Part shown: positions 1 through 34,194 of the stretch, piece by piece
How the letters are laid out: the number at the start of each line of letters is the position of its first letter
Numbering within the stretch: the first letter of the stretch is position 1
Notes under the pieces: model-generated
The model's database searches: none
What the model was told of the DNA's origin: nothing
Seen by the model: only the letters and a program-made list of their open reading frames with translations
Program-made: the position numbers and the translations under genes
IMG/VR virus record: IMGVR_UViG_3300023500_000016
Span: 1 to 34,194 of that record
Origin: a virus
Length of the DNA stretch: 34,194 nt
Strand: one strand, 5' to 3'

Positions 1-490
1 TTGGTAGGTCGTCGGTCGATCGGCGGTCGGTCGGTCGATCGGTATATTTTGGTAAATTTTATAGTATAGGGACATCCCCTATCGTCTATACGCCTGTAGA
101 CGATACAAATATAGCCGATCTTGCCATAGACGCGCCGTAGGCGTCGTGGTCGATAGCGCGCGCGTCCAGGTATAGCTATATAGGTCGGTCGCCGATCGTC
201 TAGTAGGCGCGAAATAGTCGGTAGATCGTAGTGGTAGGGGTAGGCTAGCCGATCGGTCTAGCGGGTAGATCGTCGAAAAGATTTTTAGATCGTCGGGTAG
301 GCGTAGGCGTAGGGGCATAGGGTAGGCTATACCGATACGGTATAGGTATAATATCTTGCTATATTTTGCTATATTTTGCTATTTTTTTCTTGACGTAGAT
401 GCCGAAAATACCGATACTCTAAATATAGAAACGATCGGGTAGCGTATCCGACCGACAGACGACCTAGACGACTATATAGGAAATAGAAAA
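1..490. other. Non-coding left edge, rich in GATC and short inverted repeats
   Basis: No convincing gene is seen here. The first 40 bases are the same GTCG/GATCG low-complexity type as at 1480-1740. An inverted repeat with 9-bp arms (80-88 and 97-105, TATCGTCTA/TAGACGATA) forms a strong hairpin. At 350-388 the 10-base unit TATTTTGCTA is repeated about three times and ends in a T run, just upstream of a promoter-like sequence. GATC is unusually dense. The stretch could be a leader, an origin-like region or spacer; the sequence does not decide. Confidence 0.6.
390..418 (+). promoter_or_regulatory. Sigma70-type promoter for the left plus-strand genes
   Basis: TTGACG at 390-395 and GATACT at 413-418 are separated by 17 bases. 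An AT-rich tract of TATTTTGCTA repeats lies directly upstream and could act as an UP element. It is the best promoter match before the first plus-strand gene (491). Confidence 0.5.
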
Positions 491-922
491 ATGAAACACG
501 AAAATGAAAACGATTTGACAAACTATACGATCGGCGCCGACGGGGTAGCTACGGTAGAAATCCCGGCCGATCTATCACCGTACGATTTGCGTACCTATCG
601 AAAATTGGGCGTGCTATCGTCGATTACTATAGCCGATTTATACCTGTCAACGGGCGGTGATAGAACTATAAAAATCCGACATATCCGCAATAGCATAAAA
701 CTTTACGATAGCAAATTATCGACGCGTGACGATATAGTCCGAAATTTAGGAAAAATGTCGCGGGACGTCACCGATTTTGGCGGAAATTTGCGGTTAGTCG
801 GATCGGACGCTGGCGACATAGCCGGCGTTCCTGGATTTGGTAGCCTACCGGCAAAATTAACGGATTTGGCCTGTCGGATCGACGCCGTCGCAAACTACGC
901 GGATCGTTTGTTTTCGTTCTAG
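491..922 (+). CDS. Hypothetical protein, first gene of the left module
   Basis: The 143-residue protein matches no family I recognise. It is soluble by appearance, with no membrane segment or signal peptide, and the C-terminal third is rich in Gly, Asp and Ala. The start is ATG at 491, with a modest AGGA about nine bases upstream and a good promoter at 390-418. It is the first gene of the plus-strand module. Its stop is followed by the first copy of the 44-bp GC-rich repeat (947-990). Codons rich in CGAT and CGG match the surrounding non-coding DNA, so the gene shares the unusual composition of this region. Function unknown. Confidence 0.65.
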   Translation: MKHENENDLTNYTIGADGVATVEIPADLSPYDLRTYRKLGVLSSITIADLYLSTGGDRTIKIRHIRNSIKLYDSKLSTRDDIVRNLGKMSRDVTDFGGNLRLVGSDAGDIAGVPGFGSLPAKLTDLACRIDAVANYADRLFSF

Positions 923-946
923 ACGCCTAGACGATCGACGCCGACT

Positions 947-990
947 GGCGTCGATCGTCGGTCGGGCATCCGCGCGATCGCGGGTATCCG
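947..990 (+). repeat. 44-bp GC-rich intergenic repeat, copy 1
   Basis: This copy is identical to 1425-1468, and 41 bases of it recur at 1738-1768 (31 bases) extended by the preceding low-complexity DNA. The core is the palindrome CGCGATCGCG. It sits directly after the gene ending at 922 and before the leader repeat, so intergenic spacers in this region are built from the same parts. Confidence 0.85.
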
Positions 991-1017
991 ATCGACGATC
1001 GACCGGATTAAAGTGCG

Positions 1018-1067
1018 ACCGGAACCCGAGGGTAGGCGGTATCCTGCCCCGAAAATTGGAGCCAAAA
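1018..1067 (+). repeat. 50-bp leader repeat with RBS, copy 1
   Basis: Bases 1018-1067 are identical to 1854-1903. The repeat runs from ACCGGAACCCGAGGG to the GGAG ribosome-binding site and GCCAAAA, and ends exactly at the start codon. The two genes it precedes (1068 and 1906) are unrelated in sequence, so only the leader was duplicated or exchanged. Confidence 0.9.
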
Positions 1068-1418
1068 ATGTGCGATTGTAAACTTACTGAAGGCGTTGAT
1101 AGCGGTATTTGTTCTGAATGTGTCGGTGACATTATCGTAGACGTAATTGAGCATTGGACCGACGAGAACCTGGGTGAATTCGTCGAAGACCATATTAGCG
1201 GAGTAATTGACCTTGACGTCATGGTCGAACTTGTCGAATCCTCAAAATCCGTCTTAGAATCTCAGATCGACGAGGCTATAGAATCAATTTCTAATAACGA
1301 AGATACGATTAGCGGGATGCAATCGGAGATCGAAGCTTTGCAATATGCCCTCGACGAGCTATCGGGTAGGCGTGTTGGCCAGGGCCTCCTTCACCGGGCG
1401 TTCCATTGGTTGTTATAG
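1068..1418 (+). CDS. Hypothetical acidic coiled-coil protein with Cys-rich N-terminal tag
   Basis: The 116-residue protein begins MCDCKLTEGVDSGICSEC, giving several closely spaced cysteines that could bind metal. Residues about 50-100 form an acidic helical stretch rich in Glu, Ser and Leu, likely a coiled coil. I chose ATG at 1068 because GGAG lies six bases upstream; an upstream in-frame TTG at 1056 lacks this. The first 16 codons and the RBS are nearly identical to those of the gene at 2393, while the rest of the two proteins is unrelated. The leader is shared instead with the gene at 1906. No family recognised. Confidence 0.65.
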   Translation: MCDCKLTEGVDSGICSECVGDIIVDVIEHWTDENLGEFVEDHISGVIDLDVMVELVESSKSVLESQIDEAIESISNNEDTISGMQSEIEALQYALDELSGRRVGQGLLHRAFHWLL

Positions 1419-1424
1419 TCGGTA

Positions 1425-1468
1425 GGCGTCGATCGTCGGTCGGGCATCCGCGCGATCGCGGGTATCCG
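1425..1468 (+). repeat. 44-bp GC-rich intergenic repeat, copy 2
   Basis: Identical to 947-990 and placed just after the stop codon at 1418. It continues into GTCGACGGGCG, which is also found after the third copy (1738-1768), so copies two and three share a longer stretch than copy one. The two copies bracket the low-complexity block. Confidence 0.85.
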
Positions 1469-1479
1469 GTCGACGGGCG

Positions 1480-1737
1480 TCTATCGTCGGTCGGTCGTCG
1501 GTCGTCGGTCGTCGGTCGATCGTCGATCGTCGGTCGGCGTCGGTCGTCGGTCGTCGGTCGATCGTCGATCGTCGGTCGGCGTCGGTCGTCGGTCGATCGT
1601 CGATCGTCGGTCGGCGTCGGTCGTCGGTCGTCGGTCGGCGTCGGTCGTCGGTCGGCGTCGGTCGTCGGTCGGCGTCGGTCGTCGGTCGTCGGTCGATCGT
1701 CGGTCGGCGTCGGTCGTCGGTCGTCGCCGTCGGCGCC
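1480..1737. repeat. GTCG/GGCGTCGGTC low-complexity satellite
   Basis: About 260 bases consist almost only of GTCG, GATC and GGCGTCGGTC words, such as GGCGTCGGTCGTCGGTC repeated many times. Units vary in length, so it is an irregular microsatellite-like tract and not a spacer-repeat array. Both strands are open over most of it, but the translations are Arg/Ser/Val or Arg/Pro/Thr repeats without any start signal, so I do not call a gene. It lies between two copies of the 44-bp repeat, suggesting expansion within a duplicated spacer. Confidence 0.9.
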
Positions 1738-1768
1738 GTCGATCGTCGGTCGGGCATCCGCGCGATCG
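1738..1768 (+). repeat. GC-rich intergenic repeat, copy 3 (right flank of satellite)
   Basis: This copy runs from GTCGATCGTCGG through CGCGCGATCGCGGG to the GGTATCCG end of the 44-bp repeat. It lies at the right edge of the low-complexity block and leads into the 16-bp tandem array and the second leader copy. Confidence 0.75.
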
Positions 1769-1789
1769 CGGGTATCCGGTCGACGGGCG

Positions 1790-1853
1790 ACCTGATTAAA
1801 GTGCGACCGGATTAAAGTGTTACCGGATTAAAGTGCGACCGGATTAAAGTGTT
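1790..1853 (+). repeat. Tandem array of four 16-bp units
   Basis: Units of ACCGGATTAAAGTG followed alternately by CG or TT occur at 1790-1805, 1806-1821, 1822-1837 and 1838-1853, with a T for G change in the first. The alternation shows that a 32-bp dimer was duplicated. A single unit stands at the equivalent place before copy 1 of the leader (about 1002-1017). It could be a binding-site array close to a gene start. Confidence 0.85.
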
Positions 1854-1903
1854 ACCGGAACCCGAGGGTAGGCGGTATCCTGCCCCGAAAATTGGAGCCA
1901 AAA
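1854..1903 (+). repeat. 50-bp leader repeat with RBS, copy 2
   Basis: Identical to 1018-1067. It supplies GGAG at 1894-1897 to the start codon at 1906. Here it is joined to a different gene start (the TATGTCCACTAAA motif) than in copy 1. Confidence 0.9.
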
Positions 1904-1905
1904 TT

Positions 1906-2298
1906 ATGTCCACTAAAAACGAAAACCTATCTGTTGAATCGTTAGCCGAAGGGGCCTTGCCTGTCGCCATACGGGGATACAATTCTCCAGACGTGTTCTT
2001 TGATACGATCATGGATTTCGCGCCACTAGACGATAGTTATGACGGCTACACGCTAGTGCGTTCCCGGTCGTGTGGGTGTGGTTATTTCTGGGTAGCGCGT
2101 AGCCTAGCATTTACGAAATTCTCGCCCGGTCTATACGCTAGCACGGGCGATGCGATCGACGATTATGAGGCTGATAGGCTCCCCCTGGTAAACATGCCTT
2201 TTATAGCTAGGGAGCTAACAGAAACAGAGATCGCTTTCCTGCTATCCGACGCCGCGGCCCTTTCGCTGCCGTCAGAACATTCTCAAGATATTTCCTAA
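1906..2298 (+). CDS. Hypothetical protein with MSTK start
   Basis: The 130-residue protein is not recognised. It contains a short RSCGCGYFWV segment near residue 55, the only cysteine cluster, and an acidic C-terminal half. The start is ATG at 1906, eight bases after GGAG; the codons MSTK are copy 1 of the 13-bp junction motif found at six places between 1.9 and 5.8 kb. Its leader is a perfect copy of that of the gene at 1068. No membrane segments. The gene downstream (2393) has its own promoter, so this one may end a short transcript. Confidence 0.65.
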   Translation: MSTKNENLSVESLAEGALPVAIRGYNSPDVFFDTIMDFAPLDDSYDGYTLVRSRSCGCGYFWVARSLAFTKFSPGLYASTGDAIDDYEADRLPLVNMPFIARELTETEIAFLLSDAAALSLPSEHSQDIS

Positions 2299-2305
2299 TT
2301 CTTGC

Positions 2306-2334
2306 TTGACTTACTGTATCAGTAAGGCTACTAT
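2306..2334 (+). promoter_or_regulatory. Strong promoter with palindromic operator in the spacer
   Basis: TTGACT (2306-2311) and TACTAT (2329-2334) are spaced by 17 bases, close to the sigma70 consensus. The spacer contains a perfect inverted repeat CTTACTG-TAT-CAGTAAG at 2310-2326, placed so that a bound dimer would block RNA polymerase. It drives the gene starting at 2393. The regulator is not identified. Confidence 0.65.
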
Positions 2335-2392
2335 TGTATTGTTGTGATTGAAAAATGATTTGATTTTCTTGTCTATTGAAAAGGAGCCAAAA

Positions 2393-3166
2393 ATGTGCGA
2401 TTGTAAACTTACTGAAGGCGTTGATAGCTGTATTTGTTCTATAGACGCACACAACCCACCGCTTGAACCAAAAATGAGGGACTGCCCCAACACGATCGAC
2501 AAGGTCGATGTGACGAGCATGACAGATGCCGTCATTATCGCGCACGCCAAGGGCAGGTTGAGCAATGCCAACCTATTGGCCATATGTTGCGAAGCAAACG
2601 GTTGCCAGATCGATTATGATACGCTAGTCAACACGAGTAACTGCGTCAAATACCAGTGCGATAAAATAGACAAACTTGTCGCATGGAAGACAACAACCAA
2701 TCTAAGTGAATCGCAGTTGGATGATTGGGACGCTGCAATGAGTGCCGGCATGGCCGACAACGACGTATATGATGGCGACTGGTGTAACGCGATAGATGAT
2801 TGTTGTGAGTTAATCGCCGACTGGGGTTTTCCGGCCGAAGACCACACCTGCCTCGGCACAAAATTCGCCTCCGTTCTGGAATCGTTCGGAGGCGTCAATC
2901 AGATCGCCAAAGAGATAAAGGCGAAATCGGCCAGCCTAGAATTTTACTGCGTAGACGTCGACCTGAGCGACACCGGGTTGTGCGACATACGCCTGCGATG
3001 GCTGGGGGATCTGCTAGAGCTATATTCTGGCCCGCCTTGCTATGATCTGGACCACCGCGGGTATTGGGCTGCGTCGTCTGTAGGGGAGTGCTTTTCTGAT
3101 GACGAATGCATGTTCTTGGCGGAGGATCTTGTCGATCAGATCTCCCTAGCGATCTCTAACGGGTAG
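2393..3166 (+). CDS. Hypothetical cysteine-rich acidic protein
   Basis: The 257-residue protein is the largest of the left module and has no recognised domain. It carries about 20 cysteines and many Asp residues. It begins with MCDCKLTEGVDSCICS, the tag shared with the gene at 1068, and a second RBS-less copy of the CCAAAAATG start lies about 30 residues in (EPKMRDC). ATG at 2393 is preceded by AAGGAG six bases upstream. It has its own promoter and operator at 2306-2334. The stop is followed by the 47-bp hairpin repeat. Function unknown; metal binding is only a guess from the cysteines. Confidence 0.7.
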   Translation: MCDCKLTEGVDSCICSIDAHNPPLEPKMRDCPNTIDKVDVTSMTDAVIIAHAKGRLSNANLLAICCEANGCQIDYDTLVNTSNCVKYQCDKIDKLVAWKTTTNLSESQLDDWDAAMSAGMADNDVYDGDWCNAIDDCCELIADWGFPAEDHTCLGTKFASVLESFGGVNQIAKEIKAKSASLEFYCVDVDLSDTGLCDIRLRWLGDLLELYSGPPCYDLDHRGYWAASSVGECFSDDECMFLAEDLVDQISLAISNG

Positions 3167-3177
3167 GCATACATTTT

Positions 3178-3224
3178 TGGCTCGCCCTTTGGCCATCGGC
3201 TCGCGCCGGTGGCCTTAGGCAGTG
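3178..3224 (+). repeat. 47-bp hairpin repeat, copy 1
   Basis: Nearly identical (one mismatch) to 4451-4497. Bases 3191-3214 fold into a 10-bp stem (GGCCATCGGC/GCCGGTGGCC) with a TCGC loop. No T run follows, so it is not a typical intrinsic terminator; it may stabilise or process the mRNA. Confidence 0.85.
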
Positions 3225-3258
3225 GAAGTTTGTGTCATCGAAAATAGGAGGTATTATT

Positions 3259-3642
3259 ATGTCCACTAGATGTTGTTTCAAATTCTCTGACGATTCTTGC
3301 GAGGTATCAGTATACAAACATTATGATGGGCATCCCATCAACGCCTACCAATGTATACTCAAGGCGATCCCATACGCTTGGCCGCTTCCGCGGTATGAGG
3401 CTTACGACTTTGCCGCCGCCTTCATCGCTGCGAACAAAATGATCGGAGGCGGGGATATATACGTCTCGTCTGGAGTGCATTGTGATCTTGATTACTGGTA
3501 TAGGGTAGGCGTCGTGGCGTGCCGCGGCCTAACGGGCATCCAGTCTTTGCACGTCGAGGCTCGTAGGGATAACGAATGCGGAAGCATTATCTATGCTGGC
3601 TGCCTCGAGGAGTTCGGTAGGCTGTCAAAGAATATGGAGTAG
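3259..3642 (+). CDS. Conserved phage-type protein with STRC...VYxHYDGxP signature
   Basis: The 127-residue protein opens with MSTRCCFKF, then VYKHYDGHPINAYQC near residues 18-34. This N-terminal layout (beta strand, then VYxHxDGxP) resembles small hypothetical proteins I associate with phages and genomic islands; no activity is known to me. A strong AGGAGG lies seven bases before ATG 3259. The start codons overlap the second copy of the 13-bp junction motif, here with ACTAGA instead of ACTAAA. It lies between two unrelated genes and is followed by a new promoter. Confidence 0.75.
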   Translation: MSTRCCFKFSDDSCEVSVYKHYDGHPINAYQCILKAIPYAWPLPRYEAYDFAAAFIAANKMIGGGDIYVSSGVHCDLDYWYRVGVVACRGLTGIQSLHVEARRDNECGSIIYAGCLEEFGRLSKNME

Positions 3643-3645
3643 TTA

Positions 3646-3674
3646 TCGACACACTGAAAATTCGATGTTATTAT
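3646..3674 (+). promoter_or_regulatory. Possible promoter ending at the junction motif
   Basis: TCGACA at 3646-3651 and TATTAT at 3669-3674 are 17 bases apart, and the -10 box abuts the junction motif TTTGTCCACTAAA (3674-3686). It would serve the gene at 3700. Confidence 0.4.
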
Positions 3675-3699
3675 TTGTCCACTAAATTTGGAGACCAAG

Positions 3700-4116
3700 A
3701 TGCCAGAAGAATCTAAGACTTACGAATGTAGCGTATGCAATAGCGTTCAACTAGAAGGCGTGCCGTGCCTTTGTGCTAGCGGTGCAATATCTAGCGAGAT
3801 CGACCACGGACTCCGAGGTAGATTCGCTCGCAACAACAAATACTTTCAGGTCACGCGTGAGATGGGCGGCATGGCTTTACTATATATTCACACCCGATCT
3901 TTCTACTCTATCGTAAGGCGAAGCGAGGGCGGCTCGGCTTACTATGACTTCTCCCGGCGTGTATACAGATCTTATGGCGAGGCCCTCGAGGCAATGAACC
4001 TGTGCCAAAATATAGACTGGGCTCATGACTTCCCTTTCGACTTCGATGCGGAGGTGTGCCCTAACTATCTTGGTGGGTTCTTCGACCACCTCCAGGACCT
4101 TATGCCTACAGATTGA
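3700..4116 (+). CDS. Hypothetical protein with N-terminal zinc-ribbon-like cysteines
   Basis: The 138-residue protein begins with a knuckle-like region: Cys at YECSVC, then VPCLC, a CxxC...CxC layout that could hold zinc. The spacing recalls the MCDCKLTEGV...ICS tag of the genes at 1068 and 2393 (LEGV then CLC), so the three N-termini may be distantly related. The remainder is rich in Tyr, Arg and Phe and unrecognised. Start ATG 3700 has GGAG six bases upstream. The junction motif lies just upstream, where an abandoned MSTK-type start (TTG at 3676) opens a 13-codon remnant. Confidence 0.65.
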   Translation: MPEESKTYECSVCNSVQLEGVPCLCASGAISSEIDHGLRGRFARNNKYFQVTREMGGMALLYIHTRSFYSIVRRSEGGSAYYDFSRRVYRSYGEALEAMNLCQNIDWAHDFPFDFDAEVCPNYLGGFFDHLQDLMPTD

Positions 4117-4164
4117 CGTCGAAATTTACCCCTATAATTATGTCCACTAAAAAGGAACGCAAAG

Positions 4165-4443
4165 ATGAGATTTGAAAGTACCATAAAATTGTGCGATCTT
4201 CGCGATTGGTATCTCATGCAATGCGAACACCATATATACGCAGACCGTGTCGGCCTTTGGGGGAAGACGTGGATCTTATCTCGATGGAATGACGTCTCAA
4301 AATCCTGGCACAAGATACCCCTATCCAGCGGAACCGACGAGCACGGCGCATATTGCAAATCTCTCGGCATCTGCGAGGATGTGCTAGCTCTGCCTCGCAA
4401 CGCAACGCAGCGCTACGTTTCTGACGTTCTGTGTGCCAAATAG
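4165..4443 (+). CDS. Hypothetical small protein
   Basis: The 92-residue protein contains several Trp and Cys residues and no recognised domain or membrane segment. ATG 4165 is preceded by AAGGA eight bases upstream. A TATAAT sequence (4133-4138) directly abuts the junction motif at 4139-4151, whose ATG opens an 11-codon remnant reading MSTKKERKDEI that overlaps this gene's start codon in another frame. This looks like an old gene start whose body was replaced. The stop is followed by copy 2 of the 47-bp hairpin repeat. Confidence 0.6.
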   Translation: MRFESTIKLCDLRDWYLMQCEHHIYADRVGLWGKTWILSRWNDVSKSWHKIPLSSGTDEHGAYCKSLGICEDVLALPRNATQRYVSDVLCAK

Positions 4444-4450
4444 ATATTTC

Positions 4451-4497
4451 TGGCTCGTCCTTTGGCCATCGGCTCGCGCCGGTGGCCTTAGGCAGTG
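4451..4497 (+). repeat. 47-bp hairpin repeat, copy 2
   Basis: Copy of 3178-3224 with one substitution. The 10-bp stem with TCGC loop is at 4464-4487. Like copy 1 it follows a stop codon within about a dozen bases. Confidence 0.85.
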
Positions 4498-4564
4498 TAA
4501 GGTGGTTCGTACAACATGCCGCGGGCATTATTGGCGAATACCAGACATAGCAAAGGAGCGTTCA

Positions 4565-4948
4565 ATGTCAGCCGTTATAGTCAAGCGAGTCGAGGTCATA
4601 GGTACGAATGTGGTCACCTATACTGCCTGGGAGCCTGGTAAAATGCATGGCACTCACACCCACATTACACACATAGGAGAGGATTGTTATGGGGATATTG
4701 GCTGCCGCGTATTACCTGACGCGATCCAAAGCATGCCCAGCCATAGCTCCGCCAGGGTTGCCGCCGTTCGGAAGTTCTTCGGAGACTCCTACATGGAGGC
4801 GGTCACGGAAATTATCGAAGCGTTCCCGGAGGTTGGCGAGGGTAATTGCCTGTACCATATCGGCCAGATAACTGCCTACGAGGAGACGAGGTGGTGCCTC
4901 GCAGACGGAACAAAGAAAGCATGCGTGGCTGGTGAAATTTCGGAGTAA
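4565..4948 (+). CDS. Hypothetical protein, last gene of the plus-strand module
   Basis: The 127-residue protein starts MSAVIVKRVEV with an AAAGGAG six bases upstream of ATG 4565; longer forms from upstream would run through the hairpin repeat and lack an RBS. A His/Thr-rich stretch (HGTHTHITHIGED near residues 24-36) is the most distinctive part and could bind metal, but no family is recognised. Its stop codon abuts the stop codon of the methyltransferase on the other strand without any gap, so the two transcription units converge here with no visible terminator. Confidence 0.65.
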   Translation: MSAVIVKRVEVIGTNVVTYTAWEPGKMHGTHTHITHIGEDCYGDIGCRVLPDAIQSMPSHSSARVAAVRKFFGDSYMEAVTEIIEAFPEVGEGNCLYHIGQITAYEETRWCLADGTKKACVAGEISE

Positions 4949-5719
4949 TTAATTATCCACTAAATTCTCGATGGTGAGCTGCTCCGGCTTGTGCGTGGCG
5001 AACAGTGGGCCGTCTTGGGAATCCAGGATGGCCTCTGTTATTCGGGAGATAGCGGTTTCATAATGGTGCCTGTCCTTTTCTATGCCGACGAACGATCTGC
5101 CTAGATTGACACATGCCACCCCGGTCGAGCCGCTCCCCATGAAAGGATCAAGGATCGTGTCTGATGTGTGGTTGCCTATTATTCGCTCCATCAGCCTGAC
5201 TGGTTTCTGTGTTGGATGGTATTTATTGCTCGCATCGCGAGGCATCTCCCATAACGTGCATTCGTTAGATGGACCGCACCACATGAGGTTGCCGCCCTTG
5301 GCCTTGCAATACACGAGCGGTTCGTAACGGTTCTTGTATTGGGCACCCATGGCTGCGTATTTTGCGTTGGTTTTGTGCCATATGATCAAGGCGTGGACTT
5401 GTCCGTTCGCCTCGTCTATAGACTTGAACACCTCCAACGTTTTGCTGGTAGAATAGAACAAGTAGACAGGTCCTTTGCATAGGCGAAACAATGGATTCAT
5501 CACCCTCGAATACACATCCTCCTTGTCACCTTCTAGTGGCCTCGTTTTTCTTTGTATTGCCACATCTCCGCTGTGGAAGTGGCCTCCCTCATATGCCACG
5601 CCGTATGGTGGATCAGAGACGACTGCCTCTATTGTGCCCTCTAGGTGCGGGAACACGTCGAAGCAGTCGGCGTGGTAAAGCCTTATCCTGTACTTGTCAT
5701 CAGACCAGCTAGCATACAT
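4949..5719 (-). CDS. DNA methyltransferase, beta class (N6-adenine or N4-cytosine)
   Basis: The 256-residue enzyme has motif IV SDPPYG at residues 35-40 and the SAM-binding motif I DPFMGSGSTG at 191-200, an order (IV before I) that marks the beta class of amino-methyltransferases. HPTQKPVRLMERII before motif I is also typical. ATG 5719 fits the domain start; longer forms lack a better RBS and would overlap the next gene. It modifies host or phage DNA, possibly against restriction. No cognate nuclease is present, so it is an orphan. Both ends carry the TATGTCCACTAAA-type motif in plus orientation, although the gene is on the minus strand. Target site cannot be told from sequence; GATC, so dense to the left, is one candidate. 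Confidence 0.9.
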   Translation of the reverse strand: MYASWSDDKYRIRLYHADCFDVFPHLEGTIEAVVSDPPYGVAYEGGHFHSGDVAIQRKTRPLEGDKEDVYSRVMNPLFRLCKGPVYLFYSTSKTLEVFKSIDEANGQVHALIIWHKTNAKYAAMGAQYKNRYEPLVYCKAKGGNLMWCGPSNECTLWEMPRDASNKYHPTQKPVRLMERIIGNHTSDTILDPFMGSGSTGVACVNLGRSFVGIEKDRHHYETAISRITEAILDSQDGPLFATHKPEQLTIENLVDN

Positions 5720-5737
5720 GGAATTTGCCCCTGATTG

Positions 5738-5750
5738 TATGTCCACTAAA
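5738..5750 (+). repeat. TATGTCCACTAAA junction motif (one of six)
   Basis: Copies lie at 1905-1917, 3258-3270 (one change), 3674-3686 (one change), 4139-4151, 4954-4964 (two bases missing) and 5738-5750. All are in the plus orientation and all lie at a gene boundary. The two at the methyltransferase ends extend into ACTAAATYCTCGA, a direct repeat around the gene. Confidence 0.85.
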
Positions 5751-5762
5751 TCCTCGAACCTA

Positions 5763-6026
5763 TTACACTTCGAACAACTTTTCTTGTTCGCCGTCCTTCG
5801 CCGACTCGACCACGGACTTGGCCAGCTCTCCATCTAAGAGTCTTACGGCAGAGAAGTATGCCGTTGTGTATATCTCGCACACTGTGCCCGGTGTCACCTC
5901 GCTATCGTTCTCGAGAATCTCAGCGAGAAGGCCATCACGCATATCCAATCTCACCATTTCCACCTTTTCTTTTGTGCTTAGATCGTTCCATTTTACAGAG
6001 TCATTTTTAGTTGTCTTGCTAGCCAT
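5763..6026 (-). CDS. Hypothetical small acidic protein
   Basis: The 87-residue protein is charged and mostly helical by appearance, with LSTKEKVEMVRLDMRDGL as its most regular part. No family is recognised and there is no membrane segment. GAGGG lies six bases before ATG 6026. It overlaps the end of the VRR-NUC gene by eight bases, so the two are translationally coupled, and it ends 43 bases before the methyltransferase. Confidence 0.7.
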   Translation of the reverse strand: MASKTTKNDSVKWNDLSTKEKVEMVRLDMRDGLLAEILENDSEVTPGTVCEIYTTAYFSAVRLLDGELAKSVVESAKDGEQEKLFEV

Positions 6027-6354
6027 CCTGGCCCTCCTTGGTTTTCGTTATAGCCTCTATTCTCTCTATTACCTCGTCTATGCTCCATGCTGCGAACGCC
6101 ACCCCTCCATGGGAGCTTATCATATCCATGAATTCCCACTGGTCTTTGCTGGGCTTGTTCTTTCCGACTTTGAGCTCGATTGATAGCCATCTCCCGCCTG
6201 GCAGTATGCCCAGAATGTCGCCGGAGCCCTTCGAGCCATACCTTATCCATCCATTCCCTCTTTTGTATGCACCAGTATTGTTGCGGAAGCATGGTATTCC
6301 TACCAATCTCAACCACTGCAATGTCACTCGGACAAGATCAGATTCTTGTGTCAT
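6019..6354 (-). CDS. VRR-NUC domain nuclease
   Basis: The 111-residue protein shows the core of the VRR-NUC branch of the PD-(D/E)XK nucleases: GSGDILG with Asp46, then a strand with SIELKVG giving Glu60 and Lys62, then Gln72. Stand-alone VRR-NUC proteins of this size are frequent in phage replication blocks and act on branched or flapped DNA; this role is inferred. The start overlaps the upstream ASCH gene by ATGA. It lies in the run of small early genes downstream of the primase and helicase. Confidence 0.85.
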   Translation of the reverse strand: MTQESDLVRVTLQWLRLVGIPCFRNNTGAYKRGNGWIRYGSKGSGDILGILPGGRWLSIELKVGKNKPSKDQWEFMDMISSHGGVAFAAWSIDEVIERIEAITKTKEGQDG

Positions 6355-6875
6355 GCTTTTTCAATCTCCGCTACGAACACCCAGGGGTTCGTATGCCACA
6401 AGTGTTCTGGGTTATCTTGGTTCCATGTCGTGAAGTTTAAGCCATCATTTTCATGTGACGAATCTGAAAGCCTTTCAACTAGCACGCCTAGTATCTTGAT
6501 TCTCAACCTTGCGTATTCAAAGGGCATACTATCTGCTGGAAGCCACTCGAACCCACTCTCTCTCAACCATTCTTCATCCGCTTTCGATGCTTTAGTTTTA
6601 TAGTGAATACTCCCTATACCGTCTTCGGTATCAATCCATTCTTCTCTGATTCGTAGTACATCACCCGGCTTGCCGAAGGGGGCTGAAGGGTGGCCATGTT
6701 TCTCGATATATTCAGAAATATATCGTATTCCAACCCTACAACGATACGTCCCTACAAAGTGGCCGCCACCGTCCCATTCGTCGTCCATTACTGGCTGCGG
6801 ATCAACCACTCTACGCAGTTGCGTAATCGTGCCTGATTCGATGCCGTCTCTTTCATGTTTGGTTAGGGTTAGCAT
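6351..6875 (-). CDS. ASCH-domain protein
   Basis: The 174-residue protein begins with LTLTKHERDGIESGTITQLR, matching the start of phage ASCH proteins (ILxGxKTQTRR), followed by VVDPQP, GKPGDVLRIREEW and the late PWVFVAEIE strand. ASCH domains have a PUA-like beta-barrel and are thought to bind RNA or modified nucleotides. The usual KTxTRR motif is changed to TITQLRR, so a binding residue may be lost. AAAAGGA precedes the ATG by about nine bases. It overlaps both neighbours by a few bases. Confidence 0.75.
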   Translation of the reverse strand: MLTLTKHERDGIESGTITQLRRVVDPQPVMDDEWDGGGHFVGTYRCRVGIRYISEYIEKHGHPSAPFGKPGDVLRIREEWIDTEDGIGSIHYKTKASKADEEWLRESGFEWLPADSMPFEYARLRIKILGVLVERLSDSSHENDGLNFTTWNQDNPEHLWHTNPWVFVAEIEKA

Positions 6876-7126
6876 TGCAACCCATCCTTTTCGTCGTATA
6901 TCTGGTCTCTAACTTCGGCCCGGCATTGTGATTGGCACTTAATCTCATCGAGCAGCCTATCACACTTCCCCTCTAGCACTTCGTTGCGCAGCCTGAGGCG
7001 TTTGATTTCAACTATCAAATCTCTTATGTCGTTTTCATATCTCTCGCATAGGTTAGGCGTAGTACCTGCCCTTCTGTTCTTGGATACCATTTCGTCTAAT
7101 CTTTCATCACTTAGTGGTCCAATCAT
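6869..7126 (-). CDS. Hypothetical coiled-coil protein
   Basis: From ATG 7126 the 85-residue protein contains a long charged helix (IRDLIVEIKRLRLRNEVLEG), likely a coiled coil, and C-terminal cysteines. AAGGTG lies eight bases before ATG 7126. A longer form from ATG 7222 would overlap the stop of the upstream gene and has only a distant GAGG; I prefer the shorter start but cannot exclude the longer. No family recognised. Confidence 0.6.
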   Translation of the reverse strand: MIGPLSDERLDEMVSKNRRAGTTPNLCERYENDIRDLIVEIKRLRLRNEVLEGKCDRLLDEIKCQSQCRAEVRDQIYDEKDGLQC

Positions 7127-7215
7127 ATCTTGCACACCTTTATGTCTTGTCCATGCTGCACAACTTAACTTCGGAAAGTTGGCTCTTATACGCACTGGCC
7201 ACTGTATTAAAATCT

Positions 7216-7467
7216 TTAACATTCATTAGTTTTCCTCTCTCTTTCCCACGCCATTAGCAATCGACATGCGGCGTGTAGTAGGTGGTCTTCGGTTGTGTCG
7301 CCATTGTAGTGTTTATCTAAATGGTTTTGAGCACGGAGCCTATGAGTTAACATGTCCAACTCCACCCACTGATCGCCATGCGTAACAAACCCGTTCTCCA
7401 GCAGGCAATGTACAGCATGTAACGCTAAGCCGGGCATCTGCATATCTTCTGTAGTCTTGTCAGTCAT
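7216..7467 (-). CDS. Hypothetical small protein with HLLHAA motif
   Basis: The 83-residue protein ends with a helix reading DHLLHAACRLLMAWERE. A histidine pair in such a helix is reminiscent of small phage proteins of the nucleotide-pyrophosphohydrolase-like type (DUF5664-like), but the match is weak and I would not assign an activity. A strong GGGGAGG lies five bases before the ATG. It sits between two other unrecognised small early genes. Confidence 0.65.
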   Translation of the reverse strand: MTDKTTEDMQMPGLALHAVHCLLENGFVTHGDQWVELDMLTHRLRAQNHLDKHYNGDTTEDHLLHAACRLLMAWERERKTNEC

Positions 7468-7478
7468 TTTGTCCTCCC

Positions 7479-8042
7479 CTAATTAACATACAGCGAAGGA
7501 AGGCTCTGGGTATTGAATGACGCCATCGAAGGGCCAGTCGCCTTGCACAACTCAATCGCCCGATCCAACTCATACTTCATTTCTATCAGCTTTCTACTCA
7601 CCTTCTCGCGCCATATGCCCATTGCTTTTTTGAGCAAGAACGGAAACTCATCCAATTCTTCGCCCCATCGTGCCAGGATGTATTTCTCTCCATACCAGCC
7701 AGCTTTAGACCCAATCAGAACAGGGTCTTTCTCGTAGGCTTCTGGGTACATGACATACAACTCCTTGAAGTATTCGTCAGCCAGCGAGGCCACTTCCAAC
7801 ACACGAAGCGGAATCGGAGAATCCTTATAATCCTTAACCAGACAATGAACAGGGCATATGGTGGAATAGACCGCATGTTCCTGTTTGGTGATTTTCCGGT
7901 AAGGGAATCGAATCGTTTCGTCATCACCGCTCAAATCCTTCTGCCCATCAAGACCCAACTTTTCGATAATAGCATTAGCTTGGTCGCAATGCTCCATCGT
8001 TTCATTCGCCACTTCATCAATCGTAAATGTTTCAACTTTCAT
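7479..8042 (-). CDS. Hypothetical protein
   Basis: The 187-residue protein is soluble by appearance and mixed helix and strand. It contains a His/Cys patch around residue 60 (STICPVHCL) and a mostly helical C-terminal half. No family is recognised. AAAGGA precedes ATG 8042 and the start overlaps the upstream gene by ATGA, so it is coupled to it. Confidence 0.7.
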   Translation of the reverse strand: MKVETFTIDEVANETMEHCDQANAIIEKLGLDGQKDLSGDDETIRFPYRKITKQEHAVYSTICPVHCLVKDYKDSPIPLRVLEVASLADEYFKELYVMYPEAYEKDPVLIGSKAGWYGEKYILARWGEELDEFPFLLKKAMGIWREKVSRKLIEMKYELDRAIELCKATGPSMASFNTQSLPSLYVN

Positions 8043-8290
8043 CTTTGATTCCTTTCTCGTGCCTTTAGCATGGCATCAGCCGCATGGTAAGCGTCGTGTG
8101 CATTTTCTAAAAATGTAGATTCATCGTGCAGCGGATTGGTGCATATCCCCGTCATCACAGCGGCTGCGAAGTAATCTCTTAGCGACATGCCTGGACTATG
8201 CTCGACATTCATTTTATACCCGTCGCCCTTGTCGTTGCGGACATAGTCTGCCTCAATCGGAAATGCTGGTCCACCGTCTGCTATTGCCAT
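8039..8290 (-). CDS. Conserved phage protein with GGPAFP...GMSLRDYFAA
   Basis: The 83-residue protein has the hallmark order GGPAFP near the start, GMSLRDYFAA near residue 34 and a C-terminal AYHAADAMLKARE helix. Short proteins with exactly this layout are widespread in phage early regions, but their function is unknown to me. AGGAG lies nine bases before the ATG. It is the first gene after the structured RNA region that follows the primase. Confidence 0.85.
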   Translation of the reverse strand: MAIADGGPAFPIEADYVRNDKGDGYKMNVEHSPGMSLRDYFAAAVMTGICTNPLHDESTFLENAHDAYHAADAMLKARERNQR

Positions 8291-8346
8291 CTTATTCTTC
8301 TCCTAATTGTTTCTCTCTGGTCCTATTATTTCACGCCTTCCAACTG

Positions 8347-8489
8347 TCAAGTAATCCTTGACGGTTCGATTAGGCGTGCGGGTTACGACACCCGCGAGCG
8401 AGCCACTACACCACGCCCTGGTCATGACCAACGCCACCGAAGCCGCCTATCCCACGCCGGTTACTCATACAGTAAGTGTGGCTAGGCGG
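8347..8489 (-). other. Structured RNA region after the tRNA
   Basis: This gap holds no gene but several strong folds on the minus strand: CCGCCTA/TAGGCGG closing a 47-base structure with an inner TTACT/AGTAA hairpin (8443-8489); a perfect TGGTCATGACCA palindrome (8419-8430); a fold closed by GGCGTG/CACGCC around a GCGGGT/ACCCGC hairpin (8373-8417) that resembles a tRNA without a T arm, with CGT in the loop; and a GTCAAG/CTTGAC hairpin near 8347-8363. These may be decayed tRNAs or processing signals. Confidence 0.5.
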
Positions 8490-8497
8490 TTCGTTAT

Positions 8498-8568
8498 TAC
8501 CCGCACCAGAAATCGAACCTGAGTCATCCCGATTGCAAATCGAGACTCTGCCACTGAGCTATGCGGGC
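8498..8568 (-). tRNA. tRNA, probably Ala (anticodon TGC)
   Basis: Seventy-one bases fold as a cloverleaf: acceptor GCCCGCA/TGCGGGT with a terminal G-T pair, D arm GCTC/GAGT, anticodon stem CTCGA/TCGGG with loop TTTGCAA, and a T arm with the usual GGTTCGATT loop. The loop places TGC at 34-36, hence Ala. Position 26 is missing and the T stem closes with a G-T pair. If the stem were shifted by one base the anticodon would read GCA (Cys), but pairing is then poor. CCA is not encoded. Confidence 0.75.
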
Positions 8569-8630
8569 AAAATGCGGCTTATTTATCGTGGACACCGCAA
8601 AACCACGTCCTGGGAAAGGATACCTCACAT

Positions 8631-9488
8631 TTAAAATTCCTCTGCCTGCTGAATTGCCTTCATTACTTTTTCATGTGTCGCGCCACCTTGTAACCATTCG
8701 CGAATATCATTCGTATAATGTGGGACAATCATCTTCAACCGGCATTTTGTAGCAAGTACATCTGCCAGACGTTTTGCACCAGCCATACCGGGACTGTCTC
8801 GGTCACCAATTATACAAACTTTCTGCCCGTGCCTTACAAATTCCATTAGCATATCAACGCCGCCAGTACAGCTTGGACGCCCAACCGCATCAAAACCAAG
8901 GTCAAGCGCAGCAGCAACATCGGTTGGCCCTTCACATATAAGTAGTACAGTTCTTGGCTGCTGTGCGGCCTGCCTATACAGCGGAATGAATAACCCAGTG
9001 CGACTATGTTTCCACGACCATTTGCGTGATGAGTCGATTGCGCGGATTCGAACACCAATTCGCTTCCCGTCAGCACGCTTCATCGGGAATGTCCAATTCC
9101 CTTCAAGAGTTTTTCCGACTTCCATCAGGTCAAGGCTTTCACCAGTAACGCCTAGAGACTCGCCGAATTTTTCAAGCATATTGCCGTAAATTCTATCACA
9201 GCTATGGCTTACAATTTCCTCCCAATCAAGTTCAATCCTCTGAAGCCTAGCATCCTTCGACCTGTCGATTATAGGACGAGGGAATGCAACACCTGGAAGA
9301 TTCCGCCTTGTATTGTCGCTACCACCTAGCAGGTGCAGAAACCCAGCATTGCCTAAATCTTTAGTTGCACCATCTGGAGTTCTTGGGCAGATGACAGCAT
9401 TACCATCAATATGCACTAAGCACCAATCTGGCTTCTTACAAATCGGACAAGGCTGTTTTTTATTAACGTGCTTCCATTCGCCTACCAC
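8631..9488 (-). CDS. Toprim DNA primase with N-terminal zinc finger
   Basis: About 285 residues. The N-terminus has a zinc-binding set of Cys14, Cys17, Cys23 and Cys34 (numbered from GTG 9488), as in primases. The second half is a Toprim domain: CEGPTD gives the catalytic Glu186, and GDRDSPG gives Asp229 and Asp231 that bind metal. It makes RNA primers for phage DNA synthesis. It overlaps the end of the helicase gene; GGAGG at 9497-9501 fits GTG 9488, though GTG 9503 is also open. There is no fused helicase domain, which is supplied by the neighbouring gene. Confidence 0.85.
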   Translation of the reverse strand: MVGEWKHVNKKQPCPICKKPDWCLVHIDGNAVICPRTPDGATKDLGNAGFLHLLGGSDNTRRNLPGVAFPRPIIDRSKDARLQRIELDWEEIVSHSCDRIYGNMLEKFGESLGVTGESLDLMEVGKTLEGNWTFPMKRADGKRIGVRIRAIDSSRKWSWKHSRTGLFIPLYRQAAQQPRTVLLICEGPTDVAAALDLGFDAVGRPSCTGGVDMLMEFVRHGQKVCIIGDRDSPGMAGAKRLADVLATKCRLKMIVPHYTNDIREWLQGGATHEKVMKAIQQAEEF

Positions 9489-11167
9489 CTTCGACGCCTC
9501 CACCCGTTCCGGCTTAACTCACCCATCGCTGCACCCGCCTCAGCCCTTGTCATTTCGTTTGCGTTTTCATAACCGCATGACTTCAACCTTTTAACCTGTT
9601 TGTATGTTGCCATACCAGCGTCCCTTCGACGAAACAAATCAGACAAAAGCGCGGAAGCAATTGCCTTGGTTGCCCCATTCATTTTGGATGCTTCAACTCC
9701 AAATCTTTCCAATGCCGCAATCTGCCTGGGTGTTGCTAGGCTTTGTGGATCTCTACTGCCACCAAAATCCCTGGGTGCTTCAATCGCCAACACATCAAAG
9801 GGGTTCACTTTGCCTATTCTGTATTTTGCTTGACCCTTAACAACGCTGCGGCGATTCTTTGCTTTTTCTTCTGCAATTCTCATGCGTTCTTTTTCTGCAA
9901 TAATCTCGTCATTCGCATCTGCAAGCATCGTCATCATGTCGACGGCATTGCCTAGCTTCTTGGTTTTTCTTTTGGCGCGTTCAATAACATCATCATCGTA
10001 ATCACCACCAAGAATATCACTCGTTGTAACTAACTTGTGTCTTCCAGAATTACCAACAAAATCGAGGATCAATGCAGACGACTTTCCACTAGACGCAATA
10101 GCGTCCTTTCGTCCTTCTGCTGTTTGTGGCCCATCCACAACTCCAGGCAACGGCCTAGTACCTCGACCTACCATCTGAGTGTATAAACTCCGCGATTTTG
10201 TCGGCCTTGCTATAGCAACAATTTCAATTGATGGCACGTCGAATCCCTCAGTGCATACCCCAACATTCACGAGAAATTGAAAGTCACCTGAATCAAACCC
10301 TTTCATTATTCCCTTTCGGGCCTCTGTCTCAGTCTTTCCGGTTACCACCATTGCCGAATTTTTCTTGTGGCGGTTGAAGATTTCGGACATTCGCTCGGCC
10401 TGCATGACTGTCACGGCAAAAACAAGCGTTTTCCTTCCAGCAGCAATTTCTATTGTTGGACCAACAACTTCATGCAGATTGTTTTCCTCGACCATTATTT
10501 CGCCGAGTTCTTTGGCATTTAAGTCGCCAGCCGTGGTCTTACATTTTGAAAAATCAAGGGATTCAACATCAACAAGCTGCTGCTCAATCGGAACAAGCCA
10601 CCCGTCGGTGATTGCTTCGGTCATCGCATAGCTATAAGGTGCTTCATCAAATACCTTACCAAGTGCTGCAGTATCCGCACGATCTGGCGTAGCAGTAACA
10701 CCAAGCACTTTCAAGTTGGGGTTGGTGCGATAATAATTAATCACATTACGATATGTTTTTGACGTTGCGTGATGCGCTTCATCAATGATCAGTAGAACAA
10801 ATTCAAATGGATCAAACCTCTGCATTCTGCCACCAAGCCGTCCAGCGTTTTGGGTTTGAACCGATGATACTACAACATTAGATTTCTGGAATAAACTCGT
10901 TTCATTTGACCATGAATCTGCTTTTTCTAGTGAACAGTGCTCACCTGAAACGAGTTTGATTTTGCTCATCGCCTGCGATAGCAATTCATCGCGATGGGCA
11001 ATCACTATAGCGCGACCCCCTTTTTTTATCATCTGATCTAATACATGCGAAAATACGATCGTCTTCCCGCAGCCAGTCGGCATAACTATGAGTGCTGCAG
11101 GTGTCCCGCGATCATAGCATTCTAAAGTTTTATCTATTGCATCCTGCTGATAAGGTCGTGGTTTCAT
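9482..11167 (-). CDS. Superfamily 2 DNA helicase (DEAH type)
   Basis: About 561 residues with all core SF2 motifs: Walker A MPTGCGKT (29-36), DEAH (129-132), VTATPDRADT (motif III area), and QMVGRGTRP (motif VI) after the CTEGFD strand. It resembles the type III restriction/RecQ-like phage helicases that unwind DNA at the fork. The last ~80 residues hold a repeated TPRQIAALERFG and TYKQVKRLKSCG pattern, likely two copies of a small DNA-binding fold. ATG 11167 follows GGGAG by nine bases; TTG/ATG at 11188-11191 are weaker. It is coupled to the primase downstream. Confidence 0.9.
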   Translation of the reverse strand: MKPRPYQQDAIDKTLECYDRGTPAALIVMPTGCGKTIVFSHVLDQMIKKGGRAIVIAHRDELLSQAMSKIKLVSGEHCSLEKADSWSNETSLFQKSNVVVSSVQTQNAGRLGGRMQRFDPFEFVLLIIDEAHHATSKTYRNVINYYRTNPNLKVLGVTATPDRADTAALGKVFDEAPYSYAMTEAITDGWLVPIEQQLVDVESLDFSKCKTTAGDLNAKELGEIMVEENNLHEVVGPTIEIAAGRKTLVFAVTVMQAERMSEIFNRHKKNSAMVVTGKTETEARKGIMKGFDSGDFQFLVNVGVCTEGFDVPSIEIVAIARPTKSRSLYTQMVGRGTRPLPGVVDGPQTAEGRKDAIASSGKSSALILDFVGNSGRHKLVTTSDILGGDYDDDVIERAKRKTKKLGNAVDMMTMLADANDEIIAEKERMRIAEEKAKNRRSVVKGQAKYRIGKVNPFDVLAIEAPRDFGGSRDPQSLATPRQIAALERFGVEASKMNGATKAIASALLSDLFRRRDAGMATYKQVKRLKSCGYENANEMTRAEAGAAMGELSRNGWRRRRW

Positions 11168-11939
11168 GCCATTGCTCTCCCGCTGCATCAATTTTCATTT
11201 TTGTCAACCATCCCTGTTTGTTGCAAGCCTTGCAGCCATCCTGGCCGCAATATGGGCAAGGACCGTACGGCATTGCAATTCTGATATTGCCACGCACGTT
11301 TTTCAAATCAATGTCGAGTCGATTCCAATTTATATGTGCACCAAGCGGGCTTTCGCATAGCACTTTGGCCAGTGCCTTCGCTTTGGCAATGTGAGATAGT
11401 ATTTCATTAAACTTTGTCTTATTATTGATCGCTTCTGCCACCCACTCAGATAGCTCGCCCTTTTTGAGCAGCTTCAGCCGTGGCCTTTCCTGTTTCCCCG
11501 AAGGTTTTTGATCATTAATTTTTCTGACAACACTTTTGACCAGCTGACCAGTAACCTGCGGCTTACCGTTTTTTTGTGGTGCAACCTCAACAACCGCCTT
11601 CCACGCTTCAGCTTGCTTAGCTGCCGGCAACTTTGCGAGTTCTCTTGCCTGTCTTTCATTGGGTTCTGGCGCATTTGGTAACCCATGGGTTACTTTTTGC
11701 GAACTCGCAACCTGTTTAATCACGTCGAAAGCCTTAATTTTTCGGTAAACATGTTGTTTGGTCATGTGCCATTTTTGCGTACAGTATTGGTCAAACGTGT
11801 TGAATTCATCCTTATATAGTCCTTTTTGCTTAATCACTGTGAGCGCGCCCGCAACATCCATAAATCCAGACAATCCAACGTCTATAATTTTTTCAAGTGC
11901 AGCTTTTTCCTGTGCTTTTTCGATTGAAAATATCTTCAT
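11130..11939 (-). CDS. ParB-like/replication DNA-binding protein with zinc ribbon
   Basis: About 269 residues. Residues 25-85 (GALTVIKQKGLYKDEFNTFDQYC then MTKQHVYRKIKAF) fit a helix-turn-helix region seen in phage and plasmid proteins often annotated ParB-like or replication initiator. A GLPNAPEPNERQARELAKL linker and a Lys-rich segment follow, then a C-terminal CPYCGQDGCKACNKQGW zinc ribbon. AAAGGAG lies nine bases before ATG 11939. It precedes and overlaps the helicase, so it may load it at an origin (inference). The 16-bp palindrome shared with two intergenic sites lies within its codons (11678-11693). Confidence 0.7.
   Translation of the reverse strand: MKIFSIEKAQEKAALEKIIDVGLSGFMDVAGALTVIKQKGLYKDEFNTFDQYCTQKWHMTKQHVYRKIKAFDVIKQVASSQKVTHGLPNAPEPNERQARELAKLPAAKQAEAWKAVVEVAPQKNGKPQVTGQLVKSVVRKINDQKPSGKQERPRLKLLKKGELSEWVAEAINNKTKFNEILSHIAKAKALAKVLCESPLGAHINWNRLDIDLKNVRGNIRIAMPYGPCPYCGQDGCKACNKQGWLTKMKIDAAGEQWHETTTLSAGCNR
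11678..11693. repeat. Dispersed palindrome GTAACCCATGGGTTAC, copy inside a gene
   Basis: A perfect 16-bp palindrome followed by a T run on the plus strand. It recurs at 15421-15438 and 25310-25327, both extended to 18 bp as AGTAACCCATGGGTTACT and also followed by T runs. Confidence 0.9.
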
Positions 11940-12011
11940 TTGATCGTACTCCTTTAATTTGTGGGCGCAGCCCGGCTTATATCCGTGCATACCTCCCTAG
12001 CTGGGGGCATC

Positions 12012-12030
12012 CTTCCTGGTCCGCAGGAAG
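12012..12030 (-). promoter_or_regulatory. Hairpin in the leader of the ParB-like gene
   Basis: CTTCCTG/CAGGAAG arms of 7 bp around a 5-base loop, about 75 bases before the start at 11939. It could be an attenuator or a CsrA-type or other protein target. No terminator T run follows. Confidence 0.4.
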
Positions 12031-12050
12031 CACAGATTTTTCAAACTAAT

Positions 12051-12341
12051 CTACAAGATAGCCAACTGGCGATTGTTCCCTTGCAGCATACGGGCGTTTG
12101 CCTTTTCGTTGCTGCTGCTGATTATGCACGTCGCAAGTTGTCGCCGGGTAGACAGTGCTTGCTCTATTTTGGGTTGCCCCGCGATGCTAGCTATGGCAAG
12201 AATTCCGCTAATTCTTGCCTCGCTGGGACTTATTTCTGGTGATCGCCTCACCGAATCACGACATTTGGCCTTGGGCAATACCGCCTGTACCTTGGGGAAC
12301 GTGATCAAAGACCGTATCTTGCAGCTATATTTAATAATCAT
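12051..12341 (-). CDS. Doubtful open frame after csrA
   Basis: A 96-codon frame starts at ATG 12341, overlapping the end of a 35-codon frame (12331-12438). The product is basic in the first half, with SPSEARISGILAIAS in the middle. There is no clear ribosome-binding site and no recognised family. It fills a gap of about 500 bases between csrA and the ParB-like gene, otherwise without features except a hairpin. Real coding is possible through coupling, not proven. Confidence 0.35.
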   Translation of the reverse strand: MIIKYSCKIRSLITFPKVQAVLPKAKCRDSVRRSPEISPSEARISGILAIASIAGQPKIEQALSTRRQLATCIISSSNEKANARMLQGNNRQLAIL

Positions 12342-12438
12342 AATCAAGTACAAAACAGATGAGTGTGCCGGAAGAACACCGCATTAGGACACTCGCTATC
12401 TTTTCGGCTCTGTCTTCAAATGTTATTTTTTCTTTCAT
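12331..12438 (-). CDS. Possible 35-residue protein coupled to csrA
   Basis: A short frame begins at ATG 12438 and overlaps the csrA stop by ATGA, the coupling used by many genes in this window. The product starts MKEKITFEDRAEKIASVLMR and is amphipathic and helical by appearance. No own ribosome-binding site is seen and no family is recognised. Confidence 0.4.
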   Translation of the reverse strand: MKEKITFEDRAEKIASVLMRCSSGTLICFVLDYDY

Positions 12439-12623
12439 CTCGGATTGGCCGCCTTTTTTGCATGAAGTTTTTTCCTGTCAATAACAATACTTCTGTCAGC
12501 ATTGAACGCAAGTTTAACAGCTTGTCTACTTATGTCATACTCGACAAACACAACCTCAACAAGTTCACCTGCTGGCGTCGTTATAATAATCGAATCATTT
12601 CGTCTAATACTCAGTACAAGCAT
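12435..12623 (-). CDS. csrA: CsrA-family RNA-binding regulator
   Basis: The 62-residue protein begins MLVLSIRRNDSIII, the hallmark start of CsrA, followed by strands EVVFVEY and QAVKLAF and the SIVIDRKKL end that corresponds to the VHRxEI segment of CsrA. CsrA is a dimer that binds GGA in mRNA leaders and blocks or alters translation. The family is known in bacteria and in some phages. AAAGGA precedes ATG 12623 by five bases. It lies right after a tRNA-like element. The ANGGA-rich RBSs of the phage and the host mRNAs are possible targets. The Arg near the end of strand 5 (R50) is conserved. Confidence 0.85.
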   Translation of the reverse strand: MLVLSIRRNDSIIITTPAGELVEVVFVEYDISRQAVKLAFNADRSIVIDRKKLHAKKAANPR

Positions 12624-12642
12624 TTCAATCCTTTCAAAAAAA

Positions 12643-12706
12643 TAGAGCGTGCGGGAGTCGAACCCGCAACGAATCAGGGTAACTAATGATTCGCTTGCCA
12701 CGCACC
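12643..12706 (-). tRNA. tRNA-like element with canonical T arm but abnormal anticodon arm
   Basis: The T arm GCGGG-TTCGACT-CCCGC is textbook and is followed by a 7-base acceptor strand (ACGCTCT) and discriminator A. GGTGCGT upstream can pair with it with one mismatch. Between them lies a 7-bp stem CGAATCA/TGATTCG with a 10-base loop and no D arm. A longer reading up to 12732 (GGGGCGA acceptor) would give 90 bases with this stem as a long variable arm, but then no normal anticodon hairpin is found. Amino acid not assigned; it could be a decayed tRNA, a tRNA-like domain or an attachment-site copy of a tRNA 3' half. Confidence 0.4.
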
Positions 12707-12738
12707 TGCTCGCGGACAGATGCCATCGCCCCACGGCA

Positions 12739-13053
12739 TCAACCTGTCGGGGCTTCTACCTCCTGCCCGGTCGTCATTCCGGAGTCGATGCCAAGGTTTT
12801 CATTCGGCGCATTGAAACACTCTGGATTATCCAAATCAAAATCTTTTTGTGCATAACTCGTCGGTGACAATCCACGAGCTAAGAATTTTATAGCACGTTT
12901 GTATGATGATGGTGATAAGTCAATATAGTCGCATTTCATCATATTGAATTCATCTTCTTCTGGTCCGCAAACCTCATCGATTTTGAATCTGTATCGCTTG
13001 ACATTTTTGGTCGATTTCGACACATCACATTGCCTTACTTCAATTTGCGACAT
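12739..13053 (-). CDS. Hypothetical protein
   Basis: About 104 residues from ATG 13053 (MSQIEVRQCDV); an ATG at 13065 gives four more residues but sits too close to the AAAGG site. The first half has strand-like KRYRFKIDEV, the middle a Tyr/Asp-rich segment and the end is Gly/Thr/Glu-rich and probably disordered. It overlaps the end of the upstream recombination partner gene and precedes the tRNA-like element. No family recognised. Confidence 0.65.
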   Translation of the reverse strand: MSQIEVRQCDVSKSTKNVKRYRFKIDEVCGPEEDEFNMMKCDYIDLSPSSYKRAIKFLARGLSPTSYAQKDFDLDNPECFNAPNENLGIDSGMTTGQEVEAPTG

Positions 13054-14005
13054 CAACTTTTTCATCCTTTCTTGTTTTGATTTCGTCCATAATCATATCA
13101 AGGTCTGGCTGACTGCACTGGCTGATTTCCTCTGCTTCTTGGAGGTTGAATTGCTTCAAGATTTCTGCAATCATTTCTCCAGGCAAATCAATCAGCGCAG
13201 TATAAACATCTTCGTGAACAATTGTTGGCTTTACAGGTTTTTTTGATTTTTTCTTTTTAGCAATCTTATCGGATAGTGGCTGACGATCAGTAGAAGCCTT
13301 TGGAAATGCTTCAGACATTGTTTGCGATCCTTCCTTGATTGCAGTTGCCGTACCATGCAATTTTTCAAGGTCGCTAAGTGTTACGTCCTCAATTGATTTT
13401 CTGCCGATGGCTCGAAGTATGTCAGTCTGAGCAGCACCCTGCTTTACCAGATATGCAATTAACGCAAGCCTACGCTCGCTCAATGTTTTCAGTGTGCCGC
13501 AAACCATATCCCTGGCCGCATTGTACGCACCCTGCCAGTACATTCGGGGGATGACTTTAAATATAGCGTTACGCAATGCGATCGCAGCCGCAGCATTCGC
13601 TGTGACGTTTATCATGTCTGCGCTAAATCTGTGTCCGTTTTTAGTTACTATCGATCTTCTGACTTCGCAGCTATGTTGAACGTTGTTTTCCAGGTCGTAA
13701 CAAACACCTTGTGCCAAAACAAAATCGTGCCCGATCTCGATGACTCTCGATCCAGATTGAATGTTCTGATATGTCGATGCGGCAACTTCAGCCATTCGAA
13801 TCGATCCGCCGCTTATTGGCTCACCTGCTCTGGGGATCGAGTACATCATTGACGCCGCAGCCTCTTTGTCGATAGTTGCCATTGCGGCCATCTTATCCAT
13901 GCAGGTCGCAAGGTCTCTTGGATACTGCTTCGCTGTCGTTATACGCGAATCTGTGTCTGCCCTAGTGATTGCCTGTATTGCGTTCTGTGGCATAATTTCA
14001 TCCAT
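13040..14005 (-). CDS. Conserved phage recombination-block protein, putative single-strand annealing partner
   Basis: The 321-residue protein has the layout of a widespread phage family: YPRDLATCMDKMAAMAT, then MMYSIPRAGEPISGGSIRMAE, NIQSGSRVIEIG, AQGVCYDLENN and a NAAAAIALRNAIFKVIPR helix. I do not know a proven activity. Because it overlaps the YqaJ exonuclease gene by TAATG, it most likely acts with it as annealing or loading protein, as Redbeta/RecT do with their nucleases; this is inference. The C-terminal ~100 residues carry a Lys-rich linker and a small acidic helical domain. Confidence 0.75.
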   Translation of the reverse strand: MDEIMPQNAIQAITRADTDSRITTAKQYPRDLATCMDKMAAMATIDKEAAASMMYSIPRAGEPISGGSIRMAEVAASTYQNIQSGSRVIEIGHDFVLAQGVCYDLENNVQHSCEVRRSIVTKNGHRFSADMINVTANAAAAIALRNAIFKVIPRMYWQGAYNAARDMVCGTLKTLSERRLALIAYLVKQGAAQTDILRAIGRKSIEDVTLSDLEKLHGTATAIKEGSQTMSEAFPKASTDRQPLSDKIAKKKKSKKPVKPTIVHEDVYTALIDLPGEMIAEILKQFNLQEAEEISQCSQPDLDMIMDEIKTRKDEKVDVAN

Positions 14006-15000
14006 TATAGTTTTTCTTCCTTGGTTAGCCTCATCTGTTCTTTTTGTACGGCTTTAGCTGACTTGATTCTTAGCACTCGGAACCGCGATTCTGCGTGATA
14101 TTTGATTGCTAGTGAGTCATATAATTCGGGCTCTTTTAGTTTCAATTTTTTTAGGTCAACGCTGTCCCTGATCGTCTCCATATATGTTAGGCGTTCACCG
14201 CTTGGCAATTCAACGGCTTCAGCATCACCAAAGAATTGTATTATTTTAGAATTGTAGCTATCCGTAACAGTTGTGACAGCTTTTTCATTCTGCTTACCTA
14301 ACATCCTCTTTTCCCACCACTCTGCCACGTCATCATTGCCCTTGATAATCTTGTTAGGAACTCTGATAACCCGTTTTAGTGATTCTTTCGACGCTAATGA
14401 TTCTGTTGGGGGGCATTGAGGAACAACGTGTTCGTCCCAAAACTCGACCGCTTTTTCGCAAATAAAATCAGCAGTCTCTCTGTCGAAGGGGATTTTGAAT
14501 CCAACAATTCCTCGGCCACCAATAAGTGCATACAGGTGACAAAATTCCGGGTAACCAATCATGCCGGCAGGATTGGCCGTAAGACCAAGCATGTGACCAT
14601 GACATTGTATGTTATAAGCATCAGGTACATCACCGCTGCCAGCTTCTCCCCAGTCATCAGTGTTGGCAAAATTCGACATGACTGCTACGGCTTTAATCTC
14701 TAACGGTTTGCCAGTAGCATTAACGATACCATCAATATTGACCGCAATATGAGTGCCATGCACGCGACGTCTCTGATTGCGAGTTACTTTTCCTATCTCT
14801 GTTTCAGCGTACGAAATTATGCCCTCTTCGAGGTGGGTGCCAATCTTCATGGCTGCATTTTCAATGTTTTTCATCTTATGGATTTTGCTGAGATATACAT
14901 CATGCGGGCTTCGGTACTTATCAAACCCGCAAACAGCAGCAAGGTCGCTACTACCTATAAAATTCCTTCGTTGTTCAAGCTGGTGTTCTGTGATTCCCAT
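14005..15000 (-). CDS. YqaJ-family phage exonuclease
   Basis: About 331 residues from ATG 15000 (MGITEHQLEQRRNFIGSSD). The RRxxIGSSDxAAxxG start, the GTHLEEGIISY helix and the core VNIDGIVN ... LEIKAVAV (Asp, then Glu-x-Lys) are those of YqaJ recombinases, lambda-exonuclease-like enzymes that resect double-stranded DNA 5' to 3'. AAAGGA is eight bases before ATG 15000; a longer frame to 15117 lacks support and runs through a hairpin. It forms a two-gene recombination unit with the gene at 13040. Confidence 0.9.
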   Translation of the reverse strand: MGITEHQLEQRRNFIGSSDLAAVCGFDKYRSPHDVYLSKIHKMKNIENAAMKIGTHLEEGIISYAETEIGKVTRNQRRRVHGTHIAVNIDGIVNATGKPLEIKAVAVMSNFANTDDWGEAGSGDVPDAYNIQCHGHMLGLTANPAGMIGYPEFCHLYALIGGRGIVGFKIPFDRETADFICEKAVEFWDEHVVPQCPPTESLASKESLKRVIRVPNKIIKGNDDVAEWWEKRMLGKQNEKAVTTVTDSYNSKIIQFFGDAEAVELPSGERLTYMETIRDSVDLKKLKLKEPELYDSLAIKYHAESRFRVLRIKSAKAVQKEQMRLTKEEKL

Positions 15001-15037
15001 TTTCGGATTCCTTTCAAAATGACTTATGAAGAAAGAT

Positions 15038-15072
15038 GGCTGGGACTGGCCAGTCAAGTAACCAGCCCAGCC
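15038..15072 (-). terminator. Hairpin between the exonuclease gene and its upstream neighbour
   Basis: GGCTGGG/CCCAGCC arms continued by CTGG/CCAG after one bulge give about 11 bp. On the minus strand it is followed by a CT-rich tract, not by a clean U run. It may attenuate transcription or protect the mRNA end. Confidence 0.45.
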
Positions 15073-15085
15073 GAAGGGAAGGAAC

Positions 15086-15403
15086 TTATTCAGTAAAGTA
15101 TTTTGCAAGGATTGCAACTATCGCAATGAAAATGCTTGCAAAAACAGAAAAGCGCATCGCAGCAAAAAATGACCAAGTGTTCAAATCTTCCTCGCTTAGG
15201 TTGCCGCTGGTTGTGCCAACAACAGGAGTGTCTGATTCACCTCGAAGATGACGAATGTGAGCGTCCCATGCTCTCTGTTGTTTTTCCCTCGCAATAATCT
15301 GCGTGCGAGTCAACCATACGTTTTCCGGAGGCATTGGATTGCCTCTGGTCATAGTTTCATTTTCTGGTGGAGCTGGCGGATTTGGTTTTCGATTGTTGAT
15401 CAT
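15086..15403 (-). CDS. Hypothetical protein with C-terminal membrane anchor
   Basis: The 105-residue protein starts with a Pro/Asn-rich, probably disordered segment (NNRKPNPPAPPENE), has a charged middle and ends with one membrane helix (FSVFASIFIAIVAILAKYF). It is thus a tail-anchored protein facing the cytoplasm. AAGGAGG lies five bases before the ATG, and the 18-bp palindrome sits 18 bases upstream of the start, where an operator would act. Function unknown. Confidence 0.7.
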   Translation of the reverse strand: MINNRKPNPPAPPENETMTRGNPMPPENVWLTRTQIIAREKQQRAWDAHIRHLRGESDTPVVGTTSGNLSEEDLNTWSFFAAMRFSVFASIFIAIVAILAKYFTE

Positions 15404-15420
15404 TTTGTCCTCCTTGATTT

Positions 15421-15438
15421 AGTAACCCATGGGTTACT
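15421..15438. promoter_or_regulatory. 18-bp perfect palindrome AGTAACCCATGGGTTACT, candidate operator
   Basis: It lies between the stop of the ribbon-helix-helix gene (15446) and the start of the membrane protein gene (15403). The same palindrome occurs at 25310-25327 and, as a 16-bp core, at 11678-11693. Binding by a dimeric repressor is the simplest reading; the neighbouring small DNA-binding protein is a candidate. Confidence 0.6.
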
Positions 15439-15445
15439 TTTTTGA

Positions 15446-15622
15446 CTATAAAGCGTGCAGCCCCAGTGACCGCAGCCAGCTCGATAGGGTTTTCCCTGAT
15501 TTTTTGGCTGCTCTGCCAAATTTCTTTCGCTCATCAGCATTGACTTTGATCGAAATAACAGTCTGCCGTGGCTTCCCAGGCGTTTCACCATAATTTCGCT
15601 TGTTTTGTTTTTTCGTTTGCAT
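15446..15622 (-). CDS. Ribbon-helix-helix type small DNA-binding protein
   Basis: A 58-residue basic protein. It has a strand TVISIKVNADERKKF, a helix GRAAKKSGKT and a second helix LSSWLRSLGL, the order and spacing of CopG/Arc/MobC-type ribbon-helix-helix proteins. Such dimers bind palindromes through the strand. A perfect 18-bp palindrome lies eight bases past its stop. The start is ATG 15622; no strong ribosome-binding site is seen. It sits within the early gene run between an unrecognised helical protein and a membrane protein. Confidence 0.7.
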   Translation of the reverse strand: MQTKKQNKRNYGETPGKPRQTVISIKVNADERKKFGRAAKKSGKTLSSWLRSLGLHAL

Positions 15623-15648
15623 GACTTTATCACATTACACCACAAGTA

Positions 15649-15864
15649 TTACCTTGTAAACCCCTTTGATAGATTATTTTTTGCCACCTCTCTGCGCCTG
15701 TCAAGCTCGTCCGTAAGGACATCTCGGTATCTTACCGCCTTGATGATCTGTTTTGATGTACGAGACGGTGCTGTTGTAAGCCATGATCGCACCTGTTCTA
15801 ACCTATAAACGATTGATACCTCAGCCAGCTCCCTTGCTCTTGTTTTTGTGATCTGGTGCTTCAT
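15649..15864 (-). CDS. Hypothetical basic helical protein
   Basis: The 71-residue basic protein is mostly helical (KTRARELAEVSIVYRLEQV, then TSKQIIKAVRYRDVL) and could bind nucleic acid, but no helix-turn-helix consensus is clear. AAGGA precedes the ATG and the start overlaps the upstream gene by ATGA. Part of the early small-gene run. Confidence 0.65.
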   Translation of the reverse strand: MKHQITKTRARELAEVSIVYRLEQVRSWLTTAPSRTSKQIIKAVRYRDVLTDELDRRREVAKNNLSKGFTR

Positions 15865-16007
15865 GATTGATTCCTTCCCATGGCTAATCCCATCCGATAA
15901 GCATGGTGTAACAGATGTGATTGGTGCAACATTTCTTGCCGTTCATCGTGAATCTTTTTGGTAGTGAAAATCTCTTTTCCTTTTTTGTCAACCAGTACAA
16001 TTCTCAT
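15861..16007 (-). CDS. Hypothetical 48-residue protein
   Basis: The protein begins MRIVLVDKKGKEIFTTKKIH and has a His/Met-rich C-terminal helix. ATG 16007 has AAAGGA five bases upstream; a longer form from 16046 would run into the upstream gene and lacks support. It is coupled to the next gene by ATGA. No family recognised. Confidence 0.6.
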   Translation of the reverse strand: MRIVLVDKKGKEIFTTKKIHDERQEMLHQSHLLHHAYRMGLAMGRNQS

Positions 16008-16018
16008 CGGAGTCCTTT

Positions 16019-16210
16019 CTAATGCACTAGCCCCATTATAAGGCATTCATCCAGGCCGTAGACTGATCTTTCACCACAAGATTCGCATTTACATTCTCTT
16101 GCATCAGGTTCGCAGCAGCACTGAAAATCTCCGCAGTCAGTACAGAACCCCATGTTCTCGTCCAACATTTCTTCGTATTCCTCAATTGTAAATGAATGCT
16201 TCGTTGTCAT
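16019..16210 (-). CDS. Small zinc-ribbon protein, first early gene
   Basis: The 63-residue protein has MLDENMGFCTDCGDFQCCCEPDARECKCESCG, here split: a CxxC at residues 23-26, a CCC-EPDAR loop and a second CxxC around 42-45, followed by VYGLDECLIMG. This layout (GFCTxCG...EPDAR...CxxCG...VYGxEE) is common in small phage and planctomycete proteins of unknown function and should bind one zinc. AAAGGA lies before the ATG. It follows the early promoter at 16258-16286. Confidence 0.75.
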   Translation of the reverse strand: MTTKHSFTIEEYEEMLDENMGFCTDCGDFQCCCEPDARECKCESCGERSVYGLDECLIMGLVH

Positions 16211-16257
16211 TTTCTGATTCCTTTAAGTTACTGTCTGTTGTTCCCTCATCTGCTATA

Positions 16258-16286
16258 ACTATACACTAAAGGTAATACCATCGCAA
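16258..16286 (-). promoter_or_regulatory. Promoter for the early gene block
   Basis: On the minus strand TTGCGA and TATAGT are separated by 17 bases. The nearest downstream start is the zinc-ribbon gene at 16210. With the terminator at 16347-16376 just upstream, it makes this the boundary between late and early transcription. Confidence 0.6.
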
Positions 16287-16346
16287 TGGTTTTATAAAAG
16301 TTTTTTTATAACGGCTGTTCTATGGTGCTATGCGGTGTTCTGCGCA

Positions 16347-16376
16347 CAAAAAAACTCTGTGAATCCGTTCACAGAG
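16347..16376 (-). terminator. Intrinsic terminator at the end of the late operon
   Basis: A perfect 9-bp stem CTCTGTGAA/TTCACAGAG with a 4-base loop is followed on the minus strand by seven T residues. It ends transcription that comes through the structural and membrane-protein genes. Confidence 0.85.
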
Positions 16377-16435
16377 CTTTATATGTATATGCGGTCGAGC
16401 ATCATTTCGTGCATCAGTCTGAAACTCGACCGCAA

Positions 16436-16762
16436 TCAATCAGGAGGCTTTATCTTTTTATGCTTCCCTTTGGCTGTATCAATCATCCATCGAAATGATT
16501 TGAAATTGTGGCCTATAATATAGGCGGCGTGTGGACCGAATACCAACGCAAGGATGATCCAGAAGTATTGGGTTGCCAATGCTATGGCAACATCACTATC
16601 GACAACCATGTCACCCTGTACTTTTTTTATATCACGACCAAGTCGAAACGGCGTCCTATTCGATACCGTGCAAGAAATTAGCATACAAAGGCATATGATT
16701 ATTGCTGCCAACATCATGCCAACAATTACTGCATCTTTTTTTCTTATCCTAAAATAATCCAA
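16436..16762 (-). CDS. Membrane protein with two transmembrane helices
   Basis: About 108 residues from TTG 16762; GGAGG lies seven bases before this TTG, while ATG 16777 has no such site. Two hydrophobic helices (VIVGMMLAAIIICLCMLI and YFWIILALVFGPHAAYII) are separated by a polar loop, and the C-terminus is very basic. The place after the tail genes and before the terminator suits a lysis function, holin for instance, but no family is recognised. Confidence 0.65.
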   Translation of the reverse strand: MDYFRIRKKDAVIVGMMLAAIIICLCMLISCTVSNRTPFRLGRDIKKVQGDMVVDSDVAIALATQYFWIILALVFGPHAAYIIGHNFKSFRWMIDTAKGKHKKIKPPD

Positions 16763-16776
16763 ATGACTACCTCCCA

Positions 16777-17010
16777 TTACGGATTAGGTGCTTCAAGTGC
16801 ATCAACCTTGAGCGATGATCCTGCTGATGCAGTCTTACCAGTTTTGTCTCCATCGACGAGAGTTTGGACATATAAGTATGTTTTCGTTGCGACACCAACC
16901 CGAACTTCTCCTGCACCGCTGACGTTTCCTAATCCCGCGCAGCCGGTAGGTGCTAAGCAGGCAATTGCCACCAGCACCAACATTTTTGACCATCTGTTTT
17001 TTTGATCCAT
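16777..17010 (-). CDS. Putative small lipoprotein
   Basis: The 77-residue protein starts MDQKNRWSKMLVLVAIACLAPTGCAG: a short basic N-terminus, a hydrophobic core and a lipobox-like Cys (APTGC, with Pro at -3 unusual). It would be exported and lipid-anchored. AAGGA lies seven bases before ATG 17010. Next to two small membrane proteins it could be an outer spanin-like lysis protein, which is inference only; it is not nested in another gene as Rz1 is. Confidence 0.6.
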   Translation of the reverse strand: MDQKNRWSKMLVLVAIACLAPTGCAGLGNVSGAGEVRVGVATKTYLYVQTLVDGDKTGKTASAGSSLKVDALEAPNP

Positions 17011-17049
17011 AACATTTTCCTTTTGTTTGTGCAATCCTTAAAACTGCTG

Positions 17050-17262
17050 TCACATCATTTTTGTAAATGATGCAATAGCGACTAACGTAGTAATAGACCC
17101 CATTGCCGCACCAAAACATGCAGAAAACCCAGCAGCGAAAATGACTTTGTTTTCCAGCGCCCTTACTCGACTGAAAAGCTCTTTCATGTTTTTCGAAGCC
17201 TCCCTATGTTGGTTTTCGTGGCCTATTATCCATTCAGTGATTTCACTCAAATTCTTAGCCAA
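17050..17262 (-). CDS. XhlA/holin-like membrane protein
   Basis: The 70-residue protein has an N-terminal charged helix (ITEWIIGHENQHREASKNMKE then LFSRVRALENKV), likely a coiled coil, and one C-terminal membrane helix (FAAGFSACFGAAMGSITTLVAI). This is the layout of haemolysin XhlA and of some holins that sit in the host membrane for lysis. It follows the last large structural gene. Confidence 0.6.
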   Translation of the reverse strand: MAKNLSEITEWIIGHENQHREASKNMKELFSRVRALENKVIFAAGFSACFGAAMGSITTLVAIASFTKMM

Positions 17263-17285
17263 TACGCACCACCCCTCTACTAATT

Positions 17286-18578
17286 CTAAGACACCTGCAA
17301 AACTTCAACAGTATACTTATTGTGCGACGGCTTTGTTGTGTTTGTTATTGCCACGTGATTGCTTCCAGTATATTTTCCACCTAATTGAGTAAACGTTGTA
17401 ATCGTCTTAGCAACTGAATCGACCGTCGTATCTACTTCACCTCCGTTCTGTGTCAGCAGGTCTATAATAGGTGATGCACCATTGCTATGCCCAATGTTTG
17501 CTACTCCACCATTAACGACAATCGAATCAACATTGAAAACTCCAGATGTGTTGCAAGTGCCGCCATTCAGCTCCATAGTAAGTGCTGCAGTAGTTGTGTC
17601 GAAATGTACAAGTCCGGCGTTCTGCCTGAATAGTGTGACATCAGAGCTAGAATCTAAAAACACTTCAACATTGGTTGCTGACGGTTCAACAATCAAATTT
17701 GCAATAATAGCTCCAGCACCCGGCCCCGATTGCCGACTCCCAATTTCGATAGACGAACCACCAAGAATGTAACAGTTTGGAGTTCCACCCCAAGGAAAAT
17801 ACAAATTAAGTGGGCTTCGTCCCGCATCAATTCCAACTGAAGCCGTATCGTAAACTATAATGTCACCCCTAACAGTGAGCCGAATTCTACCAGAGCCATA
17901 TTGTGCTGTCGGCCCCGATCTTGCACCAACATAAGTAGTGCCTGAAACGCCAGAACTAAATCTAGTTGGCCGATATTCTGGGGCGTTCAGATCAACGCTT
18001 ATTCCGTCCGAAGAATATGCAAACCCGTCTGGATTCAATCCTAGCATTCCAGTGAATGATTGTTCGATATGGCAATTGACGTTTGTTAACGCACTGAGTG
18101 ATCCAAAATTGAAACAGCAGCCTATTGAGGAATTCAAAAAGTAATAATCTGAACCGCTAATAGGGGCTCTACTGTCTCCTGTTTCATCTATCCAATTATC
18201 ATCGTTGTCTGCAAAGTTCGGCCCCGTTGCAACAGTCGTGTGTACTATTACTAAAGTCTGATTATCAGTAGCACCTCCATTGACTGCTGTTGCAAAGACA
18301 TTAAATGGCCATCCAGCAACGTCAGCAGTAAGCGTCATTGATGTAGTCAGGTCGCTAGCTGTTATATATTTTGCATAGGGATGTTCTTGTAAATTCCACG
18401 CATCAACAAGTCCGGCAGTCACATCTGCAACAGTTGCTACAGCTGCCGTGTATGATGCCATGACTATATTATTGACTACAATTTCAAATATGTCGCCAAC
18501 TTCTACATTTGCTGGGGTCAAGGTGTCTAGCTGAGCCACTGCCAGCGCCCGAGGATTCCAATAAAAATCTGTAGCCAT
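17286..18578 (-). CDS. Beta-rich structural protein, tail-spike or decoration type
   Basis: The 430-residue protein starts FYWNPRALAVAQ then DTLTPANVEVGDIFEI, and goes on with many short strands rich in Val, Thr, Gly and Asn. The second half repeats short strand motifs such as NVEVFLDSSSDVT, TMELNGGTCNTSG and IVVNGGVANIG, fitting a parallel beta-helix. I recall similar proteins from planctomycete phages and islands, without known function. It probably forms part of the tail tip or fibre. AGGAG lies eight bases before the ATG. Confidence 0.6.
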   Translation of the reverse strand: MATDFYWNPRALAVAQLDTLTPANVEVGDIFEIVVNNIVMASYTAAVATVADVTAGLVDAWNLQEHPYAKYITASDLTTSMTLTADVAGWPFNVFATAVNGGATDNQTLVIVHTTVATGPNFADNDDNWIDETGDSRAPISGSDYYFLNSSIGCCFNFGSLSALTNVNCHIEQSFTGMLGLNPDGFAYSSDGISVDLNAPEYRPTRFSSGVSGTTYVGARSGPTAQYGSGRIRLTVRGDIIVYDTASVGIDAGRSPLNLYFPWGGTPNCYILGGSSIEIGSRQSGPGAGAIIANLIVEPSATNVEVFLDSSSDVTLFRQNAGLVHFDTTTAALTMELNGGTCNTSGVFNVDSIVVNGGVANIGHSNGASPIIDLLTQNGGEVDTTVDSVAKTITTFTQLGGKYTGSNHVAITNTTKPSHNKYTVEVLQVS

Positions 18579-18588
18579 TTTTTTTCTC

Positions 18589-19035
18589 CTATTCGCTTCC
18601 GAATTTTCTTAACGGACAAGCAAAAGTTTTCAGCCGAAGCCGCCAGGCAAGCGACGATGCCGACCAGTTCCCGCAGTTGCATTTCACGCCCCTACAATAA
18701 TCTCTGCCGTCACTGCGACGTTCATGCCAAGGACATGAAGCATTGCACACTTTTAGTCTTTTGGCAAGAATCTTTTTTCGTACTAAACCTCGTCGGTGTG
18801 CGGAAGCAAACGATCGAACTTTGACGTATGATGCCATATTCCAAGTCACGATGACTGCTGCAATTTGAAGCATATTATGCATGGCGCGAATAATCGAAGC
18901 TGCTAGCCTTGCAAGCCATTTTGCTGCACGCATATCCCATGTCGGAAAACATCCAATATCTGCTGTCACAGTTGGAGGCATTTGTCTCCGCTGTTCTTTT
19001 TTCAATCTTATGACGCTTGGATGTTGTTTAATCAT
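18589..19035 (-). CDS. Hypothetical basic protein with C-terminal cysteine cluster
   Basis: The 148-residue protein is strongly basic. A hydrophobic middle (WLARLAASIIRAMHNMLQIA) may be amphipathic or membrane associated. The C-terminal third has Cys at CNASCPWHE, YCRGVKCNC and FACPL, which could bind zinc or iron-sulphur. Its start overlaps the upstream tail gene by ATGA. No family recognised. Confidence 0.6.
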   Translation of the reverse strand: MIKQHPSVIRLKKEQRRQMPPTVTADIGCFPTWDMRAAKWLARLAASIIRAMHNMLQIAAVIVTWNMASYVKVRSFASAHRRGLVRKKILAKRLKVCNASCPWHERRSDGRDYCRGVKCNCGNWSASSLAWRLRLKTFACPLRKFGSE

Positions 19036-20732
19036 GGCGTATCAAAATCCAATACTAGCGAACCTCCGTAGACGGTTGCTGCACTAGGGATCAGTCCGGC
19101 TTCGTACCTACCCTGTTCATAGGGCCAGCCTGGAATAACAAATGGTGACAAACTGTTGCGTAGTTGGTCGCATAGCGTTGAAAGAGTTGAACTTAATTTC
19201 CCGATGGGAGCTGTTTTGTTTGCTTCACCGCGATAGCCCCACCAATCAACTTGTGTAATACGATCAAGCGGGAATACTACGCCAGTATCAGGATCATATA
19301 CATCAATCACTTCAACTATCTCTGTCGGATCTCCATTTATTTCCTGCACGAATGTCCCAATTTCAAGATTGGCATCGGCATGGACTAATTCTAGTTTTAT
19401 AACTCGGTTATATTCAGCATGGTCTCTTGGAAGCCACGATTTAGTATATGAAGGAATGACGCCTTTATTTTTCAGCTCAACTCGCATAGCCGTTTTGATT
19501 TCGATTCGAACTCTTGCGTGTGGATAGATTTTGTACATGGCATCACGAATTTCAGGTGCCGGGATCGCCCCTTCTTGGTATTCGTCAACCATTTGTGCTT
19601 GCATACGCATCCCTATGTTCACTTTTGTAATCATGTGCTTGACAACAACTTCTGCACCTGAATTTCTTAGTCTGCCGGCATAAGTGTATGCATCGGGTAT
19701 TTCAAAACTTTGAAGCCCAGCAGAATCCCAACCCCTTGCCCATTGGTCAATCTTTCCGTTAGCTGCTTCACCTGATGTAGCTCTACCAACATGATCTAAT
19801 TGGAAAAAATTTGTCCTTACAAATGGCGAGTTGCTTACAAAGAAATTGAAGAACTTTAGCTTGTCCAATGCTTTGTTTTTTGCACTGATAACAGCCTGTT
19901 CCATCAGAGGCAAATCGGGGCGAGAAACAAGATGCGTCGTGTTCGATGCCTTCCCATTTAATACCAGCCATACAAAATTATAGCTTTGGGCTTCAATGCC
20001 AACATAGTTACCGCCAGGGGTGACAAGGTCATCACACGTTTGTCGCGTGGGCACAACACCGACGCAGGGTATGAACGCATTATTGTTGCAAACACCTGTA
20101 CGAATAAAAATCGGCGAGAAAAATGTTGAAGGACCGGATGATAGCAAAATAATGTTGACATCAATATTATCAATCAATCGGCAAGTAAGCCTGTGCTTAT
20201 TGAACGTCGATGCTGTACCGCCGCCCCAATTCATTCCTGAGAAAAAATTTGTGTCAGGATGTAATCCGTAAACTTTTTCAAGGCTTCCTGCTTCTCCAGT
20301 TTCCTCTGCATCAGAATGTACGCACGGTGCTGGGCCTAAGCCTGGAGGCGGGTATCCATCGCAAATGCTGCGGTTGTAACACTCCAGCCCCCTATTAGTC
20401 CACATCACGCCACGAATCCACGTAGACGTCCGTGGCAGCCTTCTAACATTGCTCAATGTGTTTACATCCAAACCTGGACGAATCGACCTAACGGACCCCA
20501 TAAGTCCATTAGCTAGTCTATATTGTATATTGGTGCTTGGATCAATCGCTGCCTTCAGCCATCGTGAACCATTGATTCGTGAATACACAAAAGAATTATC
20601 TGGACACGGCACGCAAACAATATCGCATCCACATTCGAGCAAACCTATTACTGCTGATTGACCAACAAAAAGCAAATTAGATTCATAATTGCTACATATT
20701 GTTGAAGCATCAACCGTCGGGTTACACGTCAT
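19032..20732 (-). CDS. Tail-tip structural protein (putative)
   Basis: The 566-residue protein has no family I recognise. It is Cys-rich at the N-terminus (ICSNYESNLLF and LLECGCDIVCVPCPDN), contains many Asn/Ser-rich loops, and ends with a mixed domain (VIDVYDPDTGVVFPLDRITQVDWWGYRG). Its place after the tape measure and three medium-sized genes fits a tail-tip or baseplate-like subunit. Start ATG 20732 lies four bases before the upstream stop. Confidence 0.6.
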   Translation of the reverse strand: MTCNPTVDASTICSNYESNLLFVGQSAVIGLLECGCDIVCVPCPDNSFVYSRINGSRWLKAAIDPSTNIQYRLANGLMGSVRSIRPGLDVNTLSNVRRLPRTSTWIRGVMWTNRGLECYNRSICDGYPPPGLGPAPCVHSDAEETGEAGSLEKVYGLHPDTNFFSGMNWGGGTASTFNKHRLTCRLIDNIDVNIILLSSGPSTFFSPIFIRTGVCNNNAFIPCVGVVPTRQTCDDLVTPGGNYVGIEAQSYNFVWLVLNGKASNTTHLVSRPDLPLMEQAVISAKNKALDKLKFFNFFVSNSPFVRTNFFQLDHVGRATSGEAANGKIDQWARGWDSAGLQSFEIPDAYTYAGRLRNSGAEVVVKHMITKVNIGMRMQAQMVDEYQEGAIPAPEIRDAMYKIYPHARVRIEIKTAMRVELKNKGVIPSYTKSWLPRDHAEYNRVIKLELVHADANLEIGTFVQEINGDPTEIVEVIDVYDPDTGVVFPLDRITQVDWWGYRGEANKTAPIGKLSSTLSTLCDQLRNSLSPFVIPGWPYEQGRYEAGLIPSAATVYGGSLVLDFDTP

Positions 20733-20735
20733 TAT

Positions 20736-21782
20736 TTATGCCGCCGAATCGCAAAGTGTTGCCTCTGATTCATAAATGGCTTCGATCCAATATGGGGCGT
20801 GGTACGTCCCAAGCCTTACCGCATATCCTTGATCCACTATGTTTTTGATTTTATTGCCGTAAGCTATTCTCTCAGCATCAATCTGTTCTTGAGTTTGATT
20901 AGTCAACGGCGCGTCTGGCACAAAATTTTGAATCATTGCTCTAGCATAATGGCTTTGCCTAAAAGATACATCAGATGATACAGGACTTGATTCGTATTCA
21001 AGTCTTGCGTAACCATCTGCCCCCATAACCCGTTTTGCATAGAAATTTTGGTTCGGTTCAAACTCATTCAACTGTTCAACCCTGCGGCATGGCATTACCG
21101 TATAATGAACAGCATAGCCAGGAACCCAGCCAGTCGGCATAGCTGACAAATGCTCATCTGGAACATTCGTTGTTTTAGCAAAAAGCACATTTGCCTTGAG
21201 GTCTTCAGTCCAAAGCGAAACATCAACTGGCGTTGATATAATTGCGCCTGCATTGTATTCGATTTGTATTCGTACTTGATTCCAATTTGTACCAGCCGAT
21301 CCGCAAGCCATCCCCAGGGGTGGAACACCACCTATTGGCGGGTAATAACTAAGCGGGCTTTGTATCACAGTCAGAATCGGAGTTCCAACAATCGGTTCGC
21401 CTACAGCTGATGTTCTCGCATCCTCAACATACTTATTCCAGAGGGGTATTGGTATACCCATATTCTGCTGTGTTTCGCTACCGCATCCAGCAATCGGCAA
21501 ATTATGAAAGAACTTCCCTATGAATGCGCCCTTTCCCGGTATGTGCATGTTCACCCACACATCAACATACCATTCAGGGCGACCGATATTTGCATGAGTC
21601 AGGACTGTTATTGTCACGGCTTCGGTTGCCAAGTTTGCATTTGGTATTGGGTACTGAGGAATGGCCCCGCCAAATTGAAAAAGTGCGGTCTTCCACGGCG
21701 TCTGATAGATGAATTGTGCAACCTGATCGTCCGTTGTTTCGGGAAGCCTATCAAGTTGAACATTTTCGCAAGGGCTTGGCAT
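20736..21782 (-). CDS. Hypothetical structural protein of the tail block
   Basis: The 348-residue protein is soluble by appearance and beta-rich (TEAVTITVLTHANIG, WYVDVWVNMH, VRIQIEYNAGAIIS), with many Pro and aromatic residues and a C-terminal helical part near 290-330. The place among tail genes suggests a virion or tail-assembly role. No family is recognised. AGGATAG precedes the ATG. Confidence 0.6.
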   Translation of the reverse strand: MPSPCENVQLDRLPETTDDQVAQFIYQTPWKTALFQFGGAIPQYPIPNANLATEAVTITVLTHANIGRPEWYVDVWVNMHIPGKGAFIGKFFHNLPIAGCGSETQQNMGIPIPLWNKYVEDARTSAVGEPIVGTPILTVIQSPLSYYPPIGGVPPLGMACGSAGTNWNQVRIQIEYNAGAIISTPVDVSLWTEDLKANVLFAKTTNVPDEHLSAMPTGWVPGYAVHYTVMPCRRVEQLNEFEPNQNFYAKRVMGADGYARLEYESSPVSSDVSFRQSHYARAMIQNFVPDAPLTNQTQEQIDAERIAYGNKIKNIVDQGYAVRLGTYHAPYWIEAIYESEATLCDSAA

Positions 21783-21787
21783 GAAAA

Positions 21788-22246
21788 CTATCCTGCATCA
21801 CTTAGTACGGCTGTGGATGGTGGTTCAACAACAACTTCCTTGAATAGCTGCCAAACATACCAAGCACCATTCACGCTTGCCAGCGGAAGGATTTTTAGTT
21901 CTTCTACTTGCGGATCAACATTGGAAACAAAACATGAATAATCGCCAGCTTTCATGCCCGGCATTACAAGCGCATCAAGAAGTTCTGGACTCAATGCATA
22001 ACTGCCCTCAGTCCCGCTGATAAGCTGGACACTTACCATTTTCCCGTCCACTGGCGTGACTGATCGAACAACACACCAGACAAAAGTTTTTGATGGTGAT
22101 GCTTTTTGGAATATCTGTCCAGGTGTAGATGAATGCGGGCCAAGCTGCTTAATCGCGTTAACTATCTGATTCAACTGTACAGCAGTCAGCACATCGCCCC
22201 TAACGAATTCGTTAGGAACAACCACTTGTGTTTTTTCACCCGTCAT
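21788..22246 (-). CDS. Hypothetical tail-region protein
   Basis: The 152-residue protein opens with a helix (FVRGDVLTAVQLNQIVNAIKQL) typical of trimerising tail-fibre N-termini, followed by beta-strands (TFVWCVVRSVTPVDGKMVSVQ). It is coupled to its upstream neighbour by ATGA. I regard it as a virion component of unknown type. Confidence 0.6.
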   Translation of the reverse strand: MTGEKTQVVVPNEFVRGDVLTAVQLNQIVNAIKQLGPHSSTPGQIFQKASPSKTFVWCVVRSVTPVDGKMVSVQLISGTEGSYALSPELLDALVMPGMKAGDYSCFVSNVDPQVEELKILPLASVNGAWYVWQLFKEVVVEPPSTAVLSDAG

Positions 22247-23055
22247 TGTGGTAACAATCCCGGTATGCTGTTGAAGTCTTTTTCTCTATATAATTGGAAA
22301 TGGTTTTTGCCTGCACCCATTACCAATCCATCGCGGATTTCTCCATCTTTCAGCATGACCAAAAAAGCATCCCATCCACCAAAAGTTACACCATCAACAG
22401 TCTTTGGTTCTGCAAACTGGAAGGCATATCTGACATCCCATATATCATCGATGACTGCCAGCCTTGATCCTGAAATTCCATTGCACCGCCAACTGTGTTT
22501 TTGTGTCGGTCCAGTATCCCAGGGTACAGATCCGCTGTTGATAGTATTTGTATAAATTCTGCTTTTGTTTCCCGGCGAACCAACCTCCTTCTGCGATAAT
22601 GTTATTACTTGCATTGCTAATCCGACCTGCGCGGATCCATAGTATTTTTCAGTGTCAACTGCGGGGAATGGAGGGAATTCTTGTTCGAGCAATAGCATAT
22701 TACCATTGACATCAATATTGGTTTGCACTGATTGGACTGTTGAACTTAAATCTATTTTTGCTGATTCAGTTCTAGTTATTTCTGTATTCGTATGTGTTGG
22801 TACGCCGTATGAAACAACAATTGTTGCAACGCTGTCATCTATAAGCGTGGCCTGTCTTCTTATCACGACAATCCCGCCGCCTGGGTGCTTACTTCCTAAT
22901 TTTGGTATCCCCGCCGCAAAAAGTGCCTCCTTTTTAGCGAGAAGCGGGTCGATATTCGTAAGCCCAGTAACCGTGTATTCAATAGAATCTGTAAGCCCGT
23001 CCGATGTTTCAACTATTGAACCAGTCAATCCCGTGTGTCTTATAACAGTTGCCAT
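22243..23055 (-). CDS. Hypothetical tail-region protein
   Basis: The 270-residue protein is mostly strand-forming, with a DGLTDSIEYTVTGLTN start and a GGGIVVIRRQATLIDDS segment near residue 60. It directly follows the tape measure gene, the usual place of distal-tail proteins. No family recognised. AGGATAAAAA lies before the ATG. Confidence 0.6.
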   Translation of the reverse strand: MATVIRHTGLTGSIVETSDGLTDSIEYTVTGLTNIDPLLAKKEALFAAGIPKLGSKHPGGGIVVIRRQATLIDDSVATIVVSYGVPTHTNTEITRTESAKIDLSSTVQSVQTNIDVNGNMLLLEQEFPPFPAVDTEKYYGSAQVGLAMQVITLSQKEVGSPGNKSRIYTNTINSGSVPWDTGPTQKHSWRCNGISGSRLAVIDDIWDVRYAFQFAEPKTVDGVTFGGWDAFLVMLKDGEIRDGLVMGAGKNHFQLYREKDFNSIPGLLPQ

Positions 23056-23058
23056 TTT

Positions 23059-24615
23059 TTATCCTATGAATGATAAGGATGCTGGTATCCCTAGCAGAGC
23101 TATAACCTCATCCATTTTTTTGTTTGTAAGTTTATTTTCAGGATCAGAAACCTTTTGCACGTCTTTTGTTTTGTTGCTGAATGATGTGCTTATTAGATTT
23201 GGATTGATTTCTCTTGCACCTAGCTTTGCTGCTGCTGCCGCAGCAGGCGATTTAGGTCCAAACTTCCCCTTCAGCAGGTCGATCGCCTTGCTTCTCTGAG
23301 AAACGCTTATAAGTCCAGCATTGAATGCCTTATTGATGTCCTGCATTTTTTCGACAAATTTCTCCATAGGTGATTTCACACTATCAACAATGCCTTTGGC
23401 CATCGATCTTAATGCTTTATCAATTTTCTTTACTACAGGGATCACTTTGGAAAGTTTGTCTTCAACATTCTTTTCAACAGATTTGCCTGCCAGCTCCGCA
23501 GCATCTTGAATCTCAGTGACGAACTTACTAATTGCTTTTGAATTTTTCCCATCCAGCGCGTTACCAAATGCCTCGCCAGCTTTGGCGAATGATTTTTCAG
23601 CTTCCAAAACAAGACCGTCATTGAAGTTGCTAACGCTCTGCTCAAGTCCGCTGTTTATACTTAAAATAGATAACAGACGATCCACTTCTTTGGCTAAAAC
23701 CTGGACGACTAAACCGATTCCAAGTATGGCAATAGTTGCAGTACCCTTCAATGCAAAAAACCCAGCCTTCAAAACCTCAAATGTGTCAGCTAATCTCCCC
23801 ATAACTTTCAGCACGAAACCAAAACCCGCTATTATTTTTTTGGTTGCCCCGCCACCGGACAAGGAAAAGGCAACCATTTTGTCCGCAGCTAATTGTATGA
23901 ATGGTGCAAGTTTGACTGAAAATTGTCGAGCAAGACCAACGCTGATTTTCCCTAGACGATTCATAGAATCGTTCGCGGCTTCTATCTTTGCTGAGTCAAC
24001 ACGGCTAACTGCTAAGCCCATAAGTTTGGCTTCTTCTTTGAATGCAAGTATCCCTTTGCTTCCAAGTGCTAACGTATTGGTCAATTTGATTCCAGACTTG
24101 CCGAAAATTGCAAACGCAGCATTAGTTCGTTCCGAATCAGTTCCGAGCTTATTGATTGCATCTGCTATTGTGCCGAACGCTTCTGCTCCACCAGAATTGG
24201 CGAGGTCAACAGCAGACAATCCTAAATCGGATAGTGTCTGTTTTGCTGCACCTGTTCCACCGACTACTGCACCAATTCTTTTGACCATTTTTTCCAGAGA
24301 ATCGTTCATCATTTGAACGCTCACGCCAGTAATCTCGGCCGCCAACTGAAACCCAGCGATATCTTCCGTGCTTATACCAATTGAATCCGACAACTTAGCC
24401 ATACTATCAATAGCAGTAAATGCTTGCTTCGTTAGAATTGAAACCCCTGCAAGCGCTGCTGCACCGAGGCCAATACCAAATGTGGACACCTGCTTCCCGA
24501 TCTTAGTTATACTTCGACCGAAAGACTTCAGGGTTTTTTTGGCGCGGAGAAGCCCGCTACTAAACTTTTTCGTATTGGCTGTAACGCTTACCGATAAACG
24601 TGCAACAGTTGCCAT
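23059..24615 (-). CDS. Tape measure protein
   Basis: The 518-residue protein has the pattern of a tape measure: an N-terminal SVSVTANTKKFSSGLLRAKK segment, long helical Ala/Gly/Lys-rich stretches, two hydrophobic parts (GIGLGAAALAGVSILTKQAF and TIAILGIGLVVQVLAK), and a helical C-terminus. Tape measures set tail length and are ejected with DNA. With about 0.15 nm per residue the tail would be about 80 nm (family rule, not seen). It follows the frameshifted chaperone gene as in most siphoviruses. Confidence 0.85.
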   Translation of the reverse strand: MATVARLSVSVTANTKKFSSGLLRAKKTLKSFGRSITKIGKQVSTFGIGLGAAALAGVSILTKQAFTAIDSMAKLSDSIGISTEDIAGFQLAAEITGVSVQMMNDSLEKMVKRIGAVVGGTGAAKQTLSDLGLSAVDLANSGGAEAFGTIADAINKLGTDSERTNAAFAIFGKSGIKLTNTLALGSKGILAFKEEAKLMGLAVSRVDSAKIEAANDSMNRLGKISVGLARQFSVKLAPFIQLAADKMVAFSLSGGGATKKIIAGFGFVLKVMGRLADTFEVLKAGFFALKGTATIAILGIGLVVQVLAKEVDRLLSILSINSGLEQSVSNFNDGLVLEAEKSFAKAGEAFGNALDGKNSKAISKFVTEIQDAAELAGKSVEKNVEDKLSKVIPVVKKIDKALRSMAKGIVDSVKSPMEKFVEKMQDINKAFNAGLISVSQRSKAIDLLKGKFGPKSPAAAAAAKLGAREINPNLISTSFSNKTKDVQKVSDPENKLTNKKMDEVIALLGIPASLSFIG

Positions 24616-24887
24616 TATTTTCCCCTTACCGCTATCTTCTTTAGTGCATCAAAGACCCCTCGCATGGCAATAGGGTTTTGTGCTTGATGCACTTTTTTGT
24701 TGCCGTAGTCAGCCATGTAATCCTCCACTTTTGCACTATTGCTGCCTGCGGCCCTTGCAATCATACACATCAGCTCCGCATGGCGAACATCTTCTCTTGG
24801 ACAAAAGAATAGTCCCATTTTCCATGCTACAATCCATTCGCGGAACTCAACAGCATTGATTTTTTGCTGACATTCCGAAAGAGACAT
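24615..24887 (-). CDS. Tail-assembly chaperone, downstream frame (GT-type extension)
   Basis: The 90-residue frame starts MSLSECQQKINAVEFREW. Read from the slippery site upstream it continues the first chaperone as KPERQFWFRLAINLGMSL..., a segment typical of phage tail-assembly chaperones. It may be made only as the fusion; the own ATG at 24887 lacks a good ribosome-binding site because that region is in the frameshift hairpin. Its end overlaps the tape measure start by one base. Confidence 0.8.
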   Translation of the reverse strand: MSLSECQQKINAVEFREWIVAWKMGLFFCPREDVRHAELMCMIARAAGSNSAKVEDYMADYGNKKVHQAQNPIAMRGVFDALKKIAVRGK

Positions 24888-24899
24888 ACCTAGATTGAT

Positions 24900-24947
24900 A
24901 GCAAGCCTGAACCAGAATTGTCGTTCAGGCTTGCTAGCTAGTTTTTT
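24900..24947 (-). promoter_or_regulatory. Programmed -1 frameshift site with stimulatory hairpin
   Basis: The heptamer A AAA AAC (24941-24947) lies in the right register right before the UAG stop at 24938. Five bases further a perfect 13-bp hairpin (AGCAAGCCTGAAC/GTTCAGGCTTGCT) with a 10-base loop begins. After a -1 shift the frame is open through into the downstream chaperone. Confidence 0.92.
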
Positions 24948-25273
24948 TCAATATCACCTAACTCATCATCATCTAAGCCATTGATCGCAATTGCAGCTTT
25001 AAGTATTCGATCTAGCGTTACGCCAGATTTGCAACTTAAAAGGCTGGCCTGCGAATCCTTAAAAATTCGCTTACCGTCAATATCGCAGAGCGACCAGCAC
25101 GCCAAGGTTGACCTCATATTTTTTCTTGAACCATTGCAAAGAACTTCAAACTGATCTCGCTGTCCACCTGTTAGCGTTTTCATGAAGAAGTCACCATCCC
25201 ATTCGGGGATGTCAATTGGTTCAAGTCTGATATCATCTAGACCTAAAATTGTTTCCGCGTCAGGCTTCGCCAT
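24938..25273 (-). CDS. Tail-assembly chaperone, upstream frame (G-type)
   Basis: The 111-residue acidic protein is short, as gpG-type chaperones are, and lies between the major tail protein and the tape measure. It contains IDIPEWDGDFFMKTLTGGQRD, typical of this class, and ends with DELGDIEKN. At the last codons the ribosome can slip to -1 and give a G-GT fusion of about 220 residues. Both forms bind the tape measure during tail assembly. AAAGGA precedes the ATG. Confidence 0.85.
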   Translation of the reverse strand: MAKPDAETILGLDDIRLEPIDIPEWDGDFFMKTLTGGQRDQFEVLCNGSRKNMRSTLACWSLCDIDGKRIFKDSQASLLSCKSGVTLDRILKAAIAINGLDDDELGDIEKN

Positions 25274-25309
25274 AACATTCCTTTCAAAAAAAATCTAACA
25301 CTAGCAGAA

Positions 25310-25327
25310 AGTAACCCATGGGTTACT
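25310..25327. promoter_or_regulatory. 18-bp perfect palindrome AGTAACCCATGGGTTACT, candidate operator
   Basis: Sits four bases after the stop of the major tail protein and about 37 bases before the chaperone start. Identical to the copy at 15421-15438. As an RNA it could form a hairpin with a CATG loop, but no T run follows on the transcribed strand. Confidence 0.55.
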
Positions 25328-25330
25328 TTT

Positions 25331-25762
25331 TTATGCTGACCCTGTGATCACTGGTGGGCCAGACAGCTTGAATGTTGCAGAAAATGTCATTTCTGTATCC
25401 ATCGCTGCATCAACATCGTAAGACGTGAAAATACCTGGACAGACAAGCGTATCGAATCCGCCAGAACCATCTGGAAGCGATAGCGTAATTGATTCAATCG
25501 AATTCGCAGCCATGTCCGTATACGCATCATCGCCTGTCGTGATGCTTGTCAAATCGTATAGACCCTCTATCGAAATTTCGCCTGGATCAACTTTTGTTGC
25601 ACCAAGAAACGTCTTGGCAGCACCGGAGCTCATTGACGAAATGTCGATAACTTCCCGGTTCATCCCCGACCATTTGACGCTACGCAATTGACCTGCCCAC
25701 GACGTTTCATAAGCAGTTGTCCCGAATACTACTGTCGCTAACGATCCAATATCTGCTGGCAT
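25331..25762 (-). CDS. Major tail protein
   Basis: The 143-residue protein is beta-rich and starts PADIGSLATVVFGTTAY. It has strands KVDPGEISIEGLYD and ESITLSLPDGSGGFDTLVCP and a C-terminal MTFSATFKLSGPP, the pattern of siphovirus tail-tube subunits. It lies between the tail completion gene and the chaperones, the usual place. GGGAG is six bases before the ATG. It should be one of the most abundant virion proteins. Confidence 0.8.
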   Translation of the reverse strand: MPADIGSLATVVFGTTAYETSWAGQLRSVKWSGMNREVIDISSMSSGAAKTFLGATKVDPGEISIEGLYDLTSITTGDDAYTDMAANSIESITLSLPDGSGGFDTLVCPGIFTSYDVDAAMDTEMTFSATFKLSGPPVITGSA

Positions 25763-25774
25763 GACTGTCTCCCT

Positions 25775-26194
25775 TTATGGACTTGGCGCGCTCTGTGCGT
25801 GCCATACTGTAAAATCTAATCTGGCTCTATGGATACTATTCTGCTTCCCCAGTGATTCTGGTTCATGGGTATCTACTGTTCTCAGCCATCGAATCAAGTT
25901 GAAGTATATTGTGCTCAATGTTCCGTTATATGTATCAAGTGATTTGCGGATAGTTTCAGCGATCGTATGTGCACTGTTTTGTTTTTTTGCCCAGCAGTCA
26001 ATCTGTAAATTCATTTCTGCAAATCCTGTGGAACCAGCCATCGTGTGAATGCCATCAAGACCGATCCGGTTCATTGTAACTCTTGGCCATCCTTTCCCGG
26101 ATGGTGTTACGCCAATATGTATTCTGGTGCCCGTGAGTGCAATTACATTCGCATCTGCAAGCAACTTAGTTCGTATTGCCGCTATAGCACTCAC
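25775..26194 (-). CDS. Tail completion/terminator protein (DUF3168-like)
   Basis: The 139-residue protein has an N-terminal helix (IAAIRTKLLADANVIALTG), then strands with IHIGVTPSGKGWPRVTM and a central FAEMNLQIDCWA strand, as in gp17-like tail terminators that cap the tail tube. The start is GTG 26194, overlapping the upstream stop by GTGA, with GGAGG ten bases upstream. Gene order (connector, gp10-like, this, major tail) supports it. Confidence 0.75.
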   Translation of the reverse strand: MSAIAAIRTKLLADANVIALTGTRIHIGVTPSGKGWPRVTMNRIGLDGIHTMAGSTGFAEMNLQIDCWAKKQNSAHTIAETIRKSLDTYNGTLSTIYFNLIRWLRTVDTHEPESLGKQNSIHRARLDFTVWHAQSAPSP

Positions 26195-26631
26195 TTCTTT
26201 TTCGCCTCCGCTTCAATTCCATTTTTCAATTCATTGATGAGTTTATTTTTTGCAACACTTTTCCATGACTCATCGGATGCGGTTTTAATGAACGGCCTGG
26301 GCGCGACACCATTATGACCATATTCAAGTGCCGCAGGCCAAAACATTTTGTCTTTTTTCCCATCATCCAATCCCAAATCAGAGCGTTCAGGCAATTTCAA
26401 TCCAAGAGAAACTATCGTTCTTGTTTTTTTTCTAACAGTAATTCTTGCTCGCTTCATAAGAGCTTTAAGATTGCCAGTATCAACGGGCACCGCTGCATGC
26501 ACCGCCTTGTTGATTAGCCGCAACGTTTTTCTTATTGATTTGGAATAGATTTTTCTCTGTGCTTTTTCAGGCAGCCTTTCAAATAGCCTAGTAAGTTCTC
26601 TGTCGCCTAACATAGTTACATCTAGTGGCAT
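26191..26631 (-). CDS. HK97 gp10-type head-tail protein
   Basis: About 146 residues from ATG 26631, where stop and start overlap as TAATG. It has KSIRKTLRLINKAVHAAVPVD followed by TGNL and a late ALEYGHNGVAPRPFIKTA, the well-known signature of gp10 (VPVDTGxLRxS ... EYGT...ARPFLRPA). It takes part in joining tail to head. The C-terminal helix is Lys-rich. Confidence 0.85.
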   Translation of the reverse strand: MPLDVTMLGDRELTRLFERLPEKAQRKIYSKSIRKTLRLINKAVHAAVPVDTGNLKALMKRARITVRKKTRTIVSLGLKLPERSDLGLDDGKKDKMFWPAALEYGHNGVAPRPFIKTASDESWKSVAKNKLINELKNGIEAEAKKK

Positions 26632-26987
26632 TAGACTGTCCCGCTCGTGACGCTTGTAGTGTTCTCTTGACACATCAGCAGCAACATCTTGCTGCGTTCA
26701 TCATCATTAATGATTGACTTAATGTTGAGATACCTTGTTTTTGTCCCTATAACAATTTTCAGCCTGTGGTCCGTTTCGATGTCTGGCGTAAATCGCATCG
26801 TCACGGCATGGGTAACTTCGCTGTTGTTTCGCTCTGCTGTTATTTTTTCCGTTGATGTCAAGCCTCGCACATAGGCTTTAACAACTTTATGCTTGACGAA
26901 AGTTATATCGACTTCGCCATTTGCATCCTCATCAGTCAATACTTTTTGGATTTCAACTGATGTCCGTAATTTGCCTGTGTCAATCAC
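26631..26987 (-). CDS. Head-tail adaptor (head closure)
   Basis: The 118-residue protein starts IDTGKLRTSVEIQKV, the signature of the SPP1 gp16-like head closure family, and has strands VKAYVRGLTSTEKITAER, VTMRFTPDIETDHRLK and YLNIKSIINDDER in the usual order. The start is GTG 26987 overlapping the stop of the upstream gene by GTGA, with AAGGCGG before it. It seals the portal ring to the tail. Confidence 0.85.
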   Translation of the reverse strand: MIDTGKLRTSVEIQKVLTDEDANGEVDITFVKHKVVKAYVRGLTSTEKITAERNNSEVTHAVTMRFTPDIETDHRLKIVIGTKTRYLNIKSIINDDERSKMLLLMCQENTTSVTSGTV

Positions 26988-27163
26988 TTCTTTGCCGCCT
27001 TTATTGCTTGATACAAATCAATTATCTGATCCTGGAATTCTTGTCTTTCCTCTGTGTTCGGATACTGATTTAGAATTTTTACTGCCACATCAAGAACATC
27101 AATTGCATATCTTACAACCGTGGGCTTTTTAATCTGCCTTGTTCTCGTGATAACTTTGTTCAT
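26984..27163 (-). CDS. Hypothetical small protein of the connector block
   Basis: The 59-residue protein is basic at the start and then helical (KPTVVRYAIDVLDVAVKILNQ). ATG 27163 overlaps the upstream connector gene end; a TTG at 27172 is also open. No family recognised. It sits between two recognised connector genes and is coupled to both. Confidence 0.6.
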   Translation of the reverse strand: MNKVITRTRQIKKPTVVRYAIDVLDVAVKILNQYPNTEERQEFQDQIIDLYQAIKAAKK

Positions 27164-27164
27164 A

Positions 27165-27767
27165 TCAATCAATCCAAATTGATCTAGCAGCAGTCAGCAA
27201 AGAATCAACAGCCATCGGAACCTCTATCATCGCACCAGCAGTCACGGCATCCGGATGTTCGAACCAGTGATTGACTAGCATTAAGATTGCCGCAGTGATT
27301 TTTGCTGGTAACAATTGGATGTTATTCGGCAAATCCGCAGTCAGCGAATAACCAGCAACAATCCGAATCACAACGGCATCCATTTCAGACCTAACTCCAG
27401 GGAACGATTCACCAAATGCGGGAGTTATTCTTGCTGGCATTGAAGTCAAATCTGTCTTGTAATTAGTGGAAGGCCATGTCTGCTGGACACCAGATGTATC
27501 AGTATATTTGATTGATGTAACAGACTGGATCGGTGACAGCTCCACGGGAAGCAGGATTGTCCCCCCAATAGGGAACCAATCCTGCTTATAATCCCACGTC
27601 GAAGTCATTAGCACATGATTCGTAGCGACCTCAGCATACTCTCTTGCAGCCATTATCAAATATGCTATTCGTGAATCCTCATCGGATTCAGTATATCGCA
27701 AATTGTCTTTAGCCTGCTGAATGCTGACAGGTTCCTCAATGGCCGCCGTGAACAGTGCTTTACTCAT
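27165..27767 (-). CDS. Head-tail connector (gp6-like)
   Basis: The 200-residue protein has EEPVSIQQAKDNLRYTESDED near its start, RIAYLIMAAREYAEVATN and a middle DWFPIGGTILLPVELSPIQSV, then MLVNHWFEHPDAV near the end. This is the pattern of gp6/phiE125-gp8 family connectors that bind below the portal. Its place right after capsid and one small protein fits. Confidence 0.85.
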   Translation of the reverse strand: MSKALFTAAIEEPVSIQQAKDNLRYTESDEDSRIAYLIMAAREYAEVATNHVLMTSTWDYKQDWFPIGGTILLPVELSPIQSVTSIKYTDTSGVQQTWPSTNYKTDLTSMPARITPAFGESFPGVRSEMDAVVIRIVAGYSLTADLPNNIQLLPAKITAAILMLVNHWFEHPDAVTAGAMIEVPMAVDSLLTAARSIWID

Positions 27768-27770
27768 AGC

Positions 27771-27962
27771 TCACCTTGCTTCGCTTTCAGGCTTGGTCGC
27801 AGTACGCGAAGCCTTAGTTTTCTTTGATGCATTTTCAGGCGTAGCCTTTTTGACGATCCCAGCATCAATCATGCCTTGTACACCATCATCTGGCACGTCA
27901 ATAATATCGCCCACATTGTGGCTAACCCGTCCACACATACTCTGCAAAACTTCACACTTCAT
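27771..27962 (-). CDS. Small protein with beta-barrel-like start
   Basis: The 63-residue protein reads KCEVLQSMCGRVSHNVGDIIDVPDD, then GMIDAGIVKKA, followed by a Lys/Thr/Ala-rich tail. Similar short proteins (VGDxxDVPDxxAxxLIxAGIA) are common between capsid and connector genes of HK97-type phages. Possibly a capsid accessory factor. GGGG lies nine bases before the ATG. Confidence 0.7.
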   Translation of the reverse strand: MKCEVLQSMCGRVSHNVGDIIDVPDDGVQGMIDAGIVKKATPENASKKTKASRTATKPESEAR

Positions 27963-28021
27963 AACATCACGCCCCTTTCAAAAGTTGCATCCTAATCTGG
28001 CAGTCGTTTGACTAACAAAAA

Positions 28022-29365
28022 CTAGGCAGCAGCTAACGCGAGGTGAACTATTGGATTAGTACCCGCATCAAGCAAGTCGGCATCATGTCGAGAAAATGCA
28101 ACGAATCCTTCCTGATCTTGTCCGGCATAAAGTTCGACCAATCGTTTCAGCCTGATGTTAGTTACATCACGAACCTTATACTTTTTGAAGTCGCCAAAAA
28201 GTATAATTTTTTGATTGATTGCAAACGTACTTGCCATTTGCTGATTGATCGTAACAGGTTTTCCGAAAAGCATATCAGGAGAACCTGTTTGCATACCGGG
28301 CTGCCACAAATACTGATTGGTTGTATCCTTCAATTTTCGGACAGCAGCAAGAATTGAATCATGCAACATGAACCTTGCATTTTTCCGGTATGCTGGATCA
28401 AGCGAATGAAACAAGTCCATGATCTCATCTGAAGTTGTTGAACCTGCACCAGCCACAGCACCGAGTTTGCCAAGAGCTGAAGCCACAACAACACCCCTTG
28501 GCCTAGCAGTACCGCTGCCTGTCGTGTATTCGACATTCAATGCTCTTGCAATTCGTTCTCCAAGCATTCGACCAAGTTCAGAAACAATATTAAACGCAGT
28601 ATCTTCAAGAAGTTCGGCGGAAACCTTTACAAGTTTGCTGGTAAACTTGTAAGCATTAAGAACCATTGCAGCTGTTGCTACGCCCTGTTCTGTTGCTGTT
28701 CCACTTTCAGCAAGCAACGCTCCTATGTTGCCTGTGTCATTGCTATGCGGCCAAGGAAGGTCATTCCCTGAACTTGTTCTGATGACATCAGCCACTCCAT
28801 GCACATCACCAAACGCAAGTTGAGATATTTCCCACTGGGGAACAAATCCCTCTGGAATAGTTTCGCCGCCTGTCCCGAGGCCCGTGTCAACAGCAGCACG
28901 CGATTCATGGCGAGCGACATCCCGCCTTACTTCTCGATAGTTCGACTTTCTTTTGAAGTCTATATGCCGAGAATTAAGATTCAAATTGCATCGCTGAGCA
29001 TTCTTAACTTCATCATCATTCAGAGCTAATCCAGCTTGGTTGCGTGCCCAAGTTGCTACGGCTTGGTCGCGATTCTCTTGCGTTACCACATCGTTACCAC
29101 CACCATCGCGATTGCGCTCTTCATGTTCGCGCCTAAGAACATCTTCAGTCGTGATGGAAGCATCACGTTCGAGCTTTTCGCCGGCAACCAAGATTTCCAA
29201 TTGCTTGGTAGTCTTGTCGTAATCCGCACTAACCTTATCGAAGTTAGTACGCAATTCCGGTGGTTCCTCGCCTCCATCTTTCAATGCCTTAACAATCTGA
29301 TCTCGCATTTCAAGTATACGAGTTCTGAGTGCATTGCGCTTATTTCTCATTTCTTCTAGTGTCAT
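28022..29365 (-). CDS. HK97-fold major capsid protein
   Basis: The 447-residue protein has an N-terminal coiled-coil delta domain (about residues 1-120: MRNKRNALRTRILEMRDQI ...) that is normally cut off by the protease, followed by the fold itself, with VPQWEISQLAFG, KFTSKLVKVSAELLED and ALNVEYTTGSGTARPRGV as landmarks. The cut is expected near residue 120-150. AGGA lies nine bases before the ATG. The leader holds competing hairpins. Confidence 0.93.
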   Translation of the reverse strand: MTLEEMRNKRNALRTRILEMRDQIVKALKDGGEEPPELRTNFDKVSADYDKTTKQLEILVAGEKLERDASITTEDVLRREHEERNRDGGGNDVVTQENRDQAVATWARNQAGLALNDDEVKNAQRCNLNLNSRHIDFKRKSNYREVRRDVARHESRAAVDTGLGTGGETIPEGFVPQWEISQLAFGDVHGVADVIRTSSGNDLPWPHSNDTGNIGALLAESGTATEQGVATAAMVLNAYKFTSKLVKVSAELLEDTAFNIVSELGRMLGERIARALNVEYTTGSGTARPRGVVVASALGKLGAVAGAGSTTSDEIMDLFHSLDPAYRKNARFMLHDSILAAVRKLKDTTNQYLWQPGMQTGSPDMLFGKPVTINQQMASTFAINQKIILFGDFKKYKVRDVTNIRLKRLVELYAGQDQEGFVAFSRHDADLLDAGTNPIVHLALAAA

Positions 29366-29397
29366 TTTGTTGATTCCTAAGTGATGCTGTCATTAAC

Positions 29398-29463
29398 CTG
29401 CGACAAAAAAATCGCAGAGTATGTAACGGCTATACCTACAGAGCCGGTTACAAGTCCCTGCGA
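29398..29463 (-). promoter_or_regulatory. Competing hairpins in the capsid leader
   Basis: In transcript order the segments TCGCAG, CTGCGA and TCGCAG lie at 29463-29458, 29417-29412 and 29403-29398. The middle one can pair with either. The first pairing encloses a 9-bp hairpin (29423-29451); the second leaves a loop of seven T residues. This is a two-state layout as in attenuators or mRNA-stability elements. Confidence 0.6.
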
Positions 29464-29534
29464 CGATTTCGTGCAGTTGTGCTTGTTACTGATTGACGAT
29501 TTCGCCTCTCAGCTTGTTCTTAACAATATACCGA

Positions 29535-30158
29535 TCAGTCCACGACTGTCAATTCCAGCGTTTCAAGCCTAAAAATTTCGGCTTTACAGGCGTTTTCTGC
29601 ATTCTTGTCGTTTTCGTTTTTAGCTTTCCATTTATCCCATGACGATTTATCTCGCACATTAGAAGTTGTCGCTTCATACGCCGGAAATGTGACAGGTCCA
29701 ACATCCAGCAACTTGACACTTCGTACTTCTCGGATATCAAATTCCTTGCCAGCCGTCCAAAGTTCCTCAGTTATATCGAATGCGAATGAACTCCCTTTTA
29801 GGTCTCCGCGCGTAATATGTTCTATAACATCGCGGCTTATACTCGTGTCGCCCGGCTTGATTTCATACTTCAGTCCAATCTTGTCGGAGGTTAACTTGAG
29901 CGTCCCCGATGTACTTCGACCCAATATATTATTTCGTTCATGGTTGAACAGCGCCATAACATCGTCGCCATTAGTAAGCGATTCATCAAACGCTCCATGC
30001 ATGATGCGTTCGACAGCACCATCCCATAATCTGAATTCAGTTCCAGGTGTTCCGTCGTAATATACAGCAGCATAACCAGTGATAGTTTTGCCTGCCCCGT
30101 CATTGCCGGCACGAAAATTGACCTTACTCTGGCTTTGATCTACAAATCTTTTATCCAT
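29535..30158 (-). CDS. Prohead maturation protease (S78 type)
   Basis: The 207-residue protein has the HK97 protease layout: TITGYAAVYYD at the start, MALFNHERNNILGRSTSG with the catalytic His, and GDLKGSSFAF with the catalytic Ser, then VRSVKLLDVGPVTFPAY. It cleaves the delta domain of the capsid protein and itself. AAGGA lies eight bases before the ATG. The C-terminus is rich in Lys/Asn/Glu. Confidence 0.93.
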   Translation of the reverse strand: MDKRFVDQSQSKVNFRAGNDGAGKTITGYAAVYYDGTPGTEFRLWDGAVERIMHGAFDESLTNGDDVMALFNHERNNILGRSTSGTLKLTSDKIGLKYEIKPGDTSISRDVIEHITRGDLKGSSFAFDITEELWTAGKEFDIREVRSVKLLDVGPVTFPAYEATTSNVRDKSSWDKWKAKNENDKNAENACKAEIFRLETLELTVVD

Positions 30159-30161
30159 AAT

Positions 30162-31856
30162 TTATTTCCTTCCAAATGTTCCATCAACAACTTCGCTTGC
30201 AATTAATTCGCAAACATCATCTTCAAAATTTATTAAATATGCGGCAACACTATCCTGCAAATCTTCAGGCTTAGATTCTGCAGCATCAAGCATTGCATGC
30301 CTGAATAAAATGCCAAATCGTGCAGCAGCCTCATCTGCTGCGACGAGGGCATCAAAACCGCAGACATGCGATGCTGCACGAATACTCAACGAAAACCAAG
30401 CAGCATTTTTTTCGTGATTGCTTTCCTGCCAAGCGTCAAGCCATGATAAGAACTCGCCCGGTTTTTTGGCTGCTCGCTTTGTTGCACGAGAATATCTGAT
30501 TGCAGACTCCCTTACTGCATGGCTAACTAAGTCACGAAGACTATTTTTTTGTTCGCTAGTGGGTTTTTTAGCAGCGGGTTTATCCGCAGGTGGATCATTA
30601 GGCATATTCTTAGGATCACCACCAGCATCCCCATTCGCCTTGTCCATATTCATAGGGATCAAAAAATCTTGCCCGGCTCCGTCAGGTATAGGATTCAAAT
30701 TTTCTAATTCACGGATCTCGTCCCGATTCATAATTCCATTCTGTAGTGCAATGTTATAAACTGAAAATCTCGTGTTTATATCTGCGCGAACTAACGCGGC
30801 ACGAACGAATTCAAAAAAATGTGTGCCTCTATCTTTTTGCGGCTTAGTCAAAAGTTTGCAATTACATTCTTGTTCCCAATTCACCATCCACGGATCGAGT
30901 GCTTCCTGAAGATATGATTGGTTCTCCTGCTCAAGTGATGAAAATGAATTTTTAGTTGAGTCGCCAACTTTATGCGGCGGTATTCCGAACCAATTTGCTA
31001 CCATCTTCAATTCAAATTCTCTAAGCTGCATGAGCTGGACTGATTCATTATCTCTTGCCAGAATCGTCGCGTGCATCCCTTCCTCAAGTACTGCTGTACC
31101 GTGTGAATTATCTATTCCCTGGTGCATCTTATTCCATGACTCTTTTAAGTTTCTCTTTGCTTCTGCATTTATTTTCTTTGGGTGCTCCAGCAAAACCGAC
31201 GGCCTTGCACCATTCTTAAAAACAGTTGATCCAAATTTCTCTGCTGCCATGCCAAGACCAAGAGAATCCCTTGCAAAATCGAGAACGCTATGCCCGACAA
31301 GACCATCAAACCCAAGCCCTCGAATATGTAGAACTTCTTCTGCCTTGAGTCTCGTTTTCATCCCTTGAACCGTTGTGACGTATTCTATTTTTCCTCCATT
31401 CACTCGCACTGGAAACGTATCAGTCGGAGATAATACGATCATTGATGTAGGTAGATTTGTTGACACATTTCGAACGATATACGCATAACCGTTTCCAAGC
31501 ATCGCGGCGCTCTGGACGCACTGTTTGAAAATGAATGCAGTAAGGTTTTCTGCAGCCGAAGTCTTCATTAGCTTGTATGCTGGGTGTGTTGTAGCACGTT
31601 CCTGACCACCACCTTCAAGCCGCCTGAACACGCACAGCGGTATCTTTGCTATGTCGCTGCTGACCAAGTTGATCGCCCTCCATAATGGTGCAAATGAATA
31701 GGCTGTTTTCTCGTTCACTACAACACCTGAATTTGATTTTTCTCCGCCGATAGCTGTTAACCAATTATCGCTATCGCTAAGCATGACTTGTTCGTAATTC
31801 AGTGATCTTTTTTGTGCTCGGTTTGACTTTCTATTTTTTTTGTTTTTCTTACTCAT
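30162..31856 (-). CDS. HK97-family portal protein with C-terminal extension
   Basis: The 564-residue protein has the portal core (LWRAINLVSSDIAKIPLCVF, MLGNGYAYIVRN, EEVLHIRGLGFDG, WFGIPPHKVGD, SFSSLEQENQSY). After about residue 410 there is a Pro/Lys-rich linker and a helical domain of about 120 residues (SLRDLVSHAVRESAIRYSRA ... DDVCELIASEVVDGTF), which is longer than in HK97. The portal is the dodecameric channel for DNA. It overlaps the terminase stop by ATGA. Confidence 0.92.
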   Translation of the reverse strand: MSKKNKKNRKSNRAQKRSLNYEQVMLSDSDNWLTAIGGEKSNSGVVVNEKTAYSFAPLWRAINLVSSDIAKIPLCVFRRLEGGGQERATTHPAYKLMKTSAAENLTAFIFKQCVQSAAMLGNGYAYIVRNVSTNLPTSMIVLSPTDTFPVRVNGGKIEYVTTVQGMKTRLKAEEVLHIRGLGFDGLVGHSVLDFARDSLGLGMAAEKFGSTVFKNGARPSVLLEHPKKINAEAKRNLKESWNKMHQGIDNSHGTAVLEEGMHATILARDNESVQLMQLREFELKMVANWFGIPPHKVGDSTKNSFSSLEQENQSYLQEALDPWMVNWEQECNCKLLTKPQKDRGTHFFEFVRAALVRADINTRFSVYNIALQNGIMNRDEIRELENLNPIPDGAGQDFLIPMNMDKANGDAGGDPKNMPNDPPADKPAAKKPTSEQKNSLRDLVSHAVRESAIRYSRATKRAAKKPGEFLSWLDAWQESNHEKNAAWFSLSIRAASHVCGFDALVAADEAAARFGILFRHAMLDAAESKPEDLQDSVAAYLINFEDDVCELIASEVVDGTFGRK

Positions 31857-33514
31857 ATTAGAACTAAGCCCCGATCTTCATAAACACTTGACAGGTCGCC
31901 CAAGTCCGCGATTGCACGATTGAATGCAATCACGACTCCGACAATCCCATCGATCTTTTCTGTTGATTTCTTTTTATCGAGCTTAATATTGCCTGCCGCA
32001 TCAGAAACAACTGAGGCGTTTGAAGCCATCCACCGTAAGACTGGTTGCCCTCCGTGGTTGATTCGCTCAGATAGTAGAAGCATCTCCAGCTCCTTCGTCG
32101 GCTCCGAAAGTGATCGGAACCCTTGACCGACTTCGACGATTTCTGTACCAGCCTTGTTTAGCTTTTGCCGCAGGGATTCAAGACTCCACATATCAGCGCC
32201 AATTTCAAGTATGTCAAAATTTCGCCCGTCGTCAATTATTTGCTTTTCAATTACTTCATAATCAATCACATTGCCCTCTGTAAGAGTGACGTGGCCCTGT
32301 TTGCCCCATGTCAAATAAGGCGCACGATCACGTATTTGTCTCTTATTAGCATTTTCCTTGGGCACGAAGAATCGGCTCAAAATAACCCATTTGTCCCTTT
32401 TTTTGTCTGGTGGAAAGATAAGCATCCACGCTGCAATATCTACCCTACTGGCGAGGTCAAGCCCTCCATAGCACTTGCAGCCTATTAAATCTGTTTCATT
32501 CACTATACCGCAGCACTTGTCCCATGCGGACATCTGCATCCATCGGACAGCCTGTTCGGTTCTAATGTTCAAATGTAGCCGTTTGAACGTGTTTTCATAA
32601 TTTGGCGTCTCTTGGGCCCGCTTACATTCTCGCCTCATGTAATCAAGAGAAAGGCTAATTCCAAGATTCGGGTTTGCTTTTTTCCAAACTTTTTCATCAG
32701 TCCAATCATCCGTAAGTTTTGCCTCATATATAACAGGAAAAAATGCTGGATCGCTAATGATCCCGTCTCGAACTTTGCAAGCGTAATTATGCTTCTCATT
32801 ACAGATTGACCCCTCTCGGTCGTAATCGCTGGTAGTGATATGCATGATTATTGGTTGCAATCTGGCCCCCGTACCTGTTGCCAGCACATCAATCAATTCG
32901 CGATTGGGTTGTGCATGCAATTCGTCATTAACAACCATGTGACTATTCAGGCCGTGCTTGTTAGGTGCATCAGCACTAAGCGCCTTGTACGCGCTCGCAT
33001 GATATTCGTCGGTGATCGACTTGCGAGATTTCCAGACTCGCAAATCTTCGCGCAGCATCCTGTGACGCTTAACCATTTCACTTGCTTGGGAATAGATTAG
33101 TGAGGCTTGCATCTTGTCGGCACCGGAAGAATATAGTTCGGCGCCTGGTTCGTTATCACATTCCAGAACATATAAAATCATGCCTGCCGCGAGAGTGGTC
33201 TTGCCATTTTTCCTAGGCACAAAAACCATGACCTCACGGTATCTTCGCAGCCCTGTTTTCTTGTGTTTCCAGCCGAATACGTTGGCAACGATCGCCTTCT
33301 GCCATTTTTCTAACTTGATAGGTTGGCCGGCTAACGGGCCTTTGATATGTTGGCAGCAGCTATCTTCGTTGTGGCCAAAAAAATCTATTGCATTTTGTGC
33401 TTTTTCTTTGTCAAAATAAAATCCCTTCGCATCGTCAAAAGGATTGTACCCAGGAACGCATTCGATAATGTCACGCCATGCCTTTGATAGTTTAGCCAGC
33501 GTTTCGCACTCCAT
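31853..33514 (-). CDS. Terminase large subunit
   Basis: About 553 residues from ATG 33514; TTG 33553 and ATG 33532 are alternatives, none with a strong RBS. The ATPase has VFVPRKNGKTTLAAG (Walker A, about 98-112) and MVVNDELHAQ (Walker B), and the nuclease part starts at CYGGLDLASRVDIAAW. It is the motor that packages and cuts DNA, typical of HK97-like P27 neighbours. It overlaps the small subunit gene. Confidence 0.93.
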   Translation of the reverse strand: MECETLAKLSKAWRDIIECVPGYNPFDDAKGFYFDKEKAQNAIDFFGHNEDSCCQHIKGPLAGQPIKLEKWQKAIVANVFGWKHKKTGLRRYREVMVFVPRKNGKTTLAAGMILYVLECDNEPGAELYSSGADKMQASLIYSQASEMVKRHRMLREDLRVWKSRKSITDEYHASAYKALSADAPNKHGLNSHMVVNDELHAQPNRELIDVLATGTGARLQPIIMHITTSDYDREGSICNEKHNYACKVRDGIISDPAFFPVIYEAKLTDDWTDEKVWKKANPNLGISLSLDYMRRECKRAQETPNYENTFKRLHLNIRTEQAVRWMQMSAWDKCCGIVNETDLIGCKCYGGLDLASRVDIAAWMLIFPPDKKRDKWVILSRFFVPKENANKRQIRDRAPYLTWGKQGHVTLTEGNVIDYEVIEKQIIDDGRNFDILEIGADMWSLESLRQKLNKAGTEIVEVGQGFRSLSEPTKELEMLLLSERINHGGQPVLRWMASNASVVSDAAGNIKLDKKKSTEKIDGIVGVVIAFNRAIADLGDLSSVYEDRGLVLI

Positions 33515-33983
33515 ATTTGGCGCGAAGTTCATCCACCTTTGACGGCTGCTCAATATCTGATGTCATGCGCGCACGCGCAGATGGTGTCAGCCCGAATTCT
33601 TTTTCAAGGCGTAACAACTGGTCACGCAACTGTGTCTCCTGCTTAGCATGAGGAAGTTGTTTGATGTCGTAGATAGTTCCATCGCGTTTTTTCAGGGGAA
33701 GCGTTGTTCCGTTTATATCAATAAACTCGCATAGCTCCCTCCACCGACGCCACATATCGCAGTATCTTGCCAACGCATTTCTATCTATTCGCGTCAAGAC
33801 ACCCATTTTTTTTAGCTGTGGTACAAGCGATTCCCATGCTTTCCTCGCCTCACCCTTCAGCCATGCGGGCCTAATAGGTGATCTCTGGTCTGGCTTCGGT
33901 TCAAGTTTTCGGTTTTCTAGTTTCCGACTGCCACGTAGTTTTAAGATTCCCGATGGAGTTGGTGCTGGTCCGCGCTGACCCAT
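33492..33983 (-). CDS. Terminase small subunit (P27 family)
   Basis: The 163-residue protein starts GQRGPAPTPSGILKLRGSRK, the hallmark of P27-family small terminases, then WLKGEARKAWESLVPQLKKMGVLTRID split over helices and the C-terminal LRLEKEFGLTPSARARM. It recognises the packaging site. The start overlaps the previous gene's stop as TAATG. Confidence 0.92.
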   Translation of the reverse strand: MGQRGPAPTPSGILKLRGSRKLENRKLEPKPDQRSPIRPAWLKGEARKAWESLVPQLKKMGVLTRIDRNALARYCDMWRRWRELCEFIDINGTTLPLKKRDGTIYDIKQLPHAKQETQLRDQLLRLEKEFGLTPSARARMTSDIEQPSKVDELRAKYGVRNAG

Positions 33984-34194
33984 TATTTTTTCTCCACTAA
34001 TTCCATTCCGTATTCGTTCACGCCTGCTTCGTATTCAACAGCAGGATTTCGAATCAGTCTATTTTTCCTAAACTTCTTATAGTTTACTTTATGCTGAACT
34101 CTACCAAATCGCCAAGACAATTCTGTCACATCAGGATGTTTCCTTCGTAGTTCTTCTGCCATTTTCCAGCGTCCATCTTCAGCATAGTTAGGCG
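33983..34194 (-). CDS. C-terminal part of a gene cut by the window edge
   Basis: An open frame enters from the right edge and stops at 33985-33983. The last ~69 residues are basic and helical (RWKMAEELRRKHPDVTELSW and FGRVQHKVNYKKFRKN). The place directly before the terminase is often that of an HNH nuclease or a DNA-binding protein; no nuclease motif is visible in this part. Confidence 0.65.
   Translation of the reverse strand, partial: PNYAEDGRWKMAEELRRKHPDVTELSWRFGRVQHKVNYKKFRKNRLIRNPAVEYEAGVNEYGMELVEKK

Follow-up and report, generated by a model that had tools for sequence, protein, structure and literature searches.

Within the analyzed window of 34,194 nucleotides, ready-made expression starts composed of a hairpin, 16-bp repeats, a leader, a ribosome binding site (RBS) and, in one case, 16 codons are joined to different gene bodies of the same genome, in line with the ready-made starts proposed in the preceding sequence-only reading. 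The best explanation, to which a probability of about 60% is assigned, is that regulatory cassettes were copied by recombination and reused within a region of early or accessory genes in a phage of siphovirus-like type.

Gene content of the window

The window represents a complete IMG/VR record that is classed as linear and is therefore possibly a fragment; its longest open reading frame (ORF) comprises at most 569 amino acids, and the record may be incomplete. Genes encoding terminase subunits, portal, protease, major head protein, tape measure, major tail protein, helicase, a primase-like protein and a RecE-like exonuclease were located on the minus strand from approximately 5 kb to the right end. 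Judged by its head, tape-measure, terminase and RecE-like families, the phage appears siphovirus-like. The left 4.9 kb harbor eight small ORFs on the plus strand, for which no credible Pfam, PHROG or NCBIfam assignment was obtained. They include the gene at 1068–1418 (g1068), encoding a small acidic protein predicted to be helical, the gene at 2393–3166 (g2393), encoding a cysteine-rich protein of 257 amino acids, and the ORFs at 1906–2298, 3259–3642, 3700–4116, 4165–4443 and 4565–4948. An adjacent DNA methyltransferase gene (N6_N4_Mtase; 4949–5719, likely start ATG at 5719) is encoded on the minus strand. Third-position G+C contents of the eight small ORFs (0.50–0.61) match those of the adjoining minus-strand genes up to 8 kb (0.54–0.61), so that the small ORFs do not represent foreign DNA attached at 4.9 kb; genes inspected beyond 8 kb had values of 0.36–0.44. 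Elsewhere in the window, a tRNA-Ala (TGC) gene is located at 8497–8569 on the minus strand. Moreover, the operator-like palindrome AGTAACCCATGGGTTACT, expected 0.01 times, occurs in three copies, one of them with a mismatch (11677–11694, 15421–15438 and 25310–25327); two are intergenic and one lies within the ORF 11130–11990.

Repeated leaders, hairpins and gene starts

The 50-bp leader at 1018–1067 is identical to the sequence at 1854–1903 on the same (plus) strand, confirming the earlier observation over the full length, whereas the longest exact repeat in the shuffled region averaged 11.9 bp and reached 16 bp at maximum. The leader carries the RBS GGAG and a small hairpin with a 7-bp stem (z-score −0.9), and the promoter scan listed no promoter-like hexamers in it. 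It closes, on the 3' side, a longer duplicated unit in which a hairpin (949–1000 ahead of the first leader, 1737–1787 ahead of the second) is followed by 16-bp repeats (GACCGGATTAAAGTGC), namely a single copy at 1001–1016 ahead of the first leader and four tandem copies at 1789–1852 ahead of the second. The same hairpin element, which forms a strong stem-loop at 949–1000 after the gene 491–922 (RNA fold −35.5 kcal/mol, z-score −4.7), is also present at 1427–1475 after g1068. Furthermore, a 61-bp hairpin element was found behind two more genes, at 3173–3233 (z-score −3.8) and, with 92% identity, at 4446–4506 (z-score −3.4), all on the plus strand. RNA folding of the post-gene hairpins yielded z-scores of −3.4 to −4.7 for three copies and of −1.9 and −2.0 for the other two; the hairpins lack a T-run and are absent from the terminator scan list. 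Promoter-like −35/−10 hexamers with the palindrome CTTACTGTATCAGTAAG in their spacer were located at 2306–2334 on the plus strand. A GTCG/ATCG low-complexity array extends from 1476 to 1740 (plus strand). The contig start (1–45) resembles this array, so a repeat of this type may be where assembly ended. In addition, the first 1.9 kb are exceptionally rich in CGATCG, the first 2 kb containing 21 of the 29 copies that were counted across the window, and Rfam yielded below-gathering-score matches alone, located in GTCG-rich sequence.

A second repeated unit consists of an RBS and a 16-codon tag. The sequence-only reading had described this 58-bp block as recurring with one change, and its plus-strand copies at 1058–1115 (MCDCKLTEGVDSGICS) and 2383–2440 (MCDCKLTEGVDSCICS) indeed match at 57 of 58 positions. 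The single difference is nonsynonymous (G13C) and adds a cysteine, and zero synonymous differences were counted over the 48 coding bases. That the two copies agree in the RBS and do not differ at any synonymous site argues for recent copying of DNA. When 51 gene-start sequences, one of which was entered twice, were compared pairwise (1275 comparisons), the pair 1068/2393 stood out with a score of 37/44, whereas the pair 1906/3259 (28/44) barely exceeds the next pairs (27/44). The tagged bodies were likewise correctly described as unrelated, given that no similarity of the proteins behind the repeated starts was detectable beyond the first 16 residues. Breakpoints of the joins between repeated starts and gene bodies are located at or near the start codon.

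Inside g2393, a weaker in-frame copy of the tag start was identified at 2465–2484 on the plus strand (GAACCAAAAATGAGGGACTG, translated LEPKMRDC), being identical at 16 of 20 positions. Its ATG at 2474 follows the ATG at 2393 by 81 bases and is thus placed just downstream of the second tag copy. The score of this copy was reached by 3 of 1000 random sequences of 100 bp and by 24 of 1000 over 760 bp. With this modest statistical support, it is probably the decayed remnant of an earlier start resembling the tag start.

The suggestion that the tag is a functional N-terminal signal marking small effectors, e.g., for metal binding, virion packaging or targeting, could draw on its composition, since 16 residues including three to four cysteines are common to the otherwise unrelated proteins g1068 and g2393. 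However, only two of the eight small proteins carry the tag, the RBS and all synonymous sites are conserved to the same degree as the residues, and the sole change adds a cysteine. Moreover, the tag is of low confidence and without secondary structure in the single-sequence structure model of g1068, the model of g2393 being uninformative, and the second presumed tag, MSTK, is not a protein tag (see below). A common N-terminal signal is accordingly considered very improbable, and this part of the earlier interpretation is not supported.

Local partial duplication without gene exchange was also considered, in which an expression block of hairpin, repeat and leader and a gene start were duplicated within this phage and the downstream part diverged or was replaced by point changes and deletions. 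All copies reside within 1.4 kb and, as far as searched, in this genome only, and the 16-bp repeats were clearly expanded in place. On the other hand, no residual similarity is left in the bodies despite identities of 100% between the leaders and 98% between the tags, so that divergence would need a sharp break just past the start. Duplication of this kind is regarded as a rather unlikely alternative to copying by recombination.

A 31-bp bipartite site at gene junctions

The short N-terminal motif MSTK of gene 1906 returns as MSTR in gene 3259, as had been noted previously, but it is not a shared protein tag. Instead, both starts are part of a 31-bp bipartite DNA site, whose columns conserved among six copies comprise GAAAWTT approximately 22 bases upstream of the core and TTATGTCCACTARA. 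Copies at 1885–1918 and 3238–3271 overlap the start codons of genes 1906 and 3259, respectively. In two intergenic copies (3654–3687 and 4119–4152), the 14-nt core begins 27 bases upstream of the start codons at 3700 and 4165, whereas the remaining two mark the 3' end (4932–4965, a variant) and the 5' end (5718–5751) of the opposite-strand methyltransferase gene. Since four of the six sites lie away from start codons, MSTK/MSTR results from the translation of a DNA site and does not constitute a protein signal.

All six sites are placed at gene junctions between 1.9 and 5.8 kb and on the plus strand. Within positions 1–6100, TCCACTARA was counted six times on the plus strand, compared to 0.025 expected occurrences, and not at all on the minus strand. 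A weight matrix built from five sites ranked all six at the top across the whole 34-kb window, the sixth site, left out of the matrix, scoring 24.7 bits and the next best position 19.5 bits. Three of the six sites have promoter-like hexamers in register, and a −10-like TATWAT occurs at three sites; the −35-like hexamers are weak and restricted to three sites. Based on these features, the bipartite site is probably a promoter/operator; the position of two of the six sites at the flanks of an opposite-strand gene counts against a simple promoter. A T7/T3-like promoter reading of TTATGTCCACTAAA, which recalls AATTAACCCTCACTAAAG, was set aside: promoters of the T7 family are located upstream of RBS and start codon, whereas the sites at 1906 and 3259 overlap the start codon downstream of the RBS. 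With regard to the single-subunit RNA polymerase gene that would accompany such promoters, the possibly incomplete record has no ORF longer than 569 amino acids.

The sites could also serve as recombination sites for gene cassettes instead of having a regulatory function. In favor of such a role, each of them delimits one or two genes, and copies with similar flanks (TCCACTAAATYCTCGA) are present at both ends of the opposite-strand methyltransferase gene. No inverted-repeat core is apparent, however, and the TATWAT elements as well as the identical spacing from two start codons are consistent with a promoter, making a recombination-site function unlikely. An arrangement in which one 31-bp site per junction and reusable RBS/start blocks permit in-frame swapping of anti-host gene bodies, opposite-strand genes included, is likewise considered unlikely.

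Finally, the order of part of the region could have been altered by short-read assembly, given the low-complexity array and repeats of 50–170 bp. That the assembler joined short repeats wrongly is conceivable from these repeats, the GTCG array and the similar low-complexity sequence in which the contig begins. Yet the reading frames stay open across the tag joins and are preceded by good RBS, and the six bipartite sites are diverged copies and not identical k-mers. An artefact as the source of the observed pattern is therefore rated as highly doubtful.

Relatives and comparable repeat systems

Searches of IMG/VR, INPHARED, GTDB and PLSDB, each performed with some of the leader, tag and protein queries, revealed no relative. 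In IMG/VR, a 24-mer of the leader, the degenerate tag and the core of the 61-bp hairpin element gave zero matches each, the helicase and g2393 queries were without relatives, and the degenerate tag also had zero matches among GTDB genomes. The sequence AATTATGTCCACTAAA was found in 11 IMG/VR contigs, none of which has context in common with the window, and these were taken as chance matches. The helicase detected Bacteroidetes loci in GTDB genomes at 26–29% identity only. Nucleotide searches (blastn) of positions 1–8000 against phages and 1–5000 against plasmids, as well as phage searches with six of the eight small protein sequences, returned no matches. The terminase query identified one IMG/VR contig of 11.7 kb from another sample, with the best segment 100% identical and all 566 residues matched; this contig covers only the terminase end of the record.

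The earlier statement that no such system is known has to be corrected, since Start-Associated Sequences (SAS) of cluster K mycobacteriophages, PeSL cassettes of T4-like phages and cluster O repeats are documented. SAS are short asymmetric, RBS-containing repeats that immediately precede the start codons of genes unrelated to each other, are restricted to the non-structural portion of the genome and almost always share one orientation; about half of them are extended by an upstream inverted repeat and a SigA-like putative promoter to a block of approximately 47–50 bp (ESAS) (Pope et al. 2011, PMC3203893; PMC11373665). The repeats described here resemble SAS in being RBS-containing, just upstream of the starts of unrelated genes, in one orientation and in a non-structural region. 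They differ in that three starts are concerned, compared to 11–19 per cluster K genome, in that copying passes the start codon by up to 16 codons, in the tandem 16-bp repeats of the upstream part, and in the additional presence of the 31-bp site at the ends of an opposite-strand gene. The 13-bp SAS consensus GGGATAGGAGCCC was not found near starts with up to two mismatches; matches with three mismatches occurred at chance level only, none of them within 1–6100.

PeSL of T4-like phages combine a stem-loop and a promoter between small genes and were proposed to mediate module shuffling (Arbiol 2010 and Comeau 2014, as cited in PMC4503421). As far as they are described there, they are resembled by the stem-loops found here; promoter-like hexamers, as putative promoters, occur at three of the six bipartite sites. 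Unlike the PeSL-carrying phages, the present phage is not T4-like, its head, tape-measure, terminase and RecE-like families being indicative of a siphovirus-like phage. Cluster O mycobacteriophages possess palindromic intergenic repeats of 17 bp that have no link to start codons; in addition, some genes lie between short direct repeats in one genome where others contain a single copy, indicative of gene gain or loss at such repeats (PMC4351075). The present repeats are likewise intergenic, but they are linked to starts and known from one genome only. In archaeal viruses, highly similar regulatory DNA with a TATA/BRE promoter precedes small dissimilar early or anti-defence genes (PMC11065993); sharing that runs into the coding sequence, as observed here, is not described in that study. 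Stoperators of cluster A mycobacteriophages are asymmetric intergenic sites of approximately 13 bp, present in several copies, whose orientation follows transcription (PMC9283540), whereas two of the six sites studied here (4932–4965 and 5718–5751) oppose the adjacent methyltransferase gene. Start-linked repeats before unrelated genes thus are of a known kind; what looks new is the copying into the coding sequence and the 31-bp site bordering an opposite-strand gene.

According to the proposed model of cassette reuse, the left 5.8 kb would constitute an early region or an accessory ('moron'-like) one, whose short orphan genes, occurring in several cases singly and in some as pairs, are kept apart by repeated regulatory DNA. 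The 16-bp direct repeats and the leader with its hairpin and RBS would be parts of a regulatory cassette, the 31-bp site, at times overlapping the start codon, a probable promoter/operator, and the stem-loops after several genes candidates for terminators or RNA-processing sites. Recombination is proposed to pair short identical stretches at RBS/start positions and to replace or insert gene bodies, so that cassette copies come to precede unrelated genes; the RecE-like exonuclease of the phage possibly assists this process. The shared N-termini would then be a by-product of copying that extends a few codons into the gene. From these sequence features, we infer that the elements act as promoters/operators and terminators, that recombination is the cause and that the genes are expressed early, as well as any role in counter-defence, and exchange between phages is suggested by a single genome.

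The results add a case in which regulatory DNA recurs ahead of unrelated orphan genes, probably in a phage that belongs neither to the mycobacteriophages nor to the T4-like phages. Here, the copied stretch reaches into the coding region, and an older start seems to persist within a gene. If confirmed, the 31-bp site could help to locate early or counter-defence genes in phages related to this one, similar to the use of regulatory motifs in archaeal viruses.

Follow-up and report, generated by a model that had tools for sequence, protein, structure and literature searches.

A 91-nt tRNA-like element without an anticodon arm ahead of a csrA-like gene in a viral record, and a phage family of tag-less tmRNAs

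tRNA-like RNAs that are unable to decode escape standard gene finders. Mycobacteriophage DS6A is tabulated as 'TLD only' (PMC4131195), and a molecule similar to the DS6A form is said there to inhibit tmRNA strongly, perhaps by titrating SmpB (PMC4131195, citing Mao et al. 2009). The same source gives a terminal G-C pair for all of the tmRNAs and bacterial tRNA-Ala that it examined, bar one Carsonella lineage. DS6A is again named as the phage form, inhibiting the endogenous tmRNA in E. coli, in PMC11915505, where nine standard no-CDS tmRNAs are counted among 97,179. The tmRNAs present in phages have been counted (PMC9004378), and a tag-less form in phages is not described in the accessible parts of PMC7162821 and PMC10865867. 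DS6A is the one phage example named in the literature that we searched, mostly open-access papers, in which a wide family of tag-less tmRNAs in phages goes unreported; this is no proof of novelty.

The element considered here lies in an IMG/VR virus record (IMGVR_UViG_3300023500_000016; possibly a fragment), positions 1-34,194 of which make up the window, that is, the whole stretch of 34,194 bases that was analysed. The minus strand of the window encodes terminase, portal, prohead protease, capsid, a YqaJ/RecE-like exonuclease and a helicase. On this strand, read from 12733 to 12643, the element takes up 91 of the 115 nt that separate the stop codon of an unassigned ORF from the start codon (ATG) of a csrA-like gene, leaving 5 nt on the upstream side and 19 nt on the downstream side (Table 1). 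The csrA-like protein is matched by the Pfam CsrA profile and falls under the NCBIfam csrA cut-off (20.2 versus 70.1 bits). Far from this locus, at 1406-1795, the window is of low complexity and translates into repeated RRSSVVGRS-like strings from one strand and into RRPTIDRRPTTD-like strings from its complement.

Table 1. Coordinates of the tRNA-like element and its surroundings in the window, and of tag-less tmRNAs in other viral sequences
Feature	Location	Strand	Basis
91-nt tRNA-like element; minimum-energy cloverleaf has no anticodon arm	12643..12733	minus	sequence and folding
Acceptor-like stem, 5' strand TGGGGCG	12727..12733	minus	pairs with 12649..12643; folding
D-position hairpin, 8 bp, 6-nt loop CCGCGA	12702..12723	minus	folding
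Anticodon-position hairpin, 9 bp, 10-nt loop TTAGTTACCC, abuts T arm	12668..12695	minus	folding
T arm GCGGG-TTCGACT-CCCGC	12651..12667	minus	sequence and shuffles
ACGCTCT, acceptor-like 3' strand, plus a discriminator-like A; CCA absent	12643..12650	minus	sequence, folding
Spacer between element and csrA, 19 nt: seven T, then Shine-Dalgarno-like GAAAGGA	12624..12642	minus	sequence
csrA-like gene, ATG at 12623	12435..12623	minus	Pfam CsrA, E 1.4e-7
Upstream ORF, stop codon 12741-12739	12739..13065	minus	ORF list, profile scans
Tag-less tmRNAs, cultured phages	OR725497.1 17977-18054; PV588686.1 33356-33433; MT701595.1 42932-43010		model R1
Tag-less tmRNAs, cultured phages	KX925554.1 97143-97220; PV654398.1 83298-83374		model R1
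Tag-less tmRNAs, viral contigs	L347-L465 and L019		D-loop motif and T arm pattern

The observation from which we started is partly confirmed, with corrections. The perfect T arm stands, and its loop has the TTCRANN form of tRNAs; the acceptor strand is likewise present, as an acceptor-like sequence without CCA; and a normal anticodon hairpin of 5 bp and 7 nt is missing. The hairpin that takes its position had been described as a 7-bp stem with a 10-base loop: the loop is as described and the stem is longer, comprising 9 bp when a G.U and an A-U pair are included. The absence of a D arm is not borne out by the best fold: given enough 5' sequence, the minimum-energy cloverleaf contains a D-position hairpin. 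By itself, the 91-nt sequence folds into this cloverleaf at -37.2 kcal/mol, with the acceptor-like stem, the D-position and anticodon-position hairpins and the T arm; the same structure is seen within a 168-nt context (z -2.17; 4/200 shuffles as stable), and the 5' side folds differently in a 98-nt piece that starts 7 nt further upstream (z -1.46). In standard numbering, counting A12643 as base 73, the acceptor-like stem has six pairs, two of which are G.U (G1.U72 and G3.U70), and one mismatch (A7 vs A66). A competing 64-nt, D-armless alternative, in which GGTGCGT (12706..12700) supplies the acceptor strand, can be drawn, and the energy model gives no clean fold for it; G3.U70 and A73 occur together in the 91-nt fold, but not in this alternative.

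The T arm, with its five G-C pairs, is the single such arm in the window, and none was found in 200 dinucleotide-shuffled windows, in which T arms of whatever G-C content average 0.195 per window. When the T arm and 3' strand were fixed and the 66 nt upstream were shuffled 2000 times, a cloverleaf, defined by a formed T arm, five or more paired acceptor bases and two inner hairpins, closed in 21 shuffles, or in 10 if at least six acceptor bases were to be paired; 257 of the 2000 were at least as stable as the element (z -1.2). The shape of the element is, then, unusual and its stability ordinary. The latter, together with the ease with which acceptor complements of 6/7 are found at random, is what would be expected had T arm and fold arisen by accident, but we regard such an accident as very unlikely given the shuffled windows, the rarity of closure and the way in which the element fits between two ORFs. 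The locus holds a T arm beyond chance in an unusual cloverleaf that has no anticodon arm and fills most of the gap between an ORF and csrA. Our tentative reading is that a discrete gene within a phage operon encodes here a tRNA-like RNA that does not decode and that would be cut out of the operon transcript.

No standard tRNA model scores well over the element, in keeping with the initial annotation. ARAGORN makes a sole call in the window, a tRNA-Ala at 8497-8569, and Rfam at gathering cut-offs likewise reports this tRNA alone, the element remaining uncalled by both; a relaxed ARAGORN run does list it, but among 102 'genes' in the window. ARAGORN also calls no tmRNA in the window. With canonical tRNA (RF00005), the element shares the T arm, the acceptor-like stem and the four-arm fold, but it has neither a 7-nt anticodon loop nor GG in the D loop. 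Selenocysteine tRNA (RF01852) is the best weak match within the tRNA clan and has a long D arm and a long extra arm in common with the element, but its score of 17.6 bits (E 1.1) falls short of the 47-bit cut-off. RNAs of the CsrB/RsmZ type are CsrA-binding leader or sponge RNAs; the position of the element in the csrA leader recalls them, but the sole GGA is that of the Shine-Dalgarno sequence and none lies in a hairpin loop, and a CsrA sponge was rejected for the window element.

Tag-less tmRNAs, which consist of the tRNA-like domain only (about 79 nt), prove to be a conserved and largely unannotated family in phages. Viral contigs were searched for the tmRNA D-loop motif, TGGNTTCGAC, with a T arm a short way beyond it, yielding at least 120 stretches; eight with an ARAGORN tRNA were dropped, and 109 of the remaining 112 have at least six of seven acceptor pairs. 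Among these 109, odd ones included, G3.U70 is present in 106 and A73 in 108; the 6-of-7 filter inflates the share of standard acceptor pairs, but a G.U at position 3 is not imposed by it. They amount to 74 distinct sequences, and leaving out six odd ones (L348, L351, L362, L366, L375 and L401) gives at least 68 distinct curated sequences, most of 77-81 nt. Three contigs (L348, L351 and L424) carry tandem T arms near the contig end, with a similar AGGGTGAATATCTTA-like stretch before each arm.

For the alignment, 49 less similar members were used, with L019 and two short sequences also left out. Because the acceptor stem was out of register in this alignment, 24 members (23 of the 26 that share one D-loop spacing, plus L382) were realigned, and model R1 was built on them. 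In the 24, 99.7% of cells are paired (73.8% in shuffles) and 90 cells change on both sides (26.4 in shuffles), and each slid control collapses. At acceptor pairs 4, 5, 6 and 7, both bases change in 7, 13, 10 and 3 of the sequences, respectively, whereas the terminal G1-C72 pair and G3.U70, the latter being the alanine identity element, are found in all 24; the constancy of parts of the D loop and T arm stems from the search pattern, which required them. R1 recovers L019, absent from the model set, at 54.7 bits, and finds members in five cultured Streptomyces phages, all without annotation: LuckySocke (OR725497.1, with Streptomyces lividans as its recorded host; 71.6 bits), pSt2308 (71.1 bits), Shaeky (68.1 bits), BRock (67.5 bits) and Riptide (50.5 bits). 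Microbacterium phage Armstrong gives a weaker match (31.3 bits), and in all six records the matches carry no annotated feature; in GiJojo, an annotated 'hypothetical protein' overlies the match. Rfam makes a tmRNA call for four of the six cultured-phage matches (57-64 bits), but these calls cover just 81-82 nt.

An ARAGORN tRNA lies within 500 nt of 18 of 71 sampled members, and csrA was seen at one of 130 family loci (L019); smpB, sought in the short flanks of the 130 loci, was present just in a bacterial control with a full tmRNA. None of eight bacterial genomes has a clear R1 match (one reaches 31.9 bits), and in three bacterial phyla the counts at E 1e-6 are 0/296, 1/294 and 0/299 (889 genomes, with 15-16 candidates scored in each and, hence, low sensitivity). 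The single bacterial hit is a full 354-nt tmRNA adjoining an smpB-like ORF (smpB judged by eye).

The window element resembles the tag-less tmRNA of the DS6A type (PMC4131195, PMC11915505) in its tRNA shape without an anticodon arm, its T arm and its acceptor-like stem. If the 91-nt fold is right, it additionally has G3.U70 and A73 in common with this class, but it differs in possessing an extra D-position hairpin, in having G1.U72 rather than the terminal G1-C72 pair, and in lacking TGGNTTCGAC. Moreover, R1 rates the element best in the window at 16 bits, which is in the range of ordinary tRNAs, Rfam-called tRNA places reaching 22.6 bits. On these three counts, that is, score, D-loop motif and terminal pair, the element was rejected as a tag-less tmRNA. 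It may nevertheless work like the members of this family.

No relative of the csrA region was retrieved with the 4.1-kb region, csrA, the adjacent recombination gene or terminase as queries. In viral contigs, csrA and the recombination gene gave no relatives, and terminase gave one 11.7-kb piece with an identical terminase and two others at 34-36%; the recombination protein has a match in none of the six records searched, the three terminase-bearing ones included. Two window proteins have distant relatives in phages. As no homologue of the element was found, there is no covariation to be reported for it.

The last 24-26 nt of the element do have counterparts, resembling the 3' ends of phage tRNAs at 92-96% identity: tRNA-Glu of Magritte (96.0% over 25 nt), tRNA-Leu of Myrna (92.3% over 26 nt) and a place in ACP17 (95.8% over 24 nt) that Rfam calls a tRNA. 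Further upstream in the element, GGTGCGT is one base away from GGAGCGT, the acceptor strand of the ACP17 tRNA-Glu. In Acidovorax phage ACP17 (KY979132.2), a tRNA at 276-348 (L479; Rfam 54.4 bits) is without annotation in the record. These likenesses, and the non-ideal acceptor pairs, leave the decaying tRNA of the initial annotation a serious candidate: in a rearranged, dead tRNA gene, a tRNA-Glu-like 3' half would have been kept and the 5' half replaced, leaving a fold with no function. Decay sits less well with the replacement of the D and anticodon arms by two long, almost perfect hairpins, with a cloverleaf that closes in so few shuffles and with the neat fit between ORFs. Such a remnant is the closest rival to a non-decoding RNA gene and nearly as likely; the element is probably either a tRNA mimic or a broken tRNA. 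It had also been proposed that the element copies the 3' half of a host tRNA as an attachment site, and the tRNA-like sequence is, in fact, confined to its 3' part. We consider this extremely unlikely, since the fold reaches over the 5' part and no integrase was recognized among the 26 ORFs scanned in a record that may be a fragment; additionally, the exact 25-base 3' end matches no viral contig, which is a weak test.

Two pattern scans of viral contigs brought together five csrA loci besides the window, with csrA judged by eye from translations. At two of these, L019 and L217, a tRNA-like element precedes csrA in the layout of the window, the distance from the end of the T arm to the csrA ATG being 29 and 27 nt, respectively, and 27 nt in the window. 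L201 has an ordinary tRNA-Leu directly ahead of csrA, and the matched T arms of L243 and L262 are due to chance, L262 also having an ordinary tRNA-Met roughly 100 nt upstream. The L019 element is above the Rfam tmRNA cut-off (51.1 bits vs 47, E 1.1e-17) by virtue of a match that skips 296 model positions, corresponding to the coding part and the pseudoknots. L217 (same record as L267) forms a compact cloverleaf, the anticodon-position hairpin of which has a 5-nt AUGGA loop, presumably a CsrA-like motif, in this single case. Among the matches listed from a pattern scan of genome contigs, no locus reads as csrA at the match.

The AUGGA loop would suit an arrangement in which the element acts in cis as a csrA leader, the structure and its seven U forming an attenuator or processing switch with no separate RNA. 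Consistent with this, the structure stops right at the U run and the csrA ribosome-binding site, and the scan for terminator-like sites marks one at the T arm; yet the U run is missing at both L019 and L217, the window element has no GGA beyond the Shine-Dalgarno sequence, and terminator-like sites number 2 against 0.6 expected. A leader of this kind is, in our estimation, unlikely.

The csrA background was taken from the best 80 of at least 468 loci fetched by protein, 75 of which are distinct (361 kb). The 0-250 nt upstream of csrA contain five T arms in 4/75 loci, the query's own record included, versus about 1.2 expected from the average of the 75-locus set. T arms near csrA are, thus, not clearly commoner than background and the association is weak; a csrA-specific RNA family was rejected, as the background T-arm frequency explains the loci from the two pattern scans. 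The suggestion that processing of a tRNA mimic would release the csrA mRNA fares unevenly: the layout is plausible, with a predicted 19-nt leader that carries a Shine-Dalgarno sequence and with L019 and L217 built alike, but the link to csrA itself does not stand clearly above background. The interpretation given in the initial annotation is, as a whole, partly supported.

In the same set, query locus included, T arms with at least four G-C pairs number 14 where shuffles predict 0.2, and of the 32 T arms 23 fall outside ARAGORN calls; some of the uncalled ones look like missed ordinary tRNAs, some look like chance, and others have large insertions or no anticodon arm. Misshapen tRNA-like genes are not rare in csrA-bearing phages. 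Those missed by ARAGORN at L280 (about 3800-4090), L289 (about 1940-2040) and L309 (about 2220-2400 and 2860-2945) have good acceptor and T arms together with large insertions or odd anticodon regions. Just upstream of csrA at L337 (about 2316-2450), two T and two D arms are nested in one structure, which resembles one tRNA inserted into, or overlapping, another. The related contigs L268/L270 and L269 are nearly identical on the csrA side and carry dissimilar tRNA-like elements about 140-210 nt upstream.

A non-decoding RNA gene is supported because the five-G-C T arm, the infrequent closure and the minimum-energy cloverleaf coincide, because the spacing between ORF and csrA is tidy and the layout recurs at L019 and L217, and because tRNA-like elements missed by ARAGORN are common at phage csrA loci. 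It is weakened because there is no homologue, stability is ordinary and the csrA association is weak, and because of G1.U72, A7 opposite A66 and the missing CCA. Were such a gene expressed, host RNase P and RNase Z would recognize the stacked acceptor/T-arm half and excise the element from the operon transcript; cleavage just 3' of A12643 would give csrA a 19-nt leader carrying the Shine-Dalgarno sequence, and excision would free a stable RNA unable to decode. Less securely, the freed RNA could divert enzymes that act on the ends of tRNAs, a decoy role that the tag-less tmRNAs of other phages may also have.

A wider and more doubtful proposal is that of a broad phage guild of non-decoding, tRNA-shaped RNAs, in which the G3.U70 tag-less tmRNA branch would be charged with alanine and block host ribosome rescue by taking up SmpB, and the window element would be a divergent member that tRNA-processing enzymes free from the csrA operon. 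Should this element and its kin prove to be real products, phages would be using the tRNA scaffold for purposes beyond translation. The family of tag-less tmRNAs is a more valuable lead than the window element, which is of moderate interest. The family's members are many and include those of cultured Streptomyces phages, making the anti-rescue idea testable in laboratory phage-host pairs. Among other phage tmRNA genes, permuted two-piece forms with no annotated feature were noted in Pseudomonas phage SM1 (KU245542.1, near 54019-54410; L476 518-909) and Xanthomonas phage Rb1 (PQ569993.1, near 16300-16605; L477 572-877).
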